NCBI RefSeq assembly: GCF_011761475.1
Contig: NZ_JAASRS010000001.1
Coordinates: 372,001-436,000 of the forward strand
Direction: 5' to 3'
Source: Saccharococcus thermophilus
GTDB taxonomy: Bacteria > Bacillota > Bacilli > Bacillales > Anoxybacillaceae
Length of the DNA stretch: 64,000 nt
Shown in pieces: positions 1 to 64,000 of this stretch. The translations under genes and the position numbers were made by a program. The notes under the pieces were generated by a model, which worked only from the letters and a program-made list of their open reading frames with translations, did no database searches and was not told the DNA's origin. Position 1 is the stretch's first letter. Each line of letters starts with the position of its first letter.

Positions 1-1
1 C

Positions 2-883
2 GAAACGTTGCGAAAACACGGTGCGCTCGATTATACGATCGTTGTCACTGCATCGGCATCCCAGCCAGCGCCGCTATTGTTCCTTGCGCCATATGCGGGC
101 GTGGCGATGGGCGAATATTTCATGTATAAAGGTCAGCACGTGCTTGTTGTTTACGACGACTTATCGAAACAAGCGGCAGCTTACCGTGAATTGTCGCTCT
201 TGCTTCGTCGTCCGCCAGGCCGTGAAGCATATCCAGGGGATATTTTCTACTTGCACTCTCGCCTCTTAGAGCGTGCGGCAAAATTAAGCGATGCCAAAGG
301 CGGCGGTTCGTTAACAGCGCTTCCGTTCGTCGAAACGCAAGCGGGTGACATTTCCGCCTACATTCCAACGAACGTCATCTCCATCACAGACGGACAAATT
401 TTCTTGCAATCAGACTTGTTCTTCTCCGGCGTTCGCCCGGCGATCAACGCTGGTCTTTCCGTATCCCGCGTCGGTGGTGCGGCGCAAATTAAAGCGATGA
501 AAAAAGTATCGGGTACGCTTCGCTTGGACTTAGCGGCGTATCGTGAACTTGAGGCGTTCGCACAGTTCGGTTCAGACCTTGATAAAGCGACACAAGCGAA
601 GCTCGCGCGCGGTGCTCGTACGGTAGAAGTGTTAAAACAAGACTTGCACGCACCGATTCCAGTAGAAAAACAAGTGGCGATCATTTACGCGCTTACTCGC
701 GGTTTCTTAGACGACATTCCAGTCGAAGATATTCGCCGCTTTGAAAAAGAATTCTTCTTATGGCTCGATCAAAACGGCCAGCACTTGCTTGAACATATTC
801 GTACAACAAAAGAGCTTCCAAACGAAGAAGACTTCAACAAAGCGATCGAAGCGTTCAAGAAAACGTTTGTCGTTTCCCAATAA
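2..883 (+). CDS. atpA: ATP synthase F1 subunit alpha, C-terminal part
   Basis: Non-catalytic alpha subunit of the F1 sector, which alternates with beta in the membrane-bound proton-translocating ATP synthase. The frame is open at the left edge, so the beta-barrel and the P-loop lie outside the window; about 293 residues remain of a family that is usually about 502. Visible signatures are [23 protein letters not shown] and [16 protein letters not shown], the nucleotide-binding core and the family signature region. It ends in VVSQ, 80 bp before atpG. Family assignment is secure; only the 5' end is missing. Confidence 0.97.
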
Positions 884-933
884 AAGAGGGCGGAACAGAA
901 GGAATGACGGCTTCTGTTCCCCTCTATTCTTAG

Positions 934-3448
<2,515 letters not shown>

Positions 3449-3461
3449 TTGAGGGACATAG

Positions 3462-3875
<414 letters not shown>

Positions 3876-3876
3876 A

Positions 3877-3911
3877 GACGAGAGGAAATCTATTTCCTCC
3901 GTCTTTTTTTT
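3877..3911 (+). terminator. Rho-independent terminator of the atp operon
   Basis: Stem GACGaGAGGAAAT paired with ATTTCCTCcGTC, followed by eight Ts. It lies directly after the atpC stop codon. Confidence 0.93.
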
Positions 3912-3969
3912 ATTGCCACGATGTCGATATGTAAAATTCCAGATTTTGTCGACACTGCTGAATGTAAAA

Positions 3970-3978
3970 TGTTATAAT
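3970..3978 (+). promoter_or_regulatory. Extended -10 promoter for the nuo operon
   Basis: TGtTATAAT is a perfect TGn extended -10 hexamer for SigA, about 70 bp before the nuoA start and after the atp terminator. TTGTCG at 3946 is 21 nt upstream, too far for a good -35, so this looks like an extended -10 promoter. Start of transcription is not shown by the sequence. Confidence 0.6.
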
Positions 3979-4048
3979 GGAGGTGAAATAGTTTGTAATT
4001 ATGAAATATTTTAAAAAGTAAGATATAAATGAAGGGAGCGTATCGCAT

Positions 4049-4417
4049 TTGGGGAACGTATACGCCAATAGCTACTTGATTGTGTTGGTGTTTTTATGTA
4101 TCGGCGTTTTGCTTCCGGTTGGGGCGTTGACGCTCGGAAAGTTATTGCGTCCACATGTTCCGAGCGAAGCGAAGCAAACCACTTATGAAAGCGGTAACAA
4201 TCCGTTTCATGACTCGCGTGTTCAGTTTCAAGTTCGCTATTACATGTTTGCACTATTGTTTGTCATTTTTGATGTGGAGACCGTGTTTTTATATCCATGG
4301 GCTGTCGCTTATCACAAACTAGGATTATTCGCTTTCGTGGAAATGTTTGTTTTTGTACTAATGCTCGTTTTAGGCCTGATCTATGCTTGGAAAAAGAAGG
4401 TGTTACAATGGATGTAA
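4049..4417 (+). CDS. nuoA: NADH-quinone oxidoreductase subunit A
   Basis: Small membrane subunit of complex I at the junction of the peripheral and membrane arms. Three hydrophobic segments and the conserved loop [15 protein letters not shown], then [11 protein letters not shown], identify it. It starts with TTG, preceded by GAAGGGAGCG. 122 aa, normal length. Its last 10 bases overlap nuoB in another frame, which indicates translational coupling. First gene of an 11-gene operon. Confidence 0.95.
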
Positions 4418-4920
4418 AATGGCTCGACGTCCCTGAAGGGGAGATGGAAGAGGTAAAGCGCAATGTGTTTTTGACGACGCTCGATCAGTTAAAGGCATGG
4501 GCCCGCAGCAATTCCCTCTGGCCGCTAACGTTCGGTCTTGCCTGTTGTGCGATTGAAATGATGGCGGTCGGCGGCGCCCATTACGATTTAGACCGGTTTG
4601 GCTCGTTTTTTCGCGCCTCGCCGCGGCAGTCCGACGTCATGATCGTCTCTGGAACGGTGACGAAAAAGATGGCGCCGATTCTGCGCCGTCTCTATGACCA
4701 AATGCCGGAGCCAAAATGGGTGATCGCCATGGGATCCTGTGCGACGGCGGGCGGACCGTATGTGAAATCATACAGCGTCGTCAAGGGAGTAGATCAAATC
4801 GTGCCGGTCGACGTCTATATCCCTGGCTGTCCGCCAAATCCAGCAGCGTTGATTTACGGGATTAATAAATTAAAAGAAAAGATTCGTTATGAAGCGAAGA
4901 CAGGGAAGAAGGTGCTGTAA
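4408..4920 (+). CDS. nuoB: NADH-quinone oxidoreductase subunit B
   Basis: Carries the terminal [4Fe-4S] cluster N2, which passes electrons to quinone. Cluster ligands are visible: the adjacent Cys46-Cys47 in [10 protein letters not shown], Cys111 in [10 protein letters not shown] and Cys141 in [10 protein letters not shown]. The start ATG lies inside the end of nuoA; the longer open frame upstream is not used. 170 aa, close to the family norm. NuoC follows after 3 bp. Confidence 0.96.
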
Positions 4921-4923
4921 TCG

Positions 4924-6126
4924 ATGAGCGAGGAAAAAGATTTACAGCAGCTGAAAAAAGAGGCGGCTGAGCGCGCGAAACAGCTGGCAAAGGAACGGCT
5001 GGCAGCAAAGCGGGCTGCCGAACAGTCGGAACAGCCATCTGACGATGCGAAAAAAGACGTAACGGAAGAAAAAACGGAGCCGCCAGCGGACGACATCGCT
5101 TTAGCGAAGAAAAAGGCAGCGGAAGCGGCGCGGGCGAAAGCGGCGGAATTGCGGAAACAAAAAGAAGCGGCAGCGGAAGAGAAAGTGGAGCTGCCAGCGG
5201 ACGACATCGCCTTAGCGAAGAAAAAGGCGGCAGAAGCGGCACGGGCGAAAGCGGCGGAATTGCGGAAACAAAAAGAAGCGGCAGCGGAAGAGAAAGTGGA
5301 GGCGCCAGCGGACGACATCGCTTTGGCGAAGAAAAAAGCCGCGGCCGCAGCGAAAGCGAAAGCGGCGGCGCTCGCCAAACAAAAAGCGAAGGAAGCGGCG
5401 GGCAGCGAAACGGATGACGAGCTGGCAAAACAAAAAGCAATCGCGGCAGCGAAAGCCAAAGCCGCAGCTGCGGCAAAAGCAAAGGCAGCCGCGCTCGCCA
5501 AGCAGCAAGCAGGCGCAGATGCATCCGCTGACAGCGACGAGCTCGCCAAGGCAAAGGCGATTGCGGCAGCGAAAGCAAAAGCCGCGGCGGCAGCCAAGGC
5601 GAAGGCGGCGGGAGCCGAAACAACGGCGCCAAAGGAAGAAGCCCCATCGCCAAATCAGCCGCTGCTTGACAAATATGTCAAGGTGATTCGCGAACATCTC
5701 GGCGAGGATGTTCTAGAGGATGCCTATATTAACCGTCTTGCCAAAGACGTTCCGACGTTGGTCGCCAAAAAAGATACATATTACAAAATCGCCGAGTTTC
5801 TCAAATATAACGAGCAGCTAGGGTTTGACTACTTGTCGGAATTGCACGGGACCGATTTTCAAACGCATATGGAAGTATACGTGCACTTATATTCTTATAA
5901 AAATCGCCAATCGGTTGCCTTAAAAGTAAAAATCGACCGAGACGAGCCGGAAATTGATTCTCTCGTTCCGCTTTGGCAAGGGGCCAATTGGCCGGAATGC
6001 GAAGCGTACGACTTGCTTGGCATCCGCTTTAAAGGGCATCCGAACTTAATCCGCATCTTTTTAGGCGAAAGCTGGGTCGGATATCCGCTTCGCAAAGATT
6101 ATGAACCATACGACGTGGAGGTATAG
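4924..6126 (+). CDS. nuoC: NADH-quinone oxidoreductase subunit C with repetitive Ala/Lys-rich extension
   Basis: The C-terminal part, from about residue 245, is a normal 30-kDa NuoC domain ending in the signature WPECEAYDLLGIRFKGHPN and PLRKDYEP. The first ~240 residues are an unusual helix-forming, Ala/Lys/Glu-rich region. It contains 37-residue units (111-bp period at 5082, 5193 and 5304) built around PADDIALAKKKAAEAARAKA, then shorter ELAKQKAIAAAKAKA-type units. Ordinary NuoC is under 200 aa, so this protein is about twice the usual length. The extension is probably a long charged helix on the cytoplasmic side; its role is unknown. In-frame repeat changes would alter its length without breaking the domain. 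Confidence 0.93.
   Translation: MSEEKDLQQLKKEAAERAKQLAKERLAAKRAAEQSEQPSDDAKKDVTEEKTEPPADDIALAKKKAAEAARAKAAELRKQKEAAAEEKVELPADDIALAKKKAAEAARAKAAELRKQKEAAAEEKVEAPADDIALAKKKAAAAAKAKAAALAKQKAKEAAGSETDDELAKQKAIAAAKAKAAAAAKAKAAALAKQQAGADASADSDELAKAKAIAAAKAKAAAAAKAKAAGAETTAPKEEAPSPNQPLLDKYVKVIREHLGEDVLEDAYINRLAKDVPTLVAKKDTYYKIAEFLKYNEQLGFDYLSELHGTDFQTHMEVYVHLYSYKNRQSVALKVKIDRDEPEIDSLVPLWQGANWPECEAYDLLGIRFKGHPNLIRIFLGESWVGYPLRKDYEPYDVEV
5082..5640 (+). repeat. In-frame tandem repeats inside nuoC
   Basis: Units begin GCCAGCGGACGACATCGC at 5082, 5193 and 5304, exactly 111 bp (37 codons) apart and nearly identical; the third is shorter and passes into degenerate GCGAAAGCN-rich repeats to about 5620. 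Such an array can expand or contract by slippage or recombination while staying in frame. Confidence 0.85.
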
Positions 6127-6129
6127 CCA

Positions 6130-7230
6130 ATGCTTCGAACGGAAGAAATGATTTTAAACGTAGGACCGCAGCACCCAAGCACACACGGGGTTTTCCGCCT
6201 CATCTTAAAAGTGGATGGCGAGATCATTCAAGAAGCGACGCCGGTCATCGGCTACCTCCACCGCGGAACGGAAAAGTTGGCAGAAGGCCTGCAATACACG
6301 CAAATCATCCCGTATACCGACCGGATGGACTATTTGTCGGCGATGACGAATAACTATGTCATTTGCCATGCCGTCGAAACGATGATGGGCATCGAAGTTC
6401 CGGAAAGGGCAGAATATTTGCGTGTTTTGGCGATGGAGCTTGGGAGAATCGCCAGCCATCTTGTCTGGTGGGGGACGTATTTGCTCGACCTTGGCGCAAC
6501 CGGTCCGTTTTTGTATGCGTTCCGCGAGCGGGAAATGATTATTAATCTATTAAACGAACTGTCGGGAGCGCGTTTGACCTTCAACTATATGCGCATCGGC
6601 GGCGTGAAATGGGATGCGCCGGACGGATGGATCGAAAAAGTGAAGCAGTTCGTCCCGTATATGCGCGACAAGCTTGCCGGCTACCACGACCTGGTGACGG
6701 GCAACGAAATTTTCCGCTACCGCGTCATCGGCGTCGGCAAATATACGAAAGAAGACGCGCTCGACTATTCATTAAGCGGCGTAAACTTGCGCTGCACCGG
6801 CGTCAAATGGGACTTGCGGAAAAACGAGCCGTACTCCATTTATGACCGCTTCGATTTCGACATCCCTGTCGCCGAGGAAGGAGACTGTTTTGCCCGCTAT
6901 CAATGCCGTTTGGCAGAAATCGAACAATCATTGAAAATTATTGAGCAAGCATGTGAGCAATTTCCAAAAGGCGGGGAAATTATGGGAAAAGTCCCGCGCA
7001 TCATTAAAGCGCCGCCGGGGGAAACGTTCGTCCGAATTGAATCGCCGCGCGGCGAAATCGGCTGCTATATCGCCAGCGACGGCAAAAAAGAGCCTTACCG
7101 CCTCAAATTCCGTCGGCCGTCGTTTTACAATTTGCAAATACTTCCGAAGCTGCTGAAAGGCGAAAATATCGCGAACGTCATTGCCATTCTTGGCTCGATT
7201 GATATCGTGCTCGGGGAGGTCGACGGATAA
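6130..7230 (+). CDS. nuoD: NADH-quinone oxidoreductase subunit D
   Basis: 49-kDa subunit that forms the quinone site together with NuoB. The start region LNVGPQHPSTHGVFRLILK and the segments RGTEKLAEG, DRMDYLSAMTNNY and PRGEIGCYIASDG are diagnostic. 366 aa, the size of the short bacterial form. ATG 3 bp after nuoC; its stop codon overlaps the nuoH start by one base. Confidence 0.97.
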   Translation: MLRTEEMILNVGPQHPSTHGVFRLILKVDGEIIQEATPVIGYLHRGTEKLAEGLQYTQIIPYTDRMDYLSAMTNNYVICHAVETMMGIEVPERAEYLRVLAMELGRIASHLVWWGTYLLDLGATGPFLYAFREREMIINLLNELSGARLTFNYMRIGGVKWDAPDGWIEKVKQFVPYMRDKLAGYHDLVTGNEIFRYRVIGVGKYTKEDALDYSLSGVNLRCTGVKWDLRKNEPYSIYDRFDFDIPVAEEGDCFARYQCRLAEIEQSLKIIEQACEQFPKGGEIMGKVPRIIKAPPGETFVRIESPRGEIGCYIASDGKKEPYRLKFRRPSFYNLQILPKLLKGENIANVIAILGSIDIVLGEVDG

Positions 7231-8228
7231 TGGAACAACTGTTGCATTCCGTCCCAAGCTGGACGAACGTGGCAATCTTTTTTGGGCTTGGCGCCGCGCT
7301 GCTATTGATGGTGCTTGCCTTTGTGACATACGGCATTTTGGCCGAGCGGAAAGTGATGGGCTTTATGCAAGGCCGTTATGGTCCGAACCAAGTCGGGGGC
7401 CGTTGGGGACTATTGCAAACGGTAGCGGATGTGTTGAAGCTGTTGCTAAAAGAAGATACGATTCCGAAAGCGGCGGACCGTCCATTGTTCATTTTGGCGC
7501 CGATCTTTGCCTTTGCGCCGGCGTTTATGGTATTGGCGGTGCTGCCGTTTACCGATGCGTTTCGGCTTGCAGATATCGGCGTCGGGCTGCTTTATTATAT
7601 CGCCGTTTCGGGACTGACGACGATCGGTGTCGTCACCGGCGGATGGGCCTCGAACAATAAATACGCGCTCATCGGCGGCATGCGCGCGGCGGCGCAAATG
7701 ATCTCCTACGAAATTCCACTCGTCATGTCGGTGCTTGGCATCGTGTTGCTGACGGGAAGTTTAAACTTGAACGATATTGTCGAAGCACAGAAACATGTAT
7801 GGTATATTTTTATCCAGCCAATCGCCTTTATCGTGTTTCTCGTCGCGGCCGTTTCCGAGTTAAACCGCACACCGTTCGACTTGCCAGAAGCGGAGTCCGA
7901 ACTGGTCGCCGGATTCCACGTCGAGTATTCCGGTTTCCGTTGGGCGTTCTTTATGCTTGCCGAGTATGTATATATGTTTGCGATGGCAGCGCTCACAACG
8001 ATATTATTTTTAGGTGGATGGCATCCCGTCATGTTTCTCGATTTTATTCCGGGACCGGTGTGGTTTGCGCTCAAATTCAGCGTCGTTGTATTTGTTCTCA
8101 TTTGGTTCCGCGCCACGTTCCCGCGCTTAAGGGCCGATCAGCTCATGGAATTAGGCTGGAAGGTATTGTTTCCGGTCGCGCTCGCCAACATCTTTGTGAC
8201 GGCGCTGGTAAAAGGACTATTTTTCTAA
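7230..8228 (+). CDS. nuoH: NADH-quinone oxidoreductase subunit H
   Basis: Membrane subunit of about eight helices that lies next to the quinone chamber. ERKVMGFMQGRYGPNQVGG, the loop PFDLPEAESELVAGFHVEYSG and the C-terminal RATFPRLRADQLMELGWK are family signatures. 332 aa. TAATG overlap with nuoD shows translational coupling. Confidence 0.97.
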   Translation: MEQLLHSVPSWTNVAIFFGLGAALLLMVLAFVTYGILAERKVMGFMQGRYGPNQVGGRWGLLQTVADVLKLLLKEDTIPKAADRPLFILAPIFAFAPAFMVLAVLPFTDAFRLADIGVGLLYYIAVSGLTTIGVVTGGWASNNKYALIGGMRAAAQMISYEIPLVMSVLGIVLLTGSLNLNDIVEAQKHVWYIFIQPIAFIVFLVAAVSELNRTPFDLPEAESELVAGFHVEYSGFRWAFFMLAEYVYMFAMAALTTILFLGGWHPVMFLDFIPGPVWFALKFSVVVFVLIWFRATFPRLRADQLMELGWKVLFPVALANIFVTALVKGLFF

Positions 8229-8246
8229 TGGAATGGGGTGACAGGC

Positions 8247-8666
8247 ATGAAAGGGCTGGCAAAAGGCTTGGCGTATACGTTGAAACATTTGGCGCGGGAG
8301 AAAGTCACATACGACTATCCAAACGAACCGCTTCCGCTTCCGGACCGTTTCCGCGGCATTCAAAAATTTTATCCGGAAAAGTGCATCGTCTGCAACCAAT
8401 GTGCCAATATTTGTCCGACGGACTGTATTCAGCTGACAGGGAAAAAGCATCCGGATCCGACGAAAAAAGGGAAAATCATCGATACGTACAGCATTAACTT
8501 TGAAATCTGCATTTTATGTGACTTGTGCACCGAAGTATGTCCGACAGAAGCGATTGTCATGACCAACAATTTCGAGCTGGCCGAATACAGCCGCGATGCG
8601 CTTTATAAAGATTTGGCATGGCTCGATGAGAATGATACCAACGTCCGAAAGGAGAATAAGCCGTGA
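8247..8666 (+). CDS. nuoI: NADH-quinone oxidoreductase subunit I
   Basis: Two [4Fe-4S]-cluster ferredoxin-like subunit. Cys46, 49, 52, 56 (CIVCNQCANICP) and Cys88, 91, 94, 98 (CILCDLCTEVCP) bind clusters N6a and N6b. I prefer ATG at 8247 because GGGGTGA lies just upstream; GTG at 8238 is in frame but would sit on that ribosome site. About 139 aa. Overlaps nuoJ by 4 bp. Confidence 0.95.
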   Translation: MKGLAKGLAYTLKHLAREKVTYDYPNEPLPLPDRFRGIQKFYPEKCIVCNQCANICPTDCIQLTGKKHPDPTKKGKIIDTYSINFEICILCDLCTEVCPTEAIVMTNNFELAEYSRDALYKDLAWLDENDTNVRKENKP

Positions 8667-9184
8667 GCGGAGAATATCTCGCCTTTTTAGCGCTCGCCCT
8701 CGTTGCCATTACCGGCGGGGTGTTGATGCTCAACTTAACGAAAGTCGTTCATATGGTTATCGCGCTCGTATTCACCTTCATCAGCATCGCGGGGCTGTAT
8801 GTGCTGTTATCGGCGGAGTTTGTCGCTGTCGTGCAAGTGCTCATTTACTCCGGGGCCGTCACCATTATGATGCTGTTTGGCATCATGCTGACGCGCCATC
8901 AGGAGGAAGAGGGAGAAAAAACGACAACGGGCGGATTTTGGCGCAAAGCGCTTACCGCCATCGCCGTCTTTGCCTTTGGCATCGCCGTTTATCTCGGTGT
9001 TTATCACCTTGATTTTGGCGAGGAAACCGTCCACCTTCATGAAAACAATACGGAGCAAATCGGTATGGCGCTATATTCCCATTATGCGATCCCGTTTGAA
9101 ATTGCGTCCGTGATTTTGCTTGTCGCGCTTGTTGGGGCGATTATTCTGGCGAAAAAAGATGATGAGGGGGCACCAAAACCATGA
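8663..9184 (+). CDS. nuoJ: NADH-quinone oxidoreductase subunit J
   Basis: Five-helix membrane subunit. [21 protein letters not shown], then [24 protein letters not shown], are characteristic of the family. Starts with GTG in a 4-bp overlap with nuoI and ends in a 4-bp ATGA overlap with nuoK. 173 aa. Confidence 0.95.
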
Positions 9185-9495
9185 GCTCCGTTTCTTTATC
9201 CGCGTATCTTGTGCTAGCGCTCATTTTATTTTGCATCGGGCTGTACGGTGCGCTGACGAAACGAAACACCGTCATTGTCCTTATTTGCATTGAATTGATG
9301 CTGAATGCGGTCAATATTAACTTAGTGGCGTTTGCCAAATACGGAGCCCATCCCGGCATTACCGGGCAGATTTTCGCGCTGTTTACCATTGCGGTGGCGG
9401 CTGCCGAAGCGGCTGTGGGCCTGGCGGTGTTAATGGCGCTTTACCGCAACCGCAAAACGGTGCATATCGATGAGATCGATTCGCTGAAGCATTGA
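9181..9495 (+). CDS. nuoK: NADH-quinone oxidoreductase subunit K
   Basis: Three-helix antiporter-like subunit. [17 protein letters not shown] carries the conserved membrane glutamate and [19 protein letters not shown] the second one. 104 aa, typical. Coupled to nuoJ by the ATGA overlap; 69 bp separate it from the nuoL start. Confidence 0.96.
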
Positions 9496-9564
9496 TGAAT
9501 TAGGATGGAAAATGAAAAGAGCTTTTGCCGAAAAAAGCTCTTCATAAAAGGGGACTGTGATACC

Positions 9565-11418
9565 ATGATGGAAATAGCCTGGATCGTACCGCTTTTTCCG
9601 CTATTTTCTTTTTTCTCCCTGTTGGCCATAGGGAAGAAAATGAAAGAAACGAGTGCATACGTTGGCATCCTCATGACGCTTTTTTCCTTCCTCGTCTCGC
9701 TCGCCGTGCTGTTTGACCGGATCGGCGGTTCGACGTACAAAGCCGAACATGTATGGCTGACCGTCGGCAGAATCAAATTAACGGCAGGGTTTGAGGTGAC
9801 GGCGCTAAACGCATGGATGCTCGTCATTGTTTCTCTCGTTAGCTTTCTCGTACATATCTATTCGAAAGGGTATATGCATGGGGATGAGCGGTTTTCCGTT
9901 TTCTATGCGTATTTAGGGCTGTTCACTTTTGCGATGCTTGGCCTGGTGCTTTCGCCGAATTTGCTGCAGACGTATATTTTTTGGGAACTCGTCGGCCTCG
10001 GCTCGTTTCTATTAATCGGATTTTATTTCTATAAAGAAGAAGCAAAGGCAGCCGCCAAAAAAGCGTTTATCATGACGCGCATCGGCGACGTCGGCTTTTT
10101 CATCGGCATGATTCTATTATTCTGGCAAGTTGGCAGCTTTGCATACGATGATATTTTCCAAGCAGCAAGAAACGGCACGCTGTCGCAGACGATGGTGACA
10201 TTAACGGCGATCTTGATTTTCATCGGCGCCATCGGAAAATCGGGCCAGTTTCCGCTCCATACGTGGCTGCCGGACGCAATGGAAGGCCCGACGCCGGTGT
10301 CGGCATTAATTCACGCCGCCACGATGGTCGCCGCCGGGGTATATTTAGTCGCCGCCTTGTTCCCGCTATATGAAGCGAGCAAAACGGCAATGATGACGGT
10401 GGCCGTGGTCGGGGGATTTACGGCGATTTTTGCCGCCACGATTGGCCTGGTGCAAACCGACATTAAACGGGTGCTCGCCTATTCGACGGTGAGCCAGCTC
10501 GGTTACATGATGCTGGCGCTTGGCTCCGGCAGTTATGTGGCAGGCATCTTTCATTTAACGACCCACGCGTTTTTTAAAGCGCTCTTGTTTTTAGCGGCGG
10601 GAAGCGTCATTCATGCCGTCCATACGCAAGACATTGAAAAAATGGGCGGGCTTTGGCGGAAAATGCCGCTCACCGCACCGCTGTTTCTCATCGGCACGTT
10701 AGCGATTAGCGGCGTCCCGCTCTTCTCCGGATTTTTCAGCAAAGACGAAATTTTGGCTGCCGCCTGGACGCACGGGCATGTCGTCTTGTTCTGGATCGCG
10801 GTAGTGACCGCCTTTTTCACCTCGTTTTACATGTTCCGCCTCTTTTTCCTCGTCTTTGGCGGGGAAGAGCGGCATGAGGCAAAAGACGTTCATGAAGCGC
10901 CGGCAGTGATGACGCTGCCGATGATCGTGCTCGCCGTGCTCGCCGTTTTTGCTGGATACCTTCATACCCCTTGGTTTGGCACCTTTCTTGGCGATTGGTT
11001 GACAGACGGCGCTTATGCGCATGAAACAGCGCCAGGATGGATTATGGTGGTGGCGACGGCAGTTTCCTTGCTCGGCATTTTCTTGGCGTGGCTCATGTAC
11101 GGAAAACGATCGCTTGCGCGGGATTGGCTCAGTTCGCGCATTCCGCATACGTACCATTTGCTGTGGAATAAGTATTACATCGATGAATTGTATATGCACA
11201 CTGTTGGCTACGCGGCGACAGCAATCAGTCTATTATTCTCGTATATCGACCGCTTTGTCGTCGAAGGGATTGCCCGTTTCATCACCGCGGCAGTCCATAC
11301 GGTCGCATCGCTCGGGTCGCGCATGCAAAACGGGCAAGTGCAAACGTACGGCACGGTCACGTTCGTCGGCCTTGCGCTTCTCGTAGTCATTCTCGCGTTT
11401 ACAGGGGGGTACTTATAA
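9565..11418 (+). CDS. nuoL: NADH-quinone oxidoreductase subunit L
   Basis: Largest proton-pumping antiporter-like subunit. FWELVGLGSFLLIGFYFYKEEAKAAA-type helix 5 glutamate region, HTWLPDAMEGPTPVSALIHAATMVAAGVYL and the C-terminal lateral helix are visible. The frame is open from 9505, but AGGGGAC at about 9549 sets ATG 9565 (or the next ATG, 9568) as the start. About 617 aa. One-base TAATG overlap with nuoM. Confidence 0.95.
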   Translation: MMEIAWIVPLFPLFSFFSLLAIGKKMKETSAYVGILMTLFSFLVSLAVLFDRIGGSTYKAEHVWLTVGRIKLTAGFEVTALNAWMLVIVSLVSFLVHIYSKGYMHGDERFSVFYAYLGLFTFAMLGLVLSPNLLQTYIFWELVGLGSFLLIGFYFYKEEAKAAAKKAFIMTRIGDVGFFIGMILLFWQVGSFAYDDIFQAARNGTLSQTMVTLTAILIFIGAIGKSGQFPLHTWLPDAMEGPTPVSALIHAATMVAAGVYLVAALFPLYEASKTAMMTVAVVGGFTAIFAATIGLVQTDIKRVLAYSTVSQLGYMMLALGSGSYVAGIFHLTTHAFFKALLFLAAGSVIHAVHTQDIEKMGGLWRKMPLTAPLFLIGTLAISGVPLFSGFFSKDEILAAAWTHGHVVLFWIAVVTAFFTSFYMFRLFFLVFGGEERHEAKDVHEAPAVMTLPMIVLAVLAVFAGYLHTPWFGTFLGDWLTDGAYAHETAPGWIMVVATAVSLLGIFLAWLMYGKRSLARDWLSSRIPHTYHLLWNKYYIDELYMHTVGYAATAISLLFSYIDRFVVEGIARFITAAVHTVASLGSRMQNGQVQTYGTVTFVGLALLVVILAFTGGYL

Positions 11419-12944
11419 TGAACGGAACGTATTTTCTGTCACTCTTAATCTTCTCCCCACTGCTTGGCATGATTCTGCTTGCGTTTGTGCCAAAAACGCA
11501 GGAGCGGACGATCAAACTGTTCGGCTTTTTATCGACGCTGCCGCCGCTTCTTTTATCGCTATTTGCCTTTTGGGAATATTTGCGAGGCTATCATCTCGAG
11601 CATTTGGCGGAAAAGCATGACTGGGTTCGCCTCGCCGATTTTCCGTTTCTTACGGAGTCGACATACTTGATTCGCTATGAGCTGAATATCGATGGCTTTT
11701 CGCTCGTGATGATCGTGTTGACATCGTTATTGGCGACGCTTGCCGCCGCCGCTTCTATTCATATTAAAAAGGAATGGAAAGGCTATTTTCTGCTTTTTCT
11801 CTTGCTGGAGATCGGCATGCTTGGCGTATTTGCGGCAGGAAATATGATTTTGTTCTTTATCTTTTTGGAAATGACGCTCGTCCCGATGTTCTTTTTAGTC
11901 GGCAAATGGGGCGGGTTTGACCGGGAGCGCGCCGCCTACAGCTACTTGCTGTACAACGGTCTTGGTTCAGCGATTTTACTCATCGTCATCCTTGTTTTAT
12001 TCGCCCGCGCCGGAACGTCGAATCTCGCGCTATTAAAAGAAATGTTGTACAATCCGGTGGCGCAAGCGCAGCTGATTGCGCCGATTTCCGGCGAGATGCG
12101 TTTATGGTTGTTTGTAGCGCTATTGATCGCCTTTGGCATCAAATTGCCGATCGTTCCGTTTCACCGCTGGATGCTGCGCGTCCACGTGGAGGCGCCGCCA
12201 TCGATTGTCATGTTGCACGCTGGTGTACTGTTAAAAATCGGGGCTTACGGTCTCATCCGTTTTGGCATCGGACTGTTTCCTGATCAGTTTCGTCATTTCG
12301 CCTTTTGGATTGCCGTGCTAGGGGTCATCAATCTATTGTATGGAGCATTTTTAGCGTTCGTGCAAAAGGAATTCAAAATGGTGCTCGCTTATTCGAGCGT
12401 TTCGCATATGGGGATTATATTGATCGGACTGGGGGCACTGAATGAAGCAGGAATGCAAGGCGCCATTTTCCAAGCGGTTTCTCACGGGTTGATTGCCGCG
12501 TTCATGTTCCTGCTTGTCAGTATTTTATACGAACGGACGAATACGACGACGATCGATCGTTTAGGCGGGCTTGCGAAAGTGATGCCGCTGACGGCGGGAT
12601 GTTTGCTCGCAGGTGCGATGGCATCGCTCGGTCTGCCGGGAATGTCGGGATTTATCAGCGAATTTACCGCCTTTCTAGGATTGTTCCAAACGAAACCGGT
12701 GGTCGCCGCGATTGGCACGCTTGGCATTATCATGGCCGCCGCTTACTTGCTGCGTGCCGTATTGAATATGACGTTTGGCCCGTCTATGCGCGAGGACGTA
12801 CAAGCGCTCGATATGAGCACGGTTGAAGCGGTTCCGGTGTTCGTTTTGCTCGCGCTCATTGTCGCTGTCGGCGTTTATCCGTACATGTTAGCGAAGCCAT
12901 TGCAAGCGGCGATTGAAATGATGTTGAACGGGTTAGGAGGGTGA
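11418..12944 (+). CDS. nuoM: NADH-quinone oxidoreductase subunit M
   Basis: Second antiporter-like proton channel. FIFLEMTLVPMFFLVGKWGG holds the key glutamate; FGIKLPIVPFHRWMLRVHVEAP and LAYSSVSHMGIILIGL follow. 508 aa, about 14 membrane segments. Ends 5 bp before the likely nuoN start. Confidence 0.96.
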   Translation: MNGTYFLSLLIFSPLLGMILLAFVPKTQERTIKLFGFLSTLPPLLLSLFAFWEYLRGYHLEHLAEKHDWVRLADFPFLTESTYLIRYELNIDGFSLVMIVLTSLLATLAAAASIHIKKEWKGYFLLFLLLEIGMLGVFAAGNMILFFIFLEMTLVPMFFLVGKWGGFDRERAAYSYLLYNGLGSAILLIVILVLFARAGTSNLALLKEMLYNPVAQAQLIAPISGEMRLWLFVALLIAFGIKLPIVPFHRWMLRVHVEAPPSIVMLHAGVLLKIGAYGLIRFGIGLFPDQFRHFAFWIAVLGVINLLYGAFLAFVQKEFKMVLAYSSVSHMGIILIGLGALNEAGMQGAIFQAVSHGLIAAFMFLLVSILYERTNTTTIDRLGGLAKVMPLTAGCLLAGAMASLGLPGMSGFISEFTAFLGLFQTKPVVAAIGTLGIIMAAAYLLRAVLNMTFGPSMREDVQALDMSTVEAVPVFVLLALIVAVGVYPYMLAKPLQAAIEMMLNGLGG

Positions 12945-12949
12945 GAGAG

Positions 12950-14458
12950 ATGAGCATGCATACATTATTGCAATATAATTGGAGCACGATGACACCGGAG
13001 TTTATCATTTTGATCACGGCGCTCATTCTCTCGCTGGCCGATTTATGGATGCCAAATGATAAAAACCGGCGCCCGCTTGCGTGGATCGCGGTGGTCGGCG
13101 TTGTCCTCGCGCTTATCGCGACCGCAGGGCTCATTCCGGCAAAACCAGTGTCGATTTTGTACGATACGTTCCACCTCGATTCTTTCAGCAAAGCGTTTAA
13201 GCTGCTGATGCTAGCCGGGGGAATGCTTTGCCTGTTGCTTGCGCTCGATTACCGCCCAAAAGAGGGGCTCTTGCATCGCGGGGAATTTTATTATTTGCTC
13301 CTTTGCGCGCTGCTTGGCGCGATGATCATGGCTTCGAGCGGAGATTTGATTACGATGTTTGTCGGCTTGGAGCTGTTATCCGTTTCCTCGTATATTTTGG
13401 CGGGAATCCGCAAAACGTCGGCGCAAGCGAACGAGTCGGCGCTGAAATATGTCATTAACGGCGGCATCGCGACAGCGATCACACTGTTTGGCATGAGCTA
13501 TATTCTCGGCCTAACCGGCACGACGAATTTGAAAGAAATGGCGGCCGAAGTGCAGAAGCTGGCAGACAGCAACTACCAATACCTATTGGCACTCGCTTTC
13601 CTGATGCTGCTTGTCGGGCTTTCGTTTAAAATTTCGTCCGTTCCGTTCCATATGTGGACACCGGACGTTTATCAAGGAGCGCCGACACCGGTGGCCGCCT
13701 TTTTAAGCGTCGTTTCGAAGACGGCCGGTTTTGTCATCCTGCTGCGGTTGTTTATCGCCATCTTTGCCGCGGCACCGGCGCACGGAAAAGATCCGTCATC
13801 GCTTTTGTTGTCGATGCAAAATTATATCGCCGTGTTAGCCGGCCTGACGATGATCATCGGCAATACGGTCGCGTTAAGACAGCGGAGTGTGAAGCGCTTG
13901 TTTGCGTATTCAAGCATCGCCCACGCCGGCTATCTCCTTGTCGGATTTGCCGCGATGTCCTGGGTGATGCTCGACTCGATCTGGTTTTATTTGCTCGCTT
14001 ATGTGCTGATGAATGTTGGCGCGTTTGCCGTCATCCAGCGCATAGCCGATGAAGCGGATTCCGACGATATCAGCCATTTTGCCGGCTTGTATCGGCGCAA
14101 TCCACTGCTGGCGGTGGCCATGGGTATTTTCCTGCTGTCGCTGGCCGGCATTCCGGGTACAGCCGGTTTCATCGGCAAGCTGAACATTTTCCTTGGCGCG
14201 CTGATGACCGAGCCGGGCCATTACGTGCTCGCAACGGTGATGATCGCGACCACGGTAATATCGTACGTCTACTATTTCGGAGTGTTTGTGCAAATTTTCT
14301 TCCGCCCCGCCGGCGAAGCCGCATCGGTCAAACTGCCGGTCGGACTGGCGATTACTGTCGTGCTTTGCGCGCTTGGCACCCTGTTGTTCGGCATCGTCCC
14401 GAGTCTGGCGTACCATGTTCTCGCCCAGTTCCAGCACTTTGGCGATTTCCTGCAATAA
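12950..14458 (+). CDS. nuoN: NADH-quinone oxidoreductase subunit N
   Basis: Third antiporter-like subunit. FVGLELLSVSSYILAGIRK, KISSVPFHMWTPDVYQGAPT and FAYSSIAHAGYLLVGFA are diagnostic. ATG 12950 is chosen because AGGAGGG sits 9 nt upstream; the GTG at 12941 directly abuts that site. About 502 aa. Last nuo gene, followed by a terminator. No nuoE, nuoF or nuoG is present anywhere in the cluster. Confidence 0.95.
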   Translation: MSMHTLLQYNWSTMTPEFIILITALILSLADLWMPNDKNRRPLAWIAVVGVVLALIATAGLIPAKPVSILYDTFHLDSFSKAFKLLMLAGGMLCLLLALDYRPKEGLLHRGEFYYLLLCALLGAMIMASSGDLITMFVGLELLSVSSYILAGIRKTSAQANESALKYVINGGIATAITLFGMSYILGLTGTTNLKEMAAEVQKLADSNYQYLLALAFLMLLVGLSFKISSVPFHMWTPDVYQGAPTPVAAFLSVVSKTAGFVILLRLFIAIFAAAPAHGKDPSSLLLSMQNYIAVLAGLTMIIGNTVALRQRSVKRLFAYSSIAHAGYLLVGFAAMSWVMLDSIWFYLLAYVLMNVGAFAVIQRIADEADSDDISHFAGLYRRNPLLAVAMGIFLLSLAGIPGTAGFIGKLNIFLGALMTEPGHYVLATVMIATTVISYVYYFGVFVQIFFRPAGEAASVKLPVGLAITVVLCALGTLLFGIVPSLAYHVLAQFQHFGDFLQ

Positions 14459-14467
14459 CGTTACAAT

Positions 14468-14493
14468 AGAAGGGGGATTTCCCCTTCTTTTTT
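14468..14493 (+). terminator. Rho-independent terminator of the nuo operon
   Basis: AGAAGGGG paired with CCCCTTCT and followed by six Ts, 10 bp after nuoN. Confidence 0.9.
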
Positions 14494-14555
14494 ATCGATG
14501 ATGATGAGTCCGCTAAACAAACAGCCAATTTAGCGGCAGAAAGAGGTGAAAAACG

Positions 14556-14798
14556 ATGATGCCAATGCTGGGCCAGCAGGCGCTAGTGAGCATTGTAGTC
14601 CATCTCGCCTTTATTGCCGTCACGTGGTGGACGCTGCAAGGGGTGCGGCTCGAGGCGATGATCAAGCCAAATCGCGTCTTTCAAGGACGCCTGCTTTACA
14701 TTTTATTGACGATTGCGATCGGTTCGACGGTCGCTAACTTTTTCCTCGACTATTTATCATGGTCGACACAACTTCCGTTTCTCTTCCGAGGCGAGTAA
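14556..14798 (+). CDS. ywzB: DUF1146 family membrane protein
   Basis: Small protein of 80 aa with two membrane segments and the family-like stretch WWTLQGVRLEAMIKPNR. In Bacillus subtilis ywzB lies just after the atp operon; here the nuo operon separates them, which supports the call. Ribosome site AGAGGTGA precedes the ATGATG start. Function unknown in the family. Confidence 0.8.
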   Translation: MMPMLGQQALVSIVVHLAFIAVTWWTLQGVRLEAMIKPNRVFQGRLLYILLTIAIGSTVANFFLDYLSWSTQLPFLFRGE

Positions 14799-14820
14799 AC
14801 TTCATTACTCGTCTTTTTTT
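14791..14820 (+). terminator. Terminator of ywzB overlapping its stop codon
   Basis: CGAGTAA pairs with TTACTCG and is followed by a T-rich tail; the TAA stop of ywzB is part of the stem. Confidence 0.88.
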
Positions 14821-14925
14821 GTCTTGTTTGATAACGCTTACATTTTTGATTTTGTCGATTTTTTTTATGTATGTTCACTTTCGATCTGGCAACAATAACA
14901 GGTAAGGAGAGGAAGGGAAACGGAT

Positions 14926-15681
14926 ATGAAAAAGAGACAAGCTTACGCCTTCACTTTTTTATTGGCGTTGTTCGCCATCGTTGCCATGTGTCAATACCGA
15001 TCGGGAGAAGCAATGGGGAACGGGTCGCTTCAGCCATTAAAAACGATCGCGCACGTCCTCGAGAATCATGGCGTTACCATTCGACAATGGACCGTTTACA
15101 CAAGAGAGTATGCCCACGATATTGAAAATGATGCAGCATTCTTCAAAAAGCTGGCGGAATTAAAAAAAGCAAACCGCGCGTTTCGTTGGTCTTTCGACAC
15201 AAACCACCATCTGAAAAAAGCAACCGGCACGTACCAACACCCCTTCTTTCAAGAAAAAATTCAGCTCATCATGACGGTCGTAAACAACCAACCACAAACG
15301 TATATCCTCTATGAAGTCAAAGGGCTAAATTGGAATGACGAAATATGGAAAGAAGTGGTCGAAAAAATAGGGAAAAAGTCGAATCAACTATTTGTGAAAC
15401 AACCTACATTTTTCACTTGTATTCAAGGCGATTTCAGTGATAATATGAAAGGTGGTTTGTTCGATTACGCCTTACATCTATTACGTGAATTTCAAGCAAA
15501 ACCAGTTGAGTCATTACAGGAAGAGTCACTCGTTTCCCTGTCTGCATATACTGGGCAGTGGGAGAACGTTCTTCCAACCAGTAGTGATCATCCAATGAAC
15601 TTACAACTAGCCCTACGAAAGAGATTGGGCGGCACGACGAGTGTCGTTGTAGGAACCCCAATCATTACGATTGAATATTAA
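14926..15681 (+). CDS. ywmB: YwmB family secreted or anchored protein
   Basis: 251 aa with an N-terminal hydrophobic signal or anchor (residues about 6-24) and no motif that I can tie to catalysis. Its place directly upstream of murA and spoIID matches ywmB in Bacillus. The family has a TATA-box-binding-like fold and is associated with sporulation genes; its role is not established. Start ATG 14926 follows AAGGAGAGGAAGGG. It ends 31 bp before murA. Confidence 0.75.
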
Positions 15682-15712
15682 TATAGAGAAATTGGACGCG
15701 GAGGGGAATACC

Positions 15713-17020
15713 TTGGAAAAGATTATCGTCCGTGGCGGAAACCGGTTGAGCGGCACCGTGAAAGTAGAAGGAGCGAAAAATGCCGTTTTGCCTGTTATCG
15801 CTGCAACATTATTAGCGACAAAGGGAAAAAGTGTCATTCATGATGTGCCTGCTCTTTCCGATGTATATACAATCAGTGAAGTGCTTCGCTATCTAGGTGC
15901 AGAGGTAAACATAGAAGGAAATACGATCACGGTGGATGCAACACAAGAATTGAAAGTAGAAGCGCCGTTTGAATATGTGCGGAAAATGCGAGCATCGGTG
16001 CTCGTTATGGGCCCGCTTTTGGCGCGAAATGGCCGGGCCCGCGTCGCGCTTCCTGGCGGCTGTGCGATCGGTTCGCGTCCGATTGACCAACATTTAAAAG
16101 GATTCGAAGCGATGGGAGCGACCGTGAAAGTAGGCAACGGGTTTATCGATGCCGAGGTAAAAGGAAGATTGATTGGGTCAAAAATTTATTTGGATTTCCC
16201 AAGCGTTGGGGCGACCGAAAATATTATGATGGCCGCCGTGCTGGCAGAAGGCACCACCGTCATTGAAAACTGCGCCAAAGAGCCGGAAATTGTCGATTTA
16301 GCCAACTTTTTAAACGCAATGGGCGCCAAAGTGCGCGGGGCTGGAACCGGTACGATTCGCATCGAAGGAGTAGACGAATTAAGCGGTACGACACATACCG
16401 TCATTCCGGACCGTATTGAAGCAGGTACGTTTATGGTAGCAGCGGCGATTACCGGTGGAAACGTCCTTGTGCAAGGTGCCGTTCCGGAACATTTGAGTTC
16501 GCTCATTGCCAAAATGGAAGAAATGGGTGTCACCATTATCGAAGAAGAAAACGGATTACGGGTCATCGGACCGGAAAAATTAAAAGCGGTCGACATTAAA
16601 ACGATGCCGTATCCAGGCTTTCCGACAGATATGCAATCGCAAATGATGGCATTGCTTTTGAAAGCGGAAGGCACGAGCATGGTGACCGAAACGGTATTTG
16701 AAAACCGCTTTATGCATGTCGAAGAATTCCGCCGTATGAATGCCGACATTAAAATTGAAGGCCGTTCTGTCATTATTAACGGTCCTTGTCATTTGCAAGG
16801 CGCGGAAGTAGCGGCGACCGATTTGCGTGCCGCAGCGGCGTTGATCTTAGCTGGTTTGGCGGCGGAAGGCTATACGCGCGTAACGGAATTAAGACATCTC
16901 GACCGCGGTTATGTCCGCTTCCATGAAAAACTAGCAGCGCTTGGAGCCGACATCGAACGCGTCAATGAAGAAGCGGAAGCGGCGCACAAAGAAGCAAAAG
17001 TAAACGATTTGAACGTATAA
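15713..17020 (+). CDS. murA: UDP-N-acetylglucosamine 1-carboxyvinyltransferase
   Basis: First committed step of peptidoglycan synthesis: transfers enolpyruvate from PEP to UDP-GlcNAc. The catalytic Cys117 is in [20 protein letters not shown], the target site of fosfomycin. [21 protein letters not shown] and [19 protein letters not shown] complete the two-domain fold. TTG at 15713 is preceded by GGAGGGGAATACC and gives the family start MEKIIVRGG; upstream codons in the same frame are not conserved. 435 aa. Synteny points to MurAA. Confidence 0.97.
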
Positions 17021-17025
17021 GCCGA

Positions 17026-17069
17026 AAAAACGACCGTTAGCTACATCATGTAGTGAATGGTCGTTTTTA
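17026..17069 (+). terminator. Terminator after murA
   Basis: Long imperfect stem AAAACGACC..CTACA with TGTAG..GGTCGTTTT, then Ts. An isolated copy of the GCGCCTGTCACC motif lies 14 bp further on at 17083. Confidence 0.88.
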
Positions 17070-17082
17070 TATTTTCGGTGCA

Positions 17083-17094
17083 GCGCCTGTCACC
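17083..17094 (+). repeat. CCTGTCACC motif, copy 1 of 8
   Basis: GCGCCTGTCACC in the murA-spoIID gap. It matches the core of the GGTGCCTGTCAC motif found seven more times between 28.5 and 43.1 kb. It is the only copy in the core region and has no duplicated block or gene fragment that I can see next to it. Confidence 0.6.
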
Positions 17095-17228
17095 GTGTTT
17101 CCCCGTACATATAAAATAGTTTTTCTGTTTTTTTGATGACGATTCGAAACATACATCGACAAAAAGGAGAGGCTATCGAAACAGCCCTCTATTTTTTCTG
17201 CTAAACAAGCCCCTGCTAAAAGAAGTTG

Positions 17229-17258
17229 TCATATATACTTGTCCGAGCCCATAACTAT
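17229..17258 (+). promoter_or_regulatory. Candidate SigE promoter of spoIID
   Basis: TCATATA, 14 nt, then CATAACTAT resembles the SigE pattern (ATATT-like -35, CATAcaNT -10). It lies about 117 bp before the spoIID start. spoIID is a SigE gene in Bacillus, which supports but does not prove the call. Confidence 0.5.
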
Positions 17259-17374
17259 ATAACGAACAGAAGCAAACGCAGGCACTCCCAAGGCGAACAT
17301 GAATCTCGGACCGCGCCTGGATGGGAACGATGTCCGCTTGTGCTGGAAAAATGAATAGTTGGAGGCTCGGCTAT

Positions 17375-18403
17375 ATGAAACGGATAAAACCACTTATGGC
17401 ACTTCTTGCGTGTTTATTTGCCGTCGTACTACTCGTTCCAACGATATTAGTCCTTCCATTCCATGAAGGGACAGTCGCAACATTAACAGAAGAGCTGCGC
17501 CAGCAAGAAACGGTGCAACATCCCAAAACAGTTGAAAGCGGGCCGACCGTCGAAGTCGCTGTATATCGCAGCAAACAAAAGCGCATTGATCATATTCCGC
17601 TCGAACAGTATGTCATCGGCGTCGTTGCGGCGGAAATGCCGGCCGAATTCGAGCTCGAAGCATTAAAGGCACAAGCGCTTACGGCAAGAACGTACATCGT
17701 CAGACAGCTGTTAAACGACCAGCCGATCAGCTTGCCAAAGGGAGCGAATGTGACCGATACGGTGATGCATCAAGTCTACTACAGCAATGACGAACTAAAA
17801 CGTTTATGGGGCAGCGACTACGACTGGAAAATAAAAAAGATTACGAAAGCGGTGCTAGAAACGCGCGGACAAATTTTAACGTATGACAACCAGCCGATCG
17901 AAGCGTCGTTTTTTTCGACAAGCAACGGCTATACGGAAAACTCGGAAGCATATTGGGAAAACGAATTTCCTTACTTAAAAAGCGTAGCCAGCCCGTGGGA
18001 TAAAAAATCGCCGAAATTTTATCACCAAAAGGTCATGTCGGTGGCGGAATTTGAACGCAAACTAGGAGTGAAACTGCCGGAAGACGGTTCAGTCGGCGTC
18101 ATTTTATCGCGCACGCCGGGGAAACGTGTCGATGTCGTCGAAATCAACGGCAAAAAATTTAAAGGAAGAGAAATACGCGAAAGGCTCGATTTAACCTCGA
18201 CCGATTTTACATGGGTGCGCAAAGGCGATGAAATTATCATTACGACGAAAGGATACGGCCATGGCGTCGGCATGAGCCAGTACGGAGCCAATTTTATGGC
18301 GCAGGAAGGAAAGACGTACGACCAAATCGTCAAATATTATTACCGCGGAGTGAAAATCTCTTCGGCGACCGCGTTTTTAAATAAGATGACCGCAAAAAAA
18401 TAG
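17375..18403 (+). CDS. spoIID: Stage II sporulation protein D (lytic transglycosylase)
   Basis: Mother-cell enzyme that cleaves septal peptidoglycan and drives engulfment together with SpoIIM and SpoIIP. One N-terminal membrane segment (about residues 8-24) anchors the protein. The SpoIID domain includes PLEQYVIGVVAAEMPAEFE with the catalytic glutamate region, KAQALTARTYIV and YGHGVGMSQYGANFMA. ATG 17375 has GGAGG about 10 nt upstream; the frame opens earlier at 17321 without a site. 342 aa, as in Bacillus. Confidence 0.95.
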   Translation: MKRIKPLMALLACLFAVVLLVPTILVLPFHEGTVATLTEELRQQETVQHPKTVESGPTVEVAVYRSKQKRIDHIPLEQYVIGVVAAEMPAEFELEALKAQALTARTYIVRQLLNDQPISLPKGANVTDTVMHQVYYSNDELKRLWGSDYDWKIKKITKAVLETRGQILTYDNQPIEASFFSTSNGYTENSEAYWENEFPYLKSVASPWDKKSPKFYHQKVMSVAEFERKLGVKLPEDGSVGVILSRTPGKRVDVVEINGKKFKGREIRERLDLTSTDFTWVRKGDEIIITTKGYGHGVGMSQYGANFMAQEGKTYDQIVKYYYRGVKISSATAFLNKMTAKK

Positions 18404-18428
18404 AGGCGGAAACCGTCTCTATTTTTTT
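18399..18428 (+). terminator. Terminator of spoIID
   Basis: AATAGAGGCGG paired with CCGTCTCTATT, then a run of Ts. Confidence 0.92.
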
Positions 18429-18481
18429 GCATAAAATCACAAATGTTTTCAAAAAATAAATGAAAAAAGTTGTTTTTACGT

Positions 18482-18511
18482 GTATATATTTTCCTCTTTC
18501 TGTTCAAAATG
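18482..18511 (+). promoter_or_regulatory. Candidate SigF promoter of spoIIQ
   Basis: GTATA, exactly 15 nt, then GTTCAAAATG, which fits GGNNANAMTR at nine of ten positions. spoIIQ is a forespore SigF gene in Bacillus. The predicted start would leave a very short leader before the GAGGTGA ribosome site at 18519, which lowers confidence. Confidence 0.45.
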
Positions 18512-18529
18512 GTTGCTGAGGTGATGAAT

Positions 18530-19459
18530 ATGAGAGAGGAAGAAAAGAAACCAAATTTGATCAAAAAACCAAGTTTACAGCGTTGGTGGAGAAAGCGTTG
18601 GGTATTTCCAGCTATTTATTTATCTTGCGCCGCTCTTATTTTAGCAGGAGCGCTTTGGTTCCAAAACAAGCATAACGGAAAAACAGGAAAAGATGAATCC
18701 GAATATAGCCAAAGCGGAACTTCGCAACACAATGAGCCGGCTGTTCCAGTCAACGAAGCGGTAGAAAAATTCACCATGCCAGTCCTTGATCCAAATTCCG
18801 TGGAGATTAAAACACCGTTCTACGATGACAAAGCATCGCAAGAAGAACAGGAAGCAGCTCTCGTCTTTTATGATAATACGTATCATCCAAACCGCGGAAT
18901 TGACATCATCCGCAAAGACGGCAAAACGTTTGATGTTACCGCTTCTTTAAGCGGCACGGTCACGAAAGCGGAAAAAGACCCAATTTTAGGATACGTTGTA
19001 GAAATCAACCATGAAAATGGCGTCACCACCGTTTATCAATCGCTTGCCGACGTCAAAGTAAAAGCGGGCGACAGCGTCAAACAAGGAGAGATCATCGGCA
19101 AAGCGGGGCAAAGCCAATTCAACCAAGAAGCTGGCATCCACGCCCACTTCGAAATCCGCAAGGACAGCAAGCCGGTTAATCCAATCGACTACATCGACAA
19201 ACCGCTTACGGCGCTGACGGAACAAAAAGCTGGAAATGACAATGCAACTGGAAATGCCAATACATCCGAACAAAACAACGCGACATCCACCGATGACCAA
19301 ACGAAGTCCAATCAACAGCCATCCTCGGATCAACAGATGAAATCCAATGAAGAGGCACCATCAACCGATGAAGGCACCACGACACCAAGCGAGGAAAAAC
19401 AAAATGATGCCTCTTCCTACAAAACGCCAGATGCCTCGATCGGGATGGCAAGAACGTAA
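18530..19459 (+). CDS. spoIIQ: Stage II sporulation protein Q
   Basis: Forespore membrane protein that pairs with SpoIIIAH across the septum to form the feeding-tube channel. One membrane segment at about residues 25-45, then a LytM/M23-like domain. The zinc motif is partly lost: the position normally HxGxD reads NRGIDI (His to Asn), while HAH is kept in GIHAHFEIRKDSK, so it is probably inactive as a peptidase, as in Bacillus subtilis. The C-terminal ~95 residues are low complexity, rich in Asn, Gln, Ser and Thr. ATG 18530 follows GAGGTGATGAAT. 309 aa. Confidence 0.92.
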   Translation: MREEEKKPNLIKKPSLQRWWRKRWVFPAIYLSCAALILAGALWFQNKHNGKTGKDESEYSQSGTSQHNEPAVPVNEAVEKFTMPVLDPNSVEIKTPFYDDKASQEEQEAALVFYDNTYHPNRGIDIIRKDGKTFDVTASLSGTVTKAEKDPILGYVVEINHENGVTTVYQSLADVKVKAGDSVKQGEIIGKAGQSQFNQEAGIHAHFEIRKDSKPVNPIDYIDKPLTALTEQKAGNDNATGNANTSEQNNATSTDDQTKSNQQPSSDQQMKSNEEAPSTDEGTTTPSEEKQNDASSYKTPDASIGMART

Positions 19460-19465
19460 CAAGCG

Positions 19466-19514
19466 ATCGCTTGTTTCCTTCTCACTACGCGGAAGGAGAC
19501 AAGCGATTTTTTTG
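19466..19514 (+). terminator. Terminator of spoIIQ
   Basis: ATCGCTTGTTTCCTTC pairs with GAAGGAGACAAGCGAT, followed by seven Ts. Confidence 0.92.
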
Positions 19515-19587
19515 TGGAAACAGAAAAGGAAAAACATTTCGGAAAGCGAATAGTTAGCGATAGAGTGAGGATCAGGAGGGGAGTACG

Positions 19588-21192
19588 ATGGACTATTTAT
19601 ATTATCCATATCCGTCGCAGCGGATGACGACATTCGCGTCCAATGGCATGGTGGCGACCTCACAGCCGCTCGCTGCCCAGGCCGGGTTGGACATCTTAAA
19701 AAAAGGCGGAAACGCGATCGACGCGGCGATTGCGACCGCCGCCTGCCTGACGGTCGTCGAGCCGACCTCGAACGGCATTGGCAGCGATGCGTTTGCCATC
19801 GTGTGGACGAACGGCAAGCTGTACGGATTAAACGCCAGCGGCCATTCGCCGAAGTCGATCTCGATCGAGGCGGTAAAAGAACGGGGATATCAAGAAATAC
19901 CGAAACACGGCTGGATTCCGGTCACCGTGCCCGGAGCGCCGGCAGCGTGGGCGGCGCTGTCCAAGCGGTTTGGCAAGCTGCCGCTTACGGAAGTATTAAA
20001 ACCGGCAATCGAGTATGCGGAAAACGGCTATCCGGTGTCCCCGACGTTAGGGAAGTACTGGAAGGCTGCCTTTCAAACCTATCAAAAAACATTAAAAGGT
20101 CCGGAGTTTGCCAGCTGGTTTGAAACGTTCGCGCCAAACGGGCGCGCACCGAAAATCGGCGAAAAATGGGCGTCGCAAGACCATGCCAACACGCTCCGCC
20201 TCATTGCCGAAACGAACGCGGAAAGCTTTTACCGCGGCGAATTAGCCGAGAAAATCGCCGCCTATTCCAAACAATACAACGGTTTTTTAGATCTCGATGA
20301 TTTAGCCGAGTATGAGCCGGAATGGGTCGAGCCGATCTCTGTCCATTACCGCGGTTATGACGTGTGGGAAATCCCGCCAAACGGCCAAGGCCTTGTCGCT
20401 TTAATGGCGCTCAATATCATGAAAGGATTCGCCGTTCCGGAAGTTCCGACAGTGGAAACATACCACCAGCAAATCGAGGCGATGAAGCTGGCATTTGCCG
20501 ACGGGAAGGCGTATATTGCGGACCGCCGTTGTATGCAACATCGCGTCGAGGAATTGCTGTCCGAGACGTTTGCCGAAACGAGACGAGCGCTGATTGGCGA
20601 AGAAGCGCTGTTTCCGGCGCCGGGAACGCCGCCAAAAGGAGGAACCGTATATTTAGCAACGGCGGACGGGGAAGGCAATATGGTCTCGTTTATTCAAAGC
20701 AACTATATGGGCTTTGGCTCCGGCCTGGTCGTGCCAGGCACCGGCATCGCCCTGCAAAACCGCGGCCATAACTTTGCGTTTGACGAACATCATGTCAACC
20801 GGCTGGCACCAAGGAAAAAACCGTACCATACGATCATTCCGGGATTTTTGACAAAAGGCGGCGAGCCGGTCGGACCGTTCGGCGTCATGGGTGGATTTAT
20901 GCAGCCGCAAGGGCATTTGCAAGTGATCATGAACACGATCGATTTCCATCTCAATCCGCAAGCCGCGCTCGATGCGCCAAGATGGCAATGGACAGGAGGC
21001 AAAAACGTGCTCGTCGAGCCGCATTTTCCGCGCCATATCGCCGAAGCGCTGGCGCGAAAAGGGCACGACATCCACGTTTCCCTCGATGCAGGCACGTTTG
21101 GGCGCGGACAAATCATTTGGCGCGACCCGCGTTCAGGCGTGCTGATCGGCGGAACCGAGCCGCGCACCGACGGCGCTGTCGCCGCTTGGTAA
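19588..21192 (+). CDS. Gamma-glutamyltransferase family protein (YwrD-like)
   Basis: Ntn-hydrolase that probably cleaves or transfers gamma-glutamyl groups, or acts on a related amide. ATSQPLAAQAGLDILKKGG and GNAIDAAIATAACLTVVEP open the large-subunit region. The likely autoprocessing nucleophile is Thr353 in PPKGGTVYLATADGEGN. No signal peptide is visible, unlike secreted Ggt, so it probably acts in the cytoplasm. 534 aa. ATG 19588 is preceded by GGAGGGG. It stands alone between spoIIQ and a convergent BsuPI gene. Confidence 0.88.
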   Translation: MDYLYYPYPSQRMTTFASNGMVATSQPLAAQAGLDILKKGGNAIDAAIATAACLTVVEPTSNGIGSDAFAIVWTNGKLYGLNASGHSPKSISIEAVKERGYQEIPKHGWIPVTVPGAPAAWAALSKRFGKLPLTEVLKPAIEYAENGYPVSPTLGKYWKAAFQTYQKTLKGPEFASWFETFAPNGRAPKIGEKWASQDHANTLRLIAETNAESFYRGELAEKIAAYSKQYNGFLDLDDLAEYEPEWVEPISVHYRGYDVWEIPPNGQGLVALMALNIMKGFAVPEVPTVETYHQQIEAMKLAFADGKAYIADRRCMQHRVEELLSETFAETRRALIGEEALFPAPGTPPKGGTVYLATADGEGNMVSFIQSNYMGFGSGLVVPGTGIALQNRGHNFAFDEHHVNRLAPRKKPYHTIIPGFLTKGGEPVGPFGVMGGFMQPQGHLQVIMNTIDFHLNPQAALDAPRWQWTGGKNVLVEPHFPRHIAEALARKGHDIHVSLDAGTFGRGQIIWRDPRSGVLIGGTEPRTDGAVAAW

Positions 21193-21261
21193 TTGTCGGC
21201 TGCCAGCGGAAAGCGATGGATGATCAGCCCCCGCTTCCATTAGGGAAGGCCAACGTAAGTG

Positions 21262-21292
21262 AAAAACCTGCCTGTAATGGGCAGGTTTTTTG
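21262..21292. terminator. Terminator between convergent genes
   Basis: AAACCTGCC pairs with GGCAGGTTT, flanked by A and T runs on both sides, so it can serve the plus-strand gene and the minus-strand gene. Confidence 0.88.
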
Positions 21293-21297
21293 CGCGT

Positions 21298-21786
21298 CTA
21301 TTCGACCGTAAACGTAATCGTCGCTTTCGCGTTTGGCCAGTTTTTATCCGCAAGCCACCATTCGAGCGTGTAATGGCCCGGCGGCAAATCGGTAAACGTT
21401 TCCTTAAAAACGAGCGCTTCCCCTTGTTTTAACGGACGTTCTTCATAAATTTGCGTAAACAATTTTCCTTCGCTGAACTGCTTCACTTTTTTGCCGTCAC
21501 GATACAAAATGTAATCATATTTTTTCCCGCTGGTAAATGTCACTATCTGCATGCGTTCGGTTTGATTTTTTACTTTAAACGTCACGACGTATTTTCCATC
21601 TTTTTTCTCGTACGTTAATGACGGTTCGAGCGCCCCGGCGATCATCCCTCGCTCTACTTGCGATTTTGCTCGTGAAACATCATCTTTTGCCTTTGGCCGT
21701 TCCTCTCCATTGCCCGAAAAAAGCATACCGATTGCCGTCACCCCCACAGCGAGGCCTATTAGCCCGATGATCCGTCCTTTTCCCAA
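21298..21786 (-). CDS. BsuPI-domain protein (intracellular proteinase inhibitor-like)
   Basis: About 162 aa. A hydrophobic N-terminal segment (residues about 5-22) is followed by a beta-rich domain with YVVTFKVKNQTERMQIVTFT, GKKYDYILYRDGKKV and LPPGHYTLEWWL, the pattern of the BsuPI family, whose founder inhibits the intracellular serine protease of Bacillus subtilis. This copy appears to be exported or membrane-bound, so its partner may differ. I chose TTG at 21786 because GGAGTG lies just upstream and the longer frame runs through unrelated AT-rich sequence. Confidence 0.75.
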   Translation of the reverse strand: MGKGRIIGLIGLAVGVTAIGMLFSGNGEERPKAKDDVSRAKSQVERGMIAGALEPSLTYEKKDGKYVVTFKVKNQTERMQIVTFTSGKKYDYILYRDGKKVKQFSEGKLFTQIYEERPLKQGEALVFKETFTDLPPGHYTLEWWLADKNWPNAKATITFTVE

Positions 21787-22083
21787 CGTTGTCCACTCCT
21801 TTCTATTATAGTCGTTCCCATTTTTCATCTTGTTACAAGAAACAAAAAAATTATGAAAAAAATCCTTGTCCTCCTTGATATTTCTGGTATATATGCCCGA
21901 TTTGTCTAATAAAATGTTACAAATTGAACAACAACGAGAGTGTTTGAGGTGGGGATCGTTCCATAACAGCACGGATGCATGCTCGAGATGTTTCCAAAAT
22001 GCACAAGTAGAAGTGGTTTTCATCATCCACGAGGCGAGTCTCATTTCACACTCCTCACATCCAACTTAGGGAGGGCGAGTGGT

Positions 22084-22347
22084 GTGCACGATTACATCAA
22101 AGAGCGTACGATCAAGATTGGAAAGTACATCGTGGAGACGAGGAAAACCGTTCGCGTGATCGCGAAAGAGTTCGGTGTTTCCAAAAGCACAGTTCACAAA
22201 GATTTAACCGAGCGGCTCCCGGAAATTAATCCGGAGCTGGCCCAGGAAGTCAAACAAATTCTCGATTATCATAAATCCATTCGTCATTTACGCGGAGGAG
22301 AAGCGACGAAGAAAAAGTACAAAAAACAAGCCGTTAAAAACAATTAA
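22084..22347 (+). CDS. spoIIID: Stage III sporulation protein D, mother-cell transcription factor
   Basis: DNA-binding regulator that tunes SigE-dependent genes and sigK. The helix-turn-helix is in VRVIAKEFGVSKSTVHKDLT and the basic tail in HLRGGEATKKKYKK. GTG 22084 gives the conserved start MHDYIKERTIKIGKYIVET and follows AGGGAGGGCGAG. 87 aa. It lies next to mbl as in Bacillus. About 300 bp upstream, to 21787, hold no other gene that I can support. Confidence 0.97.
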   Translation: MHDYIKERTIKIGKYIVETRKTVRVIAKEFGVSKSTVHKDLTERLPEINPELAQEVKQILDYHKSIRHLRGGEATKKKYKKQAVKNN

Positions 22348-22392
22348 CTTTTTTTCCTTGCGGTCTGCCTTTGTGATAAAAATAGTATCATT

Positions 22393-22428
22393 CTCCTAAT
22401 CAAATATGGTAAAATAATCAATTAGGAG
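22393..22428 (+). promoter_or_regulatory. Extended -10 promoter of mbl inside an inverted repeat
   Basis: CTCCTAAT (22393-22400) and ATTAGGAG (22421-22428) are perfect 8-bp inverted arms that enclose TGGTAAAAT, a TGn extended -10. The arrangement looks like an operator over a promoter; the regulator is unknown. Confidence 0.45.
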
Positions 22429-22459
22429 TAATTTGAGGGCAGAGGCAAGGAGGATCTAT

Positions 22460-23461
22460 ATGTTTTCTAGAGATATTGGCATTGACCTGGGCACGGCGAA
22501 CGTACTCATTTTTGTCAGAGGAAAAGGAATTGTGCTCAATGAGCCGTCCGTCGTCGCGATTGATAAAAACACGAACAGGGTGCTCGCTGTCGGCGAAGAA
22601 GCAAGGCGAATGGTAGGACGTACTCCTGGGAATATCGTTGCCATTCGGCCGCTCAAAGACGGGGTAATTGCTGATTTCGACATTACGGAAGCGATGTTGA
22701 AACACTTTTTAAGCAAGCTCGATGTCAAAGGCTTTTTCGCCAAACCGCGCATTTTAATTTGTTGCCCGACCAACACGACATCGGTAGAACGGAAAGCGAT
22801 CAAAGAGGCAGCGGAAAAAAGCGGCGGCAAAAAAGTGTACTTGGAGGAAGAGCCAAAAGTAGCGGCCATTGGCGCAGGAATGGACATTTTCCAGCCGTGC
22901 GGAAACATGGTGGTGGATATCGGCGGTGGCACGACCGATGTGGCGGTTCTCTCCATGGGAGACATTGTCACCGCCTCCTCCATTAAAATGGCTGGGGACA
23001 AGTTCGATATGGAAATTTTGAATTATATCAAACGGGAATATAAGCTGCTCATCGGCGAACGGACCGCGGAAGAAATCAAGATCAAAGTCGCAACTGTATT
23101 CCCAGGCGCACGTGACGAAGAAATTGAAGTTCGCGGTCGTGACCTTGTCACAGGACTGCCGCGCACGATTGCGATCCGCTCCGCGGAAATTGAAAAGGCG
23201 CTGCGCGAGCCAGTGGCGATGATTGTACAAGCTGCCAAAAGCGTACTAGAGCGCACCCCGCCGGAACTGTCGGCTGATATTATTGACCGTGGCGTCATTT
23301 TAACGGGCGGCGGCGCGCTGTTGCACGGCATCGACCAATTGCTCGCCGAAGAGCTGAAAGTGCCGGTGTTTATTGCGGAAAATCCGATGGACTGCGTCGC
23401 GCTCGGAACGGGGATCATGCTTGAAAACATCGACCGCGCTCCAGGACAGCAGCTCGTGTAA
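22460..23461 (+). CDS. mbl: MreB-like cell shape protein Mbl
   Basis: Actin-like ATPase that moves with the elongation machinery and guides lateral wall synthesis. Phosphate and adenosine motifs are visible: DIGIDLGTANVLIFV, VVDIGGGTTDVAVLS and GVILTGGGALLHGIDQLL. 333 aa, typical. ATG 22460 has AAGGAGG 6-7 nt upstream. Position after spoIIID distinguishes Mbl from MreB and MreBH. Confidence 0.96.
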   Translation: MFSRDIGIDLGTANVLIFVRGKGIVLNEPSVVAIDKNTNRVLAVGEEARRMVGRTPGNIVAIRPLKDGVIADFDITEAMLKHFLSKLDVKGFFAKPRILICCPTNTTSVERKAIKEAAEKSGGKKVYLEEEPKVAAIGAGMDIFQPCGNMVVDIGGGTTDVAVLSMGDIVTASSIKMAGDKFDMEILNYIKREYKLLIGERTAEEIKIKVATVFPGARDEEIEVRGRDLVTGLPRTIAIRSAEIEKALREPVAMIVQAAKSVLERTPPELSADIIDRGVILTGGGALLHGIDQLLAEELKVPVFIAENPMDCVALGTGIMLENIDRAPGQQLV

Positions 23462-23478
23462 CGAGATTGGGAAACAAG

Positions 23479-23520
23479 ACGAATAGCTACCGTTAGGAAA
23501 TGGTACCTATTCGTTTCTTT
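23479..23520 (+). terminator. Terminator of mbl
   Basis: ACGAATAGCTACC pairs with GGTACCTATTCGT with one mismatch, then a T-rich tract. TATAAT at 23534-23539, just beyond, is a likely -10 for flhO. Confidence 0.8.
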
Positions 23521-23576
23521 GGCTTTATTGTCTTATAATGATAGTAAAATGCCACCAATAAGCGAGGTGACTGTCC

Positions 23577-24413
23577 TTGTTGCGGGGATTGTATACAGCG
23601 GCGAGCGGCATGCTGACGCAGCAGCGCCGCGTGGAAATGTTAACGAACAACATCGCCAACGCCAATACGCCTGGGTATAAAGCCGACCAAGCGGCATTGC
23701 GCGCGTTTCCCGAACTGCTCCTTTCCCGTTTGGACGAAGAGACCGTACCGGCAAAACCACCGCGTTCGTTTCCATTGCAGCCGGCGGTCGGGTCGTTCAA
23801 CACAGGGGTTTACATGCAGGAGCTGATTCCAAACTTTAGCCAAGGCGACATAAAAAAAACGGGGCAGCCGACCGACATCGCCTTAGTCAACGGAACGCTT
23901 CCGGTTGACGCGGCGACGGGACAGCGAGGCGCGCTCTTTTTCGTCGTGCAAAATGAAAACGGCGACATCCGCTACACAAGAAACGGCAATTTCACCATCA
24001 ATCCGCAAGGGTTTCTCACGACAAACGACGGCTGGTACGTATTAGATGAAAACGGCCGGCGCATCCAGCTGCCAAGCACGAATTTCACCGTCAGCGCCGA
24101 CGGGACGATCACTGTGGCCAACCGCCGCATTGCGAGAATCAACATCGCGTTTGCCGCCAATCCGAATACGCTCGTGAAAGAAGGAAACGGCCTATTCCGC
24201 AGCAATAACGGCACACTGCCGAGCGCGCTTGGCAATCCAAACGTGACCTATACACTCAAACAAGGCTTTATCGAACGCTCGAATGTCGATCTGGACCGCA
24301 CTATGACGGAGCTTTTGTCCGCGTACCGTGCCTTTGAAGCGAACCAAAAAATTGTACAAGCCTATGACCGAAGCATGGATAAAGCCGTCAACGAAATCGG
24401 CCGTCTGAAATAA
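23577..24413 (+). CDS. flhO: Flagellar hook-basal body protein FlhO
   Basis: FlgG/FlgF-like rod protein. The N-terminal motif QRRVEMLTNNIANANTPGYK and the C-terminal AFEANQKIVQAYDRSMDKAVNEIG are typical, with a beta-rich middle. Starts with TTG (23577, or the adjacent TTG at 23580), AGGTG lying about 10 nt upstream. 278 aa. It forms a pair with flhP 19 bp downstream, apart from the main flagellar cluster, as in Bacillus. Confidence 0.92.
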   Translation: MLRGLYTAASGMLTQQRRVEMLTNNIANANTPGYKADQAALRAFPELLLSRLDEETVPAKPPRSFPLQPAVGSFNTGVYMQELIPNFSQGDIKKTGQPTDIALVNGTLPVDAATGQRGALFFVVQNENGDIRYTRNGNFTINPQGFLTTNDGWYVLDENGRRIQLPSTNFTVSADGTITVANRRIARINIAFAANPNTLVKEGNGLFRSNNGTLPSALGNPNVTYTLKQGFIERSNVDLDRTMTELLSAYRAFEANQKIVQAYDRSMDKAVNEIGRLK

Positions 24414-24432
24414 CAATGAGGGGGACATGCAT

Positions 24433-25284
24433 GTGTTACGATCGATGCTTACCGCCGCCAATACGATGAATCAGCTCCAGAAGCAGCTCGATGTCATCAG
24501 CAACAACATTGCCAACAGCGACACGACCGGCTTTAAACGGCGCGACACGAATTTCGCCGAGCTGCTCGCCCAGCAGTTTAACGATTTGCCGAATGACAGC
24601 GCCAACCGCCTGACGCCACCCGGCGTGCGCTTCGGCGTCGGCGCGCGCCTTGCCGAGACAAATGTCGTGTTAACGCAAGGGGCGCTGACGCAAACGGGCC
24701 GCGCTTTAGACGTGGCGCTGACAAAGGAAGACCAGTTTTTTCGCGTCCTTCTCCATGGCGAAAACGGCGCACAGGAGATCGGCTATACAAGAGCGGGGGC
24801 GTTTTACTTAACGCCGTCCACCGCAACCCCCAATGAGTGGATGCTGGTCACGAGCGACGGCAACCCGGTGCTCGACGAAAACAACCGACCGATTTTGCTT
24901 CCGGACGGCTTTAAAGACATCCGCATTTCCAATAACGGCACGCTGACGGCTACCGCTCCCGATGGCCGCGTCCTGGCACGCGCCAATCTCGGAATTACGA
25001 CGATGCTGCGGCCGCAGCTGTTGCAGTCGGCGGGAGACAACGTATTTACGCTTCCGAATTTGAACGCGTTAAACGTCAATGCCGCCGATGTGGCGGTCAA
25101 CATGACCGGCAATGCGCGCGCGCAAATCGCCATGACACAAGGGGCGCTCGAGCGGTCGAACGTCGACCTTGGTACGGAAATGACCGACATGATGATCGCT
25201 GAACGCGCGTATCAGCTCAACGCCCGCGCCATTTCGCTTTCCGAGCAAATGCTCGGCTTGATTAACGGAATCCGTTCCTCATAA
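24433..25284 (+). CDS. flhP: Flagellar hook-basal body protein FlhP
   Basis: Second rod-type protein: LQKQLDVISNNIANSDTTGF at the N-terminus and QGALERSNVDLGTEMTDMMI at the C-terminus. I chose GTG at 24433, which has GAGGGGG about 9 nt upstream; the ATG at 24427 is only 2-3 nt from that site. About 283 aa. Confidence 0.9.
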   Translation: MLRSMLTAANTMNQLQKQLDVISNNIANSDTTGFKRRDTNFAELLAQQFNDLPNDSANRLTPPGVRFGVGARLAETNVVLTQGALTQTGRALDVALTKEDQFFRVLLHGENGAQEIGYTRAGAFYLTPSTATPNEWMLVTSDGNPVLDENNRPILLPDGFKDIRISNNGTLTATAPDGRVLARANLGITTMLRPQLLQSAGDNVFTLPNLNALNVNAADVAVNMTGNARAQIAMTQGALERSNVDLGTEMTDMMIAERAYQLNARAISLSEQMLGLINGIRSS

Positions 25285-25296
25285 GGAGACATTCAT

Positions 25297-25572
25297 ATGA
25301 ATGAACAACAGCGCGAGGAAAACCGAGAATCAAAAGAAAAAGTGCAGAAAGATGAAACGCGGACCGAACGGCGCTTCCGTTTCCAACGCACCCGTCTCAT
25401 CCCGATTTGGCTGCGGTTGATTATTGTTGCCGTGCTGATGGCGATCAGCCTTGCCGCCGGAGCGATGATCGGCTATGGCGCCATCGGCGGCCGAAACCCG
25501 TTCGAGGTGTTCCAACGCTCCACATGGCAACATATCATCGACTTCGTCGAAAAAGGCACGCAGCGCAAATAA
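25297..25572 (+). CDS. Small EpuA-like membrane protein
   Basis: 91 aa: a charged N-terminal half (residues 1-38, many Glu/Arg/Lys), one membrane helix in LIIVAVLMAISLAAGAMIGY, and a short tail NPFEVFQRSTWQHIIDFVEK. This layout and its place between flhP and fabZ match the EpuA family, often mislabelled RNA polymerase subunit beta. Function unknown. AAGGAG precedes the ATG. Confidence 0.65.
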   Translation: MNEQQREENRESKEKVQKDETRTERRFRFQRTRLIPIWLRLIIVAVLMAISLAAGAMIGYGAIGGRNPFEVFQRSTWQHIIDFVEKGTQRK

Positions 25573-25634
25573 CGATCGTTGGGAGGCGGCTGCCTTCCTT
25601 TTCTGCATCACCGTAACCGAAAGGAGGTATACAT

Positions 25635-26072
25635 ATGCTCGACATTCAACAAATTCAAGCGATCATTCCGCACCGCTATCCGTTTTTATTAGTGGACCGC
25701 ATCCTGGAAATCGAAGAAGGAAAACGCGCCGTCGGCATCAAAAACGTCAGCGCCAACGAAGCGTTTTTCGCCGGCCATTTTCCTGAATATCCCGTCATGC
25801 CTGGCGTCTTAATCGTTGAGGCGTTGGCCCAAGTCGGCGCGGTCGCGATGCTGAAAAAAGAAGAAAACCGCGGACGCCTCGCCTTTTTCACCGGCATCGA
25901 CAACTGCCGCTTTAAAAAGCAAGTCAAACCAGGCGACCAGCTCCGCCTCGAAGTCGAAATCATCCGCGCCCGCGGCACGATCGGCAAAGGCAAAGGTGTC
26001 GCTACCGTTGACGGCGAACTCGTCTGCGAAACAGAGCTGATGTTTGCCCTTGGCGATAAGCAAGGCGAATGA
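25635..26072 (+). CDS. fabZ: 3-hydroxyacyl-ACP dehydratase FabZ
   Basis: Dehydrates 3-hydroxyacyl-ACP in fatty acid elongation. Catalytic His48 in [12 protein letters not shown] and Glu62 in [12 protein letters not shown] are present. [13 protein letters not shown] at the N-terminus is the family start. 145 aa, AAGGAGG precedes the ATG. Monocistronic by appearance, with a terminator directly after it. Confidence 0.96.
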
Positions 26073-26078
26073 AACGAA

Positions 26079-26118
26079 GCTCTCCTTTCACCGATGAAAG
26101 GAGAGCCTGTTTGTTTTG
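26079..26118 (+). terminator. Terminator of fabZ
   Basis: GCTCTCCTTTCA pairs with TGAAAGGAGAGC; the tail is T-rich but interrupted by Gs. Confidence 0.8.
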
Positions 26119-26155
26119 TGTATGGTAAAATAAACGTCAAGAAGGAGGTGAGACA

Positions 26156-26512
26156 ATGGAACGGTTGATGGAACAAATTCTTTTTGAGTTAAAAGAAATG
26201 CGGGTGGACCTAAACGAAGTAAAACAAAGCCAAAAGCAGCTGGAGTCCGATGTCCGCACGCTACAGGAGGCGGCTGCCGAACTACAGGAGGGACAAGCGC
26301 GGGTCGAACAAACGATCGGCAGGCTTTCACAAAGCATCATTGACAGCTTAGCTCCTTATTTTGACCAAATTACCCAGCATATCGATGAACGGTATGAAGA
26401 GATCCATGACAAATTACATTAACACGAGCGGATGATCGAAACCCTCTCCTATCGTTCCCTCTCCCAAGAAACCGAACTCAAAGACCTCAAACGAATGATG
26501 CAACATTCCTGA
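26156..26512 (+). pseudogene. Coiled-coil protein with a premature stop codon
   Basis: An open frame of 88 codons (26156-26422) with a good ribosome site (AAGGAGGTGA) encodes a charged coiled coil such as VKQSQKQLESDVRTLQEA. After the TAA at 26420 the same frame continues for 29 codons (HERMIETLSYRSLSQETELK) to a TGA at 26510 with the same composition. The TAA is therefore probably a nonsense mutation, for instance from CAA or GAA. Whether the short product is made and works is unknown. No assigned function. Confidence 0.55.
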
Positions 26513-26603
26513 TCAAATGCATGAAATTCTCCTTTCTGGGAAACATAAGCAAGGACCGGTCTTTACATAAAGGTCACAATATTCACAGAAAGGAGAAACA
26601 ACA

Positions 26604-26999
26604 ATGAAGAAAAAATGGCTTTTATTGAAGCTGTTTTGCGCGTTCGTCGCCATGATGGTTGCGGCAGGCTGCAACCTAAACAATGACAATCAAAATCCGC
26701 CGCCGCCAAACAACAACGTTGACCGAAATAACAACATCGATCGAAATGACAACTTCAATCGGAATAACAAAAATAACATCAACGATAAGGATATGAACCC
26801 GGCGGACGATATTAATCAAAGAGATGACGCCAACAACAAGAATAAAGGCGATTTGAACGACAATAAAAACAATCGCCTGATGCCGGGCAACGACACGAAC
26901 AACGGACCTGGCGACGATGAAAACGATAGAGTTCCTGATCGCGAAGATCCAATCGAAGACCCAAAAGATACAAGAGATAAAGATAACAAAGACGAATAA
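26604..26999 (+). CDS. Putative Asn/Asp-rich lipoprotein
   Basis: 131 aa with a lipoprotein signal: positive start, hydrophobic core and lipobox VAAGC at about residue 23. The mature part is almost all Asn, Asp, Lys, Arg and Pro, with short repeats such as NVDRNNNIDRNDNFNRNN, and no recognised domain. It is likely disordered and surface-anchored. GAAAGGAG precedes the ATG. It has its own terminator and could bind cations or serve in spores; that is a guess. Confidence 0.65.
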   Translation: MKKKWLLLKLFCAFVAMMVAAGCNLNNDNQNPPPPNNNVDRNNNIDRNDNFNRNNKNNINDKDMNPADDINQRDDANNKNKGDLNDNKNNRLMPGNDTNNGPGDDENDRVPDREDPIEDPKDTRDKDNKDE

Positions 27000-27001
27000 G
27001 G

Positions 27002-27042
27002 AAAAAGGTTGCCTCAACGAACAAATGGGGCAACCTTTTTCT
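27002..27042 (+). terminator. Terminator after the Asn/Asp-rich lipoprotein gene
   Basis: AAAAAGGTTGCC pairs with GGCAACCTTTTT, ending in Ts. Confidence 0.9.
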
Positions 27043-27218
27043 GTTTATAACGGACAAAAATGGTGATTTTTTCATCGCTCCATCGTTGCAACCAAGGCGT
27101 TTCTGTGATGGAGGAAATGATGACCAACGGATTTTGTCTAGATATATCGATTGGTATCGTTTATAATGAGTACGGTATTATATTTGGCAGCTATTTTTTA
27201 GGAGGTACAATTACCATC

Positions 27219-27275
27219 ATGGAAGAAACCATCAGCCTGCGTGAACTATTCGCCCGGACACCGACTTGTCCATGA
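27219..27275 (+). pseudogene. 5' stub of a Wzz/YwqC-like polysaccharide regulator gene
   Basis: After a TATAAT box (27162-27167) and a strong GGAGGT site, ATG 27219 begins MEETISLRELF, the usual opening of the YwqC/Wzz-type chain-length and kinase-modulator proteins of Bacillus capsule loci. The match ends after about 11 residues and a stop follows at 27275. The next ~55 bases have an open frame that ends FSRLFYRK, perhaps the tail of another gene of the same locus. Promoter and start survive while the body of the gene is gone. Based on a short match, so moderate confidence. Confidence 0.5.
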
Positions 27276-27328
27276 AAGACGGCCAAAAGCGCTGGGCGGA
27301 CTATTTAGCCGACTATTTTATCGCAAAT

Positions 27329-27366
27329 AAAAGCGTACCCCGCAAATATTGGAGGTACGCTTTTTC
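27329..27366. terminator. Bidirectional terminator
   Basis: AAAAGCGTACC pairs with GGTACGCTTTT, with A and T runs on opposite sides. It separates the Wzz stub from the convergent LCP gene. Confidence 0.88.
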
Positions 27367-27368
27367 CA

Positions 27369-28301
27369 TTACGACGTGGTTTTCAGCTCCAAATGTTCTT
27401 TTAATTTATTCGAAATGGCGAGCCGCTCCTTCTCCGGAACAAGCAAGTAGTAAATGCCATTAATTTTCGTCCCCTGTCCGGTAATATGCAGCTGCTCGAT
27501 GTGCTGGCGGGCGTCTTTGTAATTCGCCTGAATCTCTTTCATCTCGTCAAACGTTAAGTTTGTTTTAATATTTTTCCCAATCGCCGCTAACACATCGCTA
27601 TAATTAGCGAGCGACGAAAAGCTTGCTCCTTTTTCGATGATCGCTTGAATAATTTGCTTCTGCCGATCCTGACGGCCAAAATCCCCGCGCGGGTCTTCTT
27701 TGCGCATGCGCGAATATTTGAGCGCTTTGTCGCCATCTAGCGTAATTTTTCCTTTCGGGAAGGTCGTCCCCTCATACGTAAACGCAAACGGGTTGTCCAC
27801 CGTCACTCCGCCGACCGCATTGACAATGTCGCGGAAGCTTTCCATATTGACCTTAATATAATAATCAATCGGAATATCCAAAAAATGTTCGACGGTCGCC
27901 ATCGTCATCTCCACCCCGCCAAACGCATAGGAGTGGTTGATTTTATCTTTCGTTCCTTTGCCAACAATTTCCGTTCTTGTGTCGCGTGGAACGCTGACCA
28001 TTTCTATGGATTTTTTATTCGGATTGACCGTCATCACAATTAATGAATCGGCGCGGCCGCGATCTCCTTTCCGCTCATCCACCCCGATGAGCAAAATTGA
28101 AATCGGCGTCTTCTTCTCAAACGATACCTCATCATTTCGCTTCTCCGATTTCCAGTTCACATCTTCATGCATTTGATTCAATGTCTGTTTGACGTTGTGA
28201 TACACTGAATAGGCGAATGCTCCCGTACCAATGAGAAGTACGGCGACAATCCCGCCGATCCAGCGCAGCCATTTTTTCTTTTTTCGACGTTTTGCTCTCA
28301 T
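27369..28301 (-). CDS. LytR-CpsA-Psr (LCP) family ligase, TagU-like
   Basis: Membrane enzyme that attaches teichoic acid or capsule polymer to peptidoglycan. A basic start RAKRRKKKKW is followed by one membrane helix, then the LCP domain with ILLIGVDERKGDRGRADSLI, VSVPRDTRTEI, DKINHSYAFGG and YSRMRKEDPRGDFGRQDRQ, which hold the Asp and Arg residues that bind the polyprenyl pyrophosphate. I chose ATG 28301 after AAAGGAAGG. 310 aa. Its place next to the Wzz stub suggests a capsule role. Confidence 0.92.
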   Translation of the reverse strand: MRAKRRKKKKWLRWIGGIVAVLLIGTGAFAYSVYHNVKQTLNQMHEDVNWKSEKRNDEVSFEKKTPISILLIGVDERKGDRGRADSLIVMTVNPNKKSIEMVSVPRDTRTEIVGKGTKDKINHSYAFGGVEMTMATVEHFLDIPIDYYIKVNMESFRDIVNAVGGVTVDNPFAFTYEGTTFPKGKITLDGDKALKYSRMRKEDPRGDFGRQDRQKQIIQAIIEKGASFSSLANYSDVLAAIGKNIKTNLTFDEMKEIQANYKDARQHIEQLHITGQGTKINGIYYLLVPEKERLAISNKLKEHLELKTTS

Positions 28302-28309
28302 GTGTAACC

Positions 28310-28540
28310 TTCCTTTTAGTATCAAATTTGCATGCAACTATTAAGATTATAGAGTGTTTTTTTTTGCTATACAACTAGAAGAGATACAATAATTAGTAAT
28401 TTTTTATATAGTAACCATAATTTTACTAAAAAACATAAAAAGATATTCCTAATTATACAAAATGCACTAATGATAGTATCGCTTTTTATGTTAACATAAT
28501 TTAGTTAGATCGAATAACAAGGAGGAGCGGGGCTGATCGT
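28310..28540. other. AT-rich intergenic region
   Basis: About 230 bp of very AT-rich DNA upstream of the LCP gene. It should hold the LCP promoter on the minus strand. Near its right end GGAGGAGCGG precedes an ATG at 28541 that opens a frame of only 12 codons through the GGCACCTGTCAC motif. No gene seen. Confidence 0.5.
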
Positions 28541-28543
28541 ATG

Positions 28544-28561
28544 GGCACCTGTCACTTGTCG
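28544..28561 (+). repeat. GGCACCTGTCACTTGTCG motif, copy 2 of 8
   Basis: Matches the GGTGCCTGTCACTTGTC consensus with small changes. The galE 3' fragment begins about 15 bp downstream. Confidence 0.75.
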
Positions 28562-28575
28562 AAAAAAAGCTCTTT

Positions 28576-28812
28576 ATAACCTCGGCAACGGCTTAGGCTA
28601 TTCCGTTAAAGAAGTGATGGAAACATGTGGAAAAGTCATCGACCGCAAAGCTGTCATTGAATCCACCGACCGCCGCCCGGGTGCCCCGGCGCGCCTTGTC
28701 GCCTCCTCGGAGAAGATTTGATAAGGAACTGGACTGGAAAGCGGAATATGCGCTTGAAGATATTATCTTTAATGCATGGAAGCGGCATAGTGGAAATGTG
28801 AAGGAAATACAG
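28576..28812 (+). pseudogene. galE 3'-end remnant, copy 1
   Basis: Translation gives YNLGNGLGYSVKEVME and, after a frameshift near 28715, DKELDWKAEYALEDIIFNAWKRH, the C-terminal ~75 residues of UDP-glucose 4-epimerase. The catalytic N-terminal three quarters are absent. A hairpin (AGACTCCTGCTGA with TCAGCGGGAGGCT) follows at about 28811-28849. Two other remnants at 33.2 and 37.1 kb begin at almost the same codon. Nonfunctional. Confidence 0.75.
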
Positions 28813-28864
28813 AGACTCCTGCTGAAGGAGTGTTGTCAGCGGGAGGCTGAATTGCCCGTCTTCA

Positions 28865-29875
28865 TCAATCAATCAGTGTTAAAATCCAATCTTTTAAGTC
28901 AATAATACGTAAATGTTTTGGGGACGAATCTGTACCAGTTACAATCATCGGCACTAGTGAATCTTGTTTATGAAGTCCCCCATGGCTTGCTCATCCAACA
29001 TGAGTGGGAGAGCCTTCACCGATAAATTCAAATCCTGGTTTAGCACTTGCGACAAGATAATTTCCTCGATGAGAAGTAAGCGAGCTGTACAATCGGGCCA
29101 GCGCATCCGGATATTCATCATAAAAAATCTTATTGTTCTTTACCGTAAGATTCAAAACTCCTACATCTCCTGCTAGATCCCACGATTGTTCATACTCATC
29201 CACCAATGGCCCATTCGGTTGAAAAATGAGTCTTCCCGGCCGAACTCCAGATAGGACGTGCACGGATTCTTTTTCCATCCAAGCAATGACATCCACTCTG
29301 TCGTCCTTTTGCAACGTTTTCGCGATATCCAGAAGTGGCGCACGCTCAGGATTTAATGTATAAATAAAGGCCATTCGTTCATTCATCGCAAGCACCACTT
29401 CATCCCTATCTTTCACCCCATCTTTTAATTTCTTGATTTGATAAGAACGAAGGGATTCTCTTAAATCAATTAAGGCTTTGTTCCGATCAGAGTCAATGGG
29501 AGCTTGGCCGTTGTCTCCCATGATAATCCAATAATTGTCCTTTAAAGCGTCCTCCCAAGAATCGTAGCAACCCAATATGTTTTGCAGCTGTTGGTCTACT
29601 TTGCGGATTCCCTTTATATCCATCGGGCCATTTTTATGGACGATTTTGTCCATATCAGGAAAATAAACAATGGTAAACGAAGGTAGAGAATTGGTTTCAA
29701 TAAGGTATTTTAATTCTTGGGCAGAAAATCGATCATTAAACCTAAATTTTTGCCAGAAATGCCCGTTTCGTTTCAAAGGACTGAGTTTCGAAAAGGATCC
29801 ATATGTAAACAGTCGGCTTCCTTTTGTTTTCGACTCCTTATTCCAAGAAGTGAAAAATGTCAGCAGTCTTGGCAA
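28865..29875 (-). pseudogene. Type I phosphodiesterase/nucleotide pyrophosphatase family remnant
   Basis: The open part (28991-29875) has family features: SFTIVYFPDMDKIVHKNGP, NYWIIMGDNGQAPID and a long conserved tail. An in-frame TGA at 28991 interrupts THVG-ASHGGLHKQDSLVPMI, where the metal-binding His is; the frame then continues to 28865. The N-terminal part with the first metal-site residues and nucleophile is missing, with a stop just upstream of 29875. Both ends are damaged, so it is a pseudogene. Family call from motif pattern only. Confidence 0.6.
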
Positions 29876-29939
29876 TTATAATAACGTGTTTCTTGTTCGC
29901 ATATGTTGACACGATTTGATCCATCCTTTACCTTCTATA

Positions 29940-30242
29940 TCGTGAAACATTTTCATCATTTATGTTATCCAATATTTAGGTAAAGGAAACAAGCCATACG
30001 GTGATCCAATGATCAATACATCATGATGATGTGGATACCGCCGGATCCAGTGAATGAAAAGAGGAATCACCACCCCGACAGAAATTCCAGCCACATTCGC
30101 TGCCGCATTCTGTCGTTCTTTCCGGGGCTAATCGCTGCCTGTATTCTTCCACGAGACCGGTAGCCATCAAAGGGTACCAAATTGTCGCAATCCGCCGAAG
30201 CCCATCAGCAAACGGTGGCATAAGACATAACGCTATTGCCAA
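29940..30242 (-). pseudogene. Degenerate membrane-protein remnant, unrecognised
   Basis: On the minus strand ALCLMPPFADGLRRIATIWY and GLVEEYRQRLAPE continue, after one or two frameshifts, as AGISVGVVIPLFIHWIRRYP and PYGLFPLPKYWIT. This looks like the C-terminal end of a hydrophobic protein, but I cannot name its family. Confidence 0.35.
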
Positions 30243-30295
30243 AAAACGCGCTGAAACGATAGAAAAAGAAATTTATGCGTGAGAGGAGTTCGGGC

Positions 30296-31216
30296 ATGTC
30301 GAAACTGTTCGTTTACATATCCCTCGTCTTGATTATGATGATCTGGGGATTCAACGTGACTGCCATCAAGATTTTAGTCGAACATTTTTCGCCGGTGATG
30401 TTAACGTCGTTTCGGATTTTTACAGCAGGGATTGTTGTGATTCTGATTTTGCTATTCATGGGGCAGTTGCGGAAATTGACTTGGAAGGAAGTTATGTATA
30501 TTGGCATAGCCGCTTTGTTTAGCGTCGTTGCCCATCACCTTTTTCTTGCGCTTGGATTAACCAAAACGACAGCGTCCAACGCTGGCTTAATTTTAGGTCT
30601 TGTTCCGCTGGTGACATCGGTGTTAGCGGTCATCTTTTTGGGCGATCGGTTTACAGTGTTTCGGTTTGTCGGGATTTTCCTCGGGTTTACCGGCGTGGTG
30701 TTTGTTGTGTTAAACGGCGAAAGCGGCATTCACCATGTGTCCATTGGCGATTTTTATGTATTTCTGGCCGTATTATCTCAAGGAATCAGTTTTATCATGA
30801 TAAAAAAGGCAACGATCGATGCGCGTGTGATGACAGGTTGGATGTTGTTGTTTGGGTCTTTGCTTTTATTTTTCATTAGTTTATGGATGGAACCGAACGG
30901 CTTATCCAGCTTGGCCAACGGTACGCCATCTCTATGGATAATCTTCCTTGCTTCTGCTGTATTTGCCACTGCGCTGGGTCATATGTTTTACAACCAAGCG
31001 ATTCAGCATATTGGTGCGGTGGAATCGGCGATTTTCATTAATTTGAATCCTTTGTTTTCTTTGCTGGGAGCTTATTTATTTCTCGGAGAATCTATTTCTT
31101 TTACACAAATGGTGGGATTTGTTTTGATTGTGATTGGCGTCGTCTTAGGCAGCGGTGTATTGGATGAAATCGGGACGCTTATCCATCGCTCGAAAATGAT
31201 GGGGAAAAAGTGCTAA
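30296..31216 (+). CDS. EamA/DMT family transporter
   Basis: Ten predicted membrane helices in two EamA repeats: IWGFNVTAIKILVEHFSP with the first repeat and FLASAVFATALGHMFYNQAI with NLNPLFSLLGAYLFLGE in the second. Substrate is not readable from sequence; the family exports amino acids, metabolites or drugs. ATG 30296 follows GAGAGGAG. 306 aa. No partner gene; it ends in its own terminator. Confidence 0.88.
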   Translation: MSKLFVYISLVLIMMIWGFNVTAIKILVEHFSPVMLTSFRIFTAGIVVILILLFMGQLRKLTWKEVMYIGIAALFSVVAHHLFLALGLTKTTASNAGLILGLVPLVTSVLAVIFLGDRFTVFRFVGIFLGFTGVVFVVLNGESGIHHVSIGDFYVFLAVLSQGISFIMIKKATIDARVMTGWMLLFGSLLLFFISLWMEPNGLSSLANGTPSLWIIFLASAVFATALGHMFYNQAIQHIGAVESAIFINLNPLFSLLGAYLFLGESISFTQMVGFVLIVIGVVLGSGVLDEIGTLIHRSKMMGKKC

Positions 31217-31246
31217 AAAACGGAGCTGGTAGGGGCTCCGTTTTTT
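31215..31246 (+). terminator. Terminator of the EamA transporter gene
   Basis: AAAAAACGGAGC pairs with GCTCCGTTTTTT. Confidence 0.92.
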
Positions 31247-31794
31247 ATTGTTCTTCTCCTTTGGGATTGTGTCGGTTCCTGTTGCGTTGCGGACAGTATA
31301 AAATCGGTTAAGCAGGAGGAATCAGGGCTAAACGGCTCTGCTTCCTTTTCTTTTTTCAATTGTCTCAGGCCCCAAAGAAGTTGTCAGGAGAAGCACTTGA
31401 CAGCCCTGCGGAATTCCGAGAATGGAGAAGGAGAAAATATAGTCCCTCGTTTACTCGTTTTTTAGCCGGTTTGTGCATATTAGGCGGGTATTTTCTATCG
31501 AGCGTTTGGCGGTTTCCTTTTATAAGGAAGGATGCATATGTGTGATGGGGCAATTGCCGGCTGAATCTTCACCCATTCAGGAAAACGATGATGATACACA
31601 AATGCGTGAAAATTTGTTAAAATTTTATGTATATTCTGTAAAATTAAAACCGCTGTTTTTCGGAAGTCGGAGAGGTGTTCTTTCATAAAAATTTACATCA
31701 ACGAAACAAAATGACTAAATAAGTAAAGTAATCTATATATTAGAATAAGCGGTTTGCCGACCGTTCCATAACTGAAAGAATGGGGGAGAGGGCA
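31247..31794. other. Intergenic region without a supported gene
   Basis: About 550 bp. Short frames exist (for example 31360-31545 with PSFTRFLAGLCILGGYFLSS) but lack ribosome sites and known motifs. A hairpin around 31312-31350 with a T-rich tail may be an old terminator. The right end holds the ribosome site of the MFS gene. Confidence 0.4.
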
Positions 31795-33129
31795 GTGGAG
31801 AAGTTAGAAGATGCCTTGCCTTCGTATGAAACAAAGAGGCGGCCGGGCTGGAAACTGTATGTTTCTTTGCCGATTTTATCGTGGGCGTTGTATGATTTTG
31901 CGAATACGATTTTTTCCTCGAATGTGAATACGATTTTTTTCCCGCTTTATGTTTCGGAAGCGGTGGGAAAAAGCGAGAGCTTGAACCAGATAGCCAGTAC
32001 ATTTATTTCTTATGCGAATGCGTTAGCCTCTTTCTTTTTAGTTGTATTTTCTCCTTTATACGGCACATGGATTGACCGGACTGGGAGAAGAAAGAAATGG
32101 CTTGGGATCTTTACGGCTCTTTCGGTTGCGGCGACTTTGCTTATGGGCGTTGCCGGATATTCGAATCCTGCGAATTTCATTTTTGGATTGCCGGCATCTT
32201 TTATCATCACCGTGCTTTTATTTGTCGCGGCAAAGTTTTTTTATCATTCGAGCCTCGTGTTTTACGATTCCATGATTTCTATTTTGGGGAATAAACAGGA
32301 AATTCCGCTCATCTCCGGTTTTGGTGTTGCCGTCGGATATGTCGGAACGCTTGTCGGGCTTGCCGTGTATCCGTTTGTTGGCGAAAAGGATTACTACCGG
32401 GCTTTTATTCCAAGCGCCCTTTTGTTTCTCCTCTTTTCTTTACCGCTTTTTTTCTTTGTCAAAGAAGAAGCCGCTCTGCTAAAGCGAAAGGCCGGATTTT
32501 TGGCGGGCTATCGGGATATTTATGCGACGTTGAAAGAAATGAAAAAGTATCAACACATTTTTACTTTCATGATTGCTTATTTCTTTTTAAATGATGCGGT
32601 GGCGACGACAATCGCTATCATGTCCGTTTATGCCAAGGCGATTGCCGGGTTTACGGCGGGAGAATTTATCCTTTTATATTTAGTTTCCACCGTTTCTAGC
32701 ATTATCGGTTCCTTTCTTTTTGGCTATATTACAAGAAGCAAAGGGGCAAAAAAAGCGGTTTTGTATGTCGGCGTCATGATGTGCATCGCACTGGCGATAG
32801 GGTCGCTTGCTTTTTCCAAGCTTTCTTTTTGGATCGCTGGAAGCTTGTTCGGCGTTAGTTTAGGAGCGATGTGGGTTACTTCGAGAACATATATTGTCGA
32901 GCTTTCGCCGAAAGATAAGCAAGGGCAATTTTTCGGGCTGTTCGCTTTTTCCGGAAAAGTGTCGGCCATCATCGGCCCGGGGATTTACGGAAGCATTACC
33001 CTTCTTCTTCATTCGTATGGTAACATTGCTAATCGGTTGGCGATGGGATCGCTGCTAGTGATGGTGCTCCTTGGCATTTTCTTTTTGAGGAAGGTAGAGC
33101 CGCAGGCGCTTGCCGAGACGGAAAGCTGA
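31795..33129 (+). CDS. MFS transporter of the UMF1/Atg22-like family
   Basis: Twelve membrane segments. The start region SWALYDFANTIFSSNVNTIFFP is the hallmark of this family (vacuole effluxer Atg22-like), with FSPLYGTWIDRTGRRKKW as the MFS loop 2-3 motif. Substrate unknown; the yeast namesake exports amino acids. I prefer GTG 31795 because GGGGGAG lies 6-7 nt upstream; ATG 31780 is in frame but poorly placed. About 444 aa. Confidence 0.85.
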   Translation: MEKLEDALPSYETKRRPGWKLYVSLPILSWALYDFANTIFSSNVNTIFFPLYVSEAVGKSESLNQIASTFISYANALASFFLVVFSPLYGTWIDRTGRRKKWLGIFTALSVAATLLMGVAGYSNPANFIFGLPASFIITVLLFVAAKFFYHSSLVFYDSMISILGNKQEIPLISGFGVAVGYVGTLVGLAVYPFVGEKDYYRAFIPSALLFLLFSLPLFFFVKEEAALLKRKAGFLAGYRDIYATLKEMKKYQHIFTFMIAYFFLNDAVATTIAIMSVYAKAIAGFTAGEFILLYLVSTVSSIIGSFLFGYITRSKGAKKAVLYVGVMMCIALAIGSLAFSKLSFWIAGSLFGVSLGAMWVTSRTYIVELSPKDKQGQFFGLFAFSGKVSAIIGPGIYGSITLLLHSYGNIANRLAMGSLLVMVLLGIFFLRKVEPQALAETES

Positions 33130-33143
33130 CGGGAGGTTTTATG

Positions 33144-33163
33144 GGTGCTTGTCCCTTGGCAGC
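33144..33163 (+). repeat. Degenerate GGTGCTTGTCCCTTGGCAGC motif, copy 3 of 8
   Basis: Differs from the consensus at a few positions, but occupies the same place relative to a galE remnant as copies 2 and 6. It lies just after the MFS gene. Confidence 0.55.
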
Positions 33164-33187
33164 CGGTCGACAGCTAAATCGATACCT

Positions 33188-33415
33188 GTTTACAATCTTG
33201 GCAACGGCTTAGGCTATTCCGTCAACGAATTCATTGAAACAGATGAAAAAGTAATCGGTCGCAAAGCGTCATTGAATACACCGACCGCCGCCCGGACGAC
33301 CCGGCGCCCCTTGTCGCCTCATCGCAAAAAATTTATGAAGAACTCGCATAAAAAGCGGAATATTCTTTGGAACAAATCGTTGAAAGCGCGTGGAAATGGC
33401 ATAGTCGAAATGTGA
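33188..33415 (+). pseudogene. galE 3'-end remnant, copy 2
   Basis: YNLGNGLGYSVNEFIET, then TDRRPDDPAPLVASSQKIYEEL and AEYSLEQIVESAWKWH across frameshifts and a stop at about 33348. It starts at the same GalE residue as copies 1 and 3. It shares runs such as GGCAACGGCTTAGGCTATTC with copy 1 but is clearly diverged. Confidence 0.75.
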
Positions 33416-33420
33416 AGAAA

Positions 33421-33458
33421 ACAGCCTCCTGCTGAATGGCGTTTAGCGGGAGGCTGTT
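33421..33458 (+). terminator. Hairpin after galE remnant 2
   Basis: ACAGCCTCCTGCT pairs with AGCGGGAGGCTGT (one wobble pair). The T-tract is weak. Remnant 1 is followed by a related hairpin, so the stem was probably part of the original galE 3' end. Confidence 0.65.
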
Positions 33459-33470
33459 CAAATATGTTTT

Positions 33471-33574
33471 CTTAACTTCTTTCTTTAATTGATTCAATTA
33501 GTTTTGATATAGATGATAACCAGCGATAGTTATTAATTTGTTCCATAATTGTGTCATTATCTATTTCTTCATTT
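33471..33574 (-). repeat. Block A, left copy (3' end of an unknown minus-strand gene)
   Basis: 104 bp, about 90% identical to 42251-42354. On the minus strand both can be read as the end of a protein, here IMEQINNYRWLSSISKLIES followed by IKERS and a stop. The gene body is absent in both places. The left copy ends at a GGTGCCTGTCACC motif. Confidence 0.7.
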
Positions 33575-33578
33575 TTTC

Positions 33579-33591
33579 GGTGCCTGTCACC
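33579..33591 (+). repeat. GGTGCCTGTCACC motif, copy 4 of 8
   Basis: It lies exactly between block A and the left edge of the duplicated SEC-C segment. The other SEC-C segment at 47.15 kb reads CGGTG-CGATTTAT, lacking the 12 bases CCTGTCACCATC that are present here. Confidence 0.8.
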
Positions 33592-35210
33592 ATCCGATTT
33601 ATGGGACATGGGATTGGATTGTATCATTGGTGCAAAAAGGAAAAGCCAAGCCGCGATGTTCGTGCCCACTCTCATTTTTGCTTGAGGGCAAACAGGAGCG
33701 AGACCGCAAGAAATCGATACGGTGTGACTTCATTTTCTATGCTATAGAACAATTGGTGTTTATGGTACAATTAAGAAAATAACGGCATGGCCGAAATTGT
33801 AAAGAAGGTGAAACTATTGGCAACGATTTCGCGGAATGCTCCGTGCCGTGCGGGAGCGGCAGAAAGTATAAGCAGTGCTGCGGCAAGGAAAAAACCGTTT
33901 CGCTGCAGTCGGTTGTGGAACGGGAGTTAGGGGAATGTATGCGCGATGTATTGGCGTATGCAGCGGACCGTTATGAAGATGAGATCGTTCCGTTTCTCGA
34001 AGAGCGGCAGACGGAAGGGCTACCGGAAACGCTGGCGATCGGAATCGAACTGTTTGTCACCAACTGGGCGATTTTTTGCCTACCGCTAGAAAGCGAAAAC
34101 ACAACGATTTTCGCCTCTTATTTGCAAGACCGGCGCAGTGCGCGCTGGCGTCCGTCGGTGCGGACGCAAATTGAGTCGTGGCAAGGCGCGGTGCCGTCGT
34201 TCGACGAACTCATCGGCCGCGATGGGGAACGGAATTTGTTTGTACGGGATGTGCTGACCGGGGAAGAAAAGCAGGTCCATATTTTCGAGGCCGATGAAGT
34301 GCCGGAGATGGAAGAAGGGGATATCCTTATCGGTTTATTAGTGCCATATGGACAAGCGTATACGTATTTCACGACGCTGCTTGTGTTTCCGCACGCTGGT
34401 GCCGGACGGTTGATTGCCACACTGCGCCAGGAGCAGCACGGGGAAACCGATGGCCGCGCGTTTTTGCGCCACGCTTTTCCAGAAGCGATGGATCTTGCGG
34501 TGAGCCAGCTTATTTGGGAGTTCGTGCGGCAAATGGAATGGGAAAAGCCGGAGTACGAGGCGGTGATGCAGGAGCTAAGGAGCCGTTTCCCGAATGACCA
34601 GGAGGAGGCGCTAGTGCGGGCGCATGTCATCTGGCGCGCGTATTGCAATAAGGAGCATCCGCGTATCGGCCATCCAGCAGTATATGCGGCCACCCTCCAT
34701 TATTTCGTCTGCGCCATAGCGGGCGGGGAAGAGTTGGAGGAAGAGGAGGTCGCCTTCTTATACGAAGTGCCGCTTGACAAGATGTCCGCCAGAGTGGACG
34801 ATCTGATGCTCTTTTCTTTCGACAGCATGATCGATGATGACGACGAATGGGACGATAAAGATTTGGATTTTCTTGATGATGACGACTGGGAGCTGGTTGA
34901 TGACGAGGATGATTCTGCTGATGATTATTGGGACCTTTCCGATGAGGACGGGTGGCTCTTTGATGACGATATGGAAGAGGACGAAATCGACTTATTGTTT
35001 GACGAGCTGATGGCGAAAATGGAGGAGCTGCTCGAGAGGGAAGACTGGGATGAGAAAAAGGTGATGAAATTAACCGAAAACCTCGTGGCCGAATGGGTCG
35101 ATGCAGGAGAGATCGATGAAGCTGATGCCGAGCTAGTCTGTGAGGCGATGCAAGCGCTGGCGCTCGAGGTGATACGGACGCAAAACAAAGGCTAGCCGCG
35201 GCCGAAATCG
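33592..35210 (+). repeat. Block C, left copy (duplicated SEC-C locus)
   Basis: About 1.6 kb that is roughly 97-98% identical to 47155-48780, including some 200 bp of upstream DNA with the same ribosome site. Copies of the CCTGTCAC motif stand at both ends of this copy (33579 and 35225) and at neither end of the other. Confidence 0.9.
33817..35195 (+). pseudogene. SEC-C motif protein, frameshifted copy
   Basis: The TTG start at 33817 with GAAGGTGA upstream is intact, but one C is missing in the codons for PCPCGSG (here CCGTGCCGTG, in the other copy CCGTGCCCGTG). This shifts the frame about nine codons in. The rest (33843-35195) stays open, and a GTG at 33843 could give MPCGSGRKYKQCC, but it has no ribosome site and loses the first zinc-binding Cys. 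The body is the same acidic protein as at 47.4 kb. It may be inactive, or a shortened product may be made; a read error cannot be excluded. Confidence 0.7.
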
Positions 35211-35224
35211 AAAGCGCTGTGCTC

Positions 35225-35243
35225 GGTACCTGTCACTTGTCGG
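35225..35243 (+). repeat. GGTACCTGTCACTTGTCGG motif, copy 5 of 8
   Basis: It lies at the right edge of the SEC-C duplication and at the left edge of a truncated UDG-like gene; both neighbours are broken at this point. Confidence 0.8.
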
Positions 35244-35545
35244 CATATGTGACGGACTTTGCTAGAGTAGCTAATCATAGAGGGATCCGGGATATGAAAA
35301 AGTGCAAGGAACTGTTAATGGACGAAATACATTTATTAAATCCCCAACTGGTCATATTGGTCGGTTCAGAGCCAAGAGATGCATTTAGCCACGAACTTCG
35401 GTTGCATCCGGAAAAGTACATGAGTGTTCCGTTTTCGTTAAAAGGAGTTCCGAAAAAGACACAAATAGAGGGTCCGCTTCTCTATAAGCAACTGCGTGAA
35501 CGTCTTTATCATTTGTTAGACAAGGAAAAGGGTCAGGTTCTGTGA
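35244..35545 (+). pseudogene. C-terminal fragment of a uracil-DNA-glycosylase-like protein
   Basis: Open from the motif onward. AYVTDFARVANHRGIRD and KKCKELLMDEIHLLNPQLVI followed by LVGSEP resemble the middle and C-terminal part of UDG-superfamily proteins (the step from iTdfvK to El..l.P.lvv.lG). The N-terminal half with the catalytic loop is absent, cut at the motif. Family call is tentative. Confidence 0.4.
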
Positions 35546-35961
35546 AGCGCCGAGAATGGTCGATAGATCTCTCGGTGCTGTAGCCTTGCTGCCGTTGCGC
35601 TGTTAAGCTGAAAAGCTGGATGAGCAATATCAAGATATGGATTGTTTTGGCCATCATCACCCGCTTCATCATTTTTGGTTGGATAGGCAGCCGTTAGGAT
35701 GTAATACAAAACCGCTCGTCCCGTATAAGGTTTTACATATCGATCACCCGGCAATACATGTGGCGTTTCGCCAAGTACCGTATGATTCGTGTTCTTTTCT
35801 GCTGGCTTTTGAGCAGAAAAAGGTGCCGCGTGCGAGAATTCATTTTGCGGGTGTTTTATGGCCATTAGCATGCCGAATAGGGGCAAACAAGTTATCAGCG
35901 CGTCCATTGTTAGCAGCAAAAGTACAAGGGGCATCATGATAAAATCCCGGCTACTACTCAT
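35533..35961 (-). CDS. Small putative membrane protein, unrecognised
   Basis: 142 codons on the minus strand: an N-terminal hydrophobic segment (PLVLLLLTMDALITCLPLFG, residues about 11-30), then an extracellular-looking part with LPGDRYVKPYTGRAVLYYIL. I know no family. No strong ribosome site is visible upstream, and it overlaps the UDG-like fragment by a few bases at its 3' end, so it may be a remnant. Confidence 0.35.
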   Translation of the reverse strand: MSSSRDFIMMPLVLLLLTMDALITCLPLFGMLMAIKHPQNEFSHAAPFSAQKPAEKNTNHTVLGETPHVLPGDRYVKPYTGRAVLYYILTAAYPTKNDEAGDDGQNNPYLDIAHPAFQLNSATAARLQHREIYRPFSALHRT

Positions 35962-36027
35962 TTCCTCAGCGCCAAACAGCCTCGCCCAATCGAATGACGG
36001 AGAGAGCCTGTCGCCGCTGGCCGATGA

Positions 36028-36058
36028 AAAGAGCCGCCCCTGTTCGTTACGGCTCTTT
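36028..36058 (-). terminator. Terminator of the Rpn-type gene
   Basis: AAAGAGCCG pairs with CGGCTCTTT; on the minus strand a run of Ts follows. It lies about 30 bp past the stop codon at 36087. Confidence 0.8.
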
Positions 36059-36086
36059 GTTGGGGATGGTCGTGTCGCGCGACAGA

Positions 36087-36947
36087 TTATTTGCCCATTT
36101 CTTTCGCTAAGTCTGCCACTTCAGCAACGGTTAATCCGGTCCGTTTCGCAATCTCATGAATAGGCAGGACATCTAGTAAGTTTTTTGCGATTTCAATTGC
36201 CTTCTGTTTTTCTGCTTCTTTCACTGCTTCTTCTTTTTCCTGTTCGAAAAGCCGAATGACCTTTGTCATTTTGATCCACTCCTTTACTTTTTTGACATAT
36301 TCTTCGTCAATAAACTTATCGGTAGCGGTTAAGATGCCGGCGATGACGTGTAGTTGCGTTGGTTCGTCACGAATTTCTTTTGCGAGCTCGATCGTTTTTT
36401 CAATCATCGTTTGCCGGTCGAAACGACTATTCATAAGTGGAACGAGAATGAGTTTCATCGTTTCTTCCGCTGTTAACGGTTCGTTGTTGAGAATTTTTTC
36501 TTCGATGGCATGGAAAATCGCATCTCCGTTGTATTCGCAAAGCAATACGGCTTTCGAAGAAATCAACACATCTCCAGCGTGCAATTGTTCGTGAGCGCTT
36601 GTGACTTCGCTCGTATAAATGACAACGATATGAATAGGCCTGATTTGTTTCTGCTGTCTATAGTATGTGTGCAAAATTCGGTAAGCATAATCGAGGTACT
36701 TTAAATGGTTTTCAATAAATCGTTGGTTGCTTTCGTATTCAAGGAGAAGGATCGAATCGTCTTCGAGAAGAAACAAGGTGTCTGAACGCTTTTCATCCGC
36801 TCGTACAGCTGGATATTCATTAGGCAACAGTGTCTTAATTTTCGGCAGTCCATGTAGTCCGTACACATCGAGCGCTTGATTTTGGTACAATTCGCTTAAC
36901 GACTTAAACAAAACGTCTTTCGCATGATACGATATACCACCTGCCAT
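36087..36947 (-). CDS. Rpn/PD-(D/E)XK nuclease family putative transposase
   Basis: 286 aa. The N-terminal half has the nuclease-like core: KRSDTLFLLEDDSILLLEYES (Asp and Glu of the PD-(D/E)XK fold), then a helical region and a Lys/Glu-rich C-terminal coiled coil with PIHEIAKRTGLTVAEVADLA. Rpn proteins promote RecA-independent recombination in E. coli; for this Bacillaceae branch the role is unknown. Start ATG 36947. Its first ~34 bp and upstream DNA are duplicated at 42.36-42.51 kb. Confidence 0.7.
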   Translation of the reverse strand: MAGGISYHAKDVLFKSLSELYQNQALDVYGLHGLPKIKTLLPNEYPAVRADEKRSDTLFLLEDDSILLLEYESNQRFIENHLKYLDYAYRILHTYYRQQKQIRPIHIVVIYTSEVTSAHEQLHAGDVLISSKAVLLCEYNGDAIFHAIEEKILNNEPLTAEETMKLILVPLMNSRFDRQTMIEKTIELAKEIRDEPTQLHVIAGILTATDKFIDEEYVKKVKEWIKMTKVIRLFEQEKEEAVKEAEKQKAIEIAKNLLDVLPIHEIAKRTGLTVAEVADLAKEMGK

Positions 36948-37071
36948 TTTTCTATCCTCACTTGTTTTTACTATTATTATACTCCCCCGTCTTAGTGCGT
37001 GTCATCTCTGTCATTTGAATATGAAAATGATGTGCAGCCTTTAGGTTTGGTGCCTGTCACTTGCCAGCCTG
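36914..37071. repeat. Block B, left copy (start and upstream of the Rpn-type gene)
   Basis: About 158 bp, roughly 97% identical to 42355-42510 apart from a 3-bp gap. It runs from inside the Rpn-type gene start to the GGTGCCTGTCACTTG motif at 37049 and stops just after it. Confidence 0.85.
37049..37069 (+). repeat. GGTGCCTGTCACTTGCCAGC motif, copy 6 of 8
   Basis: Joins block B to galE remnant 3, which begins about 10 bp further right. Confidence 0.8.
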
Positions 37072-37077
37072 AAATTT

Positions 37078-37262
37078 TACTATCTTGGAAGCGGTTTAGA
37101 CTGTTCCGTGAAAGAAGTCATTGAAACATATGAAGCAAAGCGTCATTGACACACTGACCGCCGCTGGGCGCCCCGGCGCGGCCTGTCGCATCATAAAAAA
37201 ATTTACGAAGAACTTTGGTTGGAAAGCGGAATATTCGTTGGAACCAATCATCGAAAGCGTAT
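37078..37262 (+). pseudogene. galE 3'-end remnant, copy 3
   Basis: YYLGSGLDCSVKEVIET, RPGAACRIIKKIYEEL-like and WKAEYSLEPIIESV are readable with frameshifts and a missing segment near 37130-37160. The remnant ends abruptly at about 37262 and runs into unrelated DNA, so here the galE end and its hairpin are lost. Confidence 0.7.
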
Positions 37263-37436
37263 ATAGTATTAACGGAATTATTAGGATTTGCTTTAAGGGC
37301 ATTGGAGGCAGTATGGAATATAGTAAGCAAGATACTACAATTTGTCCTGCGGCGGGTACTGTTATATTGGCATAAAGAACATGAGACGAAGCAAGATGCT
37401 TTATTTTTCTCCCCGCTTGATGAGGTAATCGGGTAA
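37263..37436 (+). pseudogene. Tail of an unrecognised hydrophobic protein
   Basis: In frame with an opening inside galE remnant 3, LLGFALRALEAVWNIVSKIL and VLLYWHKEHETKQDALFFSP read like the end of a membrane-associated protein. There is no start or ribosome site. It is fused to the galE remnant at about 37262. Confidence 0.3.
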
Positions 37437-38118
37437 AAGGGCACATGGATCGTTGAGTTGTGGCCGTTTAGAATCATTCATTTGGTGAGTGAGTGCGTTG
37501 TTCATGTCAGTTGCGTTGCCAGTGAAATGAAAATGTGGATCGAATAATGATTTGTTAGGAAAGCTTCTCACCGCGAAACAGGGAGAAGCTTTTTTTGTGG
37601 ATCGATTTTTTCGGCCGATGTTCACTCTATTAGGCTATTTAAATAAAAAATATATACCAAAAATTTTGCTAATACGACTAATTTCGACAAAATCCTCTGA
37701 TTTCATTGGTTAAAATATACTTATTTGGATGGGAAAAATAGAAAATTAGGTGACAAAAGTATGAGTAGAAGTGAGGAACTTTTTCACAAGGCAGTTTTTA
37801 GGTTCGACAAACAGTCGGACAAGCAGGAATCCTATTCATCTCCCCCATCAACCGCTGCAATAGCGGGGAACGAAAAGATGCCTATGGCCGGGTTCTTCCT
37901 GGCTCGATGGTTGTGTTTGAACTTCGCCGCGAAATGGGAGGGGGATTTAAAGTAAAAGAGTGGAGGGGTGGAACAGCCGCGATGGTATGGATTTCATCGA
38001 TTTTACTGCATGTGTGATGCTGTTTCCTTATACATAACTTTTACTCTAGTTTTGCAACACTATCTATATATAGTAAAATTGTCATAGTTAAATATTAAAA
38101 AGGGGAGGGGAGATAGCG
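37437..38118. other. Intergenic region with no supported gene
   Basis: About 680 bp. It contains the terminator at 37561-37597 and a frame at 37725-37955 (RSEELFHKAVFRFDKQSDKQ) that seems to continue after a shift as VLPGSMVVFELRREMGGGF, so it is probably another gene ruin that I cannot name. The right end carries GGGGAGGGGAG, the ribosome site of the MASE3 gene. Confidence 0.4.
37561..37597 (+). terminator. Orphan terminator
   Basis: AAGCTTCTC pairs with GAGAAGCTT, then seven Ts. No intact gene ends before it. Confidence 0.85.
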
Positions 38119-38565
38119 ATGACGAACAGTCCTGGCATGTTAAATCAGCAAGAGAAAAAAACGATAATGATTGCAGGCATTGCCACCTTATTTTTTTTGG
38201 CCACCATTTTGTTTCGTGATGAACTGTATTTTGTCGCCCAAGCAAAACAATATTTATCCATACACACCATCTTGGAATTCCTCAGCATCACCGTCTCGTT
38301 GTCCATCGCGATTCAAGGGTGGATGATTTTTCCGCAACATTTATCTAGATATCGCTTATGGTATTCGGGTGTATTTCTCATAGTCGGCATCATCGATTTA
38401 TTGCACACGCTTTCATATAAAGGCATGCCTGGCTTAATCATTACTGAAAGTTCTGCGCAAAAAGCTACATGGTTTTGGATTGCCGCTAGATTAACGCAAG
38501 CGTGCATGCTGTTTCTAATCATATTTTTTCCAGATAAACAAGTACAAAGCAGACAAAAAACATCC
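38119..38565 (+). pseudogene. MASE3-PAS-GGDEF-EAL protein, 5' part (split by IS110)
   Basis: Membrane-sensor half of a c-di-GMP enzyme. ATG 38119 follows GGGGAGGGGAG. Hydrophobic helices and DLLHTLSYKGMPGLI with ATWFWIAARLTQACMLFLI are typical of the MASE3 sensor. At about residue 149 (FPDKQVQSRQKTS) the frame enters the IS110 element. The remaining part resumes at 40016. Confidence 0.85.
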
Positions 38566-38819
38566 ATGAGTAAATTTTACTCCCCACCCAGGCATGAAAA
38601 TCCATCTCTCCTTCCCATAATGAATGATGAACGCAAACAGTTTGAAAAGACGTGCTTTTTAATGGTGGTTCGACCCTGTACAAAAAACTGTTTGAGTCCA
38701 TTTGGTGTTCCACCCATTGTGAGCCCTTTTCCTGTGAAAAGGTGACTACGAACAGAAAAATGCCTAACGTACAAGTGGACTCACTGTTTGCGAATTCATC
38801 AATGGAAGGAGTCAGGATC
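38566..38819 (+). ncRNA. Candidate bridge RNA region of the IS110 element
   Basis: In the IS110 group the long left noncoding end encodes a structured bridge RNA that pairs with target and donor DNA. Here that region holds a perfect 10-bp stem (CAAACAGTTT 38634-38643 with AAACTGTTTG 38685-38694), an overlapping partner pair (AATGGTGG 38661 with CCACCCATT 38710) and a small hairpin CTTTTC/GAAAAG near 38730. Boundaries and guide loops are not determined. Confidence 0.5.
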
Positions 38820-39956
38820 ATGGATGTGCTTTATCATCGTTGCGCAGGGTTAGATATCCATGCCAAAACGATTGTCGTTTGTGCGCTTTGGGGAGAAGAA
38901 GACCACATTCAAAAGGAGATCGAGACGTTTTCGACGTTCACCAAAGACTTGTTTCGTCTCCTGAAATGGCTCGAGGATCGAAAAATCACTCATCTAGCGA
39001 TGGAGAGCACGGGAGTTTACTGGAAACCGGTCTTTAACATTTTAGAAGACTACTTTGACATTACCTTGGCCAACGCTCAGCGTATCAAGAACGTCCCAGG
39101 GAGAAAAACGGATGTATCCGATGCGGAATGGATCGCTAAATTATTGCGTTATGGACTGATTGAAAAGAGTTTTGTGCCACCCGCGCCAATTCGGGAATTG
39201 CGGGACTTGACCCGTTTGCGCAAAAAGTGGGTGGGGCAATTGACCGCGGAAAAAAACCGAATCCATAAAGTATTAGAGTGTTCCAATATCAAGCTGGGTA
39301 CGGTGATTTCCGACATCTTCGGAGTATCGGGCCGAAAACTCTTGAACCGTTTAATGGAGCAGGGGTATATCGAAGAAGCCGACATCGACGCTTGCCTTCA
39401 CGGGAGAATGAAAGGGAAAAAGCAACAAATTCAGGAATCGCTCTTTGGGACATTAACCGAACATGAGTTATTCATGATTCGCCAATCGTGGAAGCATATC
39501 GAGTATTTGGAAAGCTTGATTCAGGAGATGGACCAACGCATCGACCATCTCTTACAGCCGTATCAACAGGAAATGGATCTTCTGATGACGATCCCTGGAG
39601 TGAAAAAGGAAACCGCCGCCGTCATCATCGCCGAAATCGGAGTGGATATGGGACAGTTCCCGACGCCGCAGCGCCTCGCTTCTTGGGCTGGAGTGGCCCC
39701 GGGAAATCACGAAAGCGCTGGAAAACGCAAAAGTACACGAACGGTAAAGGGCAATCCACATATTAAATCCGCGTTATGCGAGGCGGCATGGGCGTTATCC
39801 CGATGCAGGAATCAACCGTTGGCGGCGAAATTTTGGTCATTGGCGGCTCGCCGGGGAAAGAAAAAAGCACTCGTTGCGATCGCGCACCGAATGCTTGTCA
39901 CCATTTACTGCATGCTTTCCCGAAAAGAACCGTTTCGAGGACCACAAGTAAGTTAG
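38820..39956 (+). CDS. IS110 family transposase (DEDD recombinase)
   Basis: 378 aa. The N-terminal RuvC-like DEDD domain shows AGLDIHAKTIVVCAL, the Glu in AMESTGVYWKPVFNIL and Asps in GRKTDVSDAEWIAKLL. The C-terminal Transposase_20 domain has IPGVKKETAAVIIAEIG and WAGVAPGNHESAGKRKS with the catalytic serine. ATG 38820 is chosen by AAGGAG about 11 nt upstream; the frame is open from 38652. It appears intact. Confidence 0.93.
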   Translation: MDVLYHRCAGLDIHAKTIVVCALWGEEDHIQKEIETFSTFTKDLFRLLKWLEDRKITHLAMESTGVYWKPVFNILEDYFDITLANAQRIKNVPGRKTDVSDAEWIAKLLRYGLIEKSFVPPAPIRELRDLTRLRKKWVGQLTAEKNRIHKVLECSNIKLGTVISDIFGVSGRKLLNRLMEQGYIEEADIDACLHGRMKGKKQQIQESLFGTLTEHELFMIRQSWKHIEYLESLIQEMDQRIDHLLQPYQQEMDLLMTIPGVKKETAAVIIAEIGVDMGQFPTPQRLASWAGVAPGNHESAGKRKSTRTVKGNPHIKSALCEAAWALSRCRNQPLAAKFWSLAARRGKKKALVAIAHRMLVTIYCMLSRKEPFRGPQVS

Positions 39957-40015
39957 TATAGCCAAAATGAATACAGAATATACGAGATGCCTAAAAATAA
40001 GGCACCTCTGCTTTC

Positions 40016-42190
40016 CTGTTGTCTTTTTTGGCCATTTGTAGTGTACCCAAACTGATCACAGGATATACAGAGTTGACCGGGTTTTATGGATTTTCACAGA
40101 AAAAGACGGTGTTTATTTTTTCTCTTCTCTATGTATTTGTTATTTCTTATATTATCGTTCGCTATGAACAAAAACTTCCGCTTCTCGTTATCGATGGGAA
40201 AGGCACAACGAATTTAAAAAATTTCTTAGAATATATTGTTATCCTTTTTTATGCTTTCACCGCTTTTATGACGTTGCTTTCTTACAAAAAACAGCCCAAA
40301 AAATCCTATCTTGACCTCATATTGGCGTTTGTATTTTTAGTTTTAAGCGAACTTTTGTTTACATTGTATAAAAACGTGTACGACGTACAAAATTTTTTAG
40401 GTCATTTGTACAAAGGAATCAGTTACATTTATTTTATGAAAGGAATATACATTGCTACGATTAAAGAACCATACGATGCCCGGAAAAAGGCAGAGGAAGA
40501 ATTGAAAAAACGAGAGAAACATCTAAAAACGATCACCTCGTCATTAGGTGAGGGGGTCATCGTATTAGACAAAGACAAAAAAATAACTTTTATGAACCAA
40601 GAAGCGGAACGTTTACTCGGTTATCAAAAAAACGAATTGTTAGGAAAAGCATTGTTCCAAAAAATTCATTGCGGCAATGAAAATCAATGCGCTTCTCTTT
40701 GTGAATGCCCGATCTATCAGACGATGGAATTAAAAAAAGCATATCGCGTAGAAGAGGATTTTTGTGTTCGAAAAGATGGGACGCTGTTGCCAATTGCTTA
40801 TGTCTCTACGCCGATGATCGACGATAACGGAGAAATAATCGGCTCTGTCGTTGTCTTTCGTGATATTACTGAGCGAAAAAAATACAATGAAAAAATTAAG
40901 TATCAAGCCTACCATGATGCATTAACTGATTTGCCAAATCGCCGCTACTTGATTGAGAAGCTAAAGAACGAACTGAAAAGGGCAGAAAAACATAACAGCC
41001 AAATCGCTATACTGTACTTGGATTTAGACAACTTTAAAAACATTAATGATTCATTTGGCCATGTCATGGGAGATTTATTATTAAAAAACGTGGCGCAACG
41101 CTTGACAATGATTCATCCTGATTGCTTTATCGCCCGTTTGGGAGGAGACGAATTTGCCGTTCTTTTATCCGGAAATGATCTCAATGTCGAGGAAATAGCC
41201 TGCAAAACCATTCAAATATTAACCCAGCCGATTAAGCTTGAAAATAAAGAAGTCTTTATTACGACAAGCATAGGTATCAGCGTGTATCCAAAAGACGGGG
41301 ATGACGAAATGACCTTAATCCAACACGCCGATATGGCAATGTATGATGCGAAAAAGAAAGGAAAAAACCAATTTTCATTCTATACGACCAAACTAGAACA
41401 ACAGAGAACAAGAAAATCAAAAATTGAACAGCTGCTTCGTACCGCATTAGAAAACGAAGAGATTTCTTTATGTTATCAGCCGATCGTTGACACGGTTTCC
41501 AAACGGATTATCGGCTTAGAAGCTTTCGTTCGTTGGCACCATCCAGAGATCGGGGAGATTCCGGCCAATGAATTTATCGCGGTTGCAGAAGAAAACGGTC
41601 TCATTGTATCGCTTGGCAAGCATATATTAATAACCGCTCTTCAAGATTTAAAACATTTGCACGAAATCGGATTTGATCATTTGTACGTCAGCGTGAACCT
41701 TTCCTTACGGCAATTACGGCATCATGACTTTGCCGCGTTGATCAGTCAATTATTACAAAAGAATAAATTACAAGCAAACTATTTAGAACTAGAAATTACG
41801 GAAAATATTGCCCTATGCGACGAAAAACACGTCATCCATAGCATTCAGAAATTAAAAGATATAGGTGTCCGCATCGCGATTGATGATTTTGGAATCGGCC
41901 GTTCCTCCATCGGATATTTACGAACCTTTTCCGTTGACACATTGAAAATTGATAAATCATTCATTTTCGATGTAACAACCAATCCAAATACCGCTCATTT
42001 GACGTCTGCGCTGATCACGTTCGCGCATAACTTAAACTTGCAAGTGGTTGCCGAGGGAGTAGAAACAGCAGAACAGTTAGGCTTCTTAGAGCAGCACCAT
42101 TGCGATAAAATCCAAGGCTATTTATTTAGCCCTCCTGTTTCGTTTGAACAACTCGTTTCGCTTCTTCATAACAGTTCATCACGATGTTGA
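40016..42190 (+). pseudogene. MASE3-PAS-GGDEF-EAL protein, 3' part (split by IS110)
   Basis: Continuation of the gene at 38119. Order: last MASE3 helices, PAS domain (ITSSLGEGVIVLDKDKKITF, residues about 175-280 of this part), GGDEF (HDALTDLPNRRYLIE, RLGGDEFAVLL intact) and EAL. The EAL signature reads GLEAFVRWHHPE, so Leu is Phe, while the later DDFGIGRSSIGYL, LKIDKSFI and VVAEGVETAEQ are kept. Without its start and ribosome site it is unlikely to be made. If the element left cleanly, the protein would be about 875 aa. Confidence 0.85.
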
Positions 42191-42203
42191 GCTAAAATGA
42201 AGA

Positions 42204-42246
42204 CTGCTTTTAGTTGAGATTTTTCCATCTAAAAGCAGCCTTTTTT
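42204..42246 (+). terminator. Terminator of the split c-di-GMP gene
   Basis: CTGCTTTTAG pairs with CTAAAAGCAG, followed by six Ts. Confidence 0.9.
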
Positions 42247-42250
42247 ATAT

Positions 42251-42354
42251 CTTAACTTCTTTCTTTAATTGATTCAATCAGTTTTGATATAGAGGATAAC
42301 CAACGACAGTTATTAATGTGGTCCATAATCGTGTCATTATCTATTTTTTCATTT
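42251..42354 (-). repeat. Block A, right copy
   Basis: About 90% identical to 33471-33574. It joins block B with no spacer at 42354/42355. Confidence 0.75.
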
Positions 42355-42510
42355 CGTCTTTCGCATGATACGATATACCACCTGCCATTTTTCCATCCTC
42401 ACTTGTTTTTACTATTATATTCCCCCGTCTTAGTGCGTGTCATCTCTGTCATTTGAATATGAAAATGATGTGCAGCCTTTAGGTTTGGTGCCTGTCACTT
42501 GTCAGCCAGA
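42355..42510. repeat. Block B, right copy
   Basis: Near-identical to 36914-37071, covering the first codons of the Rpn-type gene, its upstream DNA and the motif. Here the rest of the Rpn-type gene is missing, so this is a fragment. Confidence 0.85.
42487..42507 (+). repeat. GGTGCCTGTCACTTGTCAGC motif, copy 7 of 8
   Basis: Last part of block B; homology to the left copy ends a few bases after the motif. The DUF488 gene follows. Confidence 0.8.
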
Positions 42511-42620
42511 TTAAAAATACCGGAGTGCGACCCGGCAAAACAGAGAGATTGCTTCCCTTTTTGTTTTGGGAAAGATGCGCTATGATAATTTTAAGAGGGT
42601 TTCAAGAGGGAGTGGGTGGA

Positions 42621-42986
42621 ATGGCCGGAGATTATTTTTTAAAAAGAATTTATGAACCGTATGATTCAGCAGATGGAAAACGAATTTTAATCGATCGGAT
42701 TTGGCCGAGAGGCATCTCTAAAACGGAAGCAAAAATTGATCTGTGGATGAAAGAGATTGCCCCAAGCCCCGAACTTAGAAAATGGTTTGATCATAAAAGA
42801 GAGCGGTTTCAAGAATTTTCAAAGCGTTATGTGACGGAGCTTGAAACGGAGGAACAAAAACAAATGCTTGTCAGGGAACTGATTGCGATGGCAAAAAAAG
42901 AAAAAGTAACCCTCCTTTACGGGGCTAAGGATCAAGAATGCAATCATGCCGTTGTGTTACGAAACTTTTTAATAGGCGAACGCTAG
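42621..42986 (+). CDS. DUF488 family protein
   Basis: 121 aa. KRIYEPYDSADGKRILIDRI and WPRGISKTEAKIDLWMKEIAPS are the strong signature of the DUF488 (YeaO-like) family, of unknown biochemical function. The C-terminal KEKVTLLYGAKDQECNHAVV is also conserved. ATG 42621 follows GAGGGAGTGGGTGG; the frame opens earlier without a site. A hairpin follows at 42983-43025. Confidence 0.85.
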   Translation: MAGDYFLKRIYEPYDSADGKRILIDRIWPRGISKTEAKIDLWMKEIAPSPELRKWFDHKRERFQEFSKRYVTELETEEQKQMLVRELIAMAKKEKVTLLYGAKDQECNHAVVLRNFLIGER

Positions 42987-43025
42987 AAAAGGCCTTCTCC
43001 CTGCCGGATAAGGGGAGAGGTCTAG
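42983..43025 (+). terminator. Hairpin after the DUF488 gene
   Basis: CTAGA..AGGCCTTCTCCC pairs with GGGGAGAGGTCTAG with wobble pairs. There is no T-tract, so termination is uncertain. Confidence 0.5.
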
Positions 43026-43033
43026 ATGGGCTC

Positions 43034-43046
43034 GGCGCCTGTCACC
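43034..43046 (+). repeat. GGCGCCTGTCACC motif, copy 8 of 8
   Basis: Lies between the DUF488 hairpin and the ribosome site of the macro-domain gene, about 28 bp before its start. Confidence 0.7.
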
Positions 43047-43074
43047 ACTGATGACATAGGAGGAGGGAATCGTT

Positions 43075-43572
43075 ATGATCAAAGCCGTGCGTGGAGACAT
43101 TACCAAGCTTCAAGATGTTTCGTACATTTGCAACGCGGCAAACGGAATCGGTCCGATGGGAGGGGGAGTGGCGGCCGCGATTCGCAAAGCCGGCGGCAAA
43201 GAGATTGAGACGGAAGCGATCAAAGTTTGCCAGGAGCAAAATCCGATGCCAGGCGACCTTTATGTCACCCATGCGGGAACCCTTCCGTTTCAACGCATTA
43301 TTCATCTAGTGACGATGAAAGAGCCAGCAGGGGCGACTTCTTATGACATTGTCAAAACATGCTTAAACAATTTAGTCGCTTACTGTCAAAAACATGGAAT
43401 TGACAAGGTGGCCCTTCCAGCGTTGGGAACAGGGGTAGGAAATTTGGATAAAGCAAAAGTCGCCGCCATCTTCAAAGAAGTGTTGGAACCGGTGAAAGAT
43501 ATTGAATTTATCGTTGTTGATATTGACGAAGAATTTATCGCCTTATTCACTGGAAGCGGCAATGTTGACTAA
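43075..43572 (+). CDS. Macro domain protein
   Basis: 165 aa, a single macro domain that binds ADP-ribose or related ligands: VRGDITKLQDVSYICNAANG, GPMGGGVAAAIRKAGG and ALPALGTGVGNLDKAKVA mark the ligand loops. Possible roles are removal of ADP-ribose or hydrolysis of O-acetyl-ADP-ribose; the substrate cannot be told. AGGAGGAGGGAAT precedes the ATG. It stands alone with a hairpin after it. Confidence 0.92.
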   Translation: MIKAVRGDITKLQDVSYICNAANGIGPMGGGVAAAIRKAGGKEIETEAIKVCQEQNPMPGDLYVTHAGTLPFQRIIHLVTMKEPAGATSYDIVKTCLNNLVAYCQKHGIDKVALPALGTGVGNLDKAKVAAIFKEVLEPVKDIEFIVVDIDEEFIALFTGSGNVD

Positions 43573-43612
43573 AAGGAGCCGAGCATCTTCTTTGGTGCTC
43601 GGCTCCTTTGAT
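43571..43612. terminator. Terminator of the macro-domain gene
   Basis: AAAGGAGCCGAGCA pairs with TGCTCGGCTCCTTT, a 14-bp stem. T-runs are short on both strands. Confidence 0.8.
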
Positions 43613-43616
43613 ATGT

Positions 43617-43730
43617 TTATTCGCGCTTGTTCGGAGCTAAGGCGGTGGATTCCCGCTTGATCAGTTTCGTTGAAAGAAGAATTTCTTGAAAGTCGATGGC
43701 ATATTTCCTGACAATCCATATCATATTATA
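43617..43730 (-). pseudogene. 3' end of a LacI-family repressor gene
   Basis: Minus-strand reading AIDFQEILLSTKLIKRESTA followed by LAPNKRE and a stop matches the C-terminal strand of LacI-type regulators (ILPTKLIvReSTa). No DNA-binding or sugar-binding domain remains. LacI regulators often sit beside glycoside genes, which fits its neighbours. Confidence 0.55.
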
Positions 43731-43744
43731 ATGAAAAAACGAAC

Positions 43745-44150
43745 AAGTTCATCTGTATGACAAAGATCAGAAAAGATGTGATCAGGGGCATTGCGTCCAT
43801 AGTGCGGCGTTACCCTGACCGATTTTTGACGGGAGAAGTTGGCTCCGAAGACTTATCCGTTCTTCGGAGATATCCTTCATTTAGGAAGCATTTCGGTTAA
43901 GAAAGACATATCGTGCTTTCTATTTAGGGAGATATTGGATGCTTGAAAAGGATGGGGAAGTCATCTACTATATTTGGTACAAGGATCAGGAAGAAAAATT
44001 GGTGGTGTTAAATTTCAGCGGGCAGGAGGCTGTCTGGGGATGTAAAAAGGATTTGGCTCCACCTTCTCGCCTTTTGGCATCTAGTCAATGTTAGAACATT
44101 CTTTTAATGGAACAGATCACTTTGCAACCGTATGAGGCGTTCATCATATA
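43745..44150 (+). pseudogene. GH13 alpha-glucosidase-type remnant
   Basis: Readable pieces across frameshifts and stops: YPDRFLTGEVGSEDLSVLRR (the catalytic-Glu strand region of GH13), EVIYYIWYKDQEEKLVVLNF and ITLQPYEAFII, the end of the GH13 C-terminal beta domain. Most of the barrel is missing. It is the ruin of an oligo-1,6-glucosidase or alpha-glucosidase gene. Confidence 0.55.
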
Positions 44151-44174
44151 GATTTAGGGAGGATTTTGGTTTTT

Positions 44175-45122
44175 ATGTTATTTAGGACACCTACGATCAA
44201 GACATGCGAGGCGTTATTGGAAGAGTTCCGATATGCGGCGCAGCCGTTTGAGGCGGAAAAATTAGTGTTCACGGGCGTAGGGGAAAGAGATGTGTATAAT
44301 ATTTCCGCGCCGTTTGAAGATGAGGGAGAGATGGTCATTGCCGGCCGAGTAGAGTCGAGAGATAGCGAGCAATCGGAAGTATATTTCTTTGTCCATCGGG
44401 ATGGAAAATGGACGCCAAGGGAAGGTGCGCCTGTTTTTGCCCTGCAGGATCCGTTTGTTTCGAAAATTCATGGCGATTTAGTTTTCGGTGGGGTGGAAAC
44501 TTTCTCCCATCCAAGCATCGAGAACACTTTAGGCTGGAGAACGGTTTTTTACAAAGGGAAGAATATTGCTAGTTTAGCAGAGTTTGCGAAAGGCCCGGAT
44601 GGAATGAAAGATATTCGCTTAGTCGAGCTGAAAGACGGGTCGATTGGCGTGTTTACGCGCCCGCAAGGAGAAAAAGGAGGACGTGGGAAAATTGGATTTA
44701 CCCGCATCACGTCACTGGACGATTTGACGATGGAGGTCATCGAAGGCGCTCCGCTCTTGGATAATCAGTTCATCGATGAGGAATGGGGCGGGGTCAATGA
44801 ACCGCACTTGCTTTCTAACGGTCTTGTCGGTGTTCTCGGGCATATTGCCCGTTTCGATAAGGATGGAAACCGCCATTATTATCCGATGGTGTTTGTGTTG
44901 AATCCGGATACGATGGAAATTTCGAATATCGAGTTGATCGCGACGCGTTCGCATTTCCTCGAAGGTCCCGCAAAGCGGCCAGACCTTGTCGATGTCGTAT
45001 TTAGCGGCGGGTTAATTCGAAAAGAGGATGGAACGGCGGAGCTTTATGCGGGAATTAGCGATGCGGAAGCACAAAAAATTACCGTTGTCGACCCATTCAT
45101 AAAATACGAAAGGCAGGGATAG
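44175..45122 (+). CDS. DUF1861 family protein
   Basis: About 315 aa, beta-rich throughout, with ERDVYNISAPFEDEGEMVIA, GGVETFSHPSIENTLGWRTV and DEEWGGVNEPHLLSNGLVGV, a pattern I associate with DUF1861, a five-bladed beta-propeller-like family related in context to GH130 and GH43 enzymes. The start is ATG 44175 or TTG 44166, with GGGAGG just upstream. It lies 8 bp before the GH130 gene, so the two are an operon and probably act on the same oligosaccharide. Confidence 0.75.
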   Translation: MLFRTPTIKTCEALLEEFRYAAQPFEAEKLVFTGVGERDVYNISAPFEDEGEMVIAGRVESRDSEQSEVYFFVHRDGKWTPREGAPVFALQDPFVSKIHGDLVFGGVETFSHPSIENTLGWRTVFYKGKNIASLAEFAKGPDGMKDIRLVELKDGSIGVFTRPQGEKGGRGKIGFTRITSLDDLTMEVIEGAPLLDNQFIDEEWGGVNEPHLLSNGLVGVLGHIARFDKDGNRHYYPMVFVLNPDTMEISNIELIATRSHFLEGPAKRPDLVDVVFSGGLIRKEDGTAELYAGISDAEAQKITVVDPFIKYERQG

Positions 45123-45130
45123 AGATAGGC

Positions 45131-46189
45131 ATGCACGTTTATCGGTATGAAGAAAATCCGCTCATTACGCCGGAAGATGTTCCGCCCTATCATGAAGGGT
45201 TTGAAGTAATCGGAACATTTAATGCAGGAGTAACGAAGTTTCGAGACGAGATTATTTTGTTGCTTCGCGTGGCGGAACGGCCGGTGTCGCATGATGAGAA
45301 TATCGTACAAGCGCCTGTTTTTAATCCCGATACAGGATTAGTAGAAATATACGAATTTCGAAAAGATGATCCAAGATATGATTTTTCCGACCCGCGAGTG
45401 ATTCAGAACGCTTCGACAGGGCAGTTTGCTTACTTAACGTCCTTGTCTTATTTGCGCATTGCCCGCAGCAAGGATGGAAGACATTTTACGGTAGAGGATA
45501 AACCGTTTGTCTATCCATCTAATAAACTCGAAGTATTCGGAATAGAAGACCCGCGCATTACGTTGATTGACGACACGTATTATATTTACTTCAGCGCGGT
45601 TTCTCCGAACGGGGTAGGAGAAGCGATGGTATCGACAAAAGATTTTCAGCAAGTCACGCATCATGGGATGATTTTTGCGCCAGAGAATAAAGATGTGTTG
45701 ATTTTTCCGGAAAAAATCAATGGAAAATACTATGCATTGCATCGCCCGGTACCGAAGAGCAATGGTGCACCAGAAATATGGATCGCCGAGTCGGATAACT
45801 TGCTGTATTGGGGGAACCATCAGTTTTTGCTAGGATTGCGGGAAGATAAGTGGGACAGTGGCCGCATCGGCGGCGGAGCGGTTCCGATTAAAACCGATCG
45901 GGGCTGGCTTGAATTGTATCACGGCGCTTCGAAAGATAACCGTTACTGTATGGGAGCGGTTTTACTCGATTTGCATGACCCGACCAAAGTGATCGCCCGT
46001 TCGGAACAGCCGATTTTAGAGCCGGAAGCAGATTATGAAACGAACGGATTTTTCGGCAATGTCGTGTTTTCATGCGGGGCAATTGTCGAAGGAGATATGG
46101 TGAAAATGTACTATGGGGTAGCGGACACTTCCATGGCTTGCGCGGAACTTCGTTTAAGCGAAATTTTGAATTCCCTTACTTACTATTAA
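45131..46189 (+). CDS. GH130 family beta-mannoside phosphorylase-like protein
   Basis: 352 aa five-bladed beta-propeller. YEENPLITPEDVPPYHEGFE, NAGVTKFRDEIILLLRVAER, FGIEDPRITLIDDTYYIYFS (with the likely catalytic Asp) and WLELYHGASKDNRYCMGAVL are GH130 marks. Members phosphorolyse beta-1,4-mannooligosaccharides or mannosyl-GlcNAc; which one applies here is not clear. Probably cytoplasmic (no signal peptide). No transporter genes flank it, and the LacI and GH13 neighbours are ruined. Confidence 0.88.
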   Translation: MHVYRYEENPLITPEDVPPYHEGFEVIGTFNAGVTKFRDEIILLLRVAERPVSHDENIVQAPVFNPDTGLVEIYEFRKDDPRYDFSDPRVIQNASTGQFAYLTSLSYLRIARSKDGRHFTVEDKPFVYPSNKLEVFGIEDPRITLIDDTYYIYFSAVSPNGVGEAMVSTKDFQQVTHHGMIFAPENKDVLIFPEKINGKYYALHRPVPKSNGAPEIWIAESDNLLYWGNHQFLLGLREDKWDSGRIGGGAVPIKTDRGWLELYHGASKDNRYCMGAVLLDLHDPTKVIARSEQPILEPEADYETNGFFGNVVFSCGAIVEGDMVKMYYGVADTSMACAELRLSEILNSLTYY

Positions 46190-46195
46190 AGGTTG

Positions 46196-46232
46196 TTGCC
46201 AAAACTAGGGTTCCCCCTGGTTTTGGCATTTC
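46196..46232. terminator. Terminator between convergent units
   Basis: TTGCCAAAAC..GGG pairs with CCC..GTTTTGGCA; the T-tract is short (ATTTCTT). Confidence 0.65.
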
Positions 46233-46286
46233 TTATAGATGGTTCTTAAAATATAAAGTGATTGGTTCAAACGCTTTGCTCTGCCC

Positions 46287-46541
46287 TTATTCTACCTCTC
46301 GAAGTATTTTTTCAACATTTTTCATTCGGTTATTCAGATCTTGAAGTTCTTGGAGAATTTGCTTTTGATGTTCGCTTGTGTTTCGTTGTAAAGCAAGCAA
46401 TTCTTCGGACATTTTTTGATAAGCTTGTTCTTTCCCTGCTTGTATTTTGATCTGCCATGTTTTGATCAAATAGACGATAATGATTACTGCTAATGTCATT
46501 ACCGTTAAACCATAAAATATATCCGTATGCATCGTGTTCAT
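46287..46541 (-). CDS. Small membrane protein with coiled coil
   Basis: 84 aa: one membrane helix (residues about 8-25) then a cytoplasmic coiled coil KIQAGKEQAYQKMSEELLAL and QKQILQELQDLNNRMKNVEK. Overlaps the 3' end of the regulator gene by 4 bp, so it is translationally coupled to it. Probably a partner or target of that regulator; no family that I can name. Confidence 0.65.
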   Translation of the reverse strand: MNTMHTDIFYGLTVMTLAVIIIVYLIKTWQIKIQAGKEQAYQKMSEELLALQRNTSEHQKQILQELQDLNNRMKNVEKILREVE

Positions 46542-46885
46542 TCTCCTTTCTTCTTAATCGTCAGTGTGCTGACCGATTTTGCAATCAATTCTTTCGTTAA
46601 ACGAATATCAAAGGGCTTCAATTCATAATATTTCATGGATTTGCCGTCCTCCGACAGCTCTAATTCACTCGTTACCACCCCTGCTGCCTCTAGTTTCTGT
46701 AAATGCATATAAAGTAAGGGCCGGCTCATCTGGACGGCTCTTGCTAATTGGCTCACATACTGCCTCTCTTTCGCCAATATGGAAATAATCTTTAAGCGAT
46801 GAGGGTTCGACAGAGCTTCTAATATAGCAAGCAATTCATCTCCAGACAATTCATCTCCAGAAAAGCTCGAATTTTTATTGACCAT
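46538..46885 (-). CDS. ArsR-family winged-helix transcriptional regulator
   Basis: 115 aa. Winged helix: LLAILEALSNPHRLKIISIL, then QYVSQLARAVQMSRPLLYMH (recognition helix) and LQKLEAAGVV. No Cys metal site is visible, so it is probably not a metal sensor. Near the N-terminus SGDELSGDEL comes from a 12-bp tandem duplication in the DNA. GGGAGA precedes ATG 46885. It likely controls itself and the small membrane gene. Confidence 0.85.
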   Translation of the reverse strand: MVNKNSSFSGDELSGDELLAILEALSNPHRLKIISILAKERQYVSQLARAVQMSRPLLYMHLQKLEAAGVVTSELELSEDGKSMKYYELKPFDIRLTKELIAKSVSTLTIKKKGE

Positions 46886-47029
46886 CTCTATGTCTCTCCC
46901 TTTTGATTCCGCATCTTACAAAATCTTTTTCACTGCTATAACCCCCGTTTTAAGTTTCAAGTGTTTTTTTTACGGTACTCAGCACCCTCCTTTCATTTTG
47001 GGACATTTAATAGTTAAAAATTTGATAAC

Positions 47030-47075
47030 ACGTGTAATAAATATTTTACATGTAAGAATAATATTACACATGTTC
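47030..47075. promoter_or_regulatory. Array of ACATGT-type half-sites upstream of the ArsR-type gene
   Basis: ACACGTGTAA, TTACATGTAA and TTACACATGT lie at about 20-bp intervals. The middle one is a perfect 10-bp palindrome. Their position some 150 bp before the regulator gene suggests operator sites for autoregulation. Confidence 0.45.
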
Positions 47076-47154
47076 ATTTTTGTCAACATCATAAGCCTGC
47101 CGACTTTGTCGACAAGCTGCAATATCCGTATTGAAATGGATATAACGTGTTTCG

Positions 47155-48780
47155 GTGCGATTTATAGGACATGGGATTGGCTTGTATCACTGGTGCAAAA
47201 AGGAAAAGCCAAGCCGCGATGTTCGTGCCCACTCTCATTTTTGCTTGAGGACAAACAGGAGCGAGACCGCAAGAAATCGATACGGTGTGACTTCATTTTC
47301 TATGCTATAGAACAATTGGTGTTTATGGTACAATTAAGAAAATAACGGCATGGCCGAATTTGTAAAGAAGGTGAAACTATTGGCAACGATTTCGCGGAAT
47401 GCTCCGTGCCCGTGCGGGAGCGGCAGAAAGTATAAGCATTGCTGCGGCAAGGAAAAAACCGTTTCGCTGCAGTCGGTTTTGGAACGGGAGTTAGGGGAAT
47501 GTATGCGCGATGTATTGGCGTATGCAACAGACCGTTATGAAGATGAGATCGTTCCGTTTCTCGAAGAGCGGCAGACGGAAGGGCTACCGGAAACGCTGGC
47601 GATCGGAATCGAACTGTTTGTCACCAACTGGGCGATTTTCTGCCTACCGCTAGAAAGCGAAGACACAACGATTTTTGCCTCTTATTTGCAAGACCGTCGC
47701 AGTGCGCGCTGGCGTCCGTCGGTGCGGACGCAAATTGAGTCGTGGCAAGGCGCGGTGCCGTCGTTCGACGAACTCATCGGCCGCGATGGGGAACGGAATT
47801 TATTCGTCCGGGATGTGCTGACCGGGGAAGAAAAGCAGGTCCATATTTTCGAGGCCGATAAAGTGCCGGAGATGGAAGAAGGGGATATCCTTATCGGTTT
47901 ATTAGTGCCATATGGACAAGCGTATACGTATTTCACAACGCTGCTTGTGTTTCCGCACGCTGGTGCCGGACGGTTGATCGCTACACTGCGCCAGGAGCAG
48001 GAGCAGCACGGGGAAACCGATGGCCGCGCGTTTTTGCGCCACGCTTTTCCAGAAGCGATGGATCTTGCGGTGAGCCAGCTTATTTGGGAGTTCGTGCGGC
48101 AAATGGAATGGGAAAAGCCGGAGTACGAGGCGGTGATGCAGGAGCTAAGGAGCCGTTTCCCGAATGACCAGGAGGAGGCGCTAGTGCGGGCGCATGTCAT
48201 CTGGCGCGCGTATTGCAATAAGGAGCATCCGCGTATCGGCCATCCAGCAGTATATGCGGCCGCCCTCCATTATTTCGTCTGCGCCATAGCGGGCGGGGAA
48301 GAGTTGGAGGAAGAGGAGGTCGCCTTCTTATACGAAGTGCCGCTTGACAAGATGTCCGCCAGAGTGGACGATCTGATGCTCTTTTCTTTCGACAGCATGA
48401 TCGATGATGACGACGAATGGGACGATAAAGATTTGGATTTTCTTGATAATGACGACTGGGAGCTGGTTGATGACGAGGATGATTCTGCTAATGATTATTG
48501 GGACCTTTCCGATGAGGACGGGTGGCTCTTTGATGACGATATGGAAGAGGACGAAATCGACTTATTGTTTGACGAGCTGATGGCGAAAATGGAGGAGCTG
48601 CTCGAGCGGGAAGGCTGGGATGAGAAAAAGGTGATGAAATTAACCGAAAACCTCGTGGCCGAATGGGTCGATGCAGGGGAGATCGATGAAGCTGATGCCG
48701 AGCTAGTCTGTGAGGCGATGCAAGCGCTGGCGCTCGAGGTGATACGGGCGCAACACAAAGGCTAGCCGCGGCCGAAATCG
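47155..48780 (+). repeat. Block C, right copy (duplicated SEC-C locus)
   Basis: Matches 33592-35210. It includes an insertion of two codons (GluGln) near 48001 relative to the left copy and has the undamaged 5' end of the gene. No CCTGTCAC motif at either edge. Confidence 0.9.
47380..48765 (+). CDS. SEC-C zinc-motif protein with acidic C-terminus
   Basis: 461 aa. The SEC-C zinc knuckle PCPCGSGRKYKHCCGKEK lies at residues about 8-25 from the TTG start at 47380, which has GAAGGTGA upstream; an in-frame ATG at 47350 is possible. A central helical region (residues about 30-310) has no motif known to me. The last ~150 residues are very acidic, with runs such as DDDDEWDDKDLDFLD and DDEDDSANDYWDLSDEDGW. 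SEC-C motifs bind zinc and often contact SecB or ribosome-linked partners; here the role is unknown. This is the intact member of the pair. Confidence 0.75.
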   Translation: MATISRNAPCPCGSGRKYKHCCGKEKTVSLQSVLERELGECMRDVLAYATDRYEDEIVPFLEERQTEGLPETLAIGIELFVTNWAIFCLPLESEDTTIFASYLQDRRSARWRPSVRTQIESWQGAVPSFDELIGRDGERNLFVRDVLTGEEKQVHIFEADKVPEMEEGDILIGLLVPYGQAYTYFTTLLVFPHAGAGRLIATLRQEQEQHGETDGRAFLRHAFPEAMDLAVSQLIWEFVRQMEWEKPEYEAVMQELRSRFPNDQEEALVRAHVIWRAYCNKEHPRIGHPAVYAAALHYFVCAIAGGEELEEEEVAFLYEVPLDKMSARVDDLMLFSFDSMIDDDDEWDDKDLDFLDNDDWELVDDEDDSANDYWDLSDEDGWLFDDDMEEDEIDLLFDELMAKMEELLEREGWDEKKVMKLTENLVAEWVDAGEIDEADAELVCEAMQALALEVIRAQHKG

Positions 48781-48787
48781 AGAGCGC

Positions 48788-48931
48788 ATGGACGATGGAA
48801 AAGCGATGTTTGACAGGATAGCGCGGCAGACGAAAGGGCTGCCGAGACGTTATGATGAAAAAGGGAATGGCTATGTGTTGGCCAGGAAGGAACAGCTAGA
48901 AAGGTTGCTGAAATTTGTAACTGAATTATAA
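48788..48931 (+). CDS. Short 47-codon ORF after the SEC-C gene
   Basis: MDDGKAMFDRIARQTKGLPR and NGYVLARKEQLERLLKFVTE give a charged helical peptide. It starts 22 bp after the SEC-C stop and is followed by a terminator, so it may be cotranscribed. No clear ribosome site. Absent from the left copy of the locus, where the motif and UDG-like fragment begin at this point. Confidence 0.4.
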   Translation: MDDGKAMFDRIARQTKGLPRRYDEKGNGYVLARKEQLERLLKFVTEL

Positions 48932-48939
48932 ACAAAGGA

Positions 48940-48980
48940 AAAGGGATATCCCAAAAAAGGGACGTCCCTTTATTTTTTTT
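48940..48980 (+). terminator. Terminator after the SEC-C operon
   Basis: AAAGGGA and TCCCTTT arms with inner pairing TATCCC/GGGACG-like, followed by a run of eight Ts. Confidence 0.8.
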
Positions 48981-48981
48981 A

Positions 48982-49220
48982 GATGTATGGCTGCGTTCGT
49001 GAAATCAATCAAATTACTAAAAATGTGTGAAAGTCCATTTCGTGTCGCTTTTTGGCGATAACGGCGGGCCCGCCACTAAAGCGAAAAGAAACGGCTTTGG
49101 CGGCGCGAGAAGCGCTTCTTCTGTACAAGAGGGAGCGCTATTTCTGTCGATAGGTTTTCCGGACGCATAGACAGGAAAACAGTTTGCCCCCTCGAACTAT
49201 TTAGTAGAAACATAGACGAG
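48982..49220. other. Upstream region of the amidase gene
   Basis: About 240 bp without an ORF that I can support. It has GC-rich palindromic stretches (GGCGGGCCCGCC at 49063-49074) and should hold the amidase promoter; I see no convincing -35/-10 pair. Confidence 0.4.
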
Positions 49221-49233
49221 CTGGAGGGGATCG

Positions 49234-50676
49234 TTGTTGCGTTTACGGCGGATAAGATTGCTATTATTTTTGTTTTGCCTCGCTATGATGGCGGGGTTGG
49301 CGCTGCCGGCGCTCGCGGCAAAAGATGAGAGACAGACGGTAGTCGTGACAGAAAAGGAAGTGAACGTTCGCCAAGGTCCGGGAACGCCCTATCGCGTTAT
49401 CATGAAGGTTGACCAAGGAGAAACGTATCGTGTCGTTGAGGAAAAAGATGGATGGGTGAAAGTACAGGTAAAGCCAAATCAAGCAGGATGGGTAGCAAAA
49501 CCATATATAGCTTATGTCCGCAAGCAGGCTGTAGTGGCAGAGGATGGGCTGCGGGCGCGGACTGCCCCAAGCCTTAGTGGAGATGTTATTGGCCGTCTTT
49601 CTCAAAGCCAGCTTGTTTATGTGGTAGAAACCGAGGATGACTGGGTGAAAGTCGTCACCTCTTCGCTTATTGGCTGGGTTTCCTCTTCTTATCTTTCCTC
49701 GTATCAGCACCAAGAAACAACAACGAAAACTGGCTGGATCACGGCAGATTCGCTCAATGTTCGGGCGCAGCCGTCACTTGCGGCGGAACCGGTTGGAAAA
49801 GTGGCTTACGGTGAGCAAGTCGCCATTACAGCGGAACAAGGAAAATGGTATCAAATTCGGACGGACGACGGCAAGGTCGGCTGGGTGGCGAGCGAATACA
49901 TTTCTACCGCTTCGAAGACGGCGTCTTCTTTTGTGACCGTATTGTATCCTAATGTAAACATCCGTGCGCTTCCGTCCCTCGAAAGCCCTGTCCAGGCGAT
50001 AGCGCAAAACGGTGAGCGCTACCGCGTGCTTGGGAAAATCGGCAATTGGTATGAAATTGAACTGCCAAGCGGGACGACAGGCTATATTGCCGGCTGGCTT
50101 GTTTCCGCTAGTACGGGGGATCAACGCGACTCGAAAACATTGGAAGGAAAAACGATCGTGATCGATGCGGGCCACGGCGGCAAAGACAGCGGCACGATCA
50201 GCAAAACAGGATTGATGGAAAAGACGTTGACATTAAGAACGGCGCAGCTATTAAAGGAAAAGCTCGAACCATACGGAGCGAATGTCGTGTTGACGCGCAC
50301 CGACGACCGTTACCTCACCTTGCAAGAGCGGGTGGAAACGGCGTACCGCTATCACGCCGATGCGTTTATCAGCATTCACTACAACAGCGCAAAAGACCCG
50401 AACGTGGCGGGAACGACGATCTATTATTACGATCTGTTTTCTGATTACTTGTTTGCCTGTTCGTTTCGTGAGCCGTTTTCGCACATGATGGCGATTCCGT
50501 TCCGCGGCATCAGCTTCGGGGACTATTACGTCATTCGCGAAAACAAACTGCCGTCGGTGCTGATGGAGCTTGGATATTTAAGCAATCCGACCGAGGCAAG
50601 CATCATTGCCACCGATTCCTACCAGCAGCAAGTCACCGATGCGATTGTGAATGGGGTTCGGAATTATTTTGAATAA
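49234..50676 (+). CDS. N-acetylmuramoyl-L-alanine amidase with four SH3b repeats
   Basis: Secreted cell-wall hydrolase. Signal peptide at residues about 1-28 (LLLFLFCLAMMAGLALPALA then AKDE). Four bacterial SH3 repeats follow, each with a VNVR/LRAR/LNVR/VNIR start and a GWV.. or GYIAGWL end, to about residue 290. The C-terminal Amidase_3 domain has zinc residues in VIDAGHGGKDSGT, the Glu in GLMEKTLTL, and ADAFISIHYNSA and MELGYLSN. 480 aa. Starts with TTG (49234 or 49237) after GGAGGGG. Its last 18 bases recur 256 bp downstream. Confidence 0.93.
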   Translation: MLRLRRIRLLLFLFCLAMMAGLALPALAAKDERQTVVVTEKEVNVRQGPGTPYRVIMKVDQGETYRVVEEKDGWVKVQVKPNQAGWVAKPYIAYVRKQAVVAEDGLRARTAPSLSGDVIGRLSQSQLVYVVETEDDWVKVVTSSLIGWVSSSYLSSYQHQETTTKTGWITADSLNVRAQPSLAAEPVGKVAYGEQVAITAEQGKWYQIRTDDGKVGWVASEYISTASKTASSFVTVLYPNVNIRALPSLESPVQAIAQNGERYRVLGKIGNWYEIELPSGTTGYIAGWLVSASTGDQRDSKTLEGKTIVIDAGHGGKDSGTISKTGLMEKTLTLRTAQLLKEKLEPYGANVVLTRTDDRYLTLQERVETAYRYHADAFISIHYNSAKDPNVAGTTIYYYDLFSDYLFACSFREPFSHMMAIPFRGISFGDYYVIRENKLPSVLMELGYLSNPTEASIIATDSYQQQVTDAIVNGVRNYFE

Positions 50677-50931
50677 CGAACGAAAAGAGCAGTGGGTGTG
50701 GTTGGTTACGTCAGAACGGTAAATGAGCAAAAAATTCGCTTACTCGTACGCATTGTTTATTGTGTTGTTTTTCCACAGCCTGTTTTATTATTTAAAAGCG
50801 AAGAGACAGAATGCGGTAATATCGTGGGAAAAGACAATTCGATTTTAATTTTTCTAACTAAATTGATTGATAGAAAGGAAAATCAAATATATAGGCAAAG
50901 TGATGTCTGGTAATCGGAATTATTTTGAATA
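50658..50931 (+). repeat. 18-bp direct repeat around a 238-bp segment at the amidase 3' end
   Basis: TCGGAATTATTTTGAATA occurs at 50658-50675, covering the last codons of the amidase gene, and again at 50914-50931. The second copy is followed by GC-rich DNA and the terminator, so the original gene end was probably continuous with that sequence. The segment between, with a 73-codon frame (50692-50913), appears to be an insertion or a looped duplication. Confidence 0.75.
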
Positions 50932-51030
50932 GCACACGCGATGCGTGAAGCGGCTTGCTTCGGAGTGTTGCAGCGGCAGGGATATCCTCACGGCCCCTTT
51001 TTCCGAATTCATAGAGCAAGTAAGCAAGAT

Positions 51031-51060
51031 AAGCGTACCACTGACGGTGCGCTTTTTTAT
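51031..51060 (+). terminator. Terminator, probably of the amidase gene
   Basis: AAGCGTACC pairs with GGTGCGCTT (one wobble), then Ts. Confidence 0.85.
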
Positions 51061-51188
51061 TTTGGCTGTTTAAAAAAGAATTTAGCATTTGACAAACGAG
51101 TAGAACAGAACAAATGCTTATTTCAGTGTATCAGAAATCGAATAATACAACAGTTGAAATGTTAAGAAGTGCATAAAAAGAGGTCTCC

Positions 51189-51404
51189 TTACTTTAAGAA
51201 TATCGATGCAACTATAAAACCTATTATGATTACAAGAATAAGTATTCCAGTGCCTTTCCAACCTAAGCTACCTACTAAATCAGCAAGGTTTCCATTTTCA
51301 GCCCTATTAAACGCATCGTTCATATTTCCAGTTGGATTTCTTTTTAATTCTTCTTGCCTTAGTCTTTCTCTTCTTCTTTCAGGAGTTTCTTTATCTTTAC
51401 TCAT
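51189..51404 (-). CDS. Small single-pass membrane protein (DUF6366-like)
   Basis: 71 aa: charged N-terminus SKDKETPERRRERLRQEELK with RNPTGNMNDA, then a membrane helix GILILVIIIGFIVASIFL. Short proteins of this form occur in many Bacillaceae and I associate them with DUF6366; the function is unknown. ATG 51404 follows GGGGGTGTGG. Confidence 0.6.
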   Translation of the reverse strand: MSKDKETPERRRERLRQEELKRNPTGNMNDAFNRAENGNLADLVGSLGWKGTGILILVIIIGFIVASIFLK

Positions 51405-51490
51405 TACCACACCCCCATTTTCTATAATTCTAACACCAATCTTCTTTAAACAAATCTATATACATGCAACATGAAGAGTTAACTTCTCAG

Positions 51491-52018
51491 TCATCCTGCA
51501 CACCCTAAGCGCTGCAGCACTTCCTCCGGACGTTCGTGGATGTAGTTGACAAACCGAGTAATGGCTTGAATGATATCGTTGCGATCCTTGTGAAATACAT
51601 TGGCAATCACCGTATCTTTCAGCCATTTCCATAAGCGTTCGATCGGGTTCAGCTGTGGCGAATAGGGAGGAAGGTAAATAAAGTGAAAACACTGCCCTTC
51701 TTCCTGCAAAAACTCCTTGACCATTTTGGCATGGTGAATGCGGGCGTTATCCAACACCAAGACCATGAGACGGTCCGGATAGCGCTCTTTGAGCATTCTC
51801 AAGAAATCCAAGAACGTCGCGGCATTGGCAGCGGTCGTTTGATGAAGCACCGTTTCGCCATCGTGGATGTTGACCGCGCCAAACAGCGATACGTGGGCAT
51901 GATGGCCGAACGTCGGCACTTGTTTTTGGCGGCCGACTTCCGACCATGTGGACCGCAAGACATGGTAAGAGCGGATATGTGTTTCATCAAGGTACAACAA
52001 GACCGAATCAGGATCCAT
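51491..52018 (-). CDS. IS630 transposase, C-terminal frame (DDE domain)
   Basis: DDE catalytic half: SVLLYLDETHIRSYHVL (first Asp), MVLVLDNARIHHAKMVKEF (second Asp) and YSPQLNPIERLWKWLKD (Glu). Joined to the upstream frame through a run of eight As near 52022-52029, so it is probably made as a frameshift fusion. Confidence 0.85.
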   Translation of the reverse strand: MDPDSVLLYLDETHIRSYHVLRSTWSEVGRQKQVPTFGHHAHVSLFGAVNIHDGETVLHQTTAANAATFLDFLRMLKERYPDRLMVLVLDNARIHHAKMVKEFLQEEGQCFHFIYLPPYSPQLNPIERLWKWLKDTVIANVFHKDRNDIIQAITRFVNYIHERPEEVLQRLGCAG

Positions 52019-52548
52019 TAAGTTTTTTTTATGAAGTCGATCTGTTTCTCAAAATTCTTTTGTCGATCCGGATCGCCTTTCGCCAATGTGTAGGTCGGCC
52101 GTGTCCACGACAGCCCTTTGCGGTGCAGGAGTTTTCGCAACGCTTCGCGGGAAATGGAAACACCGAAGTGCTTTTCGACATAGGATTGCAGGAGTTTGGT
52201 GTTCCACGCCGAAGCGACGTCCCAGCCCAGTTCCGCGGGAGTGGTGGTCAACACAAGCTGTTTGATCTCTTCCTGCTGTTCTTCGGTGAGAAACGGCTCC
52301 CGCCCGGGGGCGAAATCCCGATGAAGCAAGAGCTCCAGACCGCCTTCGTTGAACAGCGACACATAATGGGAAACGGTTTGTCGGCACACGTTGACCATGG
52401 AGGCCACCTCTTTGCCCAAATAGCCTTCCATGACCAGGCGAACCGCCATCACCCGTTGGCGAAGAAGGGTGTTTTTGATTTTCCGTTCCTGTTTGCGAAG
52501 TGTCCGAGGTGTCCATCCGTGATCGTTGGTGATTTTGAGACGTTTCAT
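52018..52548 (-). CDS. IS630 transposase, N-terminal frame (DNA-binding domain)
   Basis: 176 aa helix-turn-helix part: VRLVMEGYLGKEVASMVNVC with RQTVSHYVSLF, then the winged helix ISREALRKLLHRKGLSWTRP. ATG 52548 follows AAAAGGAGCGG. It ends just after the A-run (IDFIKKT), where a shift would enter the DDE frame. Confidence 0.85.
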   Translation of the reverse strand: MKRLKITNDHGWTPRTLRKQERKIKNTLLRQRVMAVRLVMEGYLGKEVASMVNVCRQTVSHYVSLFNEGGLELLLHRDFAPGREPFLTEEQQEEIKQLVLTTTPAELGWDVASAWNTKLLQSYVEKHFGVSISREALRKLLHRKGLSWTRPTYTLAKGDPDRQKNFEKQIDFIKKT

Positions 52549-52737
52549 GCAGAATTCCGCTCCTTTTCCATTCTTTTCCTTAGGAGCAGTATAACCGGAG
52601 TGGGCACCACTTATACGAAGGTTAACTTTTCGATGATGTATAAAATTTTGTGTAAAGCATTTTACTAGATCAAAATAAAAAAGGTAGGGTATTCTCTGAT
52701 TGAACCCAAACATTCCAGAGAAAGGAGAACCCTACCT

Positions 52738-53904
52738 ATGTCTAAAAGTATACCGAATGTCGACTGGGCAAATCAACTGGAAAGTGTCATTCGTCAGTTT
52801 GTAAAGGAAAAATTAGAACTGATCATGCGGGAAGAAATCAAGAATTTCCTCGAAATAGAACAGGCCGGAACATCAAATATGAGAAACGGCTACTATCAAC
52901 GAAATCTAGATACGCAATATGGCCGGATTGAAGGTCTTTTGGTCCCTAGAGACCGAAACGGAGAATTTCAAACACAGTTGTTTGCCCCTTACCAACGGCA
53001 CACCGGCTGGCTGGAGGAAGCAATCATTAGGATGTACCAAAGTGGCATGAGTACACGGGAAATTGGCAAGTTTATCGAACGAATTCTAGGAAGCACCTAT
53101 TCTCCTGCGACGATCAGCCGTATTACCGATGTCGTGAAGGAAGACATCGAGAAATGGCACACTCGTCCACTGCACAAGCGTTATTCCGTCTTATATTTGG
53201 ATGGTTTATACGTAAAACTTCGTCGCGAAACCGTGGAGAAAGAAGTCATTTATGTGGTGTTAGGGGTGAACGAAGAAGGATATCGCGAAATTCTTGATTT
53301 CTTTGTGGGAGGACAAGAAAGCGCCTATGTATGGCAGGAAATTCTTCAACACCTCTACCAAAGAGGCGCCAAGGAAGTGCTTCTGGGCATATTCGATGGA
53401 CTACCAGGGTTGGAGGAAGCCTTTAAGGCGGTTTATCCGAAAGCCGATGTGCAGCGTTGTGTCGTTCACAAAGTCCGTAACACGCTCCATCGTGTTCGGA
53501 AAAAAGACCAATTTGAAGTGGCCGAGGATCTCAGGCTGATTTATCGCGCGCCGAATAAGGAGATGGCGTTACAGATGTTTCAACAGTTTGAGTCGAAATG
53601 GTCAAGCAAGTATCCGAGAGAAGTTCAATCTTGGGCCAATGAGTTGGATGTCCTCCTTACATTTATGGATTATCCAAGCAGTATTCGAAGTGTGATTTAC
53701 ACGACGAATGCCATTGAACGAACGATCAAGGAGATTCGGAAACGTCTAAAGCCGATGAACAGTTTGAATAGTTTAGAAGCCGCTGAAAAAATCGTATATT
53801 TGACCATTCAAGATTTTAATGAGAAATGGGCAGGGCGAAAGTTGCGAGGATTTGCCGAAGCACAGGAAGCCCTCGAGCGAATGTTTGAAGAACGTTATCA
53901 TTAA
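52738..53904 (+). CDS. IS256 family transposase
   Basis: 388 aa, mutator-type DDE transposase: LYLDGLYVKLRRETVEKEV (Asp), LLGIFDGLPGLEEAFKAVYP (Asp), QRCVVHKVRNTLHRV and TNAIERTIKEIRKRLKPMNS (Glu). GAGAAAGGAGAACC precedes the ATG. Full length and probably active. Confidence 0.94.
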   Translation: MSKSIPNVDWANQLESVIRQFVKEKLELIMREEIKNFLEIEQAGTSNMRNGYYQRNLDTQYGRIEGLLVPRDRNGEFQTQLFAPYQRHTGWLEEAIIRMYQSGMSTREIGKFIERILGSTYSPATISRITDVVKEDIEKWHTRPLHKRYSVLYLDGLYVKLRRETVEKEVIYVVLGVNEEGYREILDFFVGGQESAYVWQEILQHLYQRGAKEVLLGIFDGLPGLEEAFKAVYPKADVQRCVVHKVRNTLHRVRKKDQFEVAEDLRLIYRAPNKEMALQMFQQFESKWSSKYPREVQSWANELDVLLTFMDYPSSIRSVIYTTNAIERTIKEIRKRLKPMNSLNSLEAAEKIVYLTIQDFNEKWAGRKLRGFAEAQEALERMFEERYH

Positions 53905-53944
53905 CCAAATACTGTAAATAAACAAAATAGGGGGATTCTCCCTT

Positions 53945-53982
53945 TCCACACAGGAGACTGAATATTCAGTCTCCTGTGTGGA
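53945..53982. repeat. 38-bp perfect palindrome after the IS256 transposase gene
   Basis: Left arm TCCACACAGGAGACTGAAT (53945-53963) and its exact complement (53964-53982) with no spacer. It would form a 19-bp cruciform or RNA hairpin without a T-tract. It lies inside the IS, 40 bp after the stop codon. Confidence 0.85.
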
Positions 53983-54103
53983 GGAAACTAGTTCCCTATT
54001 CATTCCAAATCCATTTCAGAGAAACCCTACCCCCATTATATTACACAAAATTCTTGACGGTACCAACTTTTCAATGAGCATATATATATCTTTATGTTTA
54101 TAT

Positions 54104-55990
54104 CTCACATTTCGCACCCTAACAAGGTCAAAACAAAGGATTTTTTATTTAGTTTTTCAGAATAACTTTTTGACCAACACAACGAGCGATGGCAATCCTT
54201 TTTTTACCATCGCTGGTCGTTCCGTATCACGTTACACGTAGATGCTCTCATCCATGCCCAATCCCTGCAGAATCCTTCGCTGATCAGGGGTAAGGGAGCG
54301 ATCCAGTGAGCGTTGGATGCGCCCATCCGGCAGCTTGAACAGGACGACGTTCACATATTGAAACAGCTGAAAAATCGCCTGTCCCGTCGGCCGGGTCAGC
54401 TTGCGGCCTCCAGGACCCTTCAACGGGTGTTCTGGAGTAATAAACTGACGCACTCGGCGCTGAAAAACGCGGTAAATAGCCAAGGCCAACAGAAACAAAT
54501 AGCCTAATACTGCGACCCGTTCTGGTTTTTTGACGTAAATCTCATCCGTGAAAAACGGATCTTTCAAAAAAGCGAAGTTCATTTCCACCGAGATCTGCCC
54601 TTTATACAGCTTCAAGATCTCTTGGGCATCCATGGGTTGGCCCTTCCATTCCTTCGGAACGGTCGTGACAAGGACAAACCGGGACGCTTTCCGTCTCGCC
54701 TGTTCCCACGCGTCTTGGTCGAATTCGACGTCAAGGTGCAAGAAATACAGCGTCTCCACCTCGGGTTCCGCCCCTTTTTTCGGCCGTCCGCGCCGTTTTT
54801 TCAGGCGTACGATCTCTTCGACCGCGGCCTCAACCCGATGAAACCGGGGGCGAAGGGACGCCTTGAGGGACGCCAAGGCTTGTTCGGCATCTTCCCGGCA
54901 GGAGAAGGGGTGACGCTCCCAACGGGCTTGTTCCTCGCGAAGAAGCTCCGCTTCTTTGGTTCGTTCTTTTTCAAGCGTCTTTCCTTTTCGCTGGTCGAGC
55001 GCGCTCGATTCAACAACGATCAGCCGAACGGGGTGGCCTTCATACGTCGAGGCCGTTTCCCATACCCGGTACGTGGCGCCGTTTCTCTCCGCCAACGTAA
55101 AGGGATCGCTCCACGTCGTGTCCTCAGCATCCGCTTCGGCCAGCGCGGTTTTCACGATCCGGAGCGACGAAGGGCCTCTGGTGATCAAAAAGGCGTTGGC
55201 CGCTTTGGTTTGCGCCAGGGTCTCTTTCGTCATCGCGGCGGAATCGGCCACGTAAATCCATTCGTCTTCGATTTTGGCCTGCTTCAGCTGTTCATGGACA
55301 CGAGACAGCACCTCGGGATTCCATGTTTTATCGGGCAGGTTGCCATCGTGCACATCGCCGTAAAACGGGATGCCGTCCTCGTTGCCGACCAGTCCGAAAC
55401 CGATCTGTTTTTGCCAACGATGATGGCGGTTGTAGCCATGTGTGATTTGTAAGGCCTCTAACGAGGCCGATTCATACGCGCCGTAAACGGTCTTGTCCGT
55501 CGTATCGGCGTGGAAGGCTCGGAGGGAAAGGCCTTCTTTTCGATAAATATGAATCAAGCAAGTGCTGATGACGTTGTGAATGCCAGCCTCATACAGGCGA
55601 TCGAGATGACGGGCCAACGCATCGTCGTTCAACCAGGAAGGATGGAGATCGGGACGGATGAGTTTCTCACAATCGACCTCCTGAGCCCAATGTTCCAAGT
55701 GAACAAGGGCTTGCCGGCCGTCAAACACATTGTAGAGGATGGCCTGAACGGCATCGCTGACTCGCGTTTGGCACTGCGGATCGACGGGCACGAGATGGTC
55801 AATCAATTGAGGCAGACCCAGTTTCTTGAATAGGGCACTTATTATATTCAAATAAGAATTGCGATAGACCTTTTTGACTTGAACGTTCATAAGTGAAAAA
55901 CTCCTTTACGTTCCTTGTGTGTCAAGGATTCATTCGACATCGGAACGAAAAAATCCTCCCGATTTTCGTCGAGAGGGTGCGAAATGTGAG
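54104..55990 (-). mobile_element. IS1634 family insertion sequence
   Basis: About 1.89 kb with perfect 17-bp inverted repeats CTCACATTTCGCACCCT (54104-54120 and complement 55974-55990). No matching target duplication is visible (flanks TTATAT and TTGGAG), suggesting a deletion next to one end. The right end cuts the flippase gene. Confidence 0.88.
54232..55890 (-). CDS. IS1634 family transposase
   Basis: 552 aa IS4-like DDE transposase: SLRAFHADTTDKTVYGAYE (Asp), EWIYVADSAAMTKETLAQTK (Asp) and YKGQISVEMNFAFLKDPFFT (the Y..E region with catalytic Glu). The reading frame is intact. It is transcribed leftward. Confidence 0.9.
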   Translation of the reverse strand: MNVQVKKVYRNSYLNIISALFKKLGLPQLIDHLVPVDPQCQTRVSDAVQAILYNVFDGRQALVHLEHWAQEVDCEKLIRPDLHPSWLNDDALARHLDRLYEAGIHNVISTCLIHIYRKEGLSLRAFHADTTDKTVYGAYESASLEALQITHGYNRHHRWQKQIGFGLVGNEDGIPFYGDVHDGNLPDKTWNPEVLSRVHEQLKQAKIEDEWIYVADSAAMTKETLAQTKAANAFLITRGPSSLRIVKTALAEADAEDTTWSDPFTLAERNGATYRVWETASTYEGHPVRLIVVESSALDQRKGKTLEKERTKEAELLREEQARWERHPFSCREDAEQALASLKASLRPRFHRVEAAVEEIVRLKKRRGRPKKGAEPEVETLYFLHLDVEFDQDAWEQARRKASRFVLVTTVPKEWKGQPMDAQEILKLYKGQISVEMNFAFLKDPFFTDEIYVKKPERVAVLGYLFLLALAIYRVFQRRVRQFITPEHPLKGPGGRKLTRPTGQAIFQLFQYVNVVLFKLPDGRIQRSLDRSLTPDQRRILQGLGMDESIYV

Positions 55991-57044
55991 TTGGAGCATG
56001 TTTACCTTGCTGTTTGATACAGTAACTACACTTGTTTTAACTGTTTTGCGTTATGAATTTAAGACAGTGAAAGTAGTTACTCTTACATTAGCAAAAATGC
56101 TGCTGACTGCCGTTTTATCTTATCTGTTTCTTCGCTTTTTAGATCCGTCTATTAAAGGAATTCTTATCTCAAGATGGGTTGCTGCCGTTATTATTTCTGT
56201 ATTTATACTGAGGGAAACGGTTAAGTTCATCAAGTTTACATTTGATAAGGAAATTATTAAAGAAATTTTGGTATATGCGGCGCCATCCGTTCCTGCTTCC
56301 ATTGCTTTTTGGGTTATTGTTAACTCCAACAGCATGTTTTTGCAAAAATTTACTTCATCGTGGGAAGTGGGTATTTACGGTGCGGCAACGAGGTTTGCAT
56401 CACTAATTACTCTGTTAACAAGCGGTGTCCAAATGGCTTGGAGACCATATTCCATGTCGATGAAAGATAAGCCAAACAGTAAAGATATTTTTGCCAAAAT
56501 TTTTATGGCGATTTGGCTTTTAGGAATGATCGGTGTTTTAATCGTTGCAACAATTATGCCGAAAGTTATTTTGCTTTTACATAAAAATTATTATGATGCC
56601 TATGAATATGTCGCTCCAATTTCAGCCGTTACATTCTTAAATTTCTTTTATATGATTGTTTCTGTAGGAATTTTTATTAAGAAAGAAACAAAATATATTT
56701 CATACGCTTTTGGGATTGCGGCAGTATTAGATGTGATTTTAAACTTGACTCTTATACCGCTATTTTCCATTTGGGGAAGTGTAGCAGCATATTTAATTTC
56801 TTATGTCGTTGCTTTTGTTTATATATTTTTTAAAAGCCAAAAAATATACTATGTGCCAGTTTCTTTTGGGAAAATGTCGACGCTGTTTGTCACGATGCTA
56901 ATAGCGGTTTTCTTGATTATTTATATTCAGGAACATCATTTCTCTTGGTTGTATATTGCGGCAATTTGGCTAGGTTACTTAGGAACCATAGGCGTGTGCA
57001 GAGTGGATAAAGACTTTAAAAAGGCAATCACACAAACAAATTAG
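55991..57044 (+). pseudogene. Polysaccharide flippase (Wzx/MATE-like), 5'-truncated
   Basis: About 350 residues remain of a family of 420-500. It begins in mid-protein (WSMFTLLFDTVTTLVLTVLR) directly at the IS1634 end, with roughly the first 3-4 helices lost. The rest is well preserved, with PSVPASIAFWVIVNSNSMFL and LNLTLIPLFSIWGSVAAYLI. The flippase moves lipid-linked repeat units across the membrane. No own start or ribosome site remains, though a hybrid frame enters from the IS at 55893. Confidence 0.85.
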
Positions 57045-57054
57045 GGTGATTATA

Positions 57055-58629
57055 TTGAAACCTGTTCATGTAAATATAAAAAACTCATCTGTTTGGAAAA
57101 AATACGAGTTGGCCGAAGCAGAACTTTATTTTGCGGGTTATTGTTATTACAACGGAAAGAGATTGGACAATATTAACGAATTATTTAATGGATTTGAACC
57201 AAGGCAACTGGAAGCATTAACAGGAGATTTTGCATTTATTTACTTAAAGGATTCTGAAGCAATCGCCGCAGTAGATAGAAAAAGAAGTATTCCTATTTTT
57301 TATTATTATGATCAGGCGAATGAACAATGGATTTTTACAGATAAAATATCGGAGCCTTTGTCTCCTTTAGATGATACTTCCATTGTGGAAATGCTTTTAA
57401 CCGGTTATGTGGCAAATGAAAGAACATTGCTTCGAGGAGTTTATCAAATCGAAGCTGGCCAACTTGTACAAGTGAAAAATAAAAATTTAAAAAAGGAACG
57501 ATATTTTTCCTTTTTCCATAGCCCAGTTAACATAGATCTACAAACGGCATCCGAAGAGTTACAGCAAGTTTTTCAAAGTGTATTCTCAAGATTATATGAA
57601 CGGGTCAAAAATAAGAATATTGTAATCCCTTTAAGTGGAGGATATGATTCTCGAATTATTGCCTTAATGCTTAAGGAATTTGGGCTTGAAAATATTCAAG
57701 CATTTACTTACGGAAATATCAATAATCCTGAAGCTCAAGTAAGTAAAAGCATTGCTGAAAGACTTGGTTTGAAATGGACGATATATCCGTATACACGAGA
57801 AGCATGGAAGGCATGGTATAGCTCAGAAGAGTGGGAAGACTATGTGAAATATGCCGCGAATTATGCGGCGATTCCTCATTTACAAGATTGGCCTGCGGTT
57901 AAACAATTCATTTTACAAAACGAACATGATTTTTCAGTGTTTATTCCGGGACATTCAGGAGATTTTATAGCTGGGAGCCATCTTTCTTATGAGTTAACAT
58001 TGGACAAAAAATATGAGTTAAAGGACATCACTCAAGAAGTTATGAAAAAACATCATCGTTTGTGGATGACAGATGATGAGAAAGCGCTAAATTCCGTGAA
58101 GGAAGAAATCGTTGCTGCGATTAAGGACTTTCCTTACGAGACGAAAGAAGAAGCTAGTGCATTATTTGAATATTGGGATTGGAAGGAACGTCAAGGAAAA
58201 TTTATTATCAATTCAGTGAGAGTGTATGAATACTATGGACAATCTTGGGAAATCCCTCTTTGGGATGATGAGATCGTTCAATTTTTCCTTAAGATTCCTG
58301 TTCATCTTCGTTATAAAAAATATTTGTATAATTACACGCTTTATAAAATGTTCCCTGATTACTTTCATGAGCCGAAAATGCCTGGGCATCAAAACGTGTC
58401 CTTAAAGCAGAAATACGGTATCCTTTATCCTTTTTTGAAAAAAATATATAATAAGAAAAGGGTTTTGTTGCAATATTATCAAGACCCGATGGAGTGGTTT
58501 GGAATCCAAGGCAACTATCTAAATTATTTAAAGAATTTATCCTTTAAAGTTAATGGTACTCACTACTATAATCCATACAATATTAATTCTTTTTTGGTAA
58601 AAGACTATATCAAAAATGTAAAGGGTTGA
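57055..58629 (+). CDS. Asparagine synthetase-like enzyme of a polysaccharide locus
   Basis: 524 aa. The N-terminal part resembles a glutaminase-like fold with LEALTGDFAFIYLKDSEAIA but lacks an N-terminal Cys nucleophile. The C-terminal synthetase domain has the PP-loop IPLSGGYDSRIIALMLKEFG (SGGYDSR in place of the usual SGGLDSS). Such proteins probably amidate a uronic acid or adenylate a sugar carboxylate in capsule repeats. TTG 57055 has AGGGTGA just upstream; the GTG at 57046 is in frame but sits on that site. Confidence 0.75.
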   Translation: MKPVHVNIKNSSVWKKYELAEAELYFAGYCYYNGKRLDNINELFNGFEPRQLEALTGDFAFIYLKDSEAIAAVDRKRSIPIFYYYDQANEQWIFTDKISEPLSPLDDTSIVEMLLTGYVANERTLLRGVYQIEAGQLVQVKNKNLKKERYFSFFHSPVNIDLQTASEELQQVFQSVFSRLYERVKNKNIVIPLSGGYDSRIIALMLKEFGLENIQAFTYGNINNPEAQVSKSIAERLGLKWTIYPYTREAWKAWYSSEEWEDYVKYAANYAAIPHLQDWPAVKQFILQNEHDFSVFIPGHSGDFIAGSHLSYELTLDKKYELKDITQEVMKKHHRLWMTDDEKALNSVKEEIVAAIKDFPYETKEEASALFEYWDWKERQGKFIINSVRVYEYYGQSWEIPLWDDEIVQFFLKIPVHLRYKKYLYNYTLYKMFPDYFHEPKMPGHQNVSLKQKYGILYPFLKKIYNKKRVLLQYYQDPMEWFGIQGNYLNYLKNLSFKVNGTHYYNPYNINSFLVKDYIKNVKG

Positions 58630-58633
58630 TAGT

Positions 58634-59692
58634 ATGAAAATCGCAACAATCTTAGGGGCAAGACCACAGTTTATTAAAGCGGCTCCAGTGTCGCGCGTAT
58701 TGAGACGAAAACATACGGAGATTATTATTCATACTGGACAACATTATGATGCGAATATGTCTGATATTTTCTTTGAAGAGTTAAATATACCGAAGCCGGA
58801 TTATCACCTTGGCGTCGGTTCTGGCAGTCACGGAAAGCAAACGGGAGAAATGTTAATCAAAATTGAAGAAATCTTGTTAAAAGAAAAGCCAGATTATGTG
58901 CTCGTGTATGGCGACACGAACTCAACGCTTGCCGGCGCGCTCGTGGCGGCAAAGCTGCATATTCCAGTCATTCACGTTGAAGCGGGATTACGCAGCTTTA
59001 ACAAAAAAATGCCAGAAGAAATTAATCGTATTATGACGGACCACGTTTCTGAGTTTTTATTCTGCCCGACGGATACGGCCGTTGAAAACTTGAAAAAGGA
59101 AAACATCACGCGAAATGTCATCAATATTGGCGATGTGATGTATGACGCGGTGTTGTACAATAAAGAGCTGGCTAAACAAAAATCAACGATTCTCTCAGAT
59201 CTTGGCTTAGAGTCAAAGCAATACCATCTTATTACGATTCATCGCGCCGAAAATACGGATGATGTCCAAAACATGAAAAATATTTTAGAAGCGTTTGCGC
59301 AAATTGAAGAGATGAAAGTCTGGCCAATTCATCCGCGTACGAAAAATAAGTTGGCGGCATACGGTTTAAGCGTGGAAAACATTCCAAACTTAAAAGTGAT
59401 TGAACCTGTCGGATATCTTGACATGTTGACGCTTGAAAGCAACGCGAAGAAGATTATTACGGATTCAGGCGGTGTTCAAAAAGAAGCATACTTTATGCAA
59501 GTACCATGTGTTACGGTTCGCGAACAAACCGAGTGGGTGGAAACGCTTGAGACAGAAGCAAATATTCTTGTCGGTACGGATGTAGAAAAAATTGTTGCAG
59601 CGGTCAAGAAGGAAGTACATCCTGTGTACTCTAACGTATTTGGTGACGGCAAAGCCGCTGAGAAAATCGTTGAGGCTATTGAACGCGCATAA
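58634..59692 (+). CDS. wecB: UDP-N-acetylglucosamine 2-epimerase (non-hydrolysing)
   Basis: 352 aa. Interconverts UDP-GlcNAc and UDP-ManNAc. ILGARPQFIKAAPVSRVLR, IIHTGQHYDANMSDIFF, VHVEAGLRSFNKKMPEEINR and TDSGGVQKEAYFMQVPCVTV, with RE-TEWVETL after it, are diagnostic active-site regions. It supplies ManNAc to the polymer, or to teichoic acid linkage. Only 4 bp after the preceding gene. Codon use is closer to the core genome than in the two genes before it. Confidence 0.93.
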   Translation: MKIATILGARPQFIKAAPVSRVLRRKHTEIIIHTGQHYDANMSDIFFEELNIPKPDYHLGVGSGSHGKQTGEMLIKIEEILLKEKPDYVLVYGDTNSTLAGALVAAKLHIPVIHVEAGLRSFNKKMPEEINRIMTDHVSEFLFCPTDTAVENLKKENITRNVINIGDVMYDAVLYNKELAKQKSTILSDLGLESKQYHLITIHRAENTDDVQNMKNILEAFAQIEEMKVWPIHPRTKNKLAAYGLSVENIPNLKVIEPVGYLDMLTLESNAKKIITDSGGVQKEAYFMQVPCVTVREQTEWVETLETEANILVGTDVEKIVAAVKKEVHPVYSNVFGDGKAAEKIVEAIERA

Positions 59693-59704
59693 GGGTGTAG
59701 TCCG

Positions 59705-61087
59705 ATGTTATATGTGTTAATCTGGATTATTGTACTGTTGATATCGACGGCATTGTTTCGTTATGTTTCAGGAAGCCTTTCGATTGTCCAACCGAATCTT
59801 GTTTCCATTGTCTATTACTATTCATTGCTTGTCTCTAGCTTTATTGGTTCACTGTTTATTGTGTTGGGCATTGATGATTATTATATGACGAAGAAACTAT
59901 TTAGGCCAGAAGAATATCGTGTGATTGGCTTTGCCGTTGTTTGTTTTGTGATGGTTTTCTTGCCGCTTTCGATGCTGTTGGTTTCCAGGTTATGCGGGTT
60001 TGAGGCAAAAAAGGAATTTCACCGTTATTTAGAAAGCCCGATTAAGCACATCACCGCTAATCGTAATGAGTTTTTTTATTTGTTTTTACTTCTTTCAGGC
60101 GTAAGCTTATTGGCGATTGTCTATACTATCTGGAAAACGCCTCATGTTCCGATTTTTGCATTATTAAAAGGGCATGGACATACCAGTTTAGCGGAATTGC
60201 GCATTGAAGCATCTCGCTATTTTAAGGGAAATGTACTGTTTCGTAATATTTTTGCGATTTCGTTAACTCCTCTTTTATCAATAATTGCTTATATTTTTAC
60301 TGTATTGACGAATGAAGCGCGCTGGAAATTATTGTTTCTCGTGCTGTTTGCCGCAGCGGTGTTTATTAATATATATGATTTGGCAAAATCGCCTATTTTT
60401 TTCTACTTGATTATGTTTTTGCTTGTGCGTATTTACATCGGAAAAACGAGATTGTCTTCTGCCAAAGTATTAATATATGGACTGGCAGGAAGTATTTTGT
60501 TAATTGGAATGTATGTCGTCATTCAAGGTGTTAATGACGTAGGGGCATTTCTGTCATACAATAAAGGACCGCTTGGACGGATCCTTTTTGCCCAAATTAC
60601 CCCAACCTTTTTGCATTTGAATTTATTTGGCGAAGCGCTTCCGTTTCTGCATGGAAGAAGTCTGCCTACGTTCATTACGGGCTTATTTGATTTAGAGAAT
60701 ATTCGTTCTGCGCGGATGGTAATGGCCCATGTATTTCCAGAGCGGATCGAGGATGGAACAGGCGGCGTGTTAAATACGCTCTTTGTCGCGGAAGCATATG
60801 CCAATTTTGGTTACTTAGGCATTATCATCGGCACGTTTTATGTGGGAATGATCATTCAACTTCTCTATATTTGCTTTATTCGTTTACCAAAAAATCCAGT
60901 TTTCCTTAGCTTGTTCGTCTATTTTTCAGTGAATATTCCGCGCACGATTGTCGGAGGTTTTACCGATTTTCTATTCAACCCAATTTGGATATTGCTTATG
61001 GTGTTGTTTGGCGGAATGGTATTATTCTTGCGCGTAAAAGGGGATTTCATGTCATTCATACGAAAGCGCGGCATACTTAAAAATTAA
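59705..61087 (+). CDS. O-antigen/oligosaccharide repeat-unit polymerase (Wzy-like)
   Basis: 460 aa with about 12 membrane helices and large loops, the shape of Wzy polymerases that link repeat units outside the membrane. YANFGYLGIIIGTFYVGMII with GGVLNTLFVAEA is the conserved late region of the oligosaccharide polymerase family. AAGGGTG precedes the ATG. Low sequence conservation makes the call depend partly on context. Confidence 0.8.
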   Translation: MLYVLIWIIVLLISTALFRYVSGSLSIVQPNLVSIVYYYSLLVSSFIGSLFIVLGIDDYYMTKKLFRPEEYRVIGFAVVCFVMVFLPLSMLLVSRLCGFEAKKEFHRYLESPIKHITANRNEFFYLFLLLSGVSLLAIVYTIWKTPHVPIFALLKGHGHTSLAELRIEASRYFKGNVLFRNIFAISLTPLLSIIAYIFTVLTNEARWKLLFLVLFAAAVFINIYDLAKSPIFFYLIMFLLVRIYIGKTRLSSAKVLIYGLAGSILLIGMYVVIQGVNDVGAFLSYNKGPLGRILFAQITPTFLHLNLFGEALPFLHGRSLPTFITGLFDLENIRSARMVMAHVFPERIEDGTGGVLNTLFVAEAYANFGYLGIIIGTFYVGMIIQLLYICFIRLPKNPVFLSLFVYFSVNIPRTIVGGFTDFLFNPIWILLMVLFGGMVLFLRVKGDFMSFIRKRGILKN

Positions 61088-61108
61088 ATGCTCAATGAGG
61101 GGTTTACG

Positions 61109-62221
61109 ATGAAAAAGGTGCTTGTTTACTATCCTTTTCCGCTCGCTGCACAACGGAATAGCGGCTCGAAATTAAGGCCGCATGAAATGTACAACGCGTT
61201 TTGTGAATGGGGCGCAAAAGAGGGAATAGAAGTGATTCTTATTTCCGGAACCTCAGCGGAAAGAGAGAAGCAATTTTGTCAGCTCCGGAACGAAGGGAAG
61301 CTGACAAATCTTTTGTTTTGCTATATGGAGAATCAAACCATTCCTTTATGGTTGACCGATCCGGGACATAAACCGCAACGGCCATTGGTTGATTGGAAAG
61401 TGCTGCGCTATTTAAAGGAGCGCCATGTTCCTGTAGGGGTTTTTTATCGTGATGTGTATTGGAAATTTGATGAGCTCTACCCGCTTAAAGGGTGGAAGAA
61501 AAAGATCATGCAAACGATTTATCGGTGGGAAGAGCGGTTTTATGAAAAATATTGTGATGTCATTTTTTTGCCTAGTTTAGAAATGGGAAAATATGTTTCC
61601 ATCCGGCGGCCAATGGTCGACTTGCCGCCTGGGGGAAAGAAAAAAGCGCTCCCTTCTAAACGGCATCATGACAGTACTTTCCAAGCAATTTATGTCGGCG
61701 GTATTAATAATGATGACTATGGATTGCCGTTGCTTCTTGACGCATTGGAAGTCGTCAACCGCCATCAACGTTTTGTCCATTTAACGGTCGTATGCCGTAA
61801 GGATGAATATGATGCTTTGCCTGTTTCGAAAAAAGAACGAATCCAACAGCTGCAAGCAGAGGTAAAGCATGTGAGCGGAGAAGAATTAGATCGCTTGTAT
61901 GCACAGATGGATTTTGCTTTTATTCCAAGAATTCGCAGCGAATATAACGATTTTTCCGTACCTGTCAAGCTTGTCGAATATTTATCCAACGGACTGCCGG
62001 TGGTGGCAACGTCCTGCTTGGCGCAGAAGCGTTTTATTGAAGCGGATGGATACGGTATTATTTGTGATGATAATAAACATTCGATGGCGGAGGCCATTCA
62101 AACGATGATGGAATCGCTGGATGGATACCGTGACAATATTGCACAAACGTTTGTGGCAAAGCATTCATGGGTGGCAAGAGTAGAAAAAGTGAAAAAGACG
62201 TTAATGGGGGAAGACGAATGA
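61109..62221 (+). CDS. Glycosyltransferase, GT4-like
   Basis: 370 aa. YYPFPLAAQRNSGSKLRPHE at the N-terminus is a nucleotide-sugar transferase opening; FIPRIRSEYNDFSVPVKLVE with YLSNGLPVVATSC is the GT-B C-terminal binding region (E..P.K..EYL..G.PVv). ATG 61109 follows GAGGGG. Adds one sugar of the repeat unit at the inner membrane face; donor unknown. Ends in a 4-bp overlap with the next gene. Confidence 0.85.
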   Translation: MKKVLVYYPFPLAAQRNSGSKLRPHEMYNAFCEWGAKEGIEVILISGTSAEREKQFCQLRNEGKLTNLLFCYMENQTIPLWLTDPGHKPQRPLVDWKVLRYLKERHVPVGVFYRDVYWKFDELYPLKGWKKKIMQTIYRWEERFYEKYCDVIFLPSLEMGKYVSIRRPMVDLPPGGKKKALPSKRHHDSTFQAIYVGGINNDDYGLPLLLDALEVVNRHQRFVHLTVVCRKDEYDALPVSKKERIQQLQAEVKHVSGEELDRLYAQMDFAFIPRIRSEYNDFSVPVKLVEYLSNGLPVVATSCLAQKRFIEADGYGIICDDNKHSMAEAIQTMMESLDGYRDNIAQTFVAKHSWVARVEKVKKTLMGEDE

Positions 62222-63288
62222 AAGTATTGCTGTTGGCCCCGAGCAAATCGATTCACACCCATAAATGGGCATTGTTTTATAAAGAAAACGGCATCGATGT
62301 CAAAGTGGTCACTTTTAAAGACCATTATTCGCCAGAAAACGCGAAAGAAGTCGAAACAATAGTGTTACCGAAATTGTTACCCGGGAAATTATCCTATATT
62401 TCGAGCATATTCGCCATAAAAAAACTGTTGACATCGTTTCAACCTGACATTTTACATGCTCATTATGTGTCGAGTTATGGGTTTGTCGGTGCTCTTTCCA
62501 ATTATCATCCATTTTATGTCTCCGTGTGGGGAAGAGATATTTATCAATTTCCGCAACAAAACAATATGAATAAACGTATTGTCGAGTTTGCTTTGGAGCG
62601 AGCAGATATGATTTGCTCGACGAGCCATGTCATGGCGATGGAAACGAAAAAATACACGAATAAGCATATTGAAGTAACTCCGTTTGGTGTTGATTTAACA
62701 AAGTTTAAACCGCTGGAAAAGCGCGAAAAAGACGTTGTCACAATCGGCACGGTCAAAGCGCTCTCCGACAAATACGGTATCGCTGATTTGATCAAAGCGT
62801 TTGCGATCGTTCATAAAAGTTATCCGAATACGAAATTAGTCATTGTCGGTGACGGTCCGCAGCGTCAAGAATACGAGGAATTGGCAGAAAGATTGGGGAT
62901 TAGCGGTGTGACGACATTCACCGGACGAGTTCCGAATACAGACGTACCAACTTATATTAACAAAATGGACATTTTCGCTGTACCGTCAACGGAAGATAGC
63001 GAAAGTTTTGGCGTGGCAGCGGTAGAGGCAATGGCTTGCGGGGTTCCGGTAGTCGTATCCAATGTAGGGGGATTGCCGGAAGTGGTGAAAGACGGAATAA
63101 CTGGATTCGTCGTACCGAAAGAGAGCCCGGAAAAGTTGGCGGAAGCGTTTGAAACACTTTTGCGTGACCCACAGTTACGCGCGAAAATGGGAGAAAACGG
63201 GGTTCTTCATGTGAAAGAACATTACAATTGGATTGAAAATGCAATGAAGATGCTTCGCTTATACAAGCAAACATTAAACGAGGTGTGA
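62218..63288 (+). CDS. Glycosyltransferase family 4 protein
   Basis: 356 aa GT-B enzyme. PDILHAHYVSSYGFVGALSN in the first domain; TIGTVKALSDKYGIADLIKA, LVIVGDGPQRQEYEELAERL and PSTEDSESFGVAAVEAMACG (the E..x7..E donor motif region) in the second. ATGA overlap with the gene upstream. Position in the operon indicates synthesis of the polysaccharide repeat unit. Confidence 0.9.
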   Translation: MKVLLLAPSKSIHTHKWALFYKENGIDVKVVTFKDHYSPENAKEVETIVLPKLLPGKLSYISSIFAIKKLLTSFQPDILHAHYVSSYGFVGALSNYHPFYVSVWGRDIYQFPQQNNMNKRIVEFALERADMICSTSHVMAMETKKYTNKHIEVTPFGVDLTKFKPLEKREKDVVTIGTVKALSDKYGIADLIKAFAIVHKSYPNTKLVIVGDGPQRQEYEELAERLGISGVTTFTGRVPNTDVPTYINKMDIFAVPSTEDSESFGVAAVEAMACGVPVVVSNVGGLPEVVKDGITGFVVPKESPEKLAEAFETLLRDPQLRAKMGENGVLHVKEHYNWIENAMKMLRLYKQTLNEV

Positions 63289-63291
63289 AGG

Positions 63292-64000
63292 ATGATTAAA
63301 AAAGCAGTGATTCCGGCAGCAGGTCTTGGTACTCGTTTTTTACCAGCTACAAAAGCGCAGCCGAAAGAGATGCTGCCAATTGTTGATAAACCGACTATTC
63401 AATATATTATAGAAGAGGCTGTCCATTCAGGCATTGAAGACATCATCATTGTGACAGGGAGAAACAAACGGGCGATTGAAGACCATTTTGATAAATCTGT
63501 CGAGTTAGAATTGCTTTTGGAACGGACCGGAAAGCATGATATGCTGAAAATCGTTGAGTCGATTTCGAATTTAGTCGATATTCATTACGTTCGCCAAAAA
63601 GAACCGCTTGGTCTTGGACATGCTGTTTTATGTGCGAAGAAATTTATCGGTAACGAACCATTTGCCGTGCTTTTAGGAGACGACATTATTGATAGCGATG
63701 TTCCAGCATTGCGGCAAATGATTGAACAATATAATGAGGTGCAATCAAGCATTCTTGGCGTAAAAGAAGTACCGCGTTCGGAAGTAAACAAATATGGGAT
63801 TGTCGACTATGCCGAACAAAATGGTGAATTGTTTGCGGTAAAAGGATTAGTAGAAAAGCCAGCCATCGAAAAAGCGCCGTCCACCCAAGCGATCATTGGC
63901 CGGTATATTTTAACCCCAACCATTTTTGATATGCTAGAACAAGTGTCTCCTGATTCGAAAGGGGAAATCCAGTTAACGGATGCGATTGACCGATTATTGT
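63292..64000 (+). CDS. gtaB: UTP-glucose-1-phosphate uridylyltransferase, 5' part
   Basis: Makes UDP-glucose for polysaccharides and teichoic acids. [20 protein letters not shown] with [10 protein letters not shown] is the nucleotide-binding loop; [31 protein letters not shown] and [10 protein letters not shown] follow. GAAGG precedes the ATG. About 236 codons are in the window of an enzyme of about 290-300; the 3' end lies outside. GalU-type paralogues are possible, so the symbol is by family. Confidence 0.92.

Follow-up and report, generated by a model that had tools for sequence, protein, structure and literature searches.

The closest described relatives of the repeat analyzed here are the REP and REPIN repeats and the tyrosine transposases associated with them, the RAYTs or TnpA_REP proteins (PMC2817692, PMC3116915, PMC6006769, PMC8266576). 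The role of RAYTs and REPs is an open question in the field. Like these repeats, the sequence described here is short, palindromic in a relative that carries it at high copy number, mostly intergenic and situated beside RAYT genes. Unlike them, it has few copies in the bacterial family considered here (0-7 exact copies per genome), its left hairpin arm is often degenerate, and the copies that we studied are found at joints where target DNA is missing. On the basis of a limited check of the literature, we know of no report of REPs at joints where target DNA has been lost. Limited searches also returned four papers with the motif string, all of them unrelated, no occurrence of "REP-associated tyrosine transposase" together with Geobacillus and, among the ten matches listed, nothing relevant on REP-driven rearrangements.

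With the IS200/IS605 elements, the system shares a Y1 transposase, subterminal hairpins and units with directly oriented end sequences. It differs from them in that these REPs do not coincide with the borders of any TnpA/TnpB element, and in that the target is lost, with 746 bp missing around comM in one genome (G064) and 590 bp of rpn in another (G031). To our knowledge, insertion of the IS200/IS605 type is not known to remove hundreds of base pairs of target, and a RAYT, if it is the agent here, therefore gives a different outcome. MITE-like elements of two related genera (g3 and g8), which consist of the REP, ∼58 bp and a hairpin, likewise have the REP as their left end and recur with different left flanks, but the copies in the DNA studied here are without body and hairpin and have gene remnants directly after the REP. 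Integron cassettes and attC arrays offer a further parallel, in that a short site recurs in one orientation between blocks of genes, although here the genes are cut mid-way and several block borders have no REP. No integron integrase was found among the subset of ORFs scanned in the region, and an integron-like cassette model was dropped because the genes are truncated at the site.

The window, by which we mean the whole 64,000-nt stretch analyzed (G000:C1:372001-436000), is part of a 3.15-Mb genome in which tblastn with a consensus galE tail as the query finds three decayed galE tails, all of them inside the window. The intact galE lies 1.15 Mb from the tails and is only 56% identical, and the same genome-wide search finds more distant relatives besides. 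A sequence-only reading of this DNA had placed a copy of a motif to the left of each galE remnant, and the analysis bears this out, with all three tails located 0-25 bp to the right of GGTGCCTGTCAC-NNN-YCGA. All three also correspond to the C-terminal ∼75 residues only and have diverged from each other (mutual identity 70-78%), as that reading had stated, and they carry frameshifts and stops. Its description of a start at the same codon holds approximately, within about five codons. By nucleotide alignment, the motif is probably followed without a gap by tail 1 from galE nt ∼730, giving the joint GTCGAAAAAAAGC-TCTTTATAACC, nearly the same joint being found in G018 (L198 320-), and tails 2 and 3 start at nt ∼737-740.

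The three REP-tail arrangements all lie on the plus strand. REP copy 1 (GTATGGGCACCTGTCACTTGTCG, 28537-28562), located by motif search and joint alignment, connects the LytR side with galE tail 1 (28563-28805), which runs from nt ∼730 to the stop and is followed by a galE terminator hairpin (28806-28856). REP copy 2 (33137-33164), at the right end of an MFS-transporter block and orthologous in G001, G008 and G018, is separated by ∼22 bp of unassigned DNA from galE tail 2 (33186-33420, from nt ∼737-740), behind which lies a second terminator hairpin (33421-33457). REP copy 3 (37042-37069) is the right end of an Rpn-upstream block and is followed directly by galE tail 3 (37070-37262, from nt ∼735-740). 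The hairpins that had been noted 3′ of copies 1 and 2 align with the terminators of intact galE genes in relatives, copy 1 having been aligned with the DNA downstream of intact galE in G010 and others. An intact galE carrying the motif at the border codon had also been envisaged, but no intact galE gene contains it, the best match having 4 mismatches.

The motif copies before the tails, at 28544, 33144 and 37049, have 2, 2 and 0 mismatches, respectively. With up to 3 mismatches allowed, the window contains 7 matches against 0.88 expected, a number reached in none of 100 shuffles, and the exact 12-mer of the motif occurs three times in the whole genome, each time within the same 9 kb of the window. 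A motif with at most 2 mismatches lay within 60 nt to the left of a random point in just 74 of 28,800 trials. An Rfam search of window positions 27-46 kb gave no match.

From its sequence, the folding of the form found in G052 and its linkage to RAYT genes, we assign the motif to a RAYT-associated family of ∼26-nt REP-type repeats. Its full form in relatives is roughly (TTGTATG or GGGTTT)-GGTGCCTGTCAC-NNN-YCGA, about 26 nt in length. In G052, a relative at the level of the order, there are 58 exact copies compared with 0 for a reversed control, some of them in inverted pairs, and in the loci examined we counted 123 distinct copies with at most 1 mismatch, a few of which are chance matches in genes; the copies are short, repeated and mostly intergenic. 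The G052 form folds as a perfect hairpin (z -4.5) and the GGGTTT form folds more weakly (z -1.8); the copies in the window fold poorly, with no hairpin for copy 1. The RAYT genes match Pfam Y1_Tnp and NCBIfam NF047646, most matches being below the NCBIfam cut-off. The motif lies ∼0.1-0.6 kb upstream of RAYT at five loci (L122, L123, L133, L134 and L140), in degenerate form at two of them, and the RAYT stop codon in G063 directly adjoins a REP that continues into galE at nt 930; this REP/galE joint is also present in G011, G018 and G061. RAYT is present in several relatives; the genome that holds the window gave no RAYT match, and its REP copies are therefore probably relics.

In G000, G012, G019, G020 and G031, the exact copies of the motif are confined to a single strand of the genome or contig (7/7 in G020). 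In G063, a comM/yifB - RAYT pair stands between two directly oriented REPs (L194, minus strand), with partial versions in G011 (L197), G061 (L193), G064 (L195) and G035 (L100), and this pair is possibly a composite element.

Two scars in relatives define the REP edges almost to the nucleotide. In G064 (L195), the DNA matches that of G063 across a REP and into comM for its first ∼95 coding nt, and then gives way to a 679-bp REP-Rpn-REP unit, whose left end lies 8 nt ahead of one REP and whose right end is the right edge of another; comM resumes after the unit, and the 746 bp around comM are missing. The 29 nt of the unit that end just to the right of its first REP are 100% identical to G032 and the next 652 bp are 99.4% identical to the same genome, and exactly 529 bp of G032, starting at the right edge of the REP, lie between these two stretches and are lacking in the unit. 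One of the rpn copies in G031 (L160) is made up of the first codons, a 25-bp REP and the 3′ third of the gene; a second copy on that contig and G014 both have the 590 bp that it lacks. Comparison with homologs was the basis for judging the direction of each event. Together these scars indicate, at the level of sequence, that REP edges are endpoints both of insertion with loss and of deletion, and a clean REP insertion without target loss was not seen in a small search among the homologous loci examined. The REP/comM joint (comM nt 925) is common to G011 and G064, whose left flanks differ.

The same edges stand out when homology is followed across many copies. At 76 REP copies, homology on the left ends at the REP in 22 cases, homology on the right starts there in 43 and homology spans the REP in 8, compared with null values for random points of 5.5, 6.4 and 30.6, and without the galE-linked copies the numbers are 16, 34 and 9 against 4.4, 5.2 and 27, in both cases for loci selected by galE or motif and for related genomes that are not independent of each other. 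Pairs of REP copies with a common flank almost always have one flank only in common, and many of the pairs with only the right flank in common are the REP-hairpin elements of g3 and g8. In one pair (L088/L158), conservation at 90% extends to both flanks, and the motif match there is probably due to chance. Nor is galE special among the genes cut at a REP, because in relatives the REP right edge also directly abuts the 3′ parts of rmlB (from residue ∼320 of ∼360), of YifB/ComM (from residue ∼272 of 499), of rpn, of a DegT aminotransferase gene and of a UDG-like gene, the latter two being weak matches. An apparent truncation of mqo at a REP in G011 was dropped, as the frame reads on upstream.

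Alignment of the window with its relatives gives a mosaic in which several block borders lie at REP edges. The MFS block extends to the right edge of its REP and no further, and the Rpn-upstream block also has its REP at its end; left flank and REP copy 3 are shared with 42403-42507 of the window and with G006, and the right flanks differ. The region 42250-42507 (plus strand, as are the other REP-linked features given here) comprises a decayed Rpn remnant, the upstream region and a REP, and G006 has ∼110 bp of other DNA there. The UDG-like and macro-domain blocks begin right after a REP. The REP at 35218-35243 joins the 3′ flank of a SEC-C gene to the 3′ part of a truncated UDG-like gene (35244-35545, a weak family match), which follows directly as the tails do in the galE arrangements; G001 has this left flank with no REP, and the UDG-like gene reaches further upstream in G015 than in the window. 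A further REP lies to the left of the SEC-C gene block (33572-33597), another borders the macro-domain gene block on its left (43028-43046), and a decayed REP after the EamA gene terminator (31264-31290) aligns with the REP after EamA in G001, G008 and G036. Several block borders are without a REP, for example the left border of EamA at 30272.

At galE itself, the REP right edge in relatives abuts the gene at nt 565, ∼730, 743, 762 and 930, and in several loci only 0-3 nt separate the REP from the start of galE homology, which differs in galE position between these loci. Roughly half of the galE remnants in relatives lack a REP at the border, for instance at nt 242, 446 and 805. In a tree of 30 galE 3′ ends, tail 1 groups with G001_a, G018_b and G061 (100/95) and tails 2 and 3 fall elsewhere; a single clade for the three window tails is rejected (AU p = 0.027). 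The joint of REP with galE nt 762 is found in six loci with mostly different left flanks (G001/G064, G015, G017, G018 and G061). One clade is rejected for all six of these tails (p = 5e-6) and not for four of them (p = 0.08), so both a preferred joint and limited spread of one joint are possible explanations of the recurrence.

The right flank of tail 1 is conserved in four relatives (G001, G008, G018 and G061), in which the left borders differ (galE nt 745, 726, 736 and 762). This combination points to repeated truncation in place, including that of tail 1. In five genomes the flank continues past the terminator and reaches the same gene, which is synteny rather than the end of a unit. In G001, a polysaccharide region lies between LytR and phosphodiesterase anchors common to G001 and the window, and contains NeuB, phosphoglucomutase, UDP-galactopyranose mutase, a flippase, a glycosyltransferase and several galE genes. 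In the window, the LytR/TagU-type gene (27369-28337, minus strand), which is the left anchor of the island, has REP and galE tail 1 directly after it. The other two tails adjoin the MFS-REP block (tail 2) and the Rpn-REP block (tail 3).

A second recurrent galE fragment has its left border at nt ∼446, after a different sequence (..GGTGAATATTAA..) with no REP, in seven genomes (L072, L079, L193, L194, L195, L197 and L198). At L070, L077 and L078, from three genera, a common long left flank is joined to galE nt ∼738, again with no REP.

We consider it probable that the REP marks rearrangement joints in a hypervariable surface-polysaccharide island and that the galE tails are leftovers of cut genes. 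Polysaccharide clusters would come and go in the island, with the REP marking cut-and-rejoin joints across the bacterial family. REPs may have been inserted with loss of target DNA, either singly or as the two ends of a REP-cargo-REP unit, or alternatively a deletion may have started at the REP right edge, each event leaving the left flank, the REP and the 3′ remainder of the cut gene. Tail 1 would then be the remainder of a galE at the end of a lost polysaccharide cluster, and tails 2 and 3 those of other galE lineages now at the MFS-REP and Rpn-REP blocks, so that the galE tail would be the damaged target and not the moving part. No empty site or ancestor was found for the three window joints, and the formation of tails 2 and 3 by the same REP-joint route is presumed. 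As for the agent, the joints may be the work of a RAYT that cut at the right edge of the REP, a proposal to which we give slightly less than an even chance; the enzyme would cut that edge and join it elsewhere on the same strand, deleting the DNA between, or would insert REP-ended DNA with target loss. The broader proposal is that a RAYT active now or until recently inserts REP-ended units with target loss and also makes deletions anchored at the REP right edge, has preferred sites, galE nt 762 among them, and is thereby the driving force behind surface-polysaccharide island turnover throughout the family; we regard it as rather doubtful.

The sequence-only reading had offered two accounts, and the one that fits is recombination that repeatedly used the motif, which extends beyond galE to rmlB, comM, rpn, the DegT aminotransferase gene and the UDG-like gene. 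The other, in which REP, galE tail and terminator form a mobile unit with the REP as its left end and the terminator hairpin as its right, we regard as distinctly unlikely: the likeness to the REP-hairpin elements of related genera, the mostly different left flanks of the nt 762 joint, for four of whose tails one clade is not rejected, and the many REP copies with only a right flank in common would all suit it, but the clade is rejected both for the window tails and for the six nt 762 tails, the galE borders vary between loci and the right flank of tail 1 continues past the terminator. For the window, spread of such a unit is thus unsupported. What that reading had itself named as evidence against a unit is present at least in part, as remnants at scattered galE positions (nt 565 to 930, as well as 242, 446 and 805) and, for tail 1, with its right flank shared among five genomes, as decay of a full galE in place.

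Joints of this kind could also arise if REPs served as short homologous sites and flanks were swapped by recombination or slippage with no part for RAYT. Cases in which the same left flank and REP meet different right flanks (MFS, EamA, Rpn and G032/G064), or the same REP and right joint meet different left flanks (comM nt 925), are what such exchange would give. However, about 26 bp is short for RecA-dependent exchange, the G031 scar has just one REP at its deletion, and exchange of flanks gives no account of the first joints between REPs and gene interiors, which makes this explanation unlikely. Very improbable, in our judgment, is the view that galE copies were lost by ordinary deletion and that REPs were later inserted in the debris with no causal link. 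The frameshifts and stops in the window tails and the galE remnants that have no REP (G001_a, G018_b, G014_a, G011_b and G036) accord with it, but the placement of galE homology within 0-3 nt of REP edges, the exact scars in G064 and G031 and the excess of breaks at REPs far above chance argue against it.

Rearrangement at REP edges remains our preferred reading. The natural scars, resolved nearly to the nucleotide, show insertions and deletions with REP edges at their joints in several genera, in some cases next to RAYT genes, so that a direct test can be made of whether target loss and gene truncation are caused by RAYT and REP. Such joints would offer a mechanism by which surface-polysaccharide islands lose and swap clusters. 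They also serve as a warning that short 3′ gene remnants beside a repeat are not necessarily copies of one mobile unit.

Rpn genes are repeatedly found beside REPs in relatives. The window has an Rpn-family (putative recombination-promoting nuclease) gene at 36087-36947, with a weak TIGR01784 match below the cut-off, and a second, decayed and composite Rpn remnant at 42250-42480. Between the two lies a MASE3-PAS-GGDEF-EAL gene (38119-42190) that is interrupted by an IS110-type transposase gene (38652-39956), and G006 has the DNA of both sides with no insert.

Follow-up and report, generated by a model that had tools for sequence, protein, structure and literature searches.

A 260-base stretch of the Saccharococcus thermophilus genome is a decayed mosaic relic, neither a gene nor a functional unit. 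This block occupies positions 42251-42510 of the 64,000-nucleotide segment of contig NZ_JAASRS010000001.1 analyzed here, which is termed the window. It is intergenic and non-coding, and it consists of two broken gene ends that both have copies elsewhere in the window. Its right edge is set by a short motif, GGTGCCTGTCAC, as the original prediction had it. Very probably, this motif represents a REP-type site in Bacillales, one without the usual GTAG tag. We put at about an even chance the reading that the block is what an internal deletion has left of a copied version of the neighboring segment 33471-37072, bordered on the right by the motif and lodged between the terminator of a GGDEF-EAL gene and the leader of a DUF488 gene.

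Composition of the block

Comparison of the window with itself by BLASTN pairs the left piece of the block with 33471-33574 at 92.4% identity and without gaps (E 1e-37), in an alignment that starts one base earlier on both sides (42250 and 33470), and the right piece with 36914-37072 at 95.6% identity and with one 3-nt gap (E 2e-67). These E-values exclude a chance match. The two pieces lie on the same strand and abut without a spacer. All of this agrees with the original prediction, except that the source of the right piece ends at 37072 instead of 37071. No further copy of either piece was found in the whole genome (3.145 Mb) beyond these three places. At the exact inner breakpoint, 42354/42355, a check for microhomology gave zero shared bases; if three T are assumed to have been lost from the left copy, the pieces could overlap by 2 nt (CG). 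The coordinates of the block and of the features around it are collected in the table.

Table. Features of the block and of the surrounding island (window coordinates)
Feature	Position	Strand	Remark
Left piece	42251..42354	-	Pseudogene 3′ end, peptide NEKIDNDTIMDHINNCRWLSSISKLIESIKERS*; other copy 33471-33574
Other copy of left piece	33471..33574	-	Ends 4 nt before the motif at 33579
Right piece	42355..42510	-	First 11 codons of the Rpn-like gene, leader, motif, 12 nt
Other copy of right piece	36914..37072	-	Start of the intact Rpn-like gene
REP-like motif GGTGCCTGTCACTTGTCAGCC	42487..42507	+	Right border of the block
Left flank gene	40019..42190	+	PAS-GGDEF-EAL protein, then its terminator
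Right flank gene	42525..42986	+	DUF488 protein; own upstream region kept right of the block
Rpn-like gene, 286 aa	36087..36947	-	TIGR01784 match below cut-off
Motif copy GGCACCTGTCAC	28544..28555	+	Precedes galE fragment 28570-28849
Motif copy GGTGCTTGTCCC	33144..33155	+	After MFS gene, before galE fragment 33186-33456; also in G001, G032
Motif copy	33579..33590	+	Left edge of the SEC-C unit
SEC-C protein unit	33595..35217	+	Flanked by two motifs; 97.8% copy at 47158-48787
Motif copy GGTACCTGTCAC	35225..35236	+	Right edge of the SEC-C unit
Motif copy	37049..37060	+	Upstream of the Rpn-like gene; T. altinsuensis homology ends there
Third galE 3′ fragment	37076..37259	+	Follows motif
Motif copy	43034..43045	+	Between DUF488 and macro-domain genes; same place in G001, G034

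An open frame ends in the left piece, as ...IDNDTIMEQINNYRWLSSISKLIESIKERS*, and this frame does not continue into that of the right piece. Four of the eight differences in the left pair alter the peptide. Sought as part of a known gene, the left piece had matches no better than chance among 300 genomes of the order, and it has no match in phages. The right piece has the content that had been predicted for it, namely the first 11 codons of the Rpn-like gene (MAGGISYHAKD; gene start 36947, minus strand), a leader of about 100 nt, the motif (at 37049 in the Rpn locus and 42487 in the block) and 12 more bases. The block has no match in plasmids, and an Rfam search of 28-49 kb returned no match.

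The gene from which the right piece is taken had been labeled Rpn-type, and this label is weakly supported. Its protein resembles the Rpn recombination-promoting nucleases in a weak, nearly full-length match to the profile TIGR01784 (E 5e-5). It differs from this family in that its score of 23 bits is under the curated cut-off of 52, and in that it has no Pfam nuclease match. A structure model of the protein, with a mean pLDDT of 51, was too poor and was set aside.

Motif copies and breakpoints in the island

The motif of the block is one of several in its neighborhood. Near-matches to GGTGCCTGTCACTTG number 7 in the window against 0.9 expected, and with one mismatch allowed the whole genome contains 18 motif matches versus 2 for the reversed pattern. 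Three galE 3′ fragments are found in the window, each 15 to 30 nt after a motif. The second copy of the SEC-C unit, at 47158-48787, retains a truncated motif, TTTCGGTG, at its left edge. Between 28.5 and 43.1 kb, 8 of 15 self-repeat breakpoints are no more than 35 nt away from a motif, and the seven motifs account for 4% of this interval (binomial p 3e-8). When breakpoints are merged, 6 of 12 are near motifs (p 3e-6), and rotation of the motif set gives p 0.003; this test is not fully independent, as the breakpoints and the motif copies belong in part to shared repeats.

The Rpn-like unit also changes place, and a further breakpoint is seen in Thermolongibacillus altinsuensis (genome G040), where this unit is located elsewhere, with DUF488 on one side and an EamA transporter gene on the other. 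Homology to the unit in the window stops there precisely where the motif ends, at 37060. The T. altinsuensis unit has also undergone an independent internal deletion, with about 36407-36898 missing. At its other end (L025:1155-1170) it breaks at a half-motif, CTGTCACTT on the coding strand, and the window counterpart of this break is CTGTCGCG together with the terminator of the Rpn-like gene. T. altinsuensis has two copies of the EamA transporter gene in this region (L171/L172), one of them directly after the deleted Rpn-like unit and its motif.

Other repeats and mobile elements are also present. An IS110-family element at 38561-40103 of the window (transposase 38652-39956) splits a membrane-sensor GGDEF-EAL gene; relatives are unbroken across 38560/40096, and the element edges have an 8-nt overlap. 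In G001 (L145), a stretch of about 146 nt that separates the MFS and DUF488 genes is similar to the sequence preceding IS200-type transposase genes in G036 and G034 (L092, L098), and is probably the remnant of an IS200-type element beside a motif. Elsewhere in the window there are a diverged overlapping repeat of about 450 bases (5050-5609, 74%) and a perfect 38-nt palindrome (53945-53982).

The motif family in Bacillales and the linked RAYT gene

Among the 41 genomes of the family, 30 contain GGTGCCTGTCAC and none gives a match to the reversed pattern. A longer form of the motif, GTGCCTGTCACnnnYCGA, is present 116 times in total, spread over 27 of the 41. Across the order, this form is present in 95 of 300 genomes at up to 93 copies, and the reversed pattern has two matches in all. 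Like REP sequences, the motif is multicopy and above chance, and its position is intergenic as read at individual sites. The consensus of 67 sites is G-rich upstream and has CGA downstream, and the GT[AG]G tag of REPs, 5′ of the hairpin, is absent. The GTG-CCTGT-CAC stem is extended at several sites, with energies of -4 to -7 kcal/mol, and covariation of the stem pairs is weak (p 0.008 at one outer pair). No hairpin is predicted at the motif of the block itself. The text of the motif was not found in bacterial papers within the part of the literature that was searched.

Inverted pairs of the motif exist in some genomes. A perfect 38-nt pair, GTGCCTGTCACTTGTCGA-AT-TCGACAAGTGACAGGCAC, is located at C2:272387-272424 (L185:14388) of G087, a genome with 93 motif copies, and two more close inverted pairs are found in G281 and G067. 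These pairs resemble REPINs and BIMEs, which are inverted REP pairs; the motifs of the window and its relatives differ in being single, and no close inverted pair is present in the window. Motif copies point one way in 11 of 11 cases in G109 and in 11 of 12 in G006, and several genomes show the same strand bias.

The motif is closely associated with the gene for a Y1 transposase of about 195 aa, a single-strand DNA transposase of the REP-associated tyrosine type, termed RAYT. In the family, 30 of the 116 motif copies lie within 3 kb of a RAYT gene, compared to 0.38 expected. Among 25 RAYT genes or fragments, 19 are flanked by a motif within 3 kb, 8 of them within 200 nt, and genomes with a full-length RAYT gene have more motifs (Mann-Whitney p 1.6e-4). 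The end of an IS200/IS605 element was also considered as an identity for the motif, and was rejected on the finding of no motif within 5 kb of 45 IS200 tnpA genes.

The RAYT protein matches Y1_Tnp (E 3e-15), and its conserved TNHFHLQ and RYIHLNP align as HuH and Y---NP, which are class-2 signatures (PMC6006769). All 11 of 11 members match the NCBIfam model REP_Tyr_transpos (NF047646), the first of them at 72.7 bits, just under the cut-off of 80, and a profile match links RAYT to the E. coli TnpA-REP 4er8 (E 2e-5). The gene often found beside RAYT is presumably comM. In G028, the RAYT stop codon is followed at once by the motif (one mismatch), then by TTGTCAGCC and a galE fragment, so that motif and galE are arranged as they are in the window. 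Outside the family, motif clusters were fetched from nine motif-rich genomes, and 6 of the 9 contain a RAYT homologue (58 to 66% identity), a co-location check and not an unbiased rate, as these stretches were chosen for their motif clusters. For several of these homologues, the distance to a motif is between a few bases and a few hundred. In G109 (L189 5617-6139), the RAYT frame breaks off in the region of the catalytic tyrosine, where a motif copy follows directly.

These features can be compared with known systems of REPs and TnpA-REP/RAYT (REPtrons), which are HUH-Y1 systems related to IS200/IS605. The likeness consists of a multicopy short repeat around or beside a gene of class-2 TnpA-Y1 type (HuH, Y---NP), of the absence of the motif around IS200 tnpA, and of the inverted pairs in some genomes. 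The Bacillales motif differs in its host, in its lack of a GTAG or GTGG tag, in its weak stem (3-5 bp), in its low copy number in the thermophile family, and in being mostly single rather than paired. We infer that the motif is recognized by this RAYT as a REP-type site. In vitro, E. coli TnpA-REP cuts REP sites in single-stranded DNA and joins them again (PMC8266576), and motif-to-motif joining is therefore mechanistically possible. No RAYT was found in the S. thermophilus genome, in two other genomes of the genus or in T. altinsuensis, so that any action of the enzyme at the block would be past or from outside. The missing GTAG tag and the lack of a predicted hairpin at the motif of the block count against such action as well. 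The motif copies of the window may be relics, or may have recombined passively.

Origin of the block

Relatives allow the insertion site to be defined. In T. altinsuensis (L025; L049 is the same locus) and G036, homology to the left flank ends at exactly 42251, and the sequence then runs into the end of a neighboring gene, which in T. altinsuensis is a 108-nt remnant. Homology before the DUF488 gene resumes at 42514 in T. altinsuensis and at 42518 in G001. Since relatives match up to 42251 and again from 42514/42518, the block is derived in the S. thermophilus lineage and its outer edges are sharp.

The block had been described as a chimera of two other loci, formed by stepwise capture or by template switching. 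The derived mosaic is upheld, and two unrelated donors are not required, because the pieces are colinear on the segment 33471-37072. The motif sets the right edge and is found at other breakpoints as well. The join can be explained in one step by an internal deletion of about 3.3 kb, and T. altinsuensis offers a parallel in its own deletion within the Rpn-like unit. Given that the pieces share order and strand within 33471-37072, an agreement that chance would produce one time in four, an internally deleted copy of this segment is the simplest account.

Under this account, the segment comprising the left piece through to the Rpn-like gene, its leader and the motif would have been copied to the 42.25-kb site. 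The middle of the copy would later have been lost, which would join the pieces without a second donor. Motif copies may have acted as exchange points, either through single-strand cleavage and rejoining by RAYT or through passive template switching at the repeat. If the motif is a REP, RAYT would be predicted to cleave at or beside GTGCCTGTCAC. Joining by deletion is favored over two captures, though not strongly. It speaks against the account that no motif marks the left border of the block. A longer copy that holds both pieces was sought in the 41 family genomes and none was found; likewise, no genome among the 41 of the family and the 300 of the order was found to have the two pieces side by side, or linked by a longer stretch at the 42.25-kb site.

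A possible though less probable alternative is stepwise assembly, in which the left piece and then the Rpn-start piece came from two loci by capture or template switching, the second through exchange at the motif. What keeps it alive is unequal divergence, which a single duplication does not predict: the left pair has 8 substitutions in 104 positions (7.7%), and the right pair has 2 in 144 up to the motif (p=0.02) or 4 in 156 over the whole piece (p=0.07), about 1.4 to 2.6%. In addition, the right piece is closer between the block and the Rpn locus than either is to T. altinsuensis, and the motif between the MFS gene and DUF488 in G001 could be a resident exchange site. However, stepwise assembly needs two events, leaves the shared order and strand without a reason, and finds no microhomology at the inner junction.

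It is unlikely that the motif is incidental, that is, a conserved stretch within DNA copied by illegitimate recombination in a relaxed intergenic region. Such a history would fit an island in which deletions and IS insertions are common, a genome without RAYT, and a block in which neither the inner nor the left junction is at a motif, but it is opposed by the above-chance breakpoints at motif copies and by the divergence of the window and T. altinsuensis Rpn-like units exactly at the motif end. That the block is ancestral and the other two places derived from it is very improbable: the direction does rest on few genomes, because no relative with one piece only at the site was found, but the block is missing there in T. 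altinsuensis and G036, close orthologues of the intact Rpn-like gene are known from Geobacillus, Parageobacillus and Anoxybacillus, and the block has lost 3 nt that are kept both in the Rpn locus and in T. altinsuensis. For the right piece, such an origin is already contradicted.

The studies of REPs and RAYTs consulted here are mostly concerned with proteobacteria, cyanobacteria and Bacteroidetes (PMC6006769, PMC3733652), and the spread of REP sequences is an open question. It can be suggested, more tentatively than any account of the block given as possible above, that Bacillales have a widespread, undescribed REP-RAYT system with GTGCCTGTCACnnnYCGA, whose cleavage also moves or joins neighboring gene fragments and so leaves mosaics. 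The block itself is ordinary and its lesson modest; the notable part is the motif at its border, with its probable REP-type family and putative cognate RAYT. A RAYT-tied repeat of Bacillales that has a different tag, and breakpoints at its copies, would offer hosts suited to experiments on cleavage and joining.
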